A stretch of DNA of 64,000 bases from an uncultured Roseovarius sp. (GTDB lineage: Bacteria; Pseudomonadota; Alphaproteobacteria; Rhodobacterales; Rhodobacteraceae), in assembly GCA_947497295.1 (NCBI GenBank), contig CANMFU010000001.1:496001-560000 (forward strand), read 5' to 3'. Of the stretch, positions 1 through 64,000 are shown piece after piece. Numbering within the stretch: the stretch's first letter is position 1; each line of letters begins with the position of its first letter. The translations under genes and the position numbers were made by a program. The notes under the pieces were generated by a model, which worked only from the letters and a program-made list of their open reading frames with translations, did not search any database and was not told the origin of the DNA.

Positions 1-87
1 CGCCAGATCGAAGTGCGGGCGTTCGAAAAATTGCAGGAGCGCATGCGCGCGCTGGCGCAGGAAAAGGGCATGTTGGAAGACGCATGA
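1..87 (+). CDS. rpoH: C-terminal fragment of a sigma-70 family factor, probably RpoH (sigma-32); truncated by window start
   Basis: Frame 1 reads RQIEVRAFEKLQERMRALAQEKGMLEDA-stop; RQIEVRAFEKLQ is the region 4.2 end of sigma-70/RpoH proteins. Confidence 0.6.
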   Translation, partial: RQIEVRAFEKLQERMRALAQEKGMLEDA

Positions 88-114
88 TGCGTCTGACATT
101 TTAAATAGTACTCA

Positions 115-136
115 TCCGGCGGGATATCCCGCCGGA
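115..136. terminator. Perfect 22-bp palindrome between convergent genes, likely bidirectional terminator
   Basis: TCCGGCGGGATATCCCGCCGGA directly downstream of the rpoH-like stop and before the end of pepF. Confidence 0.6.
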
Positions 137-172
137 CTTTGTGTGTCTCGCTCTCGCTTCCGGCGGGCGCTG

Positions 173-1993
173 TCAGTCTTCCATGGCTTCCAATTCGTCG
201 ATCATGCCGGAGATCATGTTCAGGCCCTTGTCCCAGAATTTAGGGTCGCTGGCGTCAAGGCCAAAGGGTTTCAGCAAATCGGAATGGTGCTTGGACCCAC
301 CCGCTTTCAGCATGTCGAAATACTTGTCCTGGAACCCGTCCGGGTTTTCTTCGTAGACCGCATATAGCGCGTTCACGAGGCCGTCTCCGAACGCATAGGC
401 GTAGACGTAGAAAGGCGAGTGGACGAAATGCGGGATATAGGCCCAGAACGTCTCGTACCCGTCGACGAAGTCGAAGACCGGACCCAAGGATTCGGCCTGC
501 ACCGACATCCACAGCGCGTTGATGTCATCGGGCGTCAGTTCTCCGCCGCGCCGGGCCTCGTGCAGCTTGCATTCGAAATCGTAGAACGCGATCTGGCGCA
601 CGACGGTGTTGATCATGTCCTCCACCTTCCCGGCCAGCATCACCTTGCGCTCGGCTTTGTCCTTTGCGCCGTCCAGCATCCGCCGAAAGGTCAGCATTTC
701 CCCAAAGACGGAGGCGGTTTCCGCCAAGGTTAGCGGCGTCGATGACAATAATTCGCCCTGATCTGCGGCCAGCACCTGATGCACGCCGTGGCCCAGTTCA
801 TGCGCCAGTGTCATCACGTCCCGGGGTTTGCCCAGATAGTTGAGCATCACGTAAGGATGCACATTCGTCACCGTGGGATGGGCAAACGCACCCGGCGCCT
901 TGCCCTTTTTCACGCCGGCATCGATCCAGCCCCTGTCGAAAAACGGCTGCGCCAGATCGCCCATGCGCGGATCAAATTCGGTGTAGGCGTTCATCACCGT
1001 GTCGCGCGCATCATCCCAGCCGACGATGCGGGTTTCCTCCATCGGCAAGGGCGCGTTACGGTCCCAGACCTGCATCCGCTCCACCCCCAGCCATTTGGCC
1101 TTCAGCGCGTAATAGCGGTGGCTCAGCTTGGGATATGCGGCAACGACGGCATTGCGCAGCGCCTCGACCACCTCGGGCTCGACATCGTTTGACAGGTGCC
1201 GCCCGGTCTGCGCCGTGGGCATGCCGCGCCAGCGGTCGATGACCTCTTTTTCCTTGGCCGACGTGTTATGCACGCGGCTAAAGATGCGGATGTTCTCGCC
1301 AAAGACACGGGCCAGCTCGCGTGTGGCCGCCTCGCGTTTGCTGCGGTCTTGTTCGGTCAGCAGGTTCAGCGTCCCCTCGATACCCAGCTCTTCGCCGTCC
1401 ACGGTAAAGGTGAGACCGGCGATGGTTTCATCGAACAGCCGCTCCCAAGCGTCGCCGACCACGCCCATATCGTGCAGGAATTTCTCCATCTCGTCAGACA
1501 GCTGGTAGGGCTTCATCGCGCGGATGCGGTCCAGGACGGGCTTGTAGCGGGCCAGTTCGGCATTTTCGCTGAGAAGGCCTGACAGATACTCATCCTCTAA
1601 CCGGTTCAGTTCCAACGTGAAGAACACCAGCGGAGTTGTGAAATTGGTTATCTTTTCTTGGCAGTCTGACAGAAACTTGGTGCGTGCGGGGTCTGTGGTC
1701 AACTGGTGATAGCGCAGGCCTGCAAATGACATGATCCGTCCTGCGATGTTGCTGATCGCCTCGTCACGGTGGATACAGTTCAGCAGGCCAGCGGCGTCGA
1801 GGCTGTCCAGCTTGCCCTCGTAATCGGCAGCGAAGGCGGCGCATTCGGTCTCCAGCCATGCCATGTCGCGGGTCAGTTCCGGCGCATCGGTGGCGGTGTA
1901 GAGATCGCTCAGATCCCAGTCCGGCAGCTTGCCCAGAGCGCCCCCCTTGGCATTGGCGTTGGCGTCACGGGCGGGCTGCGGAAGGTGGATCAT
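173..1993 (-). CDS. pepF: M3 family oligoendopeptidase F
   Basis: 606 aa ORF with HELGHGVHQ zinc metallopeptidase motif; M3/PepF-like overall. Confidence 0.9.
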   Translation of the reverse strand: MIHLPQPARDANANAKGGALGKLPDWDLSDLYTATDAPELTRDMAWLETECAAFAADYEGKLDSLDAAGLLNCIHRDEAISNIAGRIMSFAGLRYHQLTTDPARTKFLSDCQEKITNFTTPLVFFTLELNRLEDEYLSGLLSENAELARYKPVLDRIRAMKPYQLSDEMEKFLHDMGVVGDAWERLFDETIAGLTFTVDGEELGIEGTLNLLTEQDRSKREAATRELARVFGENIRIFSRVHNTSAKEKEVIDRWRGMPTAQTGRHLSNDVEPEVVEALRNAVVAAYPKLSHRYYALKAKWLGVERMQVWDRNAPLPMEETRIVGWDDARDTVMNAYTEFDPRMGDLAQPFFDRGWIDAGVKKGKAPGAFAHPTVTNVHPYVMLNYLGKPRDVMTLAHELGHGVHQVLAADQGELLSSTPLTLAETASVFGEMLTFRRMLDGAKDKAERKVMLAGKVEDMINTVVRQIAFYDFECKLHEARRGGELTPDDINALWMSVQAESLGPVFDFVDGYETFWAYIPHFVHSPFYVYAYAFGDGLVNALYAVYEENPDGFQDKYFDMLKAGGSKHHSDLLKPFGLDASDPKFWDKGLNMISGMIDELEAMED

Positions 1994-2064
1994 TGAATGT
2001 TTCCTTTATGTCTTTGTCCCTGACATAAGCGCCGCGCGTGCTGCGCTCAAGGGCGGCAGGCCGA

Positions 2065-3657
2065 TCAGCCGAATTGGCGCAGCATTTCGTGCAGATCGTC
2101 CAGCGTGTTGGCCTCTTGCAGCGGCTTGTCGTGGCGCCAGCGCTTCATCCGCGGAAACCGCAGGGCAACGCCCGACTTGTGGCGCGGCGACGGGGCGATA
2201 CCTTCGAACGCGATTTCGAACACATGCTCGGGCGTGACCTGTCGCACGGGGCCAAAACGTTGCAGAGTGTTGCGGCGCACCCAGGCGGTGATTTTGCGGA
2301 ATTCATCATCGGTCAGGCCGGAATAGGCTTTGGTGAAAGGCACCAGATCATTGCCGTTCCGAACCGCAAAGGTGAAATCCGTGAACAGGTTCGCGCGGCG
2401 CCCCGACCCTTGCTGCGCGTATATCATCACCGCGTCGATGGTCAGGGGGTCCAGCTTCCATTTCCACCAATCGCCGCGTTTGCGGCCTGCATGATAGGGG
2501 CTGGCAGCGGATTTCAGCATCAGCCCCTCCGCGCGGTTGTCGCGCGCAGCACTGCGAATCTGCGCAAGGCTGTCCCAGCTGTCAAATCGGATGAGCGGCG
2601 AAGGGCGAATGGGGGCCTCATCGGGCAGGCCGCTCACCAGCGCATCCATCCGGGCGCGGCGCTCTGCAAAGGGCAGGGCGCGCAGATCGTTGCCGCCCTC
2701 TTCCAGCAGATCATAGGTCAAAAGAATAACAGGTGCTTCGGCCAGCAGTTTTTTCGGCACCGACTTGCGACCGATCCGCTTTTGCAGCGCGTTGAAGGGC
2801 AGCGGCGCCGCGCCGTCCCATGCGACGATCTCGCCGTCCAGAACGGTGCCATCCGGCAGAAAATCTGTTGCGCGGACAAACTCCGGAAAACGATCGGTCA
2901 TCAGCTCTTCGCCGCGTGACCACACAAAATGCGCAGCCCCCCGCGCGATCAGCTGGCCCCGGATGCCGTCCCACTTCCATTCCGCGCGCCAGTCTTCCGG
3001 TGGTCCAAGCGCAGCCGGCCCGTCATCCAGCCCATAGGCAAGGCAGAATGGATAGGGCCGCGATTGCGCCGCCTCGGGATCTGGGGCCTCAATCAGCTTG
3101 GCAAAGGTGGTACTGTCGGGCGTCCAGTCGCCCATCAGGCGATGGGCCAGTTCCGCCTCGTCCTGTCCGGTGGACTGCGCCAGCGCGCGCGTCATCAGTT
3201 TGCGGCTGATGCCAACGCGAAAGCCCCCGGTCAGCAGCTTGTTAAACACCAGCCGCTCGTCGGCGTCCATCTGATCCCAGGCGTCCAGCACGGCAGCGCG
3301 GCGCGTCTCTTCATCGGCGCTGTCAAGGTTGCGCAGAAAGGCAATCCAGTCCGTCAGACTGCGATCATGGCTGCGCGTGGGCGGTGGCAGGACCAGTGCG
3401 ATCGTTTCGGCCAGATCGCCTACGATGGGATACGCCTCCTCGAACAGCCATAGAGGAATGTCCGCGCGATCTGCCGCCCACAGGCGCAGTTTGGTCGTGG
3501 TGATCGCGCGGCGCGGGCGGCGGCCGGAAAACAGCGCGATGGTCCAGAGGCGATCCGGCTCGGGCGCGCTGGCGAAATAAGCTGCAAGTGCAGTCACCTT
3601 GGCGCTGGTTTTCGTGGTCTGGTCGATCGTTGCATAGAGTGCGGTGAAGCGTTTCAT
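2065..3657 (-). CDS. ATP-dependent DNA ligase (bacterial Lig-Exo-type, 'cisplatin damage response' ligase)
   Basis: 530 aa; adenylation motif EWKWDGIRGQL and later ligase motifs (DGEIVAWD, EGLMLKS, WWKWK). Confidence 0.9.
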   Translation of the reverse strand: MKRFTALYATIDQTTKTSAKVTALAAYFASAPEPDRLWTIALFSGRRPRRAITTTKLRLWAADRADIPLWLFEEAYPIVGDLAETIALVLPPPTRSHDRSLTDWIAFLRNLDSADEETRRAAVLDAWDQMDADERLVFNKLLTGGFRVGISRKLMTRALAQSTGQDEAELAHRLMGDWTPDSTTFAKLIEAPDPEAAQSRPYPFCLAYGLDDGPAALGPPEDWRAEWKWDGIRGQLIARGAAHFVWSRGEELMTDRFPEFVRATDFLPDGTVLDGEIVAWDGAAPLPFNALQKRIGRKSVPKKLLAEAPVILLTYDLLEEGGNDLRALPFAERRARMDALVSGLPDEAPIRPSPLIRFDSWDSLAQIRSAARDNRAEGLMLKSAASPYHAGRKRGDWWKWKLDPLTIDAVMIYAQQGSGRRANLFTDFTFAVRNGNDLVPFTKAYSGLTDDEFRKITAWVRRNTLQRFGPVRQVTPEHVFEIAFEGIAPSPRHKSGVALRFPRMKRWRHDKPLQEANTLDDLHEMLRQFG

Positions 3658-4667
3658 TCACTCTCCTCCGCGCCCGCCGGTCCGCTGACAGACTCGCCGG
3701 TGAATTCGGTGGTCAATGCCTCGGCATTATAACCTTCACTCTTTAACCATCGCGCGAAGATGTCTGTGTAACCATGTGTTGCGTATATATTTTCCGCCCC
3801 TGTCGCCTTGATCGCCATGTTGAGGCCGGTCCAATCCGCATGATCGGAGACGACAAAGCCGCGATCCACCGTCCGTCGCCTGCGCACGCCGCGCAGCCGC
3901 ATCCATCCACTGGCAAAACCGGTTGCCGCCGGTTTGAACCTCCGCGCCCAATCGCTACCCAATGCCCCGGGGGGCGCTATGACCATGGCGCCGGGATATT
4001 TGTTGCGGGCCAGGTCTGACGTAACGTGGTGAGTGGCTGGAAATTCAAACCCCTGACCTCGAAGAATTTCGTTTGTGGCCTCGACGGCACCATGGGTCAG
4101 AATCGGCCCGATGGACGGATCCAGCATCGACATGACCCGCTGCGCTTTGCCCAACGAATAGGCGCCCAGAAGGCTGAACTGGCCGTTTGCCGCATTCGCG
4201 GCCCACCAATTGTTGATCTCGCGGGCGACATCTGCTTCGTCGGGCCATTCGAAAACAGGCAGGCCAAAGGTACATTCGGTAATGAAACTGTGGCACTTCA
4301 CGGGCTCGTATGGGGTCGATATAGCGTCGGGAGTTGTTTTATAATCGCCCGAAACCACCCAGATTTCGCCGCCCGCCTCCACCCTGATCTGGGCCGATCC
4401 GGGGATGTGGCCGGCGGGATGAAACGATACATTGGCGCGGCCGATCCGGCGACTTTCACCATATTTTATTGAATCAATAGCAATGTCGCCCAAGCGGTGG
4501 CGCATCACGGGCACTGCGATGTCGGTGGCCAGATAGCGCAAATGTCCGGGCCGGGCGTGGTCGGCGTGGCCGTGCGTGATCAGCGCCCGATCAACCGGGC
4601 GCCACGGGTCAATGTAGAAATCGCCTGCAGGGCAGTAAATGCCTTGGGGTTTGAACTGAAGAACCAT
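3654..4667 (-). CDS. Ligase-associated DNA exonuclease, metallo-beta-lactamase fold
   Basis: Start chosen at MVLQFKPQGIYCPAGDFYIDPW; HGHADHARPGH metal motif; 4-bp overlap with the ligase start. Confidence 0.88.
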   Translation of the reverse strand: MVLQFKPQGIYCPAGDFYIDPWRPVDRALITHGHADHARPGHLRYLATDIAVPVMRHRLGDIAIDSIKYGESRRIGRANVSFHPAGHIPGSAQIRVEAGGEIWVVSGDYKTTPDAISTPYEPVKCHSFITECTFGLPVFEWPDEADVAREINNWWAANAANGQFSLLGAYSLGKAQRVMSMLDPSIGPILTHGAVEATNEILRGQGFEFPATHHVTSDLARNKYPGAMVIAPPGALGSDWARRFKPAATGFASGWMRLRGVRRRRTVDRGFVVSDHADWTGLNMAIKATGAENIYATHGYTDIFARWLKSEGYNAEALTTEFTGESVSGPAGAEESE

Positions 4668-4762
4668 GACGTAAAAGTAGACCGCAAGCTGAGTTTTGCC
4701 AGCCTCTTGCGCAGGGGCGCAATGCAGGTAGTCTGCATGTGAAATGCGACATGGAGCATAGC

Positions 4763-5593
4763 ATGAAATTTGTAAGATATGGCGCGGTTGGCGCCGAAAA
4801 ACCCGGCGTTCTGGACAGCGAAGGCCAGTTGCGCGATCTGTCGGGCGTTGTTTCTGACATTGCGGGGGATGTTCTGTCATCGCTAGAGCAGATCGATCCA
4901 GAGAGCCTGCCAAAGGTGAGCGGCACGCCGCGTCTGGGCTCTCCCGTCGGGCAGGTGGGCAAGCTGATCGGAATCGGGCTGAATTATTCCGATCACGCCG
5001 CTGAAGCTGGTCTGAAGCCTCCGCCCGAGCCTATCGTCTTCATGAAAGCGACCTCGTCGATCACTGGCCCGAATGATCCGGTCTATCTGCCCCGCGGATC
5101 CGAGAAATCAGATTGGGAGGTCGAACTGGGCGTCGTAATCGGACGGCACGCAAAATATGTGACCGAGGCCGAGGCGCTGGACTATGTCGCTGGCTACACG
5201 ATCGTCAATGACGTATCCGAGCGACATTTTCAAACCGAGCGAAAAGGTCAATGGACCAAGGGCAAAAGCTGCGACAGTTTTGGCCCGATCGGGCCGTGGT
5301 TGGTGACGCCGGATGAGGCGGGGGATCCGCAGTCGATGGATCTGTCGCTGGATCTGAACGGCGAAAAGGCGCAGCGCGGCAATACGGCATCGATGGTGTT
5401 CAGCGTCGCACATATCGTTTCGTACCTCAGCCGGATGATGTCGCTTCAGCCGGGGGATATCATCGCGACTGGCACACCGCCGGGCGTTGGCATGGGGATG
5501 AAACCGCCGCGTTTTCTGCGTGAAGGCGATGTGATGGAGTTGGCCGTCAGCGGGCTTGGCACGCAGCGCCAGGAGGTTCTGCGCGACGCCTGA
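4763..5593 (+). CDS. Fumarylacetoacetate hydrolase family protein
   Basis: MKFVRYG start; IGIGLNYSDHAAEAG, ExE-like WEVELGVVIG, GDIIATGTPPGVGMG. Confidence 0.9.
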   Translation: MKFVRYGAVGAEKPGVLDSEGQLRDLSGVVSDIAGDVLSSLEQIDPESLPKVSGTPRLGSPVGQVGKLIGIGLNYSDHAAEAGLKPPPEPIVFMKATSSITGPNDPVYLPRGSEKSDWEVELGVVIGRHAKYVTEAEALDYVAGYTIVNDVSERHFQTERKGQWTKGKSCDSFGPIGPWLVTPDEAGDPQSMDLSLDLNGEKAQRGNTASMVFSVAHIVSYLSRMMSLQPGDIIATGTPPGVGMGMKPPRFLREGDVMELAVSGLGTQRQEVLRDA

Positions 5594-5599
5594 CCGGGT

Positions 5600-6535
5600 T
5601 CAGCACTGCGCCCAGAACGTGGCAAGTTCGCGCATCACATGGGCGCGCGTGGCGGGGGTTTCCATCAGAAACTCGTGGCGCGCGCCCTCCACACGTTCCA
5701 GCCGCGCGCCGGGCCAATCCTTGATGCGTGCCTCGATCGGGGGAAAGGCAACGATTTTTTCGGCGCTGCCAATGAAGGTAAGACAGGGCAGGTCAGGCGG
5801 CGGCATGGCCGCGAGCGTGCGACACTCGCGCAGTGCCTCGAACAGCCAATGCAGGCTTGGCCCGCCCAGCGACAGCTCGGGATGGGCGCGCAGCTGTGAG
5901 ACCATATAAGCGTGCATATCGGGGTCGCGGGTCAGCGTGTTGGTCGGAAACGGCTCGGTCAGCACATAACTGCCGCGCGGGGTGCCCGGTGAATAAAGAT
6001 GCCCCAGCCCCAGATGGCGACTGGCCCAACTTATAGCCCAGGCTAAAGGCCGCAACGGCGCCGTCATGGCGATGCCCCACATCGGCGCCGAAAATGCACA
6101 ACTTGCGAACGGCAGGCCGCGCATCACCGCGCGTAGGCCGATGGCGCCTCCCATCGAATGGCCGAACATGTGCCAGGGGCGTGGCAGATCCAACGCCCGG
6201 GCATGATCGAGCATGACATCGACGTCACGCTGGTAATCGGTGAAATGCAAAACATGGCCTGACATCGCATCGTTTAGCATCCGGTCCGACAGGCCCTGAC
6301 CGCGCCAGTCCATCGTCAAGGTGCCATAGCCGAGGCTGCGCAGATCGCGTGCGGCACGACCGTATTTTTCAATATATTCCGTGCGTCCGGTCAGCAACAG
6401 GACGGTGCCCTGCGCGCTGGGGGCTGGCCAGTGACCGACGCGCAGGCGCACCCCGTCATCTGCGCGGCGCCACCAGGCGCGTCCACCATCGGGACCGTCG
6501 GCGACATCGCTGTAAAGCGGCGCCTGCTCCATCAT
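5600..6535 (-). CDS. Alpha/beta hydrolase (monoglyceride lipase/lysophospholipase-like)
   Basis: GHSMGG nucleophile elbow; GRTEYIEKYG. Confidence 0.85.
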   Translation of the reverse strand: MMEQAPLYSDVADGPDGGRAWWRRADDGVRLRVGHWPAPSAQGTVLLLTGRTEYIEKYGRAARDLRSLGYGTLTMDWRGQGLSDRMLNDAMSGHVLHFTDYQRDVDVMLDHARALDLPRPWHMFGHSMGGAIGLRAVMRGLPFASCAFSAPMWGIAMTAPLRPLAWAISWASRHLGLGHLYSPGTPRGSYVLTEPFPTNTLTRDPDMHAYMVSQLRAHPELSLGGPSLHWLFEALRECRTLAAMPPPDLPCLTFIGSAEKIVAFPPIEARIKDWPGARLERVEGARHEFLMETPATRAHVMRELATFWAQC

Positions 6536-6825
6536 TACCCAAGCGCCCCGGCCAGTTGCAACGCCAGTCCCATGTCGCCGTCAATGTCCAGCTTGCCCGA
6601 CATGAAGGCCGATGCCGGGTCCAGATCACCTGTGACGATTGCCTCAAACACGTCGCCATCCGCAGTCAGCGTGACGTCCGCCGAACTGTCCCCGATGCGC
6701 GCACCATCGCTATCGACCAAAATCGTGCCTTCGCCGGGCACGACGAATCTGGCTGTGCCATCCAGTGCTGCCCTATTCAGGCGGGCGTTGAGGGCGATGA
6801 TCGCTGCATCTATTCTGTCGCTCAT
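6535..6825 (-). CDS. SCP2 sterol-binding domain-containing protein
   Basis: MSDRIDAAIIAL...; single SCP2-like domain with ASAFMSGKLDIDGDMGLALQL. Confidence 0.75.
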   Translation of the reverse strand: MSDRIDAAIIALNARLNRAALDGTARFVVPGEGTILVDSDGARIGDSSADVTLTADGDVFEAIVTGDLDPASAFMSGKLDIDGDMGLALQLAGALG

Positions 6826-6895
6826 GCGCGGGCCTTTCAAAATTGATCCGTCCGGGGGTTTGCTTTCCCGCAATGGGCGCTAAACTTGGGATGTT

Positions 6896-7456
6896 ATGAG
6901 CGTTCACCGATCCAATCTCAATCCTTTGCTTGCGGCGGTTACTGCAGCGCTCTGCTTTGGCGGTGGCGCGCGTGCCGCCGATGCGCGCCTGGACGAGATG
7001 TTCGAGGCGCTGCGCAACGCGCCCGCTCCGGAGGCCGCGCGATTGGGCGAGGATATCCGGTTGCGCCTGTCCAACTCCGGCTCGCCCGCGATGAACCTGC
7101 TACTGAAGCGCGGGCGCGACGCGATGGCAGCAGGGGACGCGTACCTGGCGATCGAGCTTTTGGGTGCGTTGACAGACCACGCGCCCGAGTTTGCCGAAGG
7201 CTGGCATGCGCGATCCGTCGCCTATGCGCGGGCAGGGTTGATGGGCCCGGCGCTGGACGATCTGGAGCGCAGTCTGGCACTGGACCCGCGCAATTTCCTG
7301 GCAATTTACAGCCTTGGCGCGCTGCTGGAAGAGGTGGGGCAACCGGTTCTTGCCGCCGAGGCATACAGGCAAGTCGCCACCATTCACCCACATTTCGATG
7401 ACGCAGGCCATGCGCTGGAGCGTCTGAACGCTGAGACCCGCGGCACCGACCTCTGA
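6896..7456 (+). CDS. Tetratricopeptide repeat protein with N-terminal signal peptide
   Basis: Hydrophobic N-terminus ending ARAADA; TPR-like helices (AEGWHARSVAYARAGLMGPALDDLERSLALDPRN). Confidence 0.75.
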   Translation: MSVHRSNLNPLLAAVTAALCFGGGARAADARLDEMFEALRNAPAPEAARLGEDIRLRLSNSGSPAMNLLLKRGRDAMAAGDAYLAIELLGALTDHAPEFAEGWHARSVAYARAGLMGPALDDLERSLALDPRNFLAIYSLGALLEEVGQPVLAAEAYRQVATIHPHFDDAGHALERLNAETRGTDL

Positions 7457-7486
7457 CGCGCATCCCCCCGACAGGAGACATGGCTT

Positions 7487-10369
7487 ATGGCCGAGCAGCC
7501 AAGGATCCTCGCGGTTCTGGGACCTACGAACACCGGCAAGACGCATTATGCGATCGAGCGCATGTTGGGTTATCCAACCGGTGTGATCGGTCTGCCGCTG
7601 CGCCTGCTGGCGCGCGAGGTCTATGACAAGATCGTGCGCGCGCGCGGTCCGTCCGTGGTGGCACTGGTCACTGGCGAAGAACGTATCGTGCCGCCCCGTG
7701 TCAAATACTGGGTCTGTACAGTCGAGGCGATGCCAGAAGGCATCGGCGCAGATTTCGTCGCCATTGACGAGATCCAGCTTTGTGCCGATCCCGAGCGTGG
7801 ACATGTGTTTACCGACCGGCTGCTGCGGATGCGCGGCCTGCGGGAGACGCAGTTTCTGGGTGCGGCGACAATGCGCAACACCATCGCCGCACTGGTGCCG
7901 GAGGTGGAATTCATTCCACGTCAGAGAATGTCGCAACTTACCTATTCAGGTCCGAAAAAGATAAGCCGCATGCCAGAACGCAGTGCTATTGTTGGCTTTT
8001 CGGTTGATAATGTCTATGCCATCGCCGAAGTGCTGCGGCGTCAGAAGGGCGGCGCGGCTGTCGTAATGGGTGCTCTCAGCCCGCGCACGCGCAATGCGCA
8101 GGTGGCTCTCTATCAAAACGGCGATGTTGATTATCTGGTGGCAACCGATGCCATCGGCATGGGACTGAATCTGGACATCGACCATGTCGCGTTTTCATCC
8201 CTGACCAAATTTGACGGCCGCCGCATGCGCGAGTTGATGCCCAATGAGCTGGCTCAGATCGCCGGGCGTGCGGGTCGTGGGATGACCAACGGTACTTTTG
8301 GCGTGACTGGCGAGGCGCCGGATCTGTCGCCGGATGTGGCCGAGGCGATCATGGAGCATCGCTTTGCCCCCATCCGGAAGCTGGAGTGGCGTAATGCCGC
8401 ACTCATGATGGGGACGATCCCGGCGCTGATCGCGTCGCTGGAGCGCAAACCGCAGAATGACCTGCTGGCGTTGGCGCGCGATGCCGACGATCTGACCGCC
8501 CTGCGCAGCCTGGCCGAGGCGCCCGATATCAAGGCGCGGGCGACGAACGCAAATGCCGTCAGACTGCTGTGGGATGTCTGCCGCATCCCTGATTTCCGTG
8601 GTATCAGCAAGGCCGAGCATGCCAGCCTGCTGGAAACCATTTTCTGCGACCTGCACGAATTGGGCCGCATCTCCGATGACTGGCTGGCTGCACAAATTAA
8701 ACGTATTGATCGAACCGATGGCGACATTGACACGTTGTCCAAACGATTGGCGTATATCCGCACATGGACCTATGTGGCGCAGCGAAAAGGCTGGGTGGAT
8801 GACGAAACGCATTGGCGCGGGGCAACGCGCGCTGTAGAAGACCGGTTGTCGGACGCGCTGCATGGGGCGCTGACGCAGAGATTTGTGGATCGGCGCACAT
8901 CCGTGCTGTTGCGCCGGCTCAAGCAGAAGGAAGCCATAGTGGCAGAGGTTAACGATACTGGTGAAGTAACGGTCGAAGGCGAATTCGTCGGCCGTCTGGA
9001 TGGGTTCCGCTTTGTTCAGGACAAGGCGGCAAGTGGGCAGGAGGCCAAGATGCTGAGCCAAGCCAGCGTGTCTGCGCTTGCTCCGCATTTTAACCTGCGC
9101 GCGGACCGCTTTTATAACGCACCCGACACCGAGATCGACTTTACCGAACAGGGTGGCCTGATGTGGGGCAAGGATGCGGTCGGCAAACTGACCCCCGGCT
9201 CTGACCCGATGAAGCCCGGCATCAAGGTGTTCGTCGACGAGGTTGCCGGTGCTGACGTTATTCAAAAGGTCGAACGGCGCCTGCAACACTTCATCGACCG
9301 CAAGATTGCCACCCTGTTCGAGCCGCTTCTGAATATCGCCCGCGATGACACCCTGACAGGTCTTGCGCGCGGCTTTGGCTTTCGCATGACGGAAAATCTG
9401 GGCGTTATCCCGCGCGGTGAAGTGGCCGACGAGGTGAAGGCGCTGGAGCAGGACGCGCGCGGCGCGTTGCGCAAACATGGCGTGCGGTTCGGCCAGTTTA
9501 CCGTTTTTATGCCGCTGCTGCTGAAACCTGCGCCGACACGGCTGCGTCTGGTGCTCTGGGCGCTGGCCAACGGCATGGATGAGTTTCCCGAAGCGCCGCC
9601 GCCCGGTCTTGTCACGGTGCCTGCCACGCGGATGCCGCAGGGCTATTACACGATGGCTGGCTACCGCGCTGCCGGCGCAAGGGCGATTCGCATCGACATG
9701 CTGGAGCGTCTGGCCGATATGCTGCGCGCCGAAGACAGCCGAGGCGGATTTGAGGCCAAGGCGGACATGCTGTCGATCACGGGCATGACGCTGGAGCAGT
9801 TCGCGGATCTGATGACTGGCCTTGGCTACAAGGCCGAGCGCGGCGAACGGCCCAAGGTCAAGGCTGTAGACAAGATCATGGACGACGTTCCCGGCGTGGA
9901 GCCTGCGCCCGAGACGGCCCAGGATGCCGTCGAGCAGATCGAAGCCGAGGGCATTGCGCCCATCGCCGAGACGCCTGAAGAGGCCACCGAAGTTCCAGCC
10001 GAGATTCCTGAGATGAGCGAGACAGAGGTTGCCCCCGGCACGCCCGCTGACCCCATCGCGCCGTCGGTCGAGCCCGAGGTTTATTACACGTTCACATGGG
10101 CTGGCCGAGCGCGGCGCGGCGCAGCACCCGAGGCGCGTGGCAAGGCACCTGAGGGCCGAGACGAAAAACCCCGCGCGCGCAGCAAGCCGCAAGGCAAAGA
10201 GCGCGGCAGCAAGCCGCAAGGCGGTAAACCTCACGCAGGCAAGGCGCGCGGTGGCCCGAAGCAGGACGGCGCCAAAAGTCACAGCGCCGGACCTGCGCCG
10301 AAAAAAGACCGCATCGACCCAGACAACCCGTTTGCCGCAGCCCTCATGGGCCTCAAGAGCGGTAAGTGA
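7487..10369 (+). CDS. Suv3-like DEAD/DExH-box RNA helicase with low-complexity basic C-terminus
   Basis: GPTNTGKTHYA Walker A, DEIQ box, QIAGRAGR motif VI; K/R/G/A-rich tail. Confidence 0.85.
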   Translation: MAEQPRILAVLGPTNTGKTHYAIERMLGYPTGVIGLPLRLLAREVYDKIVRARGPSVVALVTGEERIVPPRVKYWVCTVEAMPEGIGADFVAIDEIQLCADPERGHVFTDRLLRMRGLRETQFLGAATMRNTIAALVPEVEFIPRQRMSQLTYSGPKKISRMPERSAIVGFSVDNVYAIAEVLRRQKGGAAVVMGALSPRTRNAQVALYQNGDVDYLVATDAIGMGLNLDIDHVAFSSLTKFDGRRMRELMPNELAQIAGRAGRGMTNGTFGVTGEAPDLSPDVAEAIMEHRFAPIRKLEWRNAALMMGTIPALIASLERKPQNDLLALARDADDLTALRSLAEAPDIKARATNANAVRLLWDVCRIPDFRGISKAEHASLLETIFCDLHELGRISDDWLAAQIKRIDRTDGDIDTLSKRLAYIRTWTYVAQRKGWVDDETHWRGATRAVEDRLSDALHGALTQRFVDRRTSVLLRRLKQKEAIVAEVNDTGEVTVEGEFVGRLDGFRFVQDKAASGQEAKMLSQASVSALAPHFNLRADRFYNAPDTEIDFTEQGGLMWGKDAVGKLTPGSDPMKPGIKVFVDEVAGADVIQKVERRLQHFIDRKIATLFEPLLNIARDDTLTGLARGFGFRMTENLGVIPRGEVADEVKALEQDARGALRKHGVRFGQFTVFMPLLLKPAPTRLRLVLWALANGMDEFPEAPPPGLVTVPATRMPQGYYTMAGYRAAGARAIRIDMLERLADMLRAEDSRGGFEAKADMLSITGMTLEQFADLMTGLGYKAERGERPKVKAVDKIMDDVPGVEPAPETAQDAVEQIEAEGIAPIAETPEEATEVPAEIPEMSETEVAPGTPADPIAPSVEPEVYYTFTWAGRARRGAAPEARGKAPEGRDEKPRARSKPQGKERGSKPQGGKPHAGKARGGPKQDGAKSHSAGPAPKKDRIDPDNPFAAALMGLKSGK

Positions 10370-10773
10370 AGACTGCGCTGCAAACCACTGTCGAGGCGGA
10401 GAAAATCCGCCTCGACAAGTGGCTCTGGCAGGCACGTTTCTTCAAGACACGTGGCCTCGCGGCGGCGGTGGTCAAAGGCGGACATGTGCGCGTGAATGGC
10501 AACCGTGCGGGCAAGGCGTCACAATTGGTGCGCCCGGGCGATGCCCTGACCTTTGCGCAGGCAAGATCGGTTCGCTTGGTTCGTATTATAGCTGTTGGAC
10601 TGCGGCGAGGTCCGGCGACCGAGGCGCAAATGCTGTACGACGATCTTGCACCGGCCCCACCACCGGAAAGCGAAACGCGCGTTTCGCACAACCCCAGATA
10701 TGAAGGAAAAGGGCGGCCTACAAAGCGTGACCGCCGCAAACTGGACCAGAATGCCGCTGAGGCGCTTGAATGA
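10366..10773 (+). CDS. S4-domain RNA-binding protein (Hsp15-like)
   Basis: GTG start overlapping the helicase TGA by 4 bp; [32 protein letters not shown]. Confidence 0.85.
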
Positions 10774-10819
10774 TCGGATACCGTGGATTAAGTCACGGGC
10801 ATCCACTCAGGGGGCCGAC

Positions 10820-11158
10820 ATGACCTACATCGTCACCGATAACTGCATCGCCTGCAAATACACCGACTGCGTCGAGGTATGCCCGGTCGATTGTTTTTAC
10901 GAGGGTGAGAACATGCTGGTCATCCATCCCGATGAATGTATCGATTGCGGCGTTTGCGAGCCTGAGTGCCCCGCAGACGCCATCCGCCCTGACACCGAGC
11001 CGGACATGGAAGGCTGGGTCGAATTCAACCGGAAATATTCCGAGATGTGGCCAGTGATCGTCACCAAAAAAGACGAATTGCCAGAGGCGCAGGAACGCGA
11101 TGGCGAGACTGGTAAACTCGAGAAGTATTTCTCCGAGGCGCCGGGTGAGGGCGAGTAG
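10820..11158 (+). CDS. fdxA: 7Fe ferredoxin FdxA
   Basis: [51 protein letters not shown] cluster-binding motifs. Confidence 0.95.
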
Positions 11159-11473
11159 GCTTTCGTAATTTCACCTGATTCGCACGTTGCGTTACTTTTG
11201 TGATGCTGGATCGAAAAAAGCGCCATAAATCCAATAGACCATTGGTTTAAACCACAGTCTCGACCTGCGCAGTGATAGCCTTCCGCATGAGCGAATTTTG
11301 TGGTATAGTGGTCAGGAACGTAACGCCATGCCCGATGTCCATTTCCCCCTGCCGCCGCTCGGGAATGGATTTTTCTGTGCCAAGACATTGCCATCCGTTG
11401 CTGCCGGTTCTGTGCCGGAGCGCGTAAGCTTTGGTCTCGGCGCTCGGAAATGGCCCGAGAAAGGAAATTCCAG

Positions 11474-11983
11474 ATGAGCAAGCCTAGAAAACCTGATTTC
11501 AGCCCTAATGATTTTGTCGTCTACCCCGCCCATGGTGTGGGCAAGATCGTTTCGATCGAGAAACAAGAGATTGCCGGTATCGAACTTGAGCTATTCGTTG
11601 TCTCCTTCGAGAAAGACAAGATGACGCTGCGCGTACCGACCAACAAGGCGACCGAAATTGGCATGCGCTCGCTGTCCAGTCCGGACACCATAACCAAGGC
11701 GATGACCACGCTGAAGGGCAAGGCCAAGGCCAAAAAAGCAATGTGGTCGCGCCGGGCGCAGGAATACGAGCAAAAGATCAACTCGGGCGATCTGATCGCG
11801 ATTGCCGAGGTTGTCCGCGATCTGCATCGCACCGACGACCAGCGCGAGCAGAGCTATTCCGAGCGCCAGCTATACGAGGCTGCGCTGGAACGTCTGACAC
11901 GCGAAGTTGCGGCCGTCAGCGGTGATGACGAAGTGCAAGCCGCCAAGCAGGTCGGAGATGTGCTGATTTCGCGCGCCGCATGA
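11474..11983 (+). CDS. carD: CarD family transcriptional regulator
   Basis: FSPNDFVVYPAHGVGKIVSIEKQEIAG; typical CarD/CdnL. Confidence 0.93.
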   Translation: MSKPRKPDFSPNDFVVYPAHGVGKIVSIEKQEIAGIELELFVVSFEKDKMTLRVPTNKATEIGMRSLSSPDTITKAMTTLKGKAKAKKAMWSRRAQEYEQKINSGDLIAIAEVVRDLHRTDDQREQSYSERQLYEAALERLTREVAAVSGDDEVQAAKQVGDVLISRAA

Positions 11984-12018
11984 CCGATTGGCATTCATAA
12001 ATTCTGATCTTAACAAAG

Positions 12019-12050
12019 GGCCGTATCGCGCTGCGATGCGGCCTTTTTTT
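12019..12050 (+). terminator. Rho-independent terminator after carD
   Basis: GGCCGTATCGC-GCT-GCGATGCGGCC followed by a T7 tract. Confidence 0.9.
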
Positions 12051-12064
12051 GTCCTGTGCTTGGT

Positions 12065-12820
12065 TCAGGCGATGATGGACAGCAGCACTGCGATCTCGGC
12101 GGCCTGCTGCGCCGCGCCCAGGATGTCGCCGGTCTGACCGCCGATCTTGGTCTGGGCGATCCAGCCAACCGCGATCGCCACCAGCAGCGCGCAGACCATC
12201 GCACCAAAGCCAGACCAGCCCAGCAAGACGATAGCAGCAACGCCCGCGACACCGCCACCCCAGCCGACGATGCGCCAGTCCGGGCGACCGATGCCCCGCG
12301 ACAGCCCATTGACGCGCGCGTTTGGTAGCGCGCGCATCAACGCGGGCATAACCGCCCGCGACAGTGCGCCGGCTGCAACCAATGCAGCCAGCGCTGCGGC
12401 GCCGCTAATTTCGAAAAGCAGCCACAACGCTGCCCAACGGGCTGACAGGGACAACATCAGCGCCAATGTTCCGTAGGTGCCGATATGGCTGTCTTTCATG
12501 ACGTCCAGACGCCGGGCGCGTGTCCAGCCACCCCACAGCCCGTCGACGGTGTCGGCCAGCCCGTCTTCGTGCATGGCGCCCGTCAGGATGATCTGCATGC
12601 TCAGCGCGGCCAGCGCCGCCAACGCGGCAGGCAGTCCGAACCAATGCGCGACCAGCCCTGAGAGCCCGGCAATCAGCCCAACGGCCATTCCGGCAATTGG
12701 ATAGGCCCATGCCGCAGCGGCGCCGCGCGGCGCGGGGCTGGCGACCGGCAGCCGGGTCAGCAAGCCAAAGGCGGCGCTGATATCGGCGACCTGCGGGGCG
12801 AAATCTTTGGTTTTGCGCAT
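12065..12820 (-). CDS. cobS: Adenosylcobinamide-GDP ribazoletransferase
   Basis: 251 aa polytopic protein; [16 protein letters not shown] motif. Confidence 0.92.
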
Positions 12821-12902
12821 GTGTCAGGGCCTTTTGGGGGTGCGGTCTGGCTGCGTCCCCGGCATATACCTCCTGACGGATCATTTGCAAACGGGGGCCG
12901 CC

Positions 12903-13919
12903 ATGGCGCAGACTTTCCAGACCTTGGCCGATGTAATCGCATTGCTGGATGGCATGCCCGCGCCCGACGGCGCCGCTCTGACCGCAGCGCAGACGCGCGA
13001 CAGGTTGCTCACCAAACCGCCCGGCGCACTGGGTCGGCTGGAGCAGATTGCCAGCTGGTATTGCAGTTGGCGGGGCGATGGGCGCGCGCGAATCACGGCG
13101 CCGCAGATCATCGTATTTGCGGGCAACCACGGTGTCGCGGCGCAGGGCGTGTCGGCCTTTCCGCCCGAAGTGACTGTGCAGATGGTAGCCAATTTCCGCA
13201 GCGGCGGCGCTGCGGTGAACCAATTGGCGCGCCAGTTTGGTGCACGGATGGACGTGCATGCGCTGGATCTTGATCGCCCGACCTGGGATTTCACGCAAAT
13301 GTCAGCCATGGACCCGCCCGATTTTCTTGCCGCGTTTGCCGTTGGGTGGAATGCTGTCGATCCCGCCGCCGATCTGCTGGTTGCGGGCGAAATGGGCATT
13401 GGCAACACCACGTCTGCCTCGGCCATCGCGCACGCGCTTTGGGGTGGGCAGGCGCAGGACTGGACAGGCAGGGGCACTGGTGTCGATACGCGCGGTCTGG
13501 AGATCAAGGCGCGCGTTGTCGCTGCCGGAGTGCGCCGCCATGCCGATAGCAGCGGCCAGCCGCTGGAGATTTTGCGTTGCCTGGGCGGCCGCGAATTGGT
13601 GGCGATGACCGGCGCGATCCTGCGTGCGCGGCACCTGTCGGTGCCCGTTATCCTGGACGGGTTCATCTGCACAGCTGCCGCTGCCTGCCTTGAGGCGGCC
13701 CGGACAGGTGCACTGGACCATTGCATCGCCGGTCATGTCAGTGCCGAGCCGGGCCACGAAATGGCGCTGGCAAAGCTGGGCAAAGAGCCACTACTGTCAC
13801 TGGGGATGCGTCTGGGCGAGGGTTCGGGGGCTGCGCTGGCGCTGTCCATCGTGCAGGGCGCGCTGGCCTGCCACAGCGGTATGGCGACCTTCGCCGAGGC
13901 CAACATCGCTGGCGGCTAG
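12903..13919 (+). CDS. cobT: Nicotinate-nucleotide--dimethylbenzimidazole phosphoribosyltransferase
   Basis: [41 protein letters not shown] motifs. Confidence 0.95.
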
Positions 13920-13928
13920 CGGGCCTTC

Positions 13929-15833
13929 TCAGGCGCTTTTGCGGTCGGTGTCGTTGTCGCCGGATTCTTCGAGTTGGGACAGAAGCATCGTCTCAAGTTC
14001 GGATTCCAATTCGCGGGCGCGGGCGATGTATTCCTGATTCTCGACCGTTGGTATCTCGGGATCCCACAGCGCGGCCAGTTCGCGCACGGAGTGGCGGTCA
14101 TGAGTGTAGAAGGTCTTTTGCAGCTCCGAGGCTTCGAATTCGGTAAGGCCCATGTTTTCCAGAACGTAGCGGCCCGCGCGCAGGGACGAATCGAACATCT
14201 CGCGGACGATGTCGTTGGCCCCGGCCTGAAACAGACGGAACACCTGGGTGCGGTCACGCGCGCGGGCGATGATGTGCAGATCCGGACGCTCGCGCCGCGC
14301 AAAGGTGACAAGACGCACCGCCGCATCGGGATCGTCCAGCGCGGCGACCAGTATTTTCGCATCCTTCAGTCCCGCCGCATGCAGCATTTCCGGGCGGGTC
14401 GGATCGCCAAAGAAACCCTTGACGCCAAACCGGCGCATCCGCTGAATGGCGGCCAGATTGTGATCCAGAACGACAGTTTCATACCCCGACGACCGCACCA
14501 GCCGGTTCACCACCTGCCCAAAACGCCCGATGCCGACGATGATGATACGGGCCTGTTCGTCCACATAGTCAGGCTCCAGCGGTTCGTCCGCATCCTCGAT
14601 CCGGCGCGACAGCAAGTCGTACAGGATAAACAGCAGCGGCGTGATCATCATTGTCATAGCGATTACCAGAAGCATCATTTCGGTCATCTCGCTTGGGACG
14701 ACATTTTGCTGACCAGAGAAAGAAATCAACACGAATCCGAATTCGCCCGCCTGTGCCAACGACAGCGTGAAAAGCCACAGGTTGCGACCGCGCAGATCAA
14801 AGATCAGACCAAGCACGTACAGAACTGCGCCCTTCATCACGATCACGGCCAGCGCCAGACCCAGCACCAGGAACGGCTGGCCAAACAGCAGGCCAAAATT
14901 GATGCCCGCCCCAACAGTGATGAAAAACAGGCCCAGCAGCAGGCCCTTGAACGGCTCGATATCGCTCTCCAGCTCGTGGCGGAATTCGCTGTTGGCCAAG
15001 ACAACACCGGCCAGAAAAGCACCCAGAGCGGGCGAAAGGCCCACCAGATACATGATGAAACTGATGCCGCACACGATCAGCAGCGCCAGCGCGGTGTACA
15101 TTTCACGCAGGCGCGCGACGTGAATATAGCGAAACACCGGCCGCGTGAGGTAAATGCCGGTGAGGATGATTGCGCCGACCGCGGCCAGTGTGACCAATGT
15201 CACGCCCCAGCCGGGCAGCCCGTCGACCAATGACATGCTTTCTGCGCTGTGAGCGGCGGCGGTGTCCAGCAGACCCGGGGTATGATCTGCAGGCTCACTG
15301 ACCCGCGAACGCATGCTGCCGGGCAACGCCAACAGGGGCAGCAGCGCCAGCATCGGGATCACCGCGATATCCTGCGTCAGAAGCACCGAGAAGGCCGAGC
15401 GTCCGCCCTTGGTCTGCATCAGACCTTTCTCCGACAGGGTTTGCAGCACGATGGCCGTCGATGACAGCGCAAAGATCAGGCCAACGGCGAGGCTGACGCT
15501 CCATTGGTGGCCCATCGCCATGACGCCGCCCATGATGACCAGCGTGGTCAGCCCCACCTGCAAACCGCCCAGCCCCAGCAGACGGTGGCGCATGTCCCAC
15601 AGCGCGCGCGGCTCAAGCTCAAGCCCGATGAGGAACAACATCATAACCACGCCAAATTCGGCGAAATGCTGCAGATCGGCGGTTTCCTGGCCGACAAACC
15701 CGAAGGCTGGACCGATCAGGATGCCGGCCATCAGATAGCCCAGCACCGACCCCAGTCCAAGCCGCGCAGCGATGGGAACCGCGATAACCGCAGCGGCAAG
15801 ATAGATCGAGGCCTGATAGAGGAAGCCTTCCAT
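13929..15833 (-). CDS. Monovalent cation:proton antiporter-2 (CPA2/KefB-KefC type) with RCK/TrkA-N domain
   Basis: Polytopic N-terminus with GFVGQET and LSSTAIVLQ; C-terminal IIIVGIGRFGQVVNR Rossmann motif. Confidence 0.9.
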   Translation of the reverse strand: MEGFLYQASIYLAAAVIAVPIAARLGLGSVLGYLMAGILIGPAFGFVGQETADLQHFAEFGVVMMLFLIGLELEPRALWDMRHRLLGLGGLQVGLTTLVIMGGVMAMGHQWSVSLAVGLIFALSSTAIVLQTLSEKGLMQTKGGRSAFSVLLTQDIAVIPMLALLPLLALPGSMRSRVSEPADHTPGLLDTAAAHSAESMSLVDGLPGWGVTLVTLAAVGAIILTGIYLTRPVFRYIHVARLREMYTALALLIVCGISFIMYLVGLSPALGAFLAGVVLANSEFRHELESDIEPFKGLLLGLFFITVGAGINFGLLFGQPFLVLGLALAVIVMKGAVLYVLGLIFDLRGRNLWLFTLSLAQAGEFGFVLISFSGQQNVVPSEMTEMMLLVIAMTMMITPLLFILYDLLSRRIEDADEPLEPDYVDEQARIIIVGIGRFGQVVNRLVRSSGYETVVLDHNLAAIQRMRRFGVKGFFGDPTRPEMLHAAGLKDAKILVAALDDPDAAVRLVTFARRERPDLHIIARARDRTQVFRLFQAGANDIVREMFDSSLRAGRYVLENMGLTEFEASELQKTFYTHDRHSVRELAALWDPEIPTVENQEYIARARELESELETMLLSQLEESGDNDTDRKSA

Positions 15834-16053
15834 CGTGATGAAGTCCTTCGTGTCGGCACGGCAGGGATGCTAAGGCAGCAGAAAACGGCAGCGGTCGGGG
15901 CAAGCCCCTGATATGTGAGGGTCAAGCATACTGGCAGTTGAAAATCTATCAACGCCTGATGACAGCTTTATCTGCTATGAGACACCATGCCCACCGATCA
16001 TTCGTGCGACCAGTCCGCACAAAAGGTCCGAAGCGGTCGCAGCGTGCGGCGTT

Positions 16054-18921
16054 TCAGCCTTGCGGTATACGCAGCACCACGTTCTTGCCGCGCTTGATGT
16101 AGCGCAGTTCACTGTCCCCTATGGCGGCGACCTGGCCGCCATCCAAAGCGTCTCCGATGCGCACCTTTTTATAGCGCCCGTTGCCCAGACGCACCAGCGC
16201 ACGGCGACTGGAGGTGCTGCCATAGACACCGATCAGATTGACCTTGCGCAAGTTGATCGCACCGTCGATGGTTGCCTGCTGCGACACCGATGCGCTGGAC
16301 GGGATGCTGGGCTGGAGCCGCTGTGCGGCCGGAACCGGCTGGGCGGCGGCCCTTTTCTGCGTACGCTCAACGGTCTTCTTGAAGTCTCCGGGGCGGCGCA
16401 ACGGCGTCAGCGATGCGGTCACGGCCTGCGCTGTGGCGTTCTCAAAGCTGTCAAGATCCGCCTCTTCCTCGGGGTCGCCAGCGGCTGCCGTCGCCTCGGC
16501 AATGGCGCGGGTCAGGGCGGCGCCGTCAACCAGAGGGGCGCTTGCGGTGGTTTGGGCCGTTTGCAGTGTTGCTGCGGCACTCGCGATGATCTGCGCGGGG
16601 CGCAGTCGCGGGCGCAAAGCAGCGAGCGCAGGGTCCGCAGTGTCTGTTTCAGCGGTACGGGTGGCGTCGTCGGCGCCGGTCGCGGTATTCTGGCCGTCTT
16701 CGCGGGTTTCAGGCTCGGCCTCGGTCGGCTCCGTGGCGCTGCGGGCTACGATGCTGTCGGGGCGCAGGCGCGGGCGGGTGCCGGCTAGTGCCGGATCGCC
16801 GGTAAAGCTGGTGCCAGCCGCCAGATCAGGCTCAGCGGTTTCGGGCGTTGCTGTCACGGTGACGCTTTGCGGCATGTTCTGCGGCGGCGTCATCGGCGGG
16901 CTGCCGGCGAAAACACGAACGCCTTGCGGTGTCAGGACACCGCCAGGCGTGGCGCGGACAAGGCCGCGGTCGTCAAAGTCAAAACGCGTTCCGGCAGGGG
17001 GCGGGTCGACCGGCGTTTCGGGCCGAATATCGCGCGCGTCAGGGATGCGGCGGGGCAGAGCCGCCGGATCGCCCAAGCCCAGACCGGGATCGAGGGACGC
17101 CTCATAGATGTCGGAAAGCGGGGGTGCGCCGCCAACGGGCATGTCCGGCGATGTCGGGGCCATTTGCCAGATACCCGTTGCGGCGTACCGCGCCAGCGCC
17201 TCATCGGGGGCCAGAGGCGACGGGAGGTCAGGCAGGGCGGCCACTTCGGGGCGACCCTGACCATCCGTTGCAGTTTCGGGCAGCGGTGCGATGCCGTTAT
17301 CGTTTGAATCTGGCGTGCCGGTTTCTTGGGGCGCGCTGACGGGATCATCGGCTTCGTTCGTTGCGGGAACATCGGCCAGTTTGATATCATCGCCCCTGCC
17401 AAAGAATCGCGACAGCCCGTCCTCCAGGAAAATCGAGGCCCAGGCCGCGACACCGACCAGGAACAGCAGCAAGATTGCAGTCAGGATCAGCCCCAGAAAA
17501 CGAGGCTTGCCGCGCACCGCGCTTTGGCGGGCGCCAAAGACCGTCATGCGCTGTTTTTCGTCTTCGCGTGTCGGGCGCGCGCTTTTGTTGGGGGCGGGCT
17601 TGCCCTTGCGATCCAAAATTGCGGGTTCGTCCGTTGGCGCATCAGGCGCGCGCGCGGCTTCGGCTGCGTCGCGGTCCAGCCGTTCGGAGGGGTCAGGATG
17701 CAGACTGGCTGCGAGTTCGGCAAGACGGGCCGGGTCGGTCACGTCATCGCTGGCCGGGCTGGGTAGCGGCGGCGCTGTGGTGGTTTTTGTGGTGACGCCT
17801 GCGCCTGATCTGCCGCCACGCGCATCACCCGACAGCGACGGCGTGGGGCCTACCGTGTCGCCGCTGCGCGATGCCCTGATCGAGTTGAACGCCGCCACGG
17901 GCGCGGTCGCAGTCGGTTTCGGCGCGCTGGAGCCCGGTGCGCTTGGCTTTGGTCCGCTGGCGGCGGGCGCAGCGGGCTTTGGCACCGGCGGTTTGGCGTC
18001 TGCCGCCGTGTCGGGCCGGGGCTTGGGCGCAGAAGCGGCGGGCGCTTCTGATTTTTCCGGTGCGCGCGCGGGCTTGTCGGATGTAGGACTGCCAGCCGTG
18101 GCCGTCTTGGGCTTGGGTTGATCGGGGACGGTGTCTTTGGAGACCGCAGGACGCTTCGCGCCCTCGTTGGGAGGGGTGCCCAGTTTATTCTGAGGGGACG
18201 CACCGCTTGGCGAAGGGGTTGGCTCTGAACCGGCGGACGCGGCCGGTTTTGCGGCGGGCGGCACGCTTGCCACAGCCTTGGCGGCGGCGCTGGCGACAGG
18301 AGCGTCGTCTGGAATGTCGGTCGGCGCAGTATCGACGGACGCTGGATTGGCTTTGGGCGTTTCGGGGGCGCGCGGCGGGGGGATTTGCGCGTCACCGGTT
18401 ATGCGAATCGCTTCATTGTCGCGTTCGACCATCGTGCCATGCGGCAAGATGAAAGCGGCGCCGCGGGTTACGCCAAAAAATGGCTCTGCCCGGAACACAT
18501 CGCCATCGGGAATCGCGGCAAAGCTGACCGCGTCGAACCCGTGCTCAGTGGCGAACGCCTCGGCCTCGGCCAGCGTTTCCAGCGCGACGGCCGCGACCTG
18601 AACCACCCCATCTGCGGCAGTCCAATCGTATTCCAGATCCTCGACCGCGTAGGGCGTGGCGCCTTCCAGCGCAGCGCGCACTGACGTATCCTGATCGCCT
18701 CCATCCTGGATAGTCAGGTATTTTATCTGATCGTTCGGAATGACTAGCTTGCAGGTCAGATCGCCTGACAGGCGCGCGGCCTTGTCCAGTAGCGCCTTGA
18801 GCGCTGCGGGCATGTCGTCATCATCAAACGGGACGCTGCCGACGCGGGTCCAGCCGTTACCGGCCCGGTACAAAAGGCTGGCGCCTTCGGCGGAGAGATT
18901 GAGTGCGAAATTCGGTTTCAT
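16054..18921 (-). CDS. Large membrane-spanning protein with PilM/GspL-like N-terminus and GspC/PilP-like C-terminus (function unknown)
   Basis: 955 aa; N-terminal FALNLSAEGASLLYR..., long Pro/Ala-rich linker, one TM helix (FLGLILTAILLLFLVGVAAWASIFL), C-terminal INLRKVNLIGVYGSTSSRRALVRLGNGRYKKVRIGDALDGGQVAAI. Confidence 0.6.
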   Translation of the reverse strand: MKPNFALNLSAEGASLLYRAGNGWTRVGSVPFDDDDMPAALKALLDKAARLSGDLTCKLVIPNDQIKYLTIQDGGDQDTSVRAALEGATPYAVEDLEYDWTAADGVVQVAAVALETLAEAEAFATEHGFDAVSFAAIPDGDVFRAEPFFGVTRGAAFILPHGTMVERDNEAIRITGDAQIPPPRAPETPKANPASVDTAPTDIPDDAPVASAAAKAVASVPPAAKPAASAGSEPTPSPSGASPQNKLGTPPNEGAKRPAVSKDTVPDQPKPKTATAGSPTSDKPARAPEKSEAPAASAPKPRPDTAADAKPPVPKPAAPAASGPKPSAPGSSAPKPTATAPVAAFNSIRASRSGDTVGPTPSLSGDARGGRSGAGVTTKTTTAPPLPSPASDDVTDPARLAELAASLHPDPSERLDRDAAEAARAPDAPTDEPAILDRKGKPAPNKSARPTREDEKQRMTVFGARQSAVRGKPRFLGLILTAILLLFLVGVAAWASIFLEDGLSRFFGRGDDIKLADVPATNEADDPVSAPQETGTPDSNDNGIAPLPETATDGQGRPEVAALPDLPSPLAPDEALARYAATGIWQMAPTSPDMPVGGAPPLSDIYEASLDPGLGLGDPAALPRRIPDARDIRPETPVDPPPAGTRFDFDDRGLVRATPGGVLTPQGVRVFAGSPPMTPPQNMPQSVTVTATPETAEPDLAAGTSFTGDPALAGTRPRLRPDSIVARSATEPTEAEPETREDGQNTATGADDATRTAETDTADPALAALRPRLRPAQIIASAAATLQTAQTTASAPLVDGAALTRAIAEATAAAGDPEEEADLDSFENATAQAVTASLTPLRRPGDFKKTVERTQKRAAAQPVPAAQRLQPSIPSSASVSQQATIDGAINLRKVNLIGVYGSTSSRRALVRLGNGRYKKVRIGDALDGGQVAAIGDSELRYIKRGKNVVLRIPQG

Positions 18922-19062
18922 CTGACGTCTTTAGCACCCAAATATCTACTGTGGGAGTCGTCGCGGCCCATCGTGCGATTCTATAGCAGGTTCACGCCGA
19001 GGAAAAGAGCATCCCCGCATCTCTGGCGGAGCGGCGCACATGGCGCCGCCCTATGCCTGGAT

Positions 19063-20340
19063 TTACCCGGCAGCTTTCAACGCCTTGTCCAGATCTGCAA
19101 TCAGATCTTCGGCGCACTCGATTCCGATCGAGATCCGTACCACTTCGGGGCCAGATCCGGACGCGGTCTGTTGCTCGGGCGTCAGTTGCCGGTGCGTGGT
19201 GGAGGCCGGGTGAATGACCAGTGATCTTGTATCGCCCAGATTGGCAACATGGCTGAACAGTTCGAGATTTTCGACAAATTTGACGCAGGAATCATAGCCG
19301 CCCTTGAGCGACACGGTGAACAGGCCGCTGGCCCCCTTGGGGCAGACCTGCGCCATCCGCGCGTTGTAGGGCGACGACGCCAGACCCGCGTAGGTCACTG
19401 TCGAGACGGCATCATGCCCCTCCAGCCATTCCGCGATCTTCTGCGCGTTTGTGCAGTGCCGCTCCATCCGCAAGGAAAGTGTTTCGATCCCCATAAGCGT
19501 ATAATGCGCTGCCTGCGGATTCAGCGTCATGCCCAGATCGCGCAGACCGATGGCAATGCCGTGGAAGGTGAAGGCCAGCGGGCCGAATGTCTCCTGAAAT
19601 TTCATGCCGTGATAGGCCGGTTCGGGCTGTGACAGAGAGGGAAACTTGTCAGAGGCGGACCAGTCGAATTTGCCCGAATCGACCACGGCGCCGCCGGTGA
19701 CCGTGCCGTTGCCGGTCAGGTATTTGGTCATCGAATGCACGACCAGCGTCGCGCCATGCTCGATCGGGCGGCACAGATAGGGCGTGGCTGTGGTGTTGTC
19801 GACGATCAGCGGGATGCCGGCCTTGTCTGTGACATCTGCGATGGCGCGCAGATCGGCGATATGCCCACCGGGGTTGGCGATGGATTCGCAGAACACGGCG
19901 CGGGTTTTGTCGTCGATTGCCGCGTCAATCGCGTCCATGTCGTCGATATCGACAAATTTCGCGGACCAGCCAAAGCGCTTGATCGTCTGGCTGAACTGCG
20001 TGATCGAACCGCCATAGAGCCGCGTCGAGACGACGACGTTCAGGCCCGGACCCATCAGCGGAAACAGCGCCATGATCTGCGCCGCGTGACCGGACGAGCA
20101 GCAAACGCCGCCAGCGCCCCCTTCCAGCGCCGCAACGCGTTCCTGTAGTGCGGCAACGGTCGGATTGGTCAGGCGCGAATAGATGTAGCCGACCTCCTGT
20201 AGGTTGAACAGCTTTGCCGCATGTTCGGCATCGCGAAAGCAATAGGCGGTGGTCTGATAGATCGGGATCTGTCGCGCGCCGGTGGCCGGATCAGGCCTGG
20301 CGCCCGCGTGAACCTGCAATGTGTCAAAACCAAGTGTCAT
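19063..20340 (-). CDS. metY: O-acetylhomoserine aminocarboxypropyltransferase (Cys/Met metabolism PLP enzyme)
   Basis: MTLGFDTLQVHAGARPDPATGARQIPIYQTTAY; PLP lysine region VHSMTKYLTGNG. Confidence 0.92.
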   Translation of the reverse strand: MTLGFDTLQVHAGARPDPATGARQIPIYQTTAYCFRDAEHAAKLFNLQEVGYIYSRLTNPTVAALQERVAALEGGAGGVCCSSGHAAQIMALFPLMGPGLNVVVSTRLYGGSITQFSQTIKRFGWSAKFVDIDDMDAIDAAIDDKTRAVFCESIANPGGHIADLRAIADVTDKAGIPLIVDNTTATPYLCRPIEHGATLVVHSMTKYLTGNGTVTGGAVVDSGKFDWSASDKFPSLSQPEPAYHGMKFQETFGPLAFTFHGIAIGLRDLGMTLNPQAAHYTLMGIETLSLRMERHCTNAQKIAEWLEGHDAVSTVTYAGLASSPYNARMAQVCPKGASGLFTVSLKGGYDSCVKFVENLELFSHVANLGDTRSLVIHPASTTHRQLTPEQQTASGSGPEVVRISIGIECAEDLIADLDKALKAAG

Positions 20341-20453
20341 GGGCTGTCCTTTCGGGGAAATGCGTTTGCGCGGATTTGTAGGGGATGGCGCGCATTTGGG
20401 CAACGATCATGCGGTGCAGGATGATTATGAGGCGCAGGGCGGCAGGGCAAATG

Positions 20454-20801
20454 TCATGGATCCCGCCGAAAGACGCCCCGCAAACTGGGTGCGGTGCCGG
20501 TGGAAAGAAAGAAGAGGCTGGCGAAAATCCGTCCGAGAGCACCCCAGACGCCGATGCAGCCGCTTTCGGACGCGGTTTCGGGTTGGGGTAGGGCCGCCAG
20601 AAACGTCGCGGCTTCTTTAACGTGCGGCTGGCGCACCATGATCGGGACGCCTCCCAGCGCCACACCAAGGTGAGGGAAGGTGTTCAACATGTGATAGCCC
20701 GGCACGAATACGTCGAAGCCTGCGCCTTCGAGCGCGGTGATGGTCACGCTGGCATCCATGGCCGATCCGGCATGTGCGATGATCGTCAGCGGTCCTTGCA
20801 T
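20454..20801 (-). CDS. Small DUF2007-like (putative signal transducing protein) domain protein
   Basis: 115 aa; AGSAMDASVTITALEGAGFDVFVPGYH...VPIMVRQPHVKEAATFLAAL. Confidence 0.5.
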   Translation of the reverse strand: MQGPLTIIAHAGSAMDASVTITALEGAGFDVFVPGYHMLNTFPHLGVALGGVPIMVRQPHVKEAATFLAALPQPETASESGCIGVWGALGRIFASLFFLSTGTAPSLRGVFRRDP

Positions 20802-20804
20802 GCC

Positions 20805-21809
20805 CTACCGCATCCAGAACCCGTTACGCTTGATCGTGTTGCGGATTGCCTGTTCGCGCCTTGGCAGATCGTTTTGATCGAACAGCGCGCGCACCTTCAT
20901 GCCGCGCCCCTGATAGACCATGCGCTTGATCGGTTCATATTCCTTCAGCACCTTTTTCACACGGTTATGCGCGGTGACATGGTGCAGCACCTCCATCACA
21001 TGATCGCCCTCGCGCGCATAGAGCAGTGGCAAAAGGCGATAATGACAGCTGACATCGCCATCCAGATAGCCCTGCGGCAGCGCATCGCGCCCGCCGCCTA
21101 GCGAATGGATCACCAGCGGCAGTGCGACCTGATCCAGCCATGGATCCATCTCCTGGCAAATCAGCTCGGCAGGGGGATCGTCGCGGATCGCCAATGCGTA
21201 GTCGAGAAACCGCTGAGCGAATATCTGCGGGCAATCGTAGTAGAAAAATCCGGCGTTGAAATAGAGGTAGCGTTTCCAGAACTCATCTGGCTGGGACAGA
21301 TCCAGCGAGCTGTCATAATCCAGCCCAAATTTGTCATAGAGCGATTTCCAGATCGCGCCGTAGCCCGGCCCGTAGAGCTCCGGCTTTGGCCACGTTCCCT
21401 CGCGGCGCAACGACGCGCTGGGCCGGGCAAAATCGAACGGCACAGCCGCCAGATCGCCGGTGATCAGCGTGTCGGTATCGAAGAACACGAACGGCTCGCC
21501 TTGGGGCAGGGCGGCCAGCGCCTCGATCTTGTTGCCAAAAGGATAGCTCTGACCGAAATGCTGGCTGTCAAACGGCAGGATTTCGGCGCCCAGCTCCTCC
21601 AGCAGATCAAGCGTTTGGGGGCCGCGTATGCGCGGATCGGCATGCCACAGGGGGCCGGGTTGCGGTTCGGCCACGAACAGACGACCGGCAAAATCGGGGC
21701 TGTAGTTGCGCAAAGACAGGCAAAACAGAAGTGCTTCGTATTGCAGGCGCCCGCCCTGTCCGACGATCATCACGTTGAAATCGGGGCTGGGGGTCGGCTG
21801 GCTTGCCAT
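20805..21809 (-). CDS. Putative glycosyltransferase-like protein
   Basis: 334 aa; GT-A-like FVFFDTDTLITGDL (DxD) and YLYFNAGFFYYDC. Confidence 0.55.
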   Translation of the reverse strand: MASQPTPSPDFNVMIVGQGGRLQYEALLFCLSLRNYSPDFAGRLFVAEPQPGPLWHADPRIRGPQTLDLLEELGAEILPFDSQHFGQSYPFGNKIEALAALPQGEPFVFFDTDTLITGDLAAVPFDFARPSASLRREGTWPKPELYGPGYGAIWKSLYDKFGLDYDSSLDLSQPDEFWKRYLYFNAGFFYYDCPQIFAQRFLDYALAIRDDPPAELICQEMDPWLDQVALPLVIHSLGGGRDALPQGYLDGDVSCHYRLLPLLYAREGDHVMEVLHHVTAHNRVKKVLKEYEPIKRMVYQGRGMKVRALFDQNDLPRREQAIRNTIKRNGFWMR

Positions 21810-21908
21810 GTCATTCCTGCTCTGACGGTTTTTCGCGCTATTATAGATCGCGTAACGCCCCGGCAGAAGGGCAATGTACCACAGACAACAAAGTCTAAAG
21901 AGCTGAAA

Positions 21909-21992
21909 TGGTGGGCGACCCAGGAATCGAACCTGGCGTGCGTCTCCGCGAGGGAGTTACAGTCCCCTGCCACACCTTGCGGCCTGTCGCCC
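21909..21992 (-). tRNA. tRNA-Tyr (anticodon GTA)
   Basis: Minus strand GGGCGAC...GGGGACTGTAACTCCC...CCAGGTTCGATTCCTGGGTCGCCCACCA; long variable arm; encoded CCA. Confidence 0.95.
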
Positions 21993-22145
21993 ACTGCGCC
22001 AGGGCAAATGATCGCCCCGCGTGGGCCGCTGATTACTAGCGCACCCGGCAAGCGTCAACCGCTAAAATCGCTTTGGGAAATTGGCTTGCGCGCGGGCGGC
22101 TTGCGGCGCATCTTGCGCAATCTGACATACCGGGGGTTGCGCGCC

Positions 22146-22928
22146 ATGAAGAAACCGAAATGGGTGGTCGAAAAGGAACAGGCCAAGAAGGTGGCAGATG
22201 CCGAAACTGTCTGGCTGTTCGGGCTTCACGCGGTGCGCGATGCGTTGTTGAACCCGGCGCGCGAAAAACTGCGCCTGATCGTCACGCTGAACGCACAGAA
22301 CAAACTGGCCGACGCCATCACGGCATCCGGTATGACCCCCGAGGAGGCCGATCCACGTAAGTTTACCGCGCCGCTTGATCCGGGATCGGTGCATCAGGGC
22401 GCGGCTCTGGAGGTCAAGCCGCTGGACTGGGGCGATCTGGAAACGCTGGCCTTGGGCGACGGCACGCGCCCGCCACGCATTATTTTGTTGGACCGTGTGA
22501 CCGATCCGCATAACGTGGGTGCGATCCTGCGCTCGGCCGAGGTGTTCGGCGCCTGCGCCGTCATCGCTCCGCGCCACCATGCCGCGCCCGAAACCGGCGC
22601 ATTGGCCAAGACTGCCAGCGGTGCGTTGGAGCGGCAGCCTTACAAACAGGTGCGCAATCTGTCGGACGCGATCAAGCAATTGCAGAAGATGGGCTATCTG
22701 GTGCTGGGTCTTGACGGCGACGCAGACCAGACGATCGAGCAGGTGCTGGATGGCCGCCGCGATCGCCCCGTGGCGCTGGTGCTGGGTGCAGAGGGCCCGG
22801 GTCTTCGGCAGAAGACGCGCGAAACCTGCGACATATTGGCGAAAATCGCATATTTCGGTCCATTTGGATCGCTTAACGTCTCAAATGCGGCGGCGGTCGC
22901 CCTATATGCGTCTCAGGCGCCGGACTGA
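22146..22928 (+). CDS. rlmB: 23S rRNA (guanosine(2251)-2'-O)-methyltransferase RlmB (SpoU family)
   Basis: Start at MKKPKWVVEKEQ; LFGLHAVRDALLN; LLDRVTDPHNVGAILRSAEVFGA; VLGAEGPGLR; SLNVSNAAAVALY. Confidence 0.93.
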   Translation: MKKPKWVVEKEQAKKVADAETVWLFGLHAVRDALLNPAREKLRLIVTLNAQNKLADAITASGMTPEEADPRKFTAPLDPGSVHQGAALEVKPLDWGDLETLALGDGTRPPRIILLDRVTDPHNVGAILRSAEVFGACAVIAPRHHAAPETGALAKTASGALERQPYKQVRNLSDAIKQLQKMGYLVLGLDGDADQTIEQVLDGRRDRPVALVLGAEGPGLRQKTRETCDILAKIAYFGPFGSLNVSNAAAVALYASQAPD

Positions 22929-22953
22929 TCGGCGCGGCGACACCGGGAGCCTG

Positions 22954-23328
22954 ATGCAAAAGATCGCTACATGCTGCTATTGCGGAACGCGCGCTGCGCT
23001 TGTGCTGCGCGGCGAAGGGCGGCACGAGCTGTCTTGCGCCGCCTGCGGCGCGCCGCTGCACGAGATGAAGGCGATTCCGCAGCCGCGACATGACAACGCC
23101 GCCCGAACATCCCTCACCGGTCAAAGGACGGGCCGCCGAGGGCCGATGAAATCAAACCGGGCCAAAGCGAAATCGGCCGGACCGGCGGCGAAACCACAGA
23201 GCCGCCGCCGCGCCCCGGTTTATGACGATGACGATTACGATGACCGCCGCAGGCCACGCCGCCGCAACCGCCTGTTACGCAAGGCGCTGGAGGAAATCTG
23301 GGACGTGGTCGACGATATTTTCGACTGA
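22954..23328 (+). CDS. Small hypothetical protein with zinc-ribbon N-terminus and Arg/Asp-rich C-terminus
   Basis: MQKIATCCYCGTRAALVLRGEGRHELSCAACGAPLHEMK: two CxxC knuckles; acidic YDDDDYDD and basic RRRPRRRNR tract. Confidence 0.75.
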   Translation: MQKIATCCYCGTRAALVLRGEGRHELSCAACGAPLHEMKAIPQPRHDNAARTSLTGQRTGRRGPMKSNRAKAKSAGPAAKPQSRRRAPVYDDDDYDDRRRPRRRNRLLRKALEEIWDVVDDIFD

Positions 23329-23468
23329 TCAAGCCACGCGCGGCTCACAATGTGATCACAGGTGTATTACCGCCCTTTTAATTCGAAAATCGGATCTTAA
23401 TTTATGTAGCAGAGGCGCCGATGCGGAACGTCGGTGCCCGTTTTCACTGTCCCTCGTTCCGTGACTGG

Positions 23469-23500
23469 CGCCCAAGATCGATGATCTTGGGCGTTTTTTT
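23469..23500 (+). terminator. Rho-independent terminator
   Basis: CGCCCAAGAT-CGATG-ATCTTGGGCG followed by T7. Confidence 0.9.
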
Positions 23501-23570
23501 GTTCGTGTGAGTGAAGAACGTCAAACAAGGCGGCTTGCACCCGGCACATATCCGCAGGATGGTCGTTTTC

Positions 23571-23987
23571 ATGACAGCAGATTCTCAAATCAAAGACATC
23601 CTCAGCCGGACACGCCGGATCGCTCTGGTTGGCGCGTCGGCCAATCCATCGCGCCCCAGCCATGAGGTGATGCATTTCCTGTTGCGTGCAGGCTACGAGG
23701 TCGTGCCGGTCAATCCCGGCCTTGCCGGTCAGACCTTGCTTGGCCAGCCAGTGGTGGCACGGCTGAGCGATATAGATGAGGATATCGACATGATCGATAT
23801 CTTTCGCCAATCGCAACATGTTCCCGCCATCGTGGACGAGGCGCTGGCGCATTGTCCCGAACTGGGCGTGATCTGGATGCAGATCGGCGTCGTGCACGAA
23901 GATGCCGCGGAAGCAGCCCGCGCACGCGGCGTCGATGTGGTTATGAACCGGTGTCCCAAGATTGAATATCCACGTCTCATGACCTGA
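23571..23987 (+). CDS. CoA-binding domain protein (YccU-like)
   Basis: RRIALVGASANPSRPSHEVMHFLLRAGYEVVPVNPG. Confidence 0.85.
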   Translation: MTADSQIKDILSRTRRIALVGASANPSRPSHEVMHFLLRAGYEVVPVNPGLAGQTLLGQPVVARLSDIDEDIDMIDIFRQSQHVPAIVDEALAHCPELGVIWMQIGVVHEDAAEAARARGVDVVMNRCPKIEYPRLMT

Positions 23988-24039
23988 ATGTGCCGCACGC
24001 TACAGCAGAAAAACCCAAGCTTTTTCTTCGACTGTGGGC

Positions 24040-24330
24040 TCAGCCAGCGTGAAAATCGGCGGCGATGCGCAATTCGCGCATCGGGCGCACATGCGCGGTG
24101 CAGGCCGCGTAAGTGGGGTGCGCCTTGAATGCGGCCAGCGCGTCTTCATCCGCGAATTCGGCATAGACCACCAGATCGGGTGCATCTGCGCTGATGGTGT
24201 CGGTTTGCAGATTACGACCCACCTCGAAATGATCGGCGTAAGGGATCGTGGCGAGCATCATCAGGCCCTCGCGGACCGCGTCCACAGATTGGCCTTCGGC
24301 GGCCGAGAAAAAAACGATGTGACGGATCAT
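24040..24330 (-). CDS. Dabb (stress-responsive alpha/beta barrel) family protein
   Basis: MIRHIVFFSAAEG...VYAEFADEDALAAFKAHPTYAA. Confidence 0.8.
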   Translation of the reverse strand: MIRHIVFFSAAEGQSVDAVREGLMMLATIPYADHFEVGRNLQTDTISADAPDLVVYAEFADEDALAAFKAHPTYAACTAHVRPMRELRIAADFHAG

Positions 24331-24349
24331 GCCTGCCCTCTTTTTCAAG

Positions 24350-24664
24350 TCAGTCTTTGGAACGCGCCGCTTTTTCGGCAAGGCCGGACTGGCCCTGGCG
24401 GCGCGCGAGTTCTGCCATGACGTCCGATAGCGTCACGCCGCGCGATTGCAACATCACCAGCAGGTGAAACAGCACATCCGCAGCCTCGCCCGTCAGCGCG
24501 GCGCGGTCGCCCTTGACCGCCTCTATGATGGCCTCGACCGCTTCTTCGCCGAACTTTTCTGCGCATTTTTCGGGGCCTTTGGCCAGCAGCTTGGCGGTCC
24601 AGCTGCTTTCGGGGTTCGCCGCAGCCCGCGCGGCGATGGTGGCGGCCAGATCGTCGAGTGTCAT
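24350..24664 (-). CDS. hisE: Phosphoribosyl-ATP diphosphatase
   Basis: [30 protein letters not shown]...[15 protein letters not shown] overlap with hisF. Confidence 0.93.
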
Positions 24665-25425
24665 CGGCCGATCCTCATCGGAATTCCTGCGGCCTGCATG
24701 TGCGCCTTGGCCTCGCCAATCGTGAATTCGCCAAAGTGGAAAATCGAGGCGGCCAGCACCGCACTGGCGCCGCCTTGCGTCACGCCCTCGACCAGATGAT
24801 CCAAGGTGCCGACCCCGCCCGAGGCGATGACCGGAATATCTACGGCATCGCTGATCGCGCGCGTCAGGGGTAGATTGAAGCCCGCGCGCGTGCCGTCGCG
24901 GTCCATCGAGGTCAGCAGGATCTCGCCCGCGCCATTGGCGGCCACCAGACGCGCGAATTCTACGGCGTCGATGCCGGTCTCCTTTCGCCCGCCATGGGTG
25001 AAAATCTCCCACTTGCCGGGGCTGACGGTCTTGGCGTCGATGGCCACAACGATGCACTGGCTGCCGAACTGGTCGGATGCGGCGCGCACCACGTCCGGGT
25101 TGGCGACGGCGGCGGAGTTGAAGCTGACCTTGTCCGCGCCTGCGAGCAGCAAGGCGCGGACATCGCTCGGCGTTCGCACGCCGCCTCCCACGGTCAACGG
25201 GATATAGCACTGCTCGGCGGTGCGGCGCACCACGTCGAACATGGTGCCGCGATTTTCGTGCGTGGCGTGGATATCGAGAAAGCACAGCTCGTCCGCGCCG
25301 GCGGCGTCATAGGCGCGCGCGGCATCCACCGGATCGCCCGCATCGCGCAGATCGACAAAGTTGACGCCCTTGACCACGCGGCCATCGGCCACGTCAAGGC
25401 AGGGGATGATACGGGTTTTCAGCAT
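24661..25425 (-). CDS. hisF: Imidazole glycerol phosphate synthase subunit HisF
   Basis: [33 protein letters not shown]. Confidence 0.96.
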
Positions 25426-25533
25426 ACTGCGCCGGGCCTTTGTGCTGTGGTAAGGAACGTTTAGGTTCATTTACCGTTGGGTGCCAGTGGGTGGCCACTG
25501 CAATTTCACGTAATTTCAAAAAGGAGACACTTC

Positions 25534-25995
25534 ATGCGACCTCTTTACACAGCCGCGGCGCTAACCGCCTTTGCCGCACTGACCGTCCCGGCATGGGCGG
25601 GCCCTGACGATCTGATCCGCGTCCAGGCGTCCGGCGACGTCACCGCCACGATGGACGCGCTGGAGCAGGCGGTAGAGGGCGCAGGCGTCACCGTCTTTGC
25701 CCGCATCGACCATGCCGAGGGTGCCAAGGGCGCGGGCATGGATCTGGCCCCCGAGCAGGTGCTGATCTTCGGCAAACCCGAGCATGGCACGCAGGCGATG
25801 CAGGCTGATCCGCTGGCGGGGCTGCTGCTGCCGATGAAAGTGCTGGTCTATGAGGATGCAGATGGCCAGACATGGCTGGTCTATCAGGACGTTGCAGACA
25901 TGTTCGACGATTACGATATCCCCGAGGATGCCGAATATGTGCAATCCATGACCAAGGGCCTGAAGAATCTAACCACAAAGGCGGCAGGCGGTTAA
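25534..25995 (+). CDS. DUF302 domain-containing protein with signal peptide
   Basis: [22 protein letters not shown] signal; [41 protein letters not shown]. Confidence 0.85.
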
Positions 25996-26714
25996 CCTGC
26001 CAGCGCGTCCAGCGCCTCGCGCAGATCCAGCGCCCCGTCATAGAGCGCGCGGCCCGAAATCGCGCCGTTCAGCGGGGCGCCGCAATCGCGCAGGGCAATC
26101 AGATCGGCCAGCGAACTGACACCGCCCGACGCGATAACCGGGATGCTGACGGCATTGGCCAGCGCCGCTGTCGCCTCGATATTCGGGCCCTGCATGGCGC
26201 CGTCGCGGTCGATGTCGGTGTAGATGATGGCGGCAACGCCCGCATCCTCGAAACTGCGGGCAAGGTCGGTGACCATCACTTCGGTCTCCTCCGCCCAGCC
26301 CTTGGTTGCCACGCGGCCATTTCGCGCGTCGATGCCAACGGCGACCTGTCCGGGGAAAGCCTTGGCTGCCTCGCGCACCAACGCCGGGTCTTCCACCGCC
26401 ACGGTGCCAAGGATGACGCGCTGCAATCCCTTAGACAGCCAGCCCTCGATCGTGGCCATGTCGCGGATGCCGCCGCCAAGCTGCGCGGGCACCTTGCAGC
26501 GTTTCAGAATTTCCTCAACCGGGCCCGCATTGACCGGCACGCCAGCAAAGGCGCCGTTCAAATCAACCAGATGCAGCCATTCGCAACCAGCGGCGACGAA
26601 CGCCTCGGCCTGCGCTGCAGGATCGTCGTTAAAGACGGTCGCCGCAGACATTTCGCCGCGAAGCAGACGCACGGCCTGGCCGTCTTTGAGGTCGATGGCG
26701 GGGTAGAGGATCAT
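25992..26714 (-). CDS. hisA: Phosphoribosylformimino-5-aminoimidazole carboxamide ribotide isomerase
   Basis: [20 protein letters not shown]. Confidence 0.96.
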
Positions 26715-26742
26715 GGTGTAACCTATTGGTAAAAGGAACCGA

Positions 26743-27381
26743 TTATGGCATCCAGCGCAGGAAGTTGGCGATCATGGCCAAACCTGTTGCCTGGCTTTTT
26801 TCGGGGTGAAACTGTGTGCCGATCAGATTGTCGCGCCCGACCACCGCCGTGACCGCACCGCCATAATCGGCATGGGCCAGCAGATGCGCGGGATCATCGA
26901 CATGGAACTGATAGGAGTGGACAAAATAGGCGTGATGGCCCGTCTCGATTCCGTCGAAGACGGGATGCGGCTGGTCCAGCACCAGATCGTTCCAGCCCAT
27001 GTGCGGCACCTTGAGCGTTCTATCTTTGGGCTGGATCAGGCCGACGGTGCCGCCGATCCAGTCGAAGCCTTCCGTTTCGCCATGCTCCAACCCCTTGGTC
27101 GCCAGCATCTGCATGCCGATGCAGATCCCCATGAAAGGGCGCGCGCCATCAATGACGGCCTCGCGCATCGCCTCGAACAGGCCGCGATGATCGAATAGCT
27201 GCGCGCGGCAGGCGGCAAAGGCGCCATCGCCCGGCAACACAACGCGGTCAGCGCGGCGGACGGTATCCGGGTCGGAGGTAACGATCACCTCACCTGCGCC
27301 GCGCTCGCGCGCCATGCGCTGAAACGCCTTCTCGGCGGAGTGCAGATTGCCGCTCTCATAGTCGATGATGACGGTGCGCAT
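26743..27381 (-). CDS. hisH: Imidazole glycerol phosphate synthase subunit HisH
   Basis: [30 protein letters not shown] glutaminase motif. Confidence 0.95.
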
Positions 27382-27385
27382 GAGG

Positions 27386-27973
27386 CTAGAGCATCCCCTT
27401 GGTAGACGGGATCGCGTCAGCCTTGCGCGGGTCCGTTTCAATCGCATCCCGCAGGGCGCGGGCGACGGATTTGAAAGCGGCCTCGGCCATGTGGTGGCTG
27501 TTGATGCCGTGCAGGGCATCCAGGTGTAACGTCATGCCGGAATGTGTTGAGAACGCTTGGAAAAACTCGCGCACCAGTTCAGTATCGAACGTGCCGATCC
27601 TGGCGGTGGGCAGGTCCATGTTCCACACGAGGTAAGGCCGCCCGCTGAGGTCCAGTGCGGCGCGCACCAGCGCGTCGTCCATCGGCAGAAGGCAGGCGCC
27701 ATAGCGGCGGATACCGCGCTTGTCTCCAAGCGCCTGCGCGAGCGCCTGACCCAGCGCGATGCCCACATCCTCGACCGTGTGATGATCGTCAATATGCAGA
27801 TCGCCGGTGCAGCGCACCTCCATGTCGATCAGCGCGTGGCGCGCCAGCTGGTCCAGCATGTGATCGAAGAATCCCACGCCGGTCTGGTTGTCATAGCTAC
27901 CTGTGCCGTCCAGCGCGATAGTCACGCTGATATCGGTTTCGGCGGTCTGGCGGGTGATGGTGGCGCTGCGCAT
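27386..27973 (-). CDS. hisB: Imidazoleglycerol-phosphate dehydratase
   Basis: [33 protein letters not shown]. Confidence 0.96.
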
Positions 27974-28042
27974 GTCGCTGTCTCACTTTCAGGTTTGCGG
28001 CGGTTATAGGCAGAACGCGCCGCGCCGCCAAGGGGCGACGGC

Positions 28043-28945
28043 TCAGGTGGCGGTCCAATCCAGCGAAAGGCCATGCGCCGCCGCCATATGCGCGTGGGCC
28101 TGCGATCTGGGCCGATAGGAAATGAACTCAGCGGCTGTGCAGGGGCGCAAGCCCAGAGCGGTAATCAGAGAAGCGTCATACTGCCCCGACAGCAGCAAGA
28201 TGCCCTCGCGCGCCAACTGGTCACGCGTGCCACTGCCGCTATCAGCGCGGATGCGGCGCATGAAATCGCGCTGCTGCGCGACCGCTTCAACCACGTCACG
28301 GCCAATGGGGCGGCCCTGCACCTCGCGGAAGAGGGCGGCCATGCGCCTGTTTCCCGATTTTTCGGTAAAGACACGCGCGACCGCATCCGGCGGCACGGTC
28401 TGCCAGAAGTTGCGCTTGTAGGGCTGCTGCGCTAGCAGCCACAAGATATCGGCGAATGCGGCGGCGCTGATCGTGCGCTTGGCGTCCTTGTTCTGCCCTT
28501 CGGTCAGGTAATCGCGGCGCGCGACGATCAGGCCCAGATGGCAGATCGCGCGCGCCTCGTCCGCGGCCACAAGGATGCACGGATGTCCCACCGCCTCGGT
28601 CGGGATCATCCAATTGCCGCCACCCGTGTGCTTGATGTCCACATCATGGCCCAGAATAATAGTGTCCAGCCGCCCTTTGGGCAGCGACAGGAGCGCGCGC
28701 AGTTCAATCTCGACGCGGGTGCCGATATAGGTCTTTTCGGTTTTCTCCAGCTCGTCATAGCTGCGCCGCCCGGTTTTGGCCGTCAGGATCACATCGTCGA
28801 TGCAGCCGCGCAGCAGCGAGCCAATGGCATCGCCAAGCGCGGCGCTGCCGCCCGCCCGTGCGGTGATGTCGCCTGCAATCGCGCTGAGCAGCGCGTGATC
28901 GGGATGGCCGGGCAGAACGCGGCTGTCGGGGAGCGTCTGCTTCAC
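28043..28945 (-). CDS. NaeI-like type II restriction endonuclease
   Basis: 300 aa; EKTEKTYIGTRVEIE...GRLDTIILGHDVDIKHTGG gives D-X8-D-X-K active-site spacing like NaeI; directly downstream of a C5-MTase. Confidence 0.8.
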   Translation of the reverse strand: MKQTLPDSRVLPGHPDHALLSAIAGDITARAGGSAALGDAIGSLLRGCIDDVILTAKTGRRSYDELEKTEKTYIGTRVEIELRALLSLPKGRLDTIILGHDVDIKHTGGGNWMIPTEAVGHPCILVAADEARAICHLGLIVARRDYLTEGQNKDAKRTISAAAFADILWLLAQQPYKRNFWQTVPPDAVARVFTEKSGNRRMAALFREVQGRPIGRDVVEAVAQQRDFMRRIRADSGSGTRDQLAREGILLLSGQYDASLITALGLRPCTAAEFISYRPRSQAHAHMAAAHGLSLDWTAT

Positions 28946-28948
28946 GCG

Positions 28949-29908
28949 CTACCCGGCAACGCGGTGCAGAACCCGTTTGCGAAGTGCGACGGAGATCTGT
29001 GCCGAAACCGCCTGCGCGACCGGCGGTGGAAAGGCGTTGCCGACCTGCCGATAGGCGTTGGTCTTGGCGCCGGTAAAGTGCCAATCATCCGGAAACCCTT
29101 GTATCCGCGCGACCATCGGCACGGTCAGCCGCGGCATGCCGTTATGGCCGCGCTCGGGTGCCTCGGGCGCGATTGTGCGCCCCTCAACGCCCAGCGTCGC
29201 CCAGGCGGCGCGCGCGCGGGTCGGTCCCAGATCGGGGCCGCCATGTTTTTTCGACCCACCAACGATGGTCGGCGCAATCTCATCGGCCTTGTCGGCCCAG
29301 TCTTGCGCCCCCTGCCAGCCGCCCGCCGCCATCAGATCGCGCAGCGTCTGGCCTACGGTGGGCGGGTTATGCGGGTTCGGCTCGGGCCAGCCGAACAGAT
29401 CGGCGCGCGCCTTTTGCACGGCCACGATCACCACGCGGGGACGCAGCTGCGGCACGCCGTAATCAGAGGCGTTCAGCAGACGCCAGTCCGTCTCGTATCC
29501 TAGCTTGCCCAGCTGCGTTTTCAGCCGCTCACGATAATCGTGAAAGACCGCATCGAGGAAGCCACGTACATTCTCGATCATCACGGCGCGCGGGCGGGCG
29601 GCGTCGACGATGTCGAGCGCGTCATTGAACAGGTTACGTTCGTCCTGCTCGCCCAGTTGCTTGCCTGCGACCGAGAAGGGCGGGCAGGGCAACCCGCCGG
29701 CCAGAAGGTCCATTCCCCTGTAATCCGCGGCACGCTCCGCGAACAGGCGCATGTCCTCTTCCAGAACGTTCCATTCGGGGCGGTTATGGCGCAGCGTGTT
29801 GCAGCAATGCTTGTCTATCTCGACAAGGGCGGTATGGGCGAATCCGGCCCTCTCCAGCCCCAGGGCCTGACCGCCGGCGCCGGCACATAATTCTACGGAT
29901 GTCAGCAT
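28949..29908 (-). CDS. DNA (cytosine-5-)-methyltransferase, cognate of the NaeI-like endonuclease
   Basis: Motif I ELCAGAGGQALGLERAGF, motif IV GLPCPPFSVAGKQ, motif VI ENVRGFL, C-terminal QVGNAFPPPVAQAV. Confidence 0.95.
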   Translation of the reverse strand: MLTSVELCAGAGGQALGLERAGFAHTALVEIDKHCCNTLRHNRPEWNVLEEDMRLFAERAADYRGMDLLAGGLPCPPFSVAGKQLGEQDERNLFNDALDIVDAARPRAVMIENVRGFLDAVFHDYRERLKTQLGKLGYETDWRLLNASDYGVPQLRPRVVIVAVQKARADLFGWPEPNPHNPPTVGQTLRDLMAAGGWQGAQDWADKADEIAPTIVGGSKKHGGPDLGPTRARAAWATLGVEGRTIAPEAPERGHNGMPRLTVPMVARIQGFPDDWHFTGAKTNAYRQVGNAFPPPVAQAVSAQISVALRKRVLHRVAG

Positions 29909-30214
29909 CTGGCCGGTCCTTTTTATACATTGGGCAGTTTGCGGTGCTGCGGGTCAATAAGCAAGCGGATGAGGAAATATGTTCCACATTCGTTCCTATC
30001 CGCGCAGCCGCCGCAGATCAAGGCCAAGGTCAGGGCCGGTCAAGTCACTGTGCAAAATGGCTTGCAGTGGAATACATTGATCCAATGCATGACAGACGCG
30101 GGCACAGCGGTGCAACCAGACACTGAATTTCGCTTGACTGATTTTATTCACGCTTTCTAGAGTAATTCACATTACAACGACAAAAATGTAAGAAATTCAC
30201 AAAACGGGATCCTT

Positions 30215-30760
30215 ATGGTGCATGTTTTCCGCGCGTTTCTCAGCGCTCTGGCGATGATCGTTGCAACGGTCGGCACTGCGCAGACGGCAACTGATACCAT
30301 GACGGTCGCAATTGACGGATCGGACGCGGTGCTTCAGGTGTCGCCAACCTTTGTCCGCGCGCCTTCAAGCTGGAGCACGATGGATTTACCGGCGAGCGGT
30401 AGTCCGGTGAAGTTTGTCGATGAAATTAACGTCATCGGATACGCTTTGGACGATAATGCCGTGGAGATGCAGGTCCACGTCTATTTTACCGTGTGGAACG
30501 TGAAGGATGCATTACGCATTGAGCAAGCCAGTATCGACATATCAAAGCGCGGTGACGCAGGCAGATGGGAAACCGTTGAGCAAGAAGACCCGCCGGTCAT
30601 AACCTTGACCACTTATGAGCGGTCCGATTCAGGCGTGCTGGCCGAAGCCAGCTTCTCAGGCAATCCCGTCTACTGGCCAACACTTTATAAAAAACCGGAA
30701 GAGCGCGGTCCGTCCGCAGAGGTAAGCGGCAACTTCTCGATCTTTTTCCCAGGTCAATAG
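30215..30760 (+). CDS. Hypothetical secreted/periplasmic protein
   Basis: 181 aa with signal-peptide-like N-terminus (FLSALAMIVATVGTAQTA). Confidence 0.6.
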   Translation: MVHVFRAFLSALAMIVATVGTAQTATDTMTVAIDGSDAVLQVSPTFVRAPSSWSTMDLPASGSPVKFVDEINVIGYALDDNAVEMQVHVYFTVWNVKDALRIEQASIDISKRGDAGRWETVEQEDPPVITLTTYERSDSGVLAEASFSGNPVYWPTLYKKPEERGPSAEVSGNFSIFFPGQ

Positions 30761-30844
30761 GGCTGCACCGCTGCGCTCAGGCAGGCGATTCGCTGGACCA
30801 TCTATGGACAACAGCGACGCTGCGGCGCAAGATTTTGCGGCATT

Positions 30845-31213
30845 TCAAATTTCGCATTTGCTGTTGCCGTATTTTGCTGCGCAGGCGCGGGCGGTGCAGG
30901 ACGCGATCTGCGGATTGCGCTGCGCCGCGCGAATGTCGACGGTTTCAACGTCGGTGTAGGGCACCGAGACTGTTCTGGTCATCTGAGTGCAGTTGGTGAC
31001 ATTTCCGATGGTCTGACAGGTGGTTTGTCCGGTCAGGCGTTCTTCGCTACGATACTTTGTCACGATTTCCTGCCTGTATTCAGGCGGAATCTTCAGCATC
31101 CATTGCGCTTCGCAATGCTGTTTTTCGGCTCGATACTCCGGTGTTCCGCAACCGGACAGCAGAGCAAGCGCTATGACGCACAGATATGGAAGGGATTTCG
31201 GGACACGTGACAT
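30845..31213 (-). CDS. Hypothetical Cys-rich lipoprotein
   Basis: Lipobox LALLSGC; start chosen at MSRVPKSLPYL. Confidence 0.6.
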   Translation of the reverse strand: MSRVPKSLPYLCVIALALLSGCGTPEYRAEKQHCEAQWMLKIPPEYRQEIVTKYRSEERLTGQTTCQTIGNVTNCTQMTRTVSVPYTDVETVDIRAAQRNPQIASCTARACAAKYGNSKCEI

Positions 31214-31479
31214 TCTTTGGCTCCGGTAGATGGCGGGCGTCGCTCTGGGGGCTGACTGTCGTGCTTGCGACCGCAAATCTCAGTTTTCCGCGTGTATTTC
31301 TTTTGAGGTGGGTAATGCATCGTGGCATTAACATCAATCTTCATAGGCTGTTGGCGCGGGCTGCTCGCTCACGCGCCGGGCTGTAAAGTGGGCATCTGAT
31401 GTGCGGTTTTCCGGGTGCGCAGGAGGCTCTGGGTGCGATATGATGCTCAGAAAGCTGTGTTGACATCAGGAGGGCTGCC

Positions 31480-32379
31480 ATGAGCGCGATCAACTGCCAA
31501 ATGAATTTGTCGGGACGCGCGGCCCATTTGTGCAGGATTGCCGCATGTGCCGCACTGGTGCTGGTGGCCGGGACCGGATCTGCGATCGCGCAGGACCGTA
31601 CTGCTGATTTCGAGGCGCTGACAGACGCGCTGCACATCACCGACACCATAGCCATCATGCACGAAGAAGGACTGGTCTACGCCGATCAGGTCGCCGCGGC
31701 GATGTTGGAGGAAGGGGCGACCGACGGTTGGCAGCGGCAAATTGCACAGCTTTATGACAAGAACCGGATGGAGCAATTGGTCCTTCAGGGATTGGAACGC
31801 GCGCTGAATGGCGCCGATCTGGCGCCGATGTTGACCTTCTACGCCAGTGAGACCGGGCAGCGCGCGGTCACGTTGGAAATGGCGGCACGGCGCGCGTTCC
31901 TTGATCCCGGCACCGAACAGGCAGCGCGCGCGGCGGCGACCGAAGCGGCGACGCTTACGGACGGCCCGCAGGCTGCTCTGCTGAAACGGACCCGGAGGCT
32001 GATAGAAAGCGGCGATCTGATCGAGCGTAATGTGACCGCATCGCTGAACGCCGACATGATGTTCTGGCGCGGCGTCATGGATTCCGGCGGCCCGGGTCCG
32101 GTGGCCGATGAAGGCGACGAGGCTGATTTGGTCGATGCCGTCACGGCGACACTGGAGGAGACGCGCCGCGAGACGGAAGAATGGATGACAGCCTTTCTCA
32201 TGGTGGCTTGCGGTCCGCTGACGTCTGAGCAGATGGACAAATACACGACTTTCTTTGAGACGCGCGATGGCCGCGTCCTGAATGCGGCCCTTTTCGAAGG
32301 GTTCAACGCGATGTATGATCAACTGGCTTATCTTCTTGGCAGAACGGCAGGCACTTGGATGAGCAGCGCACCACTTTGA
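31480..32379 (+). CDS. DUF2059 domain-containing secreted protein
   Basis: Signal-like N-terminus; MEQLVLQGLERALNGADLAPMLTFYASETGQRAVTLE. Confidence 0.7.
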   Translation: MSAINCQMNLSGRAAHLCRIAACAALVLVAGTGSAIAQDRTADFEALTDALHITDTIAIMHEEGLVYADQVAAAMLEEGATDGWQRQIAQLYDKNRMEQLVLQGLERALNGADLAPMLTFYASETGQRAVTLEMAARRAFLDPGTEQAARAAATEAATLTDGPQAALLKRTRRLIESGDLIERNVTASLNADMMFWRGVMDSGGPGPVADEGDEADLVDAVTATLEETRRETEEWMTAFLMVACGPLTSEQMDKYTTFFETRDGRVLNAALFEGFNAMYDQLAYLLGRTAGTWMSSAPL

Positions 32380-32452
32380 GTAGGCTTGGACACACCTGGC
32401 CGTAGCGTCATAACGGGCTTGACTCGGAGGCGGGATCGCCTGATAAGCCCGC

Positions 32453-32483
32453 ATCCCGGCAAGGGCGAGCCTTGCACCGGGAT
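32453..32483 (+). promoter_or_regulatory. Stable hairpin in the rplU 5' leader
   Basis: ATCCCGGCAAGG-GCGAG-CCTTGC(AC)CGGGAT: 12-bp stem with a 2-nt bulge, about 100 nt upstream of the rplU start. Confidence 0.5.
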
Positions 32484-32585
32484 ATCATACATGACGCCGT
32501 GAACGGCGCGCTGTCCAAGGTGGCCCATAGGCCGCGAACACCCGGAAGGGGACCGGCGGACGCGGAAAATATGAAGGAAAGACAA

Positions 32586-33284
32586 ATGTTTGCGGTTCTG
32601 AAAACCGGGGGCAAGCAGTATCGGGTTAAGTCCGGCGATATGCTGCGTGTCGAGAAACTGGCCGCCGAAGCGGGCGAGACAGTTCAATTCAACGAGATTC
32701 TGATGCTGGGCGGCGACAGCCCTGTTGTCGGCGCGCCGATGATTGACGGCGCCTGCGTGCAGGCCGAGGTTATTGACCAGATCAAAGGCGAAAAGGTCAT
32801 TCATTTCGTCAAGCGCCGCCGCAAGCACGGCTCGCAGCGCACCAAGGGCCATCGTCAGCAGCTGACGCTGCTGCGCGTGACCGACATCATGGGCGACGGT
32901 GCAGATGAATCCGGCGTCAAGGCCGCGATCGGTGCAGGCTCGGTTTCGGGTGCGGCTGTCGTCTCGGACGGTCAGTACGCCAAGAACAAGACCCAGCAGG
33001 CCGAGATGGCAAAACGCGTCAGCGAAGGTCAGGCGGAGGAGAAATCTGCCAAAACGGCAAAATCCAAGGCAGCCAAATCTGCCGGTGGCGATGATCTGAA
33101 AAAGCTGTCCGGCGTTGGCCCCGCACTGGAGAAAAAGCTGCACGAAGCCGGTGTGACAAGCTTTGCCCAGATCGCGGCATGGACCGAGGCGGACATTGCT
33201 GATATGGACGAAAAACTGTCGTTCAAGGGCCGGATCGAGCGTGAAGGCTGGATTGACCAGGCCAAAGAACTGACCAAAGGTTAA
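32586..33284 (+). CDS. rplU: 50S ribosomal protein bL21 with long C-terminal extension carrying an HhH-like domain
   Basis: [25 protein letters not shown]...; [23 protein letters not shown]-terminal [29 protein letters not shown]. Confidence 0.95.
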
Positions 33285-33295
33285 GGAGAGACCAA

Positions 33296-33565
33296 ATGGC
33301 ACATAAAAAAGCAGGCGGTTCATCCCGTAACGGTCGCGACAGCGCGGGCCGTCGCCTTGGCGTCAAGAAGTACGGTGGCGAAGCCGTCATTCCGGGCAAC
33401 ATCATCATGCGTCAGCGCGGCACCAAGATGTGGCCGGGCGAGGGCGTCGGTCTGGGCAAGGATCACACCATCTATGCCGTGATTGAAGGTAACGTGAAGT
33501 TTCACACTGGCTTCAAGGGACGCAAATTCATTTCGGTCCAGCCTGTGGCCGAGGCCGCCGAATAA
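33296..33565 (+). CDS. rpmA: 50S ribosomal protein bL27
   Basis: [29 protein letters not shown]. Confidence 0.97.
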
Positions 33566-33593
33566 TCCGCGCCCTAAGCTGATTGAAAATTTA

Positions 33594-33624
33594 GGGGATC
33601 GGCGGGCAACCGCCGGTCCCTTTC
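33594..33624 (+). terminator. Probable terminator after rpmA
   Basis: GGGATCGGCGG-GCAA-CCGCCGGTCCC followed by TTTCC. Confidence 0.7.
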
Positions 33625-33837
33625 CTGCTAAACCGCCGAAATCTCTTTGCCGCACGCGGTACGACAAAAAATCAGCATCATGCTCGTGAAGTGAAACCTT
33701 TTTCAACTTCTAAGGCTTAGGAAGGGCAGGCGTGAACTGCGCCGCTGTCAGCCTTCCCGCGGGTCGCGGGCTGGCCATGATCTGCTTGCGGTGCAGTCGC
33801 CAATGATCTGCGAATGCTTCTGGAAAGGAGGCTCGAC

Positions 33838-36588
<2,751 letters not shown>

Positions 36589-36622
36589 CGCGCTGACCCA
36601 AGACCCGGCAAGGAGCCGTTCC

Positions 36623-37888
36623 ATGACCGAAACCACCGATATTCCCGCCCTTATGGCACGCATGGGCGCTTGTGCCCGCGCTGCTGCAACCGAATTGGCA
36701 GTGACCGAATCGGGGCGCAAGGACAGCGCCCTGCGCGGCGCCGCCGATGCGGTCTGGGCGCGCCGCGCGGCGATCATCGAAGCGAACGCCAAGGATGTGG
36801 ACACTGCTCGCGATAAAGGTCTGAGCGACGCGATGATCGACCGCCTTCTGCTGGATGAGGAGCGCATTCGCGCCATCGCCGACGGCCTGCGCGCGGTTGC
36901 CGATCAGCCCGATCCGGTGGGCAAGGTTCTGGCCGAATGGAGCCAGCCCAGCGGCATCCACATCCAGCGCGTGCGCACGCCGCTGGGGGTGATCGGCGTT
37001 ATTTACGAGAGCCGCCCGAACGTGACGGCGGATGCCGGCGCGCTGTGCCTGAAAGCTGGTAATGCGGTCATCCTGCGCGGCGGATCGGAAAGCTATTACA
37101 GCTCACGCGCGATCCATGCCTGCCTCAAACAGGGCTTGCGCGAGGCGGGCTTGCCTGAGGAGGCGATTCAGCTGGTCCCGACGCGTGACCGCGCTGCGGT
37201 GCACGAAATGCTGAAAATGACCGGCACCATCGACGTGATCGTGCCGCGCGGCGGCAAGGAGCTGGTGGGCCTTGTGCAGCGCGAGGCGCGCGTGCCGGTC
37301 TTTGCCCATCTGGAAGGGGTGGTGCATATCTATGTGGACGCCGCAGCCGATGCGGAAAAGGCAATGCGCGTGGTTCTGAACGCAAAGACACGTCGCACCG
37401 GTATCTGCGGTGCGGCTGAATGCCTGCTGATTCACCGCGATCTGGTGGGCGGGCTGGGCAGTGACCTGATCCGTGCGCTGATCGCCGCAGGCGTCGAGGT
37501 GCGCGCCGATGAGGCATTGTCGGTCATCGACGGCACCGTGCCCGCCCGGCAGGAAGATTGGGGCCATGAGTATCTGGACAGTATTATCGCCGCGCGCGTC
37601 GTGGGCGATCTGGGTCTGGCGATCGGGCATATCTCGGAATACGGCTCGCATCACACCGATTGCATCATCACCGAGGATCCAGCGGCAGTGCAGGCGTTCT
37701 TTGCGCAGGTCGACAGTGCGATCCTGATGCATAACACCTCGACCCAGTTTGCCGATGGCGGCGAATTCGGCATGGGGGCGGAGATCGGCATCGCCACGGG
37801 CAAACTGCATGCGCGCGGGCCGGTTGGTGCGGCGCAGTTGACAAGCTTTAAATATCTTGTAACAGGCGACGGCGCGGTGCGCGCCTGA
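36623..37888 (+). CDS. proA: Glutamate-5-semialdehyde dehydrogenase
   Basis: [38 protein letters not shown]. Confidence 0.96.
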
Positions 37889-37896
37889 CGGGTGCG

Positions 37897-38496
37897 TCAA
37901 AATTGCAAAGTGATGGGGCCAGCCAGCGAAACGACCGCTTGCCGTCCCAGATCGCCCAGCAGCTCTGGGAGCAGCGCGAATTGCACCTGCGCGGCGGGCA
38001 AGTCGTCCAGAGTTTTGGGTAGCGCGCCCGTCAGCAATTCCCAGTGTTCGGGCCGCGGCGCCAGTTTGTCGCCGGTGACTGTCATGGTAATCGCACCGCT
38101 GGTTTGACTGACGGTCATGGCGCCGCCGAATGGGGCGGCCTGTTCGCCGCACAGCATGGCCAGCAACGCCGCCTGCACCACACGGCGCGGCAACGCATCG
38201 TCGATCTGCCAGTCGCAACTGACCTTGCCAGTATAGACAGCGCTCAAAATACTGCGAATTTCATGCGCGCCAATATTCTGCGCGTCGCTTGATAGCCCGA
38301 ACGCAACCCGAAAGAATCGCAGCCGCGCGCTGGCATGCGCAGCACTGTCCGTGACCAAGGCCATTTCCGGCCCGTCCGGCACTCCGGCAAGACCCAAAAG
38401 CTCGAGCCCGTTCGAGATGGCACCCACAGGGCTGATCAGGTCATGACAAATACGCGAGCCTATCAGTGCGCCAAAATTGCGGTTAGGCTGGGTCAT
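37897..38496 (-). CDS. chpT: Histidine phosphotransferase ChpT
   Basis: LIGSRICHDLISPVGAISNGLELL (phosphoacceptor His) and pseudo-HATPase C-terminus. Confidence 0.85.
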   Translation of the reverse strand: MTQPNRNFGALIGSRICHDLISPVGAISNGLELLGLAGVPDGPEMALVTDSAAHASARLRFFRVAFGLSSDAQNIGAHEIRSILSAVYTGKVSCDWQIDDALPRRVVQAALLAMLCGEQAAPFGGAMTVSQTSGAITMTVTGDKLAPRPEHWELLTGALPKTLDDLPAAQVQFALLPELLGDLGRQAVVSLAGPITLQF

Positions 38497-38523
38497 GTTT
38501 TTCCTTTCAGCACAGGTGAGGCC

Positions 38524-38706
38524 ATGAATGACTTCGCGGCATTTCTTGAGCCCGGCATGCGCGTTGAAGCACCCAGCCATCCCGAATGGGGTGTGGGCCA
38601 GGTGCAGTCGAATGTGGCGGGCAAGGTCACGGTTAATTTCCCCGATATGGGCAAGATGGTGATAGAGACCAGCCGCGTCATGCTGCTGCCCGTCTTTGAT
38701 CCCTGA
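38524..38706 (+). CDS. DUF3553 domain-containing small protein
   Basis: 60 aa FLEPGMRVEAPSHPEWGVGQVQSNVAGKVTVNFPDMGK. Confidence 0.85.
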   Translation: MNDFAAFLEPGMRVEAPSHPEWGVGQVQSNVAGKVTVNFPDMGKMVIETSRVMLLPVFDP

Positions 38707-38852
38707 TGTTGGTTACCAAATGATTAACGCAGGTCAGTTCAATCCTGAGTAGCACGGTCGTCGCTGTGCATCACGTCTCAATTTGCGCCGATGTTGCCAT
38801 TGACCGCTTCGGCCCATAGAAAGCGTCCGAGTTCACGCTCCCCGAGGACAGA

Positions 38853-39644
38853 ATGAATACCCGCGCGGCCTGCACAAGTCCCCTTCCTGATTTTGAGGTC
38901 ACACTGGCCCGCGGTGCGGCAGATATACGCGCGGCGCAGCGCTTGCGCTACCGCGTGTTCGTACAGGAATTGGGCGGGGGCGGCCTGATGGTTGACAGTG
39001 ACGCGGGCATCGAGGCGGACCGGTTCGACGAGTGGTTCGATCATCTTCTGCTGCGCGACCGGAATTTGCCCGATGGGCCGGACGATCAGGTGATCGGCGT
39101 ATATCGCCTGCTGCGTGCCGATCAGGCGGCGGATGCAGGTCAGTTCTATTCCGAAGATGAATACGACCTTTCGGTGTTGCGCGCATCCGGGCGCAATCTG
39201 CTGGAACTGGGCCGCTCTTGTGTGGATGCGCGATATCGTGGCGGGCCAGCGCTGCTGCATCTGTGGCAGGCTCTGGCGGGCTATGTGAAAGATCACGGCG
39301 CAGAGGTTCTGTTCGGTGTCGCCAGTTTTCATGGCACAGACACGGACGCGCTGGCCGCGCCGCTGTCATTGCTGCATCACCGCCATAGCGCCCCGGCAGA
39401 GCTGAGTGCGCGGTCGCTCCGCTACCAGCCGATGAATCTGATCACACCTGAGGCGCTGGACCGCCGGGCCGCGATGTTGCAGGTGCCGCCGTTGATCAAG
39501 GCCTATCTGCGGCTTGGCGGCTATGTCGGCGACGGGGCCTTTATCGACACTAAGTTCAATACAACGGATGTCTGCCTGATTTTGGATACTGCTCGGCTAG
39601 GATCGCTCCACCGGGCGCTATACGCGCCGACTGGCAGATCATGA
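38853..39644 (+). CDS. olsB: L-ornithine N(alpha)-acyltransferase
   Basis: VTLARGAADIRAAQRLRYRVFVQELGG...LLELGRSCVDARYRGGPALLHLWQALAGY. Confidence 0.88.
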   Translation: MNTRAACTSPLPDFEVTLARGAADIRAAQRLRYRVFVQELGGGGLMVDSDAGIEADRFDEWFDHLLLRDRNLPDGPDDQVIGVYRLLRADQAADAGQFYSEDEYDLSVLRASGRNLLELGRSCVDARYRGGPALLHLWQALAGYVKDHGAEVLFGVASFHGTDTDALAAPLSLLHHRHSAPAELSARSLRYQPMNLITPEALDRRAAMLQVPPLIKAYLRLGGYVGDGAFIDTKFNTTDVCLILDTARLGSLHRALYAPTGRS

Positions 39645-40471
39645 TGGTGCCGCATTGGCCCCGGACCGAACCTGAGCCGATTGCGCCCGGATTGGCGGGA
39701 CGCTTGCGGATCGCCATACGCGCGGCAGCGCTGGTAAGTGTTCTGGCGGTGCTTTTGCCGCTTTTGTTGCTGATCCGCGTGATCGAGCGGCCGCTGGCGG
39801 GTCTGCGCCGGCCCGTGTCTGGCTATGTCGTGCAGTGGTTTTTCTGCGCCTGTGTGGCCATTGCGGGGCTGCGCCTTAAACTGCGGGGCACACCCATGGC
39901 ACAGCCAGGTGCCGTGGTGGCAAATCACGCCTCATGGCTGGATATTTTGGTGCTAAACGCGCGGCATCGCATTGTTTTCGTGTCCAAATCCGAAGTATCC
40001 GGGTGGCCAGTCATTGGCTATCTGGCGCGTGCCGCCGGTACGCTGTTTATCCGCCGTGACGCGCGCGATGCGCAAGCGCAGACCTCTGCGCTGGAGGCAA
40101 GGCTGCTGGCCCGTCAGCAGCTGGTTTTCTTTCCTGAAGGCACGTCGACCGACGGTCTGCGCGTGTTTCCATTCAAGCCGACCCTGTTTCAATCCTTCTT
40201 CGCGCCGGGGTTGAAAGATATGATGCATGTGCAGCCGGTCACAGTGATCTACTACGCGCCGAGGGGCGCGGACGCGGCGTTTTATGGCTGGTTTGGCGAT
40301 ATGGATTTTGCGCCTCATGCCGCGCAAGTCTTTGCCGCGCGGCGCGGCGGGCGGGTGGAGCTGATTTACCACAGGCCGCTGCGCGTTGCGGATTTCGATA
40401 ATCGCAAGGCGTTGGCTGCCGAGGCAGAGCGGATGGTGCGAAGCGCAATGCCGCTAGAGCGGCAGGGATGA
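39641..40471 (+). CDS. olsA: Lyso-ornithine lipid O-acyltransferase (PlsC family)
   Basis: NHASWLDILVL (NHX4D) and FPEGTSTDGLRV; ATGA overlap with olsB. Confidence 0.88.
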   Translation: MMVPHWPRTEPEPIAPGLAGRLRIAIRAAALVSVLAVLLPLLLLIRVIERPLAGLRRPVSGYVVQWFFCACVAIAGLRLKLRGTPMAQPGAVVANHASWLDILVLNARHRIVFVSKSEVSGWPVIGYLARAAGTLFIRRDARDAQAQTSALEARLLARQQLVFFPEGTSTDGLRVFPFKPTLFQSFFAPGLKDMMHVQPVTVIYYAPRGADAAFYGWFGDMDFAPHAAQVFAARRGGRVELIYHRPLRVADFDNRKALAAEAERMVRSAMPLERQG

Positions 40472-40476
40472 CCGCT

Positions 40477-41097
40477 TTACCCCATGGCGCGGATCAAATG
40501 TCCAAGTGCGGCAGCTGGATCTGCTTGATCCCAAATCTCATCCCCGATCCCAAAGAAATCGGTGGCTGGCGCCAGCGCGGTGATTAATTCCCCGTTCAGC
40601 GCGCCCTCGGCCACGACGGGCAGCTCAATCATCTCGCTCCACCAGCCGAACAGCTCAGGCTCGGCCTGCTCGCCATCACCTAGCCCGGTGGCTCCGACCG
40701 GGCCAAAGGCGATGTAATCGGCGCCGGCTTCGCCTGCGTTCATTCCCTCATGGCGCGATTGTGCGCAAAAGGCACCGATGATGGCATCGGGCCCAAGCGC
40801 CTTGCGGGCCTTGCGCACGGAGCGGGCGCCATCGGGCAAATGCACGCCATCAAGGCCCAGCCGCTCGGCCAGACTGATATGGCTGGCGATCACCATCGCG
40901 ACCTCGCGCGCATGGCAGACCTCGCGGCAGGCATCGGCGGCGCGCGCGATACGGTCCTCGTCACGAGTGGACATTGCCACCCGCAGGCAGGCGACGGGCT
41001 GTGCATCCAGCACGGCGGCCAGGCTGTCCCGAAACTGGCTGAGGTCAAATTCCGCCGGGGTGATCAGATAAATCTGTGGCTGCTCTTGGTCACTCAT
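40477..41097 (-). CDS. ThiE-like thiamine phosphate synthase family protein
   Basis: IYLITPAEFDLSQFRDSLAAVL...GLDGVHLPDGARSVRKAR...ADYIAFGPVGATG. Confidence 0.8.
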   Translation of the reverse strand: MSDQEQPQIYLITPAEFDLSQFRDSLAAVLDAQPVACLRVAMSTRDEDRIARAADACREVCHAREVAMVIASHISLAERLGLDGVHLPDGARSVRKARKALGPDAIIGAFCAQSRHEGMNAGEAGADYIAFGPVGATGLGDGEQAEPELFGWWSEMIELPVVAEGALNGELITALAPATDFFGIGDEIWDQADPAAALGHLIRAMG

Positions 41098-41331
41098 GTC
41101 CGGCGCTCCCTCATCTGGTGTTGCGTCGCTATAGCGCAGCTTGCCAAGCTGCGCCACTGGTCACACCGCGGCGATGATTGTCGGTTCGAGGCGACGTCTA
41201 CACCCCGGCCATCCCTGCCTGTCAGCGGAACGCGCCGGGCAGGCTTCTAAGTCTCGCGGTGAACCGCGCAGACCGAAAATTCGATGCGTGTGATCCACGG
41301 CGCGTCTTTTGGCTTAGTTCATTATGACCAG

Positions 41332-41682
41332 TCAGGTGCAGATACGCTCGGCTTGTTTGGCATAGTCCGAATAGGATTTCCAAAACCTCTTGTCGGCGGC
41401 GCTGCTGGATTGGCGGATATCCTGTGCGGCTTGCGGATTGGAATAGAATTTTATCGCGCGCCTCTGATCGCTGCTTGAAAGATTCTGGTTTGCCACGGCT
41501 TGTATGCAACCGCACAGATAATCCGAGCGTACCTTGCGATCCGAGGCAAGGCAGGCCGATTTGATCGGGCCGCTGGCCGTGGGCGCATAAAGCGGGGATG
41601 CGCCGCGACCGCCTTTTGACCGGTTTCCACCGCCACATCCGGCCAGCACCAGAATCATACCGAGGATTAGGATGTTCTTCAT
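41332..41682 (-). CDS. Hypothetical lipoprotein
   Basis: MKNILILGMILVLAGCGGG lipobox; 116 aa. Confidence 0.75.
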   Translation of the reverse strand: MKNILILGMILVLAGCGGGNRSKGGRGASPLYAPTASGPIKSACLASDRKVRSDYLCGCIQAVANQNLSSSDQRRAIKFYSNPQAAQDIRQSSSAADKRFWKSYSDYAKQAERICT

Positions 41683-41849
41683 TGCGACTGCCTCACATCT
41701 GATCTGGGGTTCTTTCCCCAGCTTGCCTGTTTGCCGCCTTTCTGCCTGATCGGCCCGGAGTTTTCAATGCACAAGATACCCACACGCAATCGCGGCCCCG
41801 CCGTGCGATCCAGCTTGACCAAATCCTTGTTTCACACCATATCAGCGCC

Positions 41850-43649
41850 ATGACTGACCTCGCACATATTCGCAATTTCTCGATCGTCGCGCATATCGAT
41901 CATGGGAAATCCACGCTTGCCGATCGCCTGATCCAGCAGACGAACACCGTTGCCGAGCGTGACATGAAGGAACAGATGCTGGACAGCATGGATATCGAGC
42001 GCGAGCGCGGTATTACCATCAAGGCGCAGACCGTCCGCATCAACTATACCGCGCTGAACGGCGAGGAATATGTGCTGAACCTGATCGACACGCCCGGCCA
42101 TGTCGATTTCGCATACGAGGTCAGCCGCTCCATGCGCGCGGTCGAGGGATCGCTGCTGGTGGTGGATTCCACGCAGGGCGTGGAGGCCCAGACGCTGGCC
42201 AATGTTTACACCGCAATCGACGCGGGCCACGAGATTATTCCGGTCCTGAACAAGATCGACCTGCCCGCCACAGATTGCGAACGCGTCGCCGAGCAGATCG
42301 AGGACGTGATCGGCATCGACGCCAGCGGCGCGATCCGCGTCAGCGCCAAGACGGGGCAGGGCATCGTCGAGACGCTGGAGGCGATCATCACGCATTTGCC
42401 GCCGCCCGCAGGCGACCGCGATGCGCCGCTCAAGGCGATGCTGGTCGACAGCTGGTATGACGCGTATTTGGGAGTGATCGTTCTGGTACGCATCATGGAC
42501 GGCATCCTGAAAAAGGGCGACCGGGTGCGCATGATGCAGAATGGATCGGTCCATCAGGTCGAACGAATCGGCGTGTTTCGTCCTGCTATGACCGTGGTCG
42601 ACCAACTGGCGCCGGGCGAGATCGGGTTTATTACCGCGTCGATCAAGCAGGTCCGTGATACCAAGGTTGGCGACACGATCACACTCGACAAGGCACCGTG
42701 CGCTGCGCCTTTGCCGGGGTTCAAACCTTCAGTTCCGGTGGTGTTCTGTGGTCTTTTCCCGGTGGACTCCGCCGAGTTTGAGGATCTGCGTGACGCCATC
42801 GAAAAGCTGGCGCTGAACGACGCCTCCTTTACCTACGAAATGGAGACGTCGGCGGCGCTCGGGTTTGGGTTTCGTTGCGGATTTCTCGGCCTGCTGCATC
42901 TTGAGGTTATTCGCGACCGGGTGGAGCGTGAATATAATATCGACCTGATCACAACGGCGCCGTCGGTGATTTACAACGTGTTCATGCGTGATGGCACGCT
43001 TATGCCGCTGCACAACCCGGCAGATATGCCAGACATGTCGACCGTCGATCATGTGGAAGAGCCGCGGATCAAGGCGACGATTTTGGTACCAGACGAATAT
43101 CTGGGCGACGTATTGAAGCTCTGCCAGGATCGGCGCGGCGTTCAGATGGATCTGACCTATGCTGGTAGCCGCGCAATGGTGGTCTATGACTTGCCACTGA
43201 ACGAAGTGGTATTCGATTTCTATGACCGCTTGAAATCGGTGACGAAAGGGTATGCCAGTTTTGACTATCAGATCATCGGCTATCGCACGGATCATTTGGT
43301 GAAAATGTCGATCCTCGTCAATGATGAGCCTGTAGATGCCCTATCGATGATGGTCCACCGCGATCGCGCCGAAGCGCGTGGCCGTGCCATGGTCGAAAAA
43401 CTGAAGGACCTCATCCCGCGGCACATGTTCAAAATACCGATTCAGGCTGCGATCGGCGGGAAAGTCATCGCGCGAGAGACGCTTTCGGCAATGCGCAAGG
43501 ATGTAACTGCAAAATGCTACGGTGGCGATGCAACCCGCAAAAAGAAACTGCTGGAAAAGCAGAAAGCGGGCAAGAAGAAGATGCGCCAATTCGGCAAGGT
43601 CGACATACCGCAAGAGGCCTTCATTTCCGCGCTCAAGATGGATAGCTGA
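41850..43649 (+). CDS. lepA: Elongation factor 4
   Basis: [25 protein letters not shown]-terminal [28 protein letters not shown]. Confidence 0.98.
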
Positions 43650-44180
43650 GGCGCCCACGCGCCTTAAGACACGATCAATTCGGACACCGCCATGTTGCGA
43701 AGGCTGGAGAAGGGCCATCCATCCGGATGCCCGACCCAACCGTATCGGGCAGGAGCAGAGTGGCAGTTTTCTACACATCGCGGGACGTCCGCTGTGCATC
43801 TGATGCGCTTTACTTTTAGGGATATGCGGCTTTGATCCCTGTTGGTCATGCGGCCACCTGCTGATGTGCGACGCTTGGCAACAAGCGCTGTTTTCAAGCC
43901 CATCACATGCACAGCTGAACACGACTGCGCCGTTGACAGGCTCCCGACAGCGTAAATCGCATTCGGCAGTACGGTCACAGCGTGTCCGTTAGCGCCATGA
44001 AGGCGCACTACGTCGTCATGTGCCGCCGATAGCGATCTCATCTATTATAGTGCGAGGGCACGAAGCATGAAGTGAACAGGACCGCTGAAAATATCTGAAT
44101 TTGGATTCCTGATCAGGCCCCACCATCCCTCAGGTAGATTAACCAAGAGTCATCTTTGAGGGAATTTTTTGGGGAAACTT

Positions 44181-44209
44181 AAGGCGGCCCTCCACAAGAG
44201 CCGCCTTGG
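44181..44209 (-). terminator. Probable terminator downstream of the entericidin-like gene
   Basis: AAGGCGGC...GCCGCCTT stem with a short T-rich 3' side on the minus strand. Confidence 0.45.
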
Positions 44210-44235
44210 ATTCGGATGGCATGCAGAATGACGCT

Positions 44236-44355
44236 TTAATTTGCTTCTTCTTCGATCGCCTCTCCTGCGTTTTGAACGTCACGCCCGAAGCCCTCGGTTG
44301 TCTCGCAGGCGGCAAGGCCCAAGACTGCGATTATGGCGAAGGTAACTTTCAACAT
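44236..44355 (-). CDS. Entericidin A/B family small lipoprotein
   Basis: 39 aa MLKVTFAIIAVLGLAACETTEGFGRDVQNAGEAIEEEAN. Confidence 0.85.
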   Translation of the reverse strand: MLKVTFAIIAVLGLAACETTEGFGRDVQNAGEAIEEEAN

Positions 44356-44511
44356 TTTCACATTTCCTTTATCATTGCGTGGGGTGAACGCTCCGACTAG
44401 GAATAGGTTCCGACCGGAAGGCATTATTTGCCTTGCCTGATATGGATCAAGGCAGGTCAATGCACTGCCGGTCATAAAGGCGAAAATTGACCCCAGAGAC
44501 GGAGCGGGACC

Positions 44512-44697
44512 ATGTGGCGATTGGCCGGTATTTTGCATCTTTTCATCGGATCGACCCTTGCGGGCAGTGCTATCGTTGCTGGGCTCGTCATGGGATATGA
44601 TGACATGAACGGTGTTCTGATCGCCGCAGCGCTTGGATTTGTTATCAGCTTTCCAGTGACGTGGCTGATTGCGCGCCAGTTGTGGGAGAATCGCTAA
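44512..44697 (+). CDS. Small two-TM hypothetical membrane protein
   Basis: 61 aa MWRLAGILHLFIGSTLAGSAIVAGLVMGYDDMNGVLIAAALGFVISFPVTWLIARQLWENR. Confidence 0.7.
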   Translation: MWRLAGILHLFIGSTLAGSAIVAGLVMGYDDMNGVLIAAALGFVISFPVTWLIARQLWENR

Positions 44698-45305
44698 TAG
44701 CGCGCGGCCCGGTCACGCGGTCCTATTAAATTGACAGCCGCGCCCGCTCGGTTACCAGAGCGCGTAGCGAGCCGAGGCTGCATATCCAGATAAAGATGTA
44801 CAGTACGTGTGTGTTTCGGACCGCTTCGCGCGCTATGATAGCGAGTGCGACAGCGATATTGCTGGGCGCACCTGCCATGGCGCAACAGCAGGTTGTGATG
44901 ATCATAGCGACGGTAAATTACGCACCTGCCCATCTGGCGCCCTCGGTGGCAGATGTCGGGATTCGCCGCAACGTGTCACATGAGAATTAGTGCCCCGCAG
45001 GTTCGCAGCCTATTTCAGTCGAAGGGGTCTACCAGCTGCGGCAGGGCCAAATCGCGACCAGAACTACCAGCAGGCGATGAAGCATTTAGCGCCGCGTGTG
45101 CGCCATAGCAATGTGCGCCATCACTGTGCGCACGGAAACTAACGGCTCGCTTGGCGCCCGAGACGGCTCGTAACGATTGAGCACACGCGGCACCGCCATT
45201 TTAGTATGAACTCCGCAAAAGGATGGTCCAACCGGATCATCCCTTTGTGTTCAAGCGGAGGCTTCTCAACCGGTCAAACGGTCATAGCGATCGTGCAAAC
45301 GCAAA

Positions 45306-45333
45306 CCGCCCCAAACCGGTGTGGAAGGGGCGG
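45306..45333. terminator. GC-rich hairpin downstream of the bactofilin gene
   Basis: CCGCCCC...GGGGCGG inverted repeat, no clear T-tract. Confidence 0.35.
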
Positions 45334-45376
45334 CGGATCTAACTATGGTGTGGCGTAAGTCGAACCAGCGGGCGAA

Positions 45377-45889
45377 TCAGCTGGATTTTGGCTCGGCCGG
45401 TTTTGCCTCAGGCGCCTTGCCTTTGGGGTTCAGCGGGTCGTCCTGACGCTGAACCGAACCCTCAAAATGGGCGCCGGATTCAATCGCGATTGTCTTGTGA
45501 ATGATGTCGCCTTCGACCCGCGCTGTCGAAGTCAGGCGCACCTTGAGACCGCGCACGCGGCCTACGATGCGGCCATTGATCACCACATCATCGGCAATCA
45601 CTTCGCCCTTGATCGTGGCTGTTTCTCCGATGGTCAGCAGATGGGCGCGAATATCACCCTCGACGACGCCTTCGACCTGAATGTCGCCGGTTGTCTTCAT
45701 GTTACCAGTGACGTGCAGGTCCGAGGACAGCACGGACGCCGGAGGCTTTGCTTTGGGTGCCGCTGCCTTGAAGTCGCCGCCCTGAGGTACCGCAGGCTTG
45801 GGGGCGTCCAGAGGCTTGTCATAGCCTGCCGGCTTGGGCGCGTCGCCCTTCTGCGGGCCAGGTTCGTTGATTTTGCTCTTAGAAAACAT
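45377..45889 (-). CDS. Bactofilin (polymer-forming cytoskeletal protein)
   Basis: LSSDLHVTGNMKTTGDIQVEGVVEGDIRAHLLTIGETATIKGEVIADDVVINGRIVG repeat core. Confidence 0.92.
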   Translation of the reverse strand: MFSKSKINEPGPQKGDAPKPAGYDKPLDAPKPAVPQGGDFKAAAPKAKPPASVLSSDLHVTGNMKTTGDIQVEGVVEGDIRAHLLTIGETATIKGEVIADDVVINGRIVGRVRGLKVRLTSTARVEGDIIHKTIAIESGAHFEGSVQRQDDPLNPKGKAPEAKPAEPKSS

Positions 45890-47228
45890 TTCTACCAGCC
45901 TTGATGAATGTCATTGCGTTGATGGCCTTGCCGTCCACCCTGATTTCATAGTGTAGATGGGTGCCGGTGGATCGTCCAGAGTTTCCCATATCACCGATAT
46001 GATCCCCACGCGAGACCCTTTGCCCCTTCTTCACGCGGATTTTCGATTGATGCGCATAACGCGTCTCAATTCCAAAGGCATGCTTGATTTTGACCAGCCG
46101 TCCATAGCCGGACAGCCAGCCTGCATGCGTGACCACGCCATCGGCGGTGGCATAGATCGGCGAGCCATGGTCGCCGGCCATATCGGTACCGCTATGCATG
46201 CGGCCCCAGCGCTGACCGAAGCCAGATGTGTAGCGAAACGCACCCTTGAGGGGCAGCGCAAACGGCGCCTTTTCGGCGGCGATGCGATAAAGGTTCAGGC
46301 GGTCCAGCTGGTTGAGCAGACGATTGGCGCGCAGGGCATCGGGGGAAGGTGCTTCACCGCGCGTGGAGAAGCTGAGCGGCATCAGGGGACCACCCTGGCC
46401 GGAATAGCCCTTGCGCACGGTGTTCAGAATGGTGTCTGTGCTCATCCCGGCAGAGCGGAACATCTTGTCCAGCGGCTCGACCGAGATGGTCATCGCATCC
46501 TCAAGCTGGCGGAATATCTGATCGTTCTGATCCTGCATCAGGCGAATCTGGTGCTGCATCTCGTCGGCTTGCGTCAGCGCATCCTGTGCATCAGCAGTGA
46601 TCTGATCGCGCTCGGCGGCGGTTTCAGCCAGCGCCTGTGTCAGGAAGTCGATGGCGTTACCGGCCGCGCCGTTGCCGGAGGACAAGGCATCGCCGTCACC
46701 AGATGTCTCAAGCTCGGCCGTCAGGGTATCGGCCTTGCCGCGGGCATCGTCGCGCTCATGCATGGTGCGGCGCAGCGTGGACTGGATCACGCCGATGCCG
46801 GTCTCCATCTCGCGGCGGCGCGTCTCGGAGGCCAGTAGTTCCGACTGCATGACGGAAATCTGTTCCAGCGCCGAGTTGAAGCGCTCTTGCGCCTCGCGGG
46901 CCTCAATGGCGCGTTTGTCACGTTCACTGCTCAGATCGTTCAGGCGGCTTTCATAGGTGCGTTGATCACGCTTGGCCTGTTCGCGGAAATTGCCAGATCC
47001 GATGCTGTCCATCAGCAGGATAGCAGTTGCGATGATCGACCACGCAACAATCAGCGACACGCCTGTGAAGGCGACCAGCTGAGTCGCTGGCCGAAGCCGG
47101 ATAAAGCGGGTGTCGGTATCGGAGCGCAGAAAGACCCGGCGTTCGGGAAAATGGCGTTCCAGAAAAGAATGTACTTTTATTGCGATCAGTGTACGCAAGT
47201 GTCCCGTCCTCAGATTATCCGTGTCCAT
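45879..47228 (-). CDS. M23 family metallopeptidase with N-terminal TM and coiled coil
   Basis: HSGTDMAGDHGSPIYATADGVVTHAGWLSGYGRLVKIKHAFGIETRYAHQ...GTHLHYEIRVDG; start chosen at MDTDNLRTG. Confidence 0.9.
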   Translation of the reverse strand: MDTDNLRTGHLRTLIAIKVHSFLERHFPERRVFLRSDTDTRFIRLRPATQLVAFTGVSLIVAWSIIATAILLMDSIGSGNFREQAKRDQRTYESRLNDLSSERDKRAIEAREAQERFNSALEQISVMQSELLASETRRREMETGIGVIQSTLRRTMHERDDARGKADTLTAELETSGDGDALSSGNGAAGNAIDFLTQALAETAAERDQITADAQDALTQADEMQHQIRLMQDQNDQIFRQLEDAMTISVEPLDKMFRSAGMSTDTILNTVRKGYSGQGGPLMPLSFSTRGEAPSPDALRANRLLNQLDRLNLYRIAAEKAPFALPLKGAFRYTSGFGQRWGRMHSGTDMAGDHGSPIYATADGVVTHAGWLSGYGRLVKIKHAFGIETRYAHQSKIRVKKGQRVSRGDHIGDMGNSGRSTGTHLHYEIRVDGKAINAMTFIKAGRNVF

Positions 47229-47517
47229 CCCAACGTGGCGCACATTCTTGAGGGTCGCGGCGCCTTGAGGTTTTTGCTTAGACAGAGCGTGGGCCATGAG
47301 CAACAGTTTTGGACTTTCCGGGCCCGGGAAGCGCACGAAAGGCCAAGAAACGGCAGATTACCGCCGATTTGCAACCATCTGGGCAGAGAACTGCATGTTT
47401 TGTCTGCGCCCAGATGTCGCAGTCGCTGTGGCGTGGCGCATCATTGGACGGTCCGCATTTGTAGGACAGGTGGCGATTCTGGGTATTTTTGACCAAGAAA
47501 AAGCTCAGCTGGATATG

Positions 47518-48000
47518 CTATTGCGATGAAGGTCTCTGCAGCTCGGCGCGGGCCGCTTCCAGCACTTCCTGGGCGTGGCCGGGCACCTTGACCTTGCGCC
47601 AGACCCGCGCGACCCGGCCGTCTGCACCGATCAGGAAGGTGGCGCGCTCAATCCCCATGAAGGTTTTTCCGTACATCTTCTTTTCAACCCAGACACCGTA
47701 ATCCTCGCAGGCAGCGGCATGCTCGTCCGAAGCGAGCGGCACTGTCAGGTCGTGTTTTTCCCGAAATTTTTCATGCTTGGCGATGGAATCTTTGGAGATG
47801 CCGATGACGTGCGCGCCAATCTGGTCGAATTCGGGCGCAAGGGCGGTGAAATCCAGCGCCTCGCGGGTGCAGCCTGACGTGTCGTCTCGGGGGTAGAAGA
47901 ACAGAACGACAGGCGCGCCGCGCAGCGCGCTAAGCTGAATTTCGCCGCTGCCGGTGGTGGGAAGGGTGAAATCGGGGGCAAAGTCAGAGATATCGGTCAT
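47518..48000 (-). CDS. bcp: Peroxiredoxin (Bcp/PrxQ type)
   Basis: MTDISDFAPDFTLPTTGSGEIQLSALRGAPVVLFFYPRDDTSGCTREALDF. Confidence 0.93.
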   Translation of the reverse strand: MTDISDFAPDFTLPTTGSGEIQLSALRGAPVVLFFYPRDDTSGCTREALDFTALAPEFDQIGAHVIGISKDSIAKHEKFREKHDLTVPLASDEHAAACEDYGVWVEKKMYGKTFMGIERATFLIGADGRVARVWRKVKVPGHAQEVLEAARAELQRPSSQ

Positions 48001-48129
48001 GAGCTGTCCTTGGTCATGGCGGTGTTGGTGATATACTAACCTAGTGCGGGCCGTAGGAAAGGGACGCATCGCGAAGAATGACCGCGATACTTTTAAGAGA
48101 GGCGCGCCGATAAGCCTCCGCAGGAGCAG

Positions 48130-51100
48130 ATGAGCGAGACAGGTTCCCAGCCGCCAAGCGCGGATGCACAGACGCACGATGCCCATGCGCATCGCGCGCG
48201 GCGGCGGCGCAGGCGACGCAAGGCAGGACTGTGGTCGCTGCTGAGCATGACCGCGCTGGCCGGTGTGGCGGCGCTGTTCGTACTGTCCTATCTGGGCGCG
48301 CCCGTTGCAGTACCCGATTGGCTGCGGGCGCGCATCACCGATCGGATCAACAGCCAGACGGGTGCGTTGCAGGTCGAGCTGGGCCAGATGGTGGTTGTCA
48401 TCGAAGAAGGCTGGACTCCGCGGCTGGCCTTGCGAGCGGTGACGCTGCGTGGCCCGGACCAGCGCGTGATCGCTACGCTCGGTGAATTGGGCGGCACCTT
48501 TGCGCTGCGCCCCTTGTTGCAGGGGCAGGTGCAGCCTCGGGGGATCCGGTTGTCGGGCCTGCAGGTCCACTTGCGGCGGGATGATAAGGGAGGCATGGGC
48601 GTCCAGTTGGGCGCGGACATGGGGATGGGCGGCGGCGCGGCGCGGCCGCGCGATGTGCCGTCTCTGATTGCACAGATCGACGCGGCACTGGAGCGCCCGG
48701 CGCTGGCATCACTGGGTCATGTGCGCGCTGATAATATGACGCTGCGCTATGAGGACGCGCGCACTGGCCGGGCCTGGACGGTGGATGGTGGCAAGGTGGC
48801 GGTCACACATGAGGGCGGCGTTTTGCGGGCGCGCGGTGATTTCAGCGTGCTTGGCGCGCGGTCCTATCCCAGCACGCTGGAGTTCAATTTCTCCAGCCGG
48901 GTTGGCAGCACGGCGGCGCAATTGGGCCTGAATTTCACGGATCTGCCTGCGGGTGAAGTGGCGATGCAATCGCCGGCGTTGGCAGTGCTGGATGCGCTGG
49001 ACGCGCCGATTTCAGGCGCGCTGCGCGCCCGGCTTGATGATCAGGGGCGTCTGGGGCCTCTGAACGCGACACTGCAAATTGGCCAAGGTGTGCTGCAACC
49101 AAATCCGGCGACCAAGCCTATCGCCTTTGATGCTGCGCGCGCATATTTCACCTACGATCCGGCGGGCCAGAAAATCGAGATCGGGACGCTGTCCGTAGAC
49201 AGCAAATGGGTCAAGGCCAGCGCCGAGGGAACCGCGCATCTGGTTGGCGGCACCGATGGCTGGCCGGATGAATTTCTGGCGCAATTGCGCGTCAGCGACA
49301 TTACTGCCGATCCAGCCGATTTATATAAGGAATCGGTTCATGTGGACAGTGCCGCGCTGGATCTGCGGCTGCGGCTGGATCCGTTTCATCTGAGCATCGG
49401 CCAATTGAGCCTGTCCGATCAGGGACGCCATCTGGTGCTGGGCGGCGAGCTGCGCGGCAGCGATGCGGGCTGGGATCTGGCGCTGGATGGGCGGCTGGAT
49501 GGGATTGACCGCGCCCGGCTGATGCAGCTCTGGCCCGAAACAGCGGTTCCGAAAACGCGCAGATGGGTGGATGAGAACGTGCAGACCGCTGAGTTGCGCA
49601 ACATTGATATGGCGGTTCGGATGCGCCCGCAGCGGGCACCCCAGGTTGCCCTGTCCTTTGATTTCGAGGCGCTCAAAACTCGTTTTATGAAACAGATGCC
49701 GATGATCGAGGGTATGTCGGGCAAGGCGGTGCTGGTGGGCAAACGCTTTGCCATCGAGGCCGAAACGGGACGCGTTGAGGCGCCGCAGGACGGGTACATC
49801 GACATTACCGGCACCAGCTTTGTCGTGCCGGATATTACTATCAAGAAGGGTCCGGCGGAGGTGGCCGTGCGCACCGACAGCACCATCACCGCCGCGCTTT
49901 CGCTGATCGACGAAGAGCCGTTCCGCTTCCTCAGCAAACAGGATCGTCCCGTAACGTTGGCGCAAGGGCGCGCGAATGTAGCAGCAGACCTGAGTTTTCC
50001 ATTGATCCGGAAGTTGAAAACCAAAGATGTGCGCGTTGCGGTTGCTGGCGAGCTGTCTGATCTGCGCAGTGATGTCCTGGTGCCCGGACGCATTCTGACG
50101 GCAGACACGCTGGATCTGCGTCTGGCGGAGGGCCAGCTGCGCATTGGCGGTGATGGACAGCTGGACGGTGTGCCTTTTAACGGTCACTGGACTGCGGCGC
50201 TTGGTCCCGAGGCGCAGGGCAGCCGTGTTGAAGGCACGATCCTGCTGAGCCAAGACTTTGCAGATGTGTTCGGTATCGGGCTGCCGCCGGGCAGCTTTAC
50301 CGGCAGCGCACCGGGACAGATAACTGTAGATCTGGGACCGGGGAACGCGGCAGAGTTTGCGCTGACCTCGGATCTGGCGGGCTTGAGCCTGTCCTTGCCT
50401 CAGCTGAACTGGAGCCTGCCGCGCAATGCGAAGGGTGCGCTGGAGGTGCGGGGCAGGCTGGGTACGCCGCCGCAGATCGACCGGCTGTCGCTGGATGCGC
50501 CGGGGCTGAATGCGCTGGGCAGCGTGACGTTGACGCCGGGCGGGCAGCTGGGGCGCGCGCTGTTTTCGCGGGTTCAGGTCGGCGGCTGGCTGGATGCGCC
50601 GGTGGCGCTGGTCGGGCGTGGCAAGGGGGCAGCGCCCCGTATCGAGGTGACAGGCGGTAGCGTTGATCTGCGCCGCGCCGATCTGTCCAGCGGTGGAGGC
50701 GGCGCAAACACTGGCGGGCCGGTGTCGCTGGCGCTGGACCGGCTGACTGTGTCCGATACGCTGGCGCTGACGGGCTTCCGCGCCAATCTGGATCTGGCAC
50801 GCGGCGTTGACGGTAGTTTCACCGGCCGCGTCAACGGCGGAGCGCCCATTCGCGGTCAGATCGTACCGCAGGCCGGGCGCAGCGCATTCCGCATCACCAC
50901 CACCGATGCGGGCGGCGTTCTGGGCGCTGCTGGCTTGCTCAAGCATGCGCGCGGCGGCGAAATGGAGCTGCTTTTGACGCCTGCGGGCGCGCCCGGCATC
51001 TATGACGGCCAGCTGACGGGCGCCGACATCTGGCTGACCGATGCCCCAGCGATGGCGGCACTGCTAAGCGCGCTCAGCGTCGTCGGTTTGCTGGAGCAGA

Positions 51101-51552
51101 TGTCGGGCAATGGCATCCATTTCAGCGATGTCGACGCACGTTTCCGGCTGGGACCCGAGAGGTTGACGCTGTATTCGGGCAGCGCGGTGGGGGCATCCAT
51201 GGGCATTTCGATGGACGGCTATTATTACCTTGGCGCCAAGCAGATGGATATGCAGGGCGTCGTGTCGCCGCTCTATGTGGTGAATGCGATCGGTGCGATG
51301 TTCACGCGGCGCGGCGAAGGGTTGGTGGGGGTGAACTACACCCTCAAGGGGCCTGCCGCATCACCGTCGGTCGGGGTCAATCCGCTGTCGTTGTTGACAC
51401 CCGGCATGTTCCGAGAGATTTTCCGCCGCGCACCGCCGCAGCCGCCAAAACGCGCTTCAACTCAAGGAGTGGCGCCAGAGGGCGGACGGGATACAGCAGC
51501 GCCGCCGCCGGTTCAGAAACCCATGGATCGCGGGCGCGTAAATCGCCGGTGA
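48130..51552 (+). CDS. AsmA-like/DUF3971 (YhdP family) large envelope protein
   Basis: 1140 aa; N-terminal TM, long beta-rich AsmA/TamB-like repeats, C-terminal LTLYSGSAVGASMGISMDGYYYLGAKQMDMQGVVSPLYVVNAIG. Confidence 0.85.
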   Translation: MSETGSQPPSADAQTHDAHAHRARRRRRRRKAGLWSLLSMTALAGVAALFVLSYLGAPVAVPDWLRARITDRINSQTGALQVELGQMVVVIEEGWTPRLALRAVTLRGPDQRVIATLGELGGTFALRPLLQGQVQPRGIRLSGLQVHLRRDDKGGMGVQLGADMGMGGGAARPRDVPSLIAQIDAALERPALASLGHVRADNMTLRYEDARTGRAWTVDGGKVAVTHEGGVLRARGDFSVLGARSYPSTLEFNFSSRVGSTAAQLGLNFTDLPAGEVAMQSPALAVLDALDAPISGALRARLDDQGRLGPLNATLQIGQGVLQPNPATKPIAFDAARAYFTYDPAGQKIEIGTLSVDSKWVKASAEGTAHLVGGTDGWPDEFLAQLRVSDITADPADLYKESVHVDSAALDLRLRLDPFHLSIGQLSLSDQGRHLVLGGELRGSDAGWDLALDGRLDGIDRARLMQLWPETAVPKTRRWVDENVQTAELRNIDMAVRMRPQRAPQVALSFDFEALKTRFMKQMPMIEGMSGKAVLVGKRFAIEAETGRVEAPQDGYIDITGTSFVVPDITIKKGPAEVAVRTDSTITAALSLIDEEPFRFLSKQDRPVTLAQGRANVAADLSFPLIRKLKTKDVRVAVAGELSDLRSDVLVPGRILTADTLDLRLAEGQLRIGGDGQLDGVPFNGHWTAALGPEAQGSRVEGTILLSQDFADVFGIGLPPGSFTGSAPGQITVDLGPGNAAEFALTSDLAGLSLSLPQLNWSLPRNAKGALEVRGRLGTPPQIDRLSLDAPGLNALGSVTLTPGGQLGRALFSRVQVGGWLDAPVALVGRGKGAAPRIEVTGGSVDLRRADLSSGGGGANTGGPVSLALDRLTVSDTLALTGFRANLDLARGVDGSFTGRVNGGAPIRGQIVPQAGRSAFRITTTDAGGVLGAAGLLKHARGGEMELLLTPAGAPGIYDGQLTGADIWLTDAPAMAALLSALSVVGLLEQMSGNGIHFSDVDARFRLGPERLTLYSGSAVGASMGISMDGYYYLGAKQMDMQGVVSPLYVVNAIGAMFTRRGEGLVGVNYTLKGPAASPSVGVNPLSLLTPGMFREIFRRAPPQPPKRASTQGVAPEGGRDTAAPPPVQKPMDRGRVNRR

Positions 51553-51580
51553 CGGATAGCAAAAACAAGACAGAGGCGCC

Positions 51581-52633
51581 ATGAAGCTGAGCGATTTCGA
51601 CTATGACCTGCCCGAGGCGCTGATCGCCACGCGGCCCGCCCGCCCGCGCAGTTCTGCCCGGCTGCTGGTGGCGCAAGGCGCGGATATAACGGATGCGCAC
51701 GTCTGCGATTTGCCGGACTGGCTGCGCGTCGGCGACCGGCTGGTGCTGAACGACACCCGCGTTATCCCTGCGCGTCTGACCGGCCTGCGCCGCCGAACCG
51801 GTGCGCAAGGTCTGACCGAGGCCCGCATCGAGGTGACGCTTCTGGAGCCGCGCGCAGACGGCACATGGTCCGCGATGGTCAAGCCGCTGAAAAAGCTGGA
51901 TTTGGATGAGGCCGTGGTATTCTCTGACATATTCTCGGCCACGTTGGAGGGCAAAGAGGATGGGCTGGCGCAGCTGCGCTTTAACCTGACTGGCGATAAT
52001 TTCGATGCAGCATTGTCTGAGGCGGGCGCGATGCCACTGCCGCCCTACATTGCCGCGCGCCGCGCCGCTGATGCCGCCGACAAGGATGATTATCAAACCG
52101 TCTGGGCGCGCTATTCCGGCGCTGTCGCGGCCCCCACGGCATCACTGCATTTCGACGACGCGTTGCTTGGGGCGATGGCGGTTAGGGGCGTTGAATTTAC
52201 GTATGTCACATTGCATGTTGGCGCAGGTACGTTCCTGCCGGTCAAGGTGGATGACGTGACCACCCACAAGATGCACGCCGAATGGGGCGAGGTGACGCCG
52301 CAGGCCGCAGCCGAGATCGCAGCGACACAGGCCGCTGGCGGGCGCATCATACCCGTTGGAACCACCGCGCTGCGCCTGATCGAAAGCGCGGCGCAGGCGA
52401 CCGGCGCCATCGCCCCATGGCAGGGCACGACCGATATTTTCATCTACCCCGGTTTTCGATTTCGCATCACAGATGCATTGATGACGAATTTTCATCTGCC
52501 GAAATCGACGCTGATGATGCTGGTCTCTGCATTGATGGGGCAGGAGACGCTTGCCGAGATCTATGCCCACGCGGTCGCCCAAAAATACAGATTTTTTTCG
52601 TACGGCGATGCATCGCTGTTGATCCCGCGCTGA
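51581..52633 (+). CDS. queA: S-adenosylmethionine:tRNA ribosyltransferase-isomerase
   Basis: [60 protein letters not shown]. Confidence 0.96.
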
Positions 52634-52738
52634 AACACTGCCAATGGCGGCGTCTATGCTGTGATGATCGTCGCTAACGGGCGCGATGGGCAGCGGGCAC
52701 TGTGGCAGGTTGCGTCTTGGCAGCCAGGGAGAGATGCG

Positions 52739-54028
52739 ATGATCAAGGTTCTGTCCGGTGCATGGGCACTGCTGTTCGGGATGATGCTGCTTCAGGTCGG
52801 AAACGGCATGCAGGGCACGCTATTGGGTATCCGGGGCGAAATCGAAGGATTTACCACCTTCGAAATGTCGCTGGTCATGTCGGGCTATTTCGTCGGCTTT
52901 CTTTTCGGATCACGCATGGCGCCCGAGATGATCCGCCGGGTGGGCCATGTGCGGGTGTTTGCCGCGCTGGGCAGCATGATCTCATCGGTGATGCTGCTCT
53001 ATCCGACATGGACGGACCCGTGGGCGTGGGGCATCGCGCGGATCCTGATCGGATTTTGCTTTTCGGGGGTGTATGTCACTGCCGAAAGCTGGCTGAACAA
53101 CGCCTCCAGCAATGAAAATCGCGGCAAGGCACTGTCGCTTTACATGATCGTGCAGATGATCGGCATCGTGTCTGCGCAGGCGCTGTTGATCGTGGCCGAT
53201 CCGGGTGGATTTATCCTGTTCATCATTCCGTCGGTGCTTATCTCGATCTCATTCGCGCCGATTTTGCTGTCAATCAGCCCGACGCCTGCGTTCGATACGA
53301 CCAAACCGATGACGTTGATGCAAATGTACCGCACATCACCGCTGGGCTGCGTGGGAATGTTTCTGCTGGGCGGCGTCTTTTCGGCGCAGTTCGGCATGGG
53401 CGCGGTTTACGGCGGCAAGGCGGGGCTGAGCGTGGGCGAGATTTCGGCCTTTGTGTCGTCGTTTTACGTTGGCGCCCTGATCATCCAATATCCGCTGGGC
53501 TGGCTGTCCGACAAGATGGATCGGCGTCTGCTGATCCTGATCGTCTCGGCAGGGGTGGCGATCGGGGCGCTTGTCGCGATGCTGTTTGGCACGTTCTTCT
53601 TCGTGCTGCTGTCTGCAGCCTTTGTTGTCGGCGGTCTGTCTAACCCTCTCTATTCATTGCTGATTGCGTACACTAATGATTTTTTGCAGCACGAAGACAT
53701 GGCCGCGGCCGCGGGCGGGCTGATCTTTATCAATGGGCTGGGCGCGATTGCCGGCCCGCTGATCACCGGCTGGATGATGGGCGTCATGGGGCCCAGTGGC
53801 TTTTTCCTCTACATCGCCGTTTTGGGCGCAGCGATGGCCCTGTACGCCGCATATCGCATGACGCAACGCCCGACTCACGTCATCGATCCGACCGATACCT
53901 TCACCACGGTCATGCCGTCCTCGTCGCCCGTCGCTGTCGCGATGGCACAGGAATATGCCATCGATATCGCGCAGGAGCAGGAAGATGCCGCAGACGAGGT
54001 TGCCGGTGTGCGCGCTGCCGAAGCCTGA
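52739..54028 (+). CDS. MFS transporter
   Basis: Start chosen at MIKVLSGAWALLFGMMLLQVGNG; multiple TM segments. Confidence 0.88.
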   Translation: MIKVLSGAWALLFGMMLLQVGNGMQGTLLGIRGEIEGFTTFEMSLVMSGYFVGFLFGSRMAPEMIRRVGHVRVFAALGSMISSVMLLYPTWTDPWAWGIARILIGFCFSGVYVTAESWLNNASSNENRGKALSLYMIVQMIGIVSAQALLIVADPGGFILFIIPSVLISISFAPILLSISPTPAFDTTKPMTLMQMYRTSPLGCVGMFLLGGVFSAQFGMGAVYGGKAGLSVGEISAFVSSFYVGALIIQYPLGWLSDKMDRRLLILIVSAGVAIGALVAMLFGTFFFVLLSAAFVVGGLSNPLYSLLIAYTNDFLQHEDMAAAAGGLIFINGLGAIAGPLITGWMMGVMGPSGFFLYIAVLGAAMALYAAYRMTQRPTHVIDPTDTFTTVMPSSSPVAVAMAQEYAIDIAQEQEDAADEVAGVRAAEA

Positions 54029-54146
54029 TGTGCGCATAAGCCCCGCGTGAGCGAAATGTTGCGTTTGAAGTATTACTTTACTGTTAAGAATATGCGCGCG
54101 CGGGTACCCTAAGATCATCGGCATTGGTCACAAAAGGAGCAGACCT

Positions 54147-54731
54147 GTGGTAGATCCAGACAGCGTGTTGAAATTCTGGCTCGACGACGTGGGCGAGGTC
54201 GGTTGGTATGCTCAGTCGGATGCGCTGGATGACAGTATTCGCGACAAGTTTGGGGAGGCTTGGGAAAAGGCCCGGACAGGCCATTTCGGCCTGTGGCTGA
54301 CCTATCCGACAGGTGCGCTGGCCTACATCATCCTGATGGACCAGTTCCCGCGCAATATGTTCCGCGGCAAGGCTGACAGCTTTGCGACTGATCGGGACGG
54401 CATCGCCGCTGCCAAGGTCGCCATTGACCGCAAATGGGATATGGCAATTGACGAACCCGCACGCCAGTTTTTCTATCTGCCGTTGATGCACTCGGAAAAC
54501 TTGCCTGATCAGGACCGCTGCATTCGTCTTATCTGCGAGCGCATGCCTGAAACAGGGTCGGGGACGTTGCTGCATGCGCGCGCGCATCGCGAAGTGATCC
54601 GTGAATTTGGCCGGTTCCCCTATCGCAATGAGGCGCTTGGCCGCAAATCGACTTTGCCCGAAATAGCCTATCTCAAGGCTGGAGCCTACGCGCATACGCT
54701 GCGCCAGTTGCAGCAAAAGGACGCTGCCTGA
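54147..54731 (+). CDS. DUF924 family protein
   Basis: VLKFWLDDVGEVGWYAQSDALDDSIRDKFGEAW...ILMDQFPRNMFRG. Confidence 0.88.
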   Translation: MVDPDSVLKFWLDDVGEVGWYAQSDALDDSIRDKFGEAWEKARTGHFGLWLTYPTGALAYIILMDQFPRNMFRGKADSFATDRDGIAAAKVAIDRKWDMAIDEPARQFFYLPLMHSENLPDQDRCIRLICERMPETGSGTLLHARAHREVIREFGRFPYRNEALGRKSTLPEIAYLKAGAYAHTLRQLQQKDAA

Positions 54732-54788
54732 CGGAATGGCCCTTCCGTCATGACGCGGCGCCGCATCCGGCAACGGATGCGGCGTTTT
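54731..54788 (+). terminator. Tandem hairpins, the second a Rho-independent-type terminator
   Basis: GACGGAA-TGGCCC-TTCCGTC then CGCCGCATCCG-GCAA-CGGATGCGGCG-TTTTCGTTTTG. Confidence 0.75.
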
Positions 54789-54862
54789 CGTTTTGTTGAT
54801 GCGTTGTGCAACAGCCCAAAACGCTCTAGCATCGACTGGAACCCAGCATCCCGGAGACGCAT

Positions 54863-56260
54863 ATGGCCCCCAAATCCTTTGACATGATCGTGATCGGCGC
54901 CGGTCCCGGCGGTTATGTCGCCGCAATTCGCGGCGCGCAGCTTGGCCTCAACGTGGCCATCATCGAGCGCGAAAATATGGGCGGTATTTGCCTGAACTGG
55001 GGCTGCATCCCGACCAAGGCGATGCTGCGCTCGTCCGAGGTGTTCCACTTGATGCACCGCGCCAAGGAATTCGGCCTGACGGCGGACAAGATCGGCTATG
55101 ATCTGGACGCGGTCATCAAACGCTCTCGCGGTGTGGCCAAGCAGTTGTCCGATGGCATCAGCCACCTGATGAAAAAGAACAAGATCAACGTGTTCCGCGG
55201 CGAAGCTCGAATTCCATCAAAGGGCACAGTTGCCATCAGGATGGACAAAGGCGAGGATGAGGAACTGACGTCCAAACACATCGTCATCGCCACCGGCGCG
55301 CGCGCCCGCGAACTGCCGGGGCTTGAAGCAGACGGCGATCTGGTCTGGACCTACCGGCACGCGCTGGTGCCGCCGCGCATGCCCAAGAAGCTGCTGGTCA
55401 TCGGGTCAGGCGCCATCGGCATCGAATTTGCCAGCTTTTACAACACGCTGGGTGCCGAGACGACCGTGGTCGAAGTGATGGACCGTATCCTGCCGGTAGA
55501 AGACGCCGAAATCTCGAAATTCGCCAAAAAGCAATTCGAGAAGCAGGGTATGACCATCCTGCAAAAGGCTGCCGTCAAACAGCTGGACCGCGGCAAGGGC
55601 AAGGTGACGGCCCATATCGAGGCGAACGGCAAGGCTGAAAAGCACGAATTTGACACCGTCATCTCCGCCGTGGGCATTGTCGGCAACACCGAAAACCTCG
55701 GGCTGGAAGATCTGGGCGTCAAGATCGACCGCACCCATGTTCTGACCGATGAATACTGCCGCACCGATGTGGACGGCCTTTATGCCATCGGCGACATCGC
55801 CGGCGCGCCGTGGCTGGCGCACAAGGCCAGCCATGAGGGTGTGATGATCGCCGAGCTGATTGCGGGACAAAAGCCACATCCGGTCAAGGCCAACAGCATC
55901 GCCGGCTGTACCTATTCCAATCCACAGATCGCATCGGTCGGCTATACCGAGGCGAAGGCCAAGGAGCTGGGATTTGACATCAAGGTCGGCCGTTTCCCCT
56001 TCATCGGCAACGGCAAGGCCATCGCGTTAGGCGAGGCCGAGGGCATGGTAAAAACCATCTTTGACGCCAAGACGGGTGAATTGCTGGGTGCGCACATGAT
56101 TGGCGCCGAAGTGACCGAACTGATCCAGGGCTACGTCGTCGGGCGGCAATTGGAGACGACCGAAGAAGACCTGATGAGCACCGTCTTCCCGCATCCGACC
56201 CTCAGCGAGATGATGCATGAAAGCGTTCTCGACGCCTATGGCCGGGTGATCCATATGTAA
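54863..56260 (+). CDS. lpdA: Dihydrolipoyl dehydrogenase
   Basis: FDMIVIGAGPGGYVAAIRGAQLG; GGICLNWGCIPTKAML; HPHPTLSE-like FPHPTLSEMMHE. Confidence 0.95.
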   Translation: MAPKSFDMIVIGAGPGGYVAAIRGAQLGLNVAIIERENMGGICLNWGCIPTKAMLRSSEVFHLMHRAKEFGLTADKIGYDLDAVIKRSRGVAKQLSDGISHLMKKNKINVFRGEARIPSKGTVAIRMDKGEDEELTSKHIVIATGARARELPGLEADGDLVWTYRHALVPPRMPKKLLVIGSGAIGIEFASFYNTLGAETTVVEVMDRILPVEDAEISKFAKKQFEKQGMTILQKAAVKQLDRGKGKVTAHIEANGKAEKHEFDTVISAVGIVGNTENLGLEDLGVKIDRTHVLTDEYCRTDVDGLYAIGDIAGAPWLAHKASHEGVMIAELIAGQKPHPVKANSIAGCTYSNPQIASVGYTEAKAKELGFDIKVGRFPFIGNGKAIALGEAEGMVKTIFDAKTGELLGAHMIGAEVTELIQGYVVGRQLETTEEDLMSTVFPHPTLSEMMHESVLDAYGRVIHM

Positions 56261-56269
56261 GGCACAACT

Positions 56270-56620
56270 TCAGCCTGCCTTGTCGCGCAGATAGTCACGC
56301 AGCGCCTGGGCATTGTTGTGGGTTTCATCCTTGGCACCATAAATCAGGGTGACGCGCCCTTCGCGCGCTTTTTTCACTAGATCCTTTGCCGCGTCGTTGT
56401 GATCCAGCTCCTTGCGATAGCGCTGTTGAAATTCATCCCACTTCTCAGGATCGTGGTCGAACCATTCGCGCAGATCGTCACTGGGCGCGACATCCTTGCA
56501 CCAATCGTCCAGATCCAGATCCTCCTTTGCCACTCCGCGCGGCCAAATCCTGTCTACCAGCACGCGGTAGCCGTCATTTTCAGCCATGTCATCATAAGCG
56601 CGTCTTGTACGAATATCCAT
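56270..56620 (-). CDS. DUF488 family protein
   Basis: [29 protein letters not shown]...[25 protein letters not shown]. Confidence 0.9.
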
Positions 56621-56676
56621 TTTGTACCTCCTGTCTAAAGAAACGGTTCAGACCGCTGAAAGTTTCTCACGGGAAT

Positions 56677-56691
56677 GTTCCATTTCTGTTC
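56677..56691. promoter_or_regulatory. Alphaproteobacterial LexA (SOS) box
   Basis: Perfect GTTC-CATTTCT-GTTC (GTTC-N7-GTTC) 66 bp upstream of the uvrA start. Confidence 0.85.
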
Positions 56692-56756
56692 GCAAATACG
56701 GGTTGGAAGGTCCGCCGCCATACACTATCTGTAAATCTTCACTCCCCGGAGGCATC

Positions 56757-59615
56757 ATGGCTGAGCTGAAGTACATCGAGGTGCGCGGCGCGCGCGAGCA
56801 TAATCTCAAGAATATAGACGTGGATATCCCGCGCGATCAACTGGTGGTTATCACCGGCCTGTCGGGATCGGGAAAATCGAGCCTGGCGTTTGACACGGTC
56901 TATGCCGAAGGCCAGCGCCGATATGTCGAATCGCTCTCTGCCTACGCGCGCCAGTTTCTTGACATGATGCAAAAGCCGGATGTCGATCACATCAGCGGAC
57001 TGTCGCCCGCGATCAGTATCGAGCAGAAGACGACCAGCAAGAATCCCCGCTCGACCGTCGGTACGGTGACGGAAATCTACGATTACCTGCGCCTGCTGTT
57101 TGCCCGCGCGGGCACTCCCTATTCTCCCGCCACCGGCAAGCCGATCGAGGCGCAGCAGGTGCAGGACATGGTCGACCGGGTGATGACGATTGAAGAGGGG
57201 ACACGCGCCTATTTGCTTGCTCCGATCATCCGCGACCGAAAGGGCGAATATCGCAAGGAATTCATCGAGCTGCGCAAGAATGGCTTTCAGCGCGTCAAGG
57301 TGAATGGCGAGTTCTACGAGCTGGACGAGCCGCCGACTTTGGATAAGAAATTCCGCCACGATATTGACGTTGTGGTAGACCGGCTGGTGGTCAAAGAGGG
57401 CTTGGAGACGCGGTTGGCCGACAGCCTGCGCACCGCATTGGATCTGGCCGATGGCATTGCCATCCTGGAGACGGCGCCGAGCGAAGGCGAGCCCGAACGC
57501 ATCACCTTTTCCGAGAAATTTGCCTGTCCAGTCAGCGGCTTCACCATCCCCGAAATCGAGCCGCGGCTATTTTCCTTCAACGCGCCTTTCGGTGCCTGCC
57601 CGGTCTGCGATGGTCTGGGGGTTGAGCTGTTTTTCGACGAACGGCTGATCGTACCGGATCAGAACCTGAAGATTTACGACGGCGCACTGGCCCCGTGGCG
57701 CAAGGGCAAAAGCCCCTATTTTCTGCAAACCATAGAAGCAATCGCCAAGCATTACGAGTTCGACCAGAAAACCAAGTGGAAGGATCTGCCGGCCCATGTG
57801 CAGCAGGTGTTTCTGCATGGGTCGGGCGAGGATGAGATCGCCTTTCGCTATGACGAGGGCGGGCGCGTCTACAACGTCAGCCGCGTGTTCGAGGGGGTGA
57901 TTCCGAACATGGAGCGCCGTTATCGCGAGACGGACAGCGCCTGGGTGCGCGAAGAATTCGAGCGCTACCAGAACAACCGATCCTGCGGTGCCTGCGAGGG
58001 CTACCGCCTGCGAGACGAGGCTTTGGCGGTCAAAATCGCTGGTCTGCATATCGGCCAGGTCGTGCAGATGTCGATTCGCGAGGCATTGGAGTGGGTCACT
58101 CAGGCGCCCGAAAAGCTGAGCAACCAAAAGAACGAGATAGCGCGCGCAATCTTTAAGGAGATCCGCGAGCGATTGGGGTTCCTCAACAATGTCGGCCTTG
58201 AATACTTGACGCTCAGCCGCAATGCCGGCACGCTTTCGGGCGGTGAATCGCAACGTATCCGGCTGGCCAGCCAGATCGGTAGTGGATTGACCGGCGTGCT
58301 CTATGTTCTGGACGAGCCGTCTATTGGATTGCATCAACGGGACAACGACCGTCTGCTGCTGACGCTGAAAAACCTACGCGATCAAGGTAATACCGTGATC
58401 GTTGTCGAACATGACGAAGAGGCGATCCGCGAGGCCGATTATGTGTTTGACATCGGGCCGGGCGCCGGTGTGCATGGCGGCGAAGTGGTCAGCCACGGGA
58501 TACCGTCGGCAATCGCTGCCGACCCAAATTCGATCACCGGACAATATTTGTCTGGTGTGCGATCAATTCCAGTTCCGGCAAAGCGTCGCAAGGGCAACGG
58601 CAAAAAACTGAAGGTGGTCAAGGCGACCGGTAATAACCTGAAAAACGTCACTGCCGAATTCCCGCTGGGCAAGTTCGTCTGCGTCTCTGGCGTGTCCGGC
58701 GGTGGCAAGTCGACGCTGACCATTGAGACGTTGTTCAAGACCGCATCGATGCAACTCAACGGCGCGCGCCAGACGCCGGCACCCTGCGAGACGATCAAGG
58801 GGCTGGAGCATCTGGACAAGGTCATCGACATTGACCAGCGCGCCATCGGTCGGACGCCGCGATCCAACCCGGCGACATACACGGGCGCATTCACCCCGAT
58901 TCGTGACTGGTTTGCCAATTTACCCGAGTCCAAGGCGCGCGGCTACAAGCCGGGACGGTTCAGCTTTAACGTCAAGGGCGGGCGCTGCGAGGCGTGCCAG
59001 GGTGATGGCGTCATCAAGATCGAAATGCATTTTCTGCCGGATGTCTATGTCACCTGCGAGACGTGCCAAGGCGCGCGCTATAACCGGGAGACACTGGAAA
59101 TTCGTTTCAAGGGCAAGAGTATAGCGGGCGTTCTTGATATGACGGTCGAAGACGCTCAAGAGTTTTTCAAGGCGGTTCCGTCGATCCGTGAGAAGATGGA
59201 TGCGCTGGTACGAGTCGGCCTTGGCTATATCAAGGTGGGGCAGCAGGCGACAACGCTGTCAGGTGGCGAGGCGCAGCGCGTAAAGCTGTCCAAGGAATTG
59301 GCGAAGCGCTCTACCGGCCGTACGCTCTACATTCTGGACGAGCCGACGACTGGACTGCATTTCGAGGATGTGAAAAAGCTGCTGGAAGTGCTGCATGAAC
59401 TGGTCGACAACGGCAATACGGTGATCGTGATTGAGCATAACCTCGATGTCATAAAGACCGCCGACTGGATCATCGACATCGGTCCAGAAGGCGGCGACGG
59501 GGGCGGCGAGGTGGTGGCAACCGGCACACCCGAAAAGGTGGCGGATGAACCGCGCAGCCATACTGGTCACTATCTGAAACTCATGTTGCAGCCTCGCAGG
59601 CTGGCGGCCGAATAG
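56757..59615 (+). CDS. uvrA: Excinuclease ABC subunit A
   Basis: [68 protein letters not shown]. Confidence 0.98.
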
Positions 59616-59622
59616 TCCGCTG

Positions 59623-60897
59623 TCAGCCTGCCGCGCTGCTGGCACCGGATTTCGCATCAAACCACGCACAAGCAGTACTCAGATCTTTCGGCCGACCCAG
59701 AAAATAGCCTTGGGCCAACGGAACGCCCAGGTCGTACAGCGTAGAGAGCTCGTTTTCGGTTTCAATTCCCTCGGCGACGATGGCAGCGTTGGTTTCGATA
59801 GCAAAGCGCACCAGCGCGCTGGCAAGAGAGCGGCGCACGATATCCTCGTCGATCTGGCTGGTCAGTGAGATGTCCAGTTTGATGATTTCGGGACGCAGCC
59901 GGACGATGTGTTGCAGGCCGGAGTATCCGGCGCCTGCGTCGTCGATGGCCAGGCGCACCCCGCGAAAGCGCAATACGTTAAGTTCGGCAAGCAGCGCGTC
60001 GTAGTCGGCCACCATGGCGTGTTCAGTCACTTCCAGCACGATCCTTTCGGCGGGCCAGCGGGCAAATACGTTCGTCAGCCGTCCCGAAACGACCGTTGCC
60101 GGAGAGGCATTGACCGAAAGATAAATCGACGCGGGCAAAACGTCTAACGCCTCGAGTGCCTTTTCGATAACGCAAATCTCAAGCTCGGCCTGCAGTCCGA
60201 CCGCTGCCGCATCGTCAAACCAAAGATTGGGCGCACGGTAGGGTTGTGCCCGAAATCTGCACAATGCCTCAAATCCCCTGGGGCGGCGCGCAGCGGCATC
60301 CATAATTGGCTGATAGGCAATGTCGAAGTCCCCGCTCTGCAGGATGCCGTCGATCATATCGTGAATGCTGTCATGGGCCAAGCGCGCGGCAATCTTGCCG
60401 TTGACCTGCTCTGCAGACAGATCGGCAAAGGCGCGCATCACTGAAAGGTCGCGCGGTGTGAGATCGTGACGCACGGCCCGGCTGAGACAGCAGAACATGC
60501 CATAAACGCTGCCATCAGGCCTGCGGATTGGCACGCTTACATGGCTTTTTATAGGAATATCGTGGGTTGCGGCAATGCCATCGCAGATGGCCTCCTGAGC
60601 TGTGTCAGGGATCAGTTCAGGCAAGCTTCCGTTCAGGATATGTCGACAATAGGCTTGCTCCAGCGGAAAGCTAGCGTCGACATGCAGGACACCCTCAAGG
60701 CCGGCCGCGCTGACAGCCCTCAGAACAAGTTCGTCACCGACAAACTCTGACAGATAAGCAGCCTCCATCCCCAGATGTGTACGCACGAATTCCAGCGCTG
60801 TCTCGACAATGTTGTCACTATTCAGCTTGGTTATCCCAACAGCAGTCGGCAAAAGATCTGGCGCGATACCGGACAAGTCGGGCCGTGGTTCATTCAT
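59623..60897 (-). CDS. GAF-EAL protein, putative c-di-GMP phosphodiesterase/sensor
   Basis: N-terminal GAF-like region; EALCRFR, YLSVNASPATV, DDAGAGYSGL, KLD, AEGIETENEL. Confidence 0.85.
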   Translation of the reverse strand: MNEPRPDLSGIAPDLLPTAVGITKLNSDNIVETALEFVRTHLGMEAAYLSEFVGDELVLRAVSAAGLEGVLHVDASFPLEQAYCRHILNGSLPELIPDTAQEAICDGIAATHDIPIKSHVSVPIRRPDGSVYGMFCCLSRAVRHDLTPRDLSVMRAFADLSAEQVNGKIAARLAHDSIHDMIDGILQSGDFDIAYQPIMDAAARRPRGFEALCRFRAQPYRAPNLWFDDAAAVGLQAELEICVIEKALEALDVLPASIYLSVNASPATVVSGRLTNVFARWPAERIVLEVTEHAMVADYDALLAELNVLRFRGVRLAIDDAGAGYSGLQHIVRLRPEIIKLDISLTSQIDEDIVRRSLASALVRFAIETNAAIVAEGIETENELSTLYDLGVPLAQGYFLGRPKDLSTACAWFDAKSGASSAAG

Positions 60898-61000
60898 TTC
60901 TGGACCTTCGCAAGTAAGAGCGTTGCGACAGGATTAGTGTCAAATAGTGACCAATTCCTTTCTACAGATCATTTTGTGGCGCCGCGCCCGTCCAGCACAC

Positions 61001-62122
61001 TCACACCGCAGGACCCTTGGCCGCGTCTGATTTGGCTTTGCGGCCACGGTGGGATGTCTCGGAACTGTCGCCCAGGAAATGCCCAAGGGCACCCAACCCT
61101 TCAATTTCGTCGCAGACAATCTTGGCCACGATCAGGACCGGCACGGCGACAACCATGCCGACGACAGACCAGATATAGGCAAAGAACGCGACAATAAGAA
61201 ACAATATCGGGGTGTTAAGCTGCATCCTGCGCGAAATCACCAACGGCGTCACGACCTGACCCTCAATCGACGTCAGCGCCATGTATGTCATGAAAACACC
61301 GAACGCTGCCCAAGGTTGATCAAACGACACGAAAGCGACCAAGGCCGCCACGCCTGCGCCGACGACCGCGCCCAGAAAAGGGATGAAATTCAGCACAAAC
61401 GCCATAACGCCAATGGCCAGCGCGTTTGGTAACTCCCACAGGTACATCGCCGCCCCGATGCTGATCCCGAGGCCTGCATTAATGAGCGCGATACCGCCCA
61501 GATAGCGGCCCAGCCGGTCTTCGATAGTCTTGATGATGTCGACCGCGCGGCGCTTGTCGCTCAGGGTGGGCAGGCTCTCAACCGTGCGCAGGGCAAAAAA
61601 ATCGCCCGAACCGATGAGAAAGAAGGTGAGGAAGATCGCAAAGATGACTTGGCTCATCACTTTGGGCGCCATGGTCAGAATGGTTATTGATGTGCTGGTT
61701 TCGGATACCACTTCGACTTCCATTGCCCGCTTTTCGGCCCCGTTGCCGACGGCGTCATCGATGGCTTTGGCAGCCTCGTTTACTTTTGCCAGCGCGCCGC
61801 TGCTGTCGCCCAGCTTGGCTTGCATCTGCTGCATCAGGCCCGGCATGTCGTCGATCAGATTTGCCACCGGCTCGGCAAACCAGGCGATGCCTGCGCCGAC
61901 CATGACGAACAGAATAGACGTGAAGAGCGTAGCAATGACCATGTTTGGCAGGCCCAAACGTTCCAGTGCCCGGCGCGGCCTGCTGAATACAAAGTAAGAC
62001 AGGATCGCTGCTGTGACGGGAATCAGGAAATTTGCTGCCGACACAAGGGCAGCAACCAACGCTATGATGAAAATCCCGAGAAGCGGCACGTAGATCCGTT
62101 TTGGCGCTTGCACAGGCGTCAA
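61001..62122 (-). CDS. AI-2E family transporter
   Basis: NFIPFLGAVVGAGVAALVAF; GQVVTPLVISRRMQLNTPILFLIVAFFAYIW. Confidence 0.88.
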   Translation of the reverse strand: MTPVQAPKRIYVPLLGIFIIALVAALVSAANFLIPVTAAILSYFVFSRPRRALERLGLPNMVIATLFTSILFVMVGAGIAWFAEPVANLIDDMPGLMQQMQAKLGDSSGALAKVNEAAKAIDDAVGNGAEKRAMEVEVVSETSTSITILTMAPKVMSQVIFAIFLTFFLIGSGDFFALRTVESLPTLSDKRRAVDIIKTIEDRLGRYLGGIALINAGLGISIGAAMYLWELPNALAIGVMAFVLNFIPFLGAVVGAGVAALVAFVSFDQPWAAFGVFMTYMALTSIEGQVVTPLVISRRMQLNTPILFLIVAFFAYIWSVVGMVVAVPVLIVAKIVCDEIEGLGALGHFLGDSSETSHRGRKAKSDAAKGPAV

Positions 62123-62257
62123 TCCCCCAAGATTTTTTATAACTGCAATGGCACCAAACGCACCGGGGCTGTATTGGTTCCTGCGCCCGCCTTTTTAATT
62201 GTGGCTGCGGGCAGAGCGCAGTAAAGCCAGGTTGACCAAAGCGCGTTTGCGTTGCGA

Positions 62258-63391
62258 CTAGAGGTCTTCGTGGTACTCCTCAATCAGGTGCTGGACGACG
62301 GCAGCCAACGCGTCATCGCGATCTTTGCCCGATTCAAGCGCTGCCGCAAAGACGCGCCGCTGGCGGTCAGCGCTGGTACCGCCCGCTGCGATGTCTCGGG
62401 CGCGCGACACCTCGTGTGCCGAGCTGAAATGCACCGCATCCTCGGCAATGATTTCCAGCATCTCGCCAATCAGGGTCTCGAACGGGACAATCTCGCCCAG
62501 ACCGAAATCGATCAGACCTTCGCGCACGCCATAGCGCTGCGCGCGCCATCTGTTTTCGGAAATGAGGAATTTTTCGTAGATCCGCCAGCGCTGGTTGATA
62601 ACCGACAGCCGCCACAGCATCCGCGCCAAGCATTGCGTCAGGGCCGCCAGAGTCAGCGCATCCTCCAGCCGGGGCTGCACATCGCAGATGCGCGATTCGA
62701 TAGTTGGGAACTTTGAGGATGGCCGCAGATCCCACCAGATTTTAGAGGCGTCTTCAATTGCCCCAAGATCAACCAACACCTGCACCGACCGCTCGAATTC
62801 GCCAAAGCTGCTCATGCGCGGCGGCAGGCCGGTGCGGGGCAGGTTGTCAAAGACGGTCAGGCGATAGCTGTCGAGGCCGGTATCGTGGCCCTGCCAAAAC
62901 GGCGACGAACAGCTAAGCGCCAGAAGGTGCGGCAGAAAATAGCTAAGCTGGTTCATCAGATCAATGCGCCGGTCGGGCGGGTCAATACCCACATGGACAT
63001 GCATGCCGCAGATCAGCATCCGATTTACCACGCCTGCCAGATCAGCGGACAGGTTGTTGTAGCGGTCCTTGTCAGTGCGCGTCTGTTCGCGCCAGTCCGA
63101 AAAAGGGTGGCAGGAGGCCGCAATGGGGACGAGGCCGAATTTGCCTGCCTCGCGCGCGACACAGGCGCGAAGGCGTTTGAGGTCTTCTCGGGCCTCTCCG
63201 ATAGTCTGGCAGACCTTGGTGCCGACCTCGATCTGGCAGTTCAGGTATTCTGGGCTGACCTGTTCCTGCAACTGCGAGCGGCAGGCGTCCATTAGCGCCT
63301 CGGGCGCTTCGGCCAATGCCATGCTGCTGCTATCCACCAGCAGGTATTCCTCTTCGATGCCGATGGTAAAGTTGGGTTCGGTCGGGACCAT
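62258..63391 (-). CDS. Carboxylate-amine ligase (YbdK-like glutamate-cysteine ligase family)
   Basis: [74 protein letters not shown]. Confidence 0.9.
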
Positions 63392-63477
63392 GGCGCACCT
63401 TTCTCTGCTGGATGTCCAGCAAAGCGCAGGCGGGGCCGCATGCCAAGAGAATTCTGCGAATTTTCTGGGGCGCGCAT

Positions 63478-63508
63478 AAAAACGCCCGGTTACATGGACC
63501 GGGCGTTT
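63478..63508 (-). terminator. Rho-independent terminator for mmsA (minus strand, probably bidirectional)
   Basis: Minus strand AAACGCCCGGTCCATGTAACCGGGCGTTTTT. Confidence 0.85.
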
Positions 63509-63526
63509 GCGCTTTATCAGACGGGT

Positions 63527-64000
63527 TTAGTCAGCCAGTTTGAAGTGGAACTCGCCACCTTCCTTGATGCCCGAGGGCCAGCGCGAGGTGACGGTTTTGG
63601 TCTTGGTGTAGAACTTGAACGCGTCCGGGCCGAACTGGTTCAGGTCGCCAAAGCCCGACTTTTTCCAGCCGCCGAAGGTGTAATGCGCCAGCGGTACCGG
63701 GATGGGGAAGTTGATGCCGACCATGCCGACATTCACACGGCTGGCGAAATCGCGCGCCGTATCGCCATCGCGGGTAAAGATCGCGGTGCCGTTGCCCATT
63801 TCATGATCCGACGCCAGTTTCAGCGCCTCTTCGTAATTGCCGGCACGAACGGTGCACAGGACCGGGCCAAAGATCTCTTCCTTGTAGATGTCCATGTCGG
63901 GCGTCACCTTGTCGAACAGGTGCGGGCCGACAAAGAAGCCATCCTCATAACCTTGCAGGTTAAAGTTGCGGCCATCGACGACCAGCTCTGCACCCTGATC
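63527..64000 (-). CDS. mmsA: CoA-acylating methylmalonate-semialdehyde dehydrogenase, C-terminal part (continues beyond window)
   Basis: YKEEIFGPVLCTVRAGNYEEALKLASDHEMGNGTAIFTRDGDTARDFASRVNVGMVGINFPIPVPLAHYTFGGWKKSGFGDLNQFGPDAFKFYTKTKTVTSRWP; frame stays open to the window end. Confidence 0.9.
   Translation of the reverse strand, partial: DQGAELVVDGRNFNLQGYEDGFFVGPHLFDKVTPDMDIYKEEIFGPVLCTVRAGNYEEALKLASDHEMGNGTAIFTRDGDTARDFASRVNVGMVGINFPIPVPLAHYTFGGWKKSGFGDLNQFGPDAFKFYTKTKTVTSRWPSGIKEGGEFHFKLAD

Follow-up and report, generated by a model that had tools for sequence, protein, structure and literature searches.

A predicted NaeI-type restriction-modification system beside hisB in Roseovarius, with a methyltransferase lineage that may serve unrelated endonucleases

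The window, a stretch of 64,000 nucleotides from an uncultured Roseovarius sp. (GCA_947497295.1, contig CANMFU010000001.1, positions 496,001 to 560,000), carried two adjacent genes on the minus strand, with the core gene hisB (27386..27973, minus strand) immediately downstream of them. The first gene (28949..29908; ATG start) encoded a C5-cytosine DNA methyltransferase of 319 aa, the predicted cognate modification enzyme. The second (28043..28945; GTG start) encoded a NaeI-family type II restriction endonuclease of 300 aa. The gene order on the minus strand was methyltransferase, nuclease, hisB, and the stop codon of the methyltransferase was 3 bp (28946..28948) away from the start of the nuclease. 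A preliminary description of the sequence had listed a C5 methyltransferase and, 3 bp further on, a 300-aa ORF containing E...D-X8-D-X-K, and both ORFs were present as claimed. The GC content of the pair was about 65%, which is the upper end of the range in the window, so the composition was no clear outlier. Two small ORFs beside the pair (30215-30760 and 30845-31276) had no Pfam match; the latter was also found in Roseovarius dicentrarchi (locus L018).

The family, fold, active site, pairing and distribution of the system were established by computation. In a Pfam profile search, the only family matched by the nuclease ORF was PF09126 (NaeI; residues 38–282, 200.1 bits against a cut-off of 25, E = 5.9e-59). 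The methyltransferase matched PF00145 (231.8 bits, E = 1.9e-68). With E values this low, chance matches were excluded for both genes. A search of solved structures with the nuclease sequence retrieved NaeI (1ev7/1iaw, E = 1.7e-32) and no other noteworthy match. The nuclease contained VEIELRALLSLPKGRLDTIILGHDVDIK, a catalytic stretch (28631..28711, minus strand) of the form E79...D94-X8-D103-X-K105. In the alignment to 1ev7, E79, D94, D103 and K105 corresponded to E70, D86, D95 and K97 of the NaeI active site. These four residues were unchanged across 58 distinct NaeI-family sequences, the window nuclease included. An AlphaFold model built from 26 aligned homologues was confident along its full length (pLDDT 91.9). 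Foldseek aligned it with DNA-bound NaeI (1iaw) over 278 columns (TM 0.75, rmsd 2.8, E = 2e-22) and gave no significant match other than NaeI entries. The model had the full-length NaeI fold, comprising the endonuclease and the C-terminal DNA-binding domain. By profile, sequence similarity to solved NaeI, fold and active site, the nuclease belongs to the NaeI family. Both proteins also have the KTEKT-x-x-GT-x-x-E motif and an aliphatic residue 43, and both nucleases are accompanied by an adjacent C5 methyltransferase. They differ in length (300 aa, against 317 in NaeI) and are about 32% identical. The proposal that the ORF encodes a diverged relative of NaeI, together with the profile search suggested for it, was thus borne out.

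NaeI is linked to topoisomerases, and its 43K variant relaxes and decatenates DNA (cited in PMC4081073), so a natural topoisomerase or recombinase form of NaeI had to be considered. In the alignment to 1ev7, L43 of NaeI aligned with V52 of the nuclease (codon 28790..28792, minus strand). Among the 58 distinct family sequences, the equivalent residue was valine in 56 and isoleucine in two. Lysine, the mark of the 43K-type topoisomerase, was absent at this position from all 58 sequences, the window nuclease among them. The assignment of valine in the preliminary description was therefore correct, and valine or isoleucine occurred throughout the relatives. The residue at position 43 leads us to expect that the enzyme cleaves DNA and is not a topoisomerase, and we regard the probability of a natural topoisomerase or recombinase as negligible.

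Conserved motifs of the methyltransferase (PCPPFS, ENV, QLRPR and GNAFPPPVA) were read off the alignment. Pairing of the two genes was the rule: a methyltransferase lay within 150 bp of the nuclease in 56 of the first 57 NaeI-family loci. Among relatives, identity ranged from 35 to 88% for the nuclease and from 70 to 96% for the methyltransferase. This faster divergence of the nuclease could reflect relaxed constraint, as would be expected if the module had decayed or served only in methylation, as an epigenetic regulator with an inactive nuclease. However, the catalytic residues were invariant, the nuclease reading frame was uninterrupted in almost every relative, and the structural model was confident over the full length. 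Moreover, fast evolution of the nuclease is usual in restriction systems. We therefore consider decay or a methylation-only role very improbable. Vsr is a repair enzyme that accompanies m5C methylation. It adjoined the pairs of several relatives, which we counted in favour of an m5C restriction-modification system. The Vsr mismatch endonuclease gene stood beside the NaeI gene in locus L043 (6888-7301), at the same place in L044, L056, L051 and L052, and also in L160. A search for a Vsr gene beside the window pair found none.

The NaeI family was carried by 16 of 298 genomes of the family and by 11 of 60 genomes of the genus. The pair is accessory and not core, as the preliminary description had proposed. 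In at least six of the 11 NaeI-bearing genus genomes, the NaeI gene was far from hisB. Other NaeI pairs in Rhodobacterales, for example those of Roseovarius dicentrarchi, Pelagivirga, Leisingera and a Loktanella plasmid, had both genes arranged as in the window. Several of them likewise adjoined hisB, some had Vsr after the nuclease, and others were located at different chromosomal sites or on a plasmid. A comparison of hisB flanks, which had been suggested as a check, revealed that the pair recurs beside hisB across several genera. Of 41 NaeI-family loci, 14 had the pair at most 5 kb from hisB; for genomes of 4 Mb, the chance expectation is about 0.1 loci. At several of the loci near hisB, the pair was situated between the pyruvate carboxylase gene (pyc) and hisB. 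In 17 hisB-adjacent loci, the pairwise distances of hisB correlated with those of the methyltransferase (r = 0.65) and of the nuclease (r = 0.74). These patterns are consistent with a long co-residence of the pair with hisB in several genera and loss elsewhere. The idea of accessory cargo thus held with respect to patchy presence but not with respect to a recent stray arrival, since the divergence of the pair beside hisB tracked that of hisB in several genera. Past the methyltransferase, the window and Roseovarius dicentrarchi (L018) had the rplU region and not pyc, which places a rearrangement breakpoint, common to both, next to the pair. On this side of the window (29908-30215), the ORF at 30215, rplU, obgE, proB and proA took the place of the pyc neighbourhood of other hisB-adjacent loci. 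One locus with a typical Rhodobacterales his/pyc/NaeI arrangement (L045) was labelled Nocardioides marinus DP1N28-1, a record that is probably mislabelled or contaminated. The hisB interval was also considered as a general defence hotspot. It was variable among 34 genus genomes, but the ten cargo proteins scanned were mostly metabolic or unknown, and this idea was rejected. A single one of the ten, a large helicase-type protein, matched defence models. Near hisB in a genus relative (L080:5576-10687), a double-helicase protein of 1703 aa (DEAD and UvrD) matched the defence models DpdF and GajB.

NaeI is a type IIE endonuclease that recognises GCCGGC. Evidence on the target of the window pair came from its methyltransferase, which was 61% identical to the one beside NgoMIV in Neisseria gonorrhoeae. 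The gonococcal gene was directly upstream of an ORF matching NgoMIV in the PDB (1e-188). The recognition-region stretch of the window methyltransferase, IAPTIVGGSKKHGGPDLGPTRARAAWATLGVEG (29180..29278, minus strand), was aligned with its relatives. The segment IAPT-VGGSKKHGG-DLGPTR was nearly identical among methyltransferases paired with NaeI, NgoMIV and HNH nucleases. The recognition site of NgoMIV is GCCGGC (PMC4081073). Gonococcal M.NgoAIV was reported to methylate GCCGGC, and in pilE and pilS the majority of these sites were found methylated (PMC12871193). Because the recognition region is common to the window methyltransferase and the partner of NgoMIV, we infer GCCGGC as the target of the window pair, supported indirectly via the methyltransferase. 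Avoidance of hexamers was compared between 464 kb sampled from the window genome and a sister genome lacking NaeI. GCCGGC gave no genome-specific signal (observed/expected 0.563 in the window genome and 0.583 in the sister). Site avoidance due to type II systems is often weak. CCGCGG and CCCGGG were strongly under-represented in the window genome (observed/expected 0.37 and 0.27, respectively), and the deficit of CCGCGG was deeper than in the sister (0.367 versus 0.544), so another system may act on CCGCGG. A working NaeI-family system directed not at GCCGGC but at CCGCGG or another related site rich in GC would agree with this deficit, with the lack of special avoidance of GCCGGC and with a nuclease identity to NaeI of only about a third. 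We nevertheless consider it improbable, given the near identity of the recognition region with that of the gonococcal NgoMIV partner and the fact that NgoMIV and NaeI, two unrelated nucleases, both target GCCGGC. The deficit of CCGCGG could also stem from other systems in the genome.

The NgoMIV (NgoAIV) system of N. gonorrhoeae is type IIF. It resembles the window pair in its methyltransferase, with nearly the same recognition region, and in the order of methyltransferase then nuclease. Its nuclease, in contrast, belongs to a different family (PF09015), for which a profile search of the window genome gave no match. Two records filed as N. gonorrhoeae plasmids (NZ_CP119142.1 and NZ_CP119140.1) were 2.17 Mb, thus chromosome-sized, and are probably misfiled. 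Methyltransferases related to that of the window adjoined NgoMIV-family nucleases on one plasmid each of Sulfitobacter (73% identity) and Paracoccus (63%). Related methyltransferases also occurred with an HNH nuclease on an Acidithiobacillus plasmid, with an unnamed protein on a Kovacikia plasmid, and in an Arthrobacter phage with no NaeI or NgoMIV gene adjoining. The Kovacikia protein (L163:4965-5801; 278 aa, no Pfam match) follows the methyltransferase and may represent a further nuclease family acting on this site. NgoMIV was found in nine of the 298 family genomes, compared with 16 for NaeI. No genome had both, where the overlap expected by chance was itself about half a genome. At all nine NgoMIV loci, the methyltransferase was 64–80% identical to that of the window. 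One methyltransferase lineage therefore appears to serve unrelated endonucleases, its close relatives being paired with NaeI, NgoMIV and, once, HNH. On the methyltransferase tree, the partner labels required seven changes, the minimum being two. That all NaeI-paired methyltransferases share one origin was only weakly rejected (AU p = 0.032), with long branches involved. At locus L172, NgoMIV accompanied a methyltransferase nested among NaeI-paired ones, but the support for a recent swap of partners there was not significant (AU p = 0.19). Exchange of nucleases around a stable methyltransferase is likely but not proven, as long branches limit the inference. We lean towards the view that unrelated endonucleases (NaeI, NgoMIV, HNH and perhaps a fourth, unnamed one) were exchanged around a single conserved GCCGGC methyltransferase lineage as their fixed core, and that one such pair was long kept at the pyc-hisB interval of roseobacter chromosomes.

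Our main reading, to which we assign a probability of about 0.87, is that the two genes form a complete type II restriction-modification system in which the methyltransferase marks GCCGGC and the NaeI-type enzyme cuts it. The methyltransferase would modify one cytosine of GCCGGC in host DNA, and the endonuclease would cut unmethylated GCCGGC in incoming phage or plasmid DNA. The endonuclease is presumably type IIE, activated by a second bound site. The methyltransferase would be the first gene of an operon, and the nuclease, 3 bp later, is probably translationally coupled to it. By analogy with the NaeI family, we infer that the window nuclease performs cleavage, requires two-site activation and acts in phage defence. 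This would be a known kind of anti-phage restriction-modification system, and the indirect evidence on its target is new. The pair extends the NaeI family by well-conserved homologues from marine alphaproteobacteria, for which the methyltransferase offers an indirect specificity call. Methylation of GCCGGC would influence the transformation of such strains. If true, the sharing of the methyltransferase would illustrate how isoschizomers originate, with the modification specificity retained and the cutting enzyme replaced.
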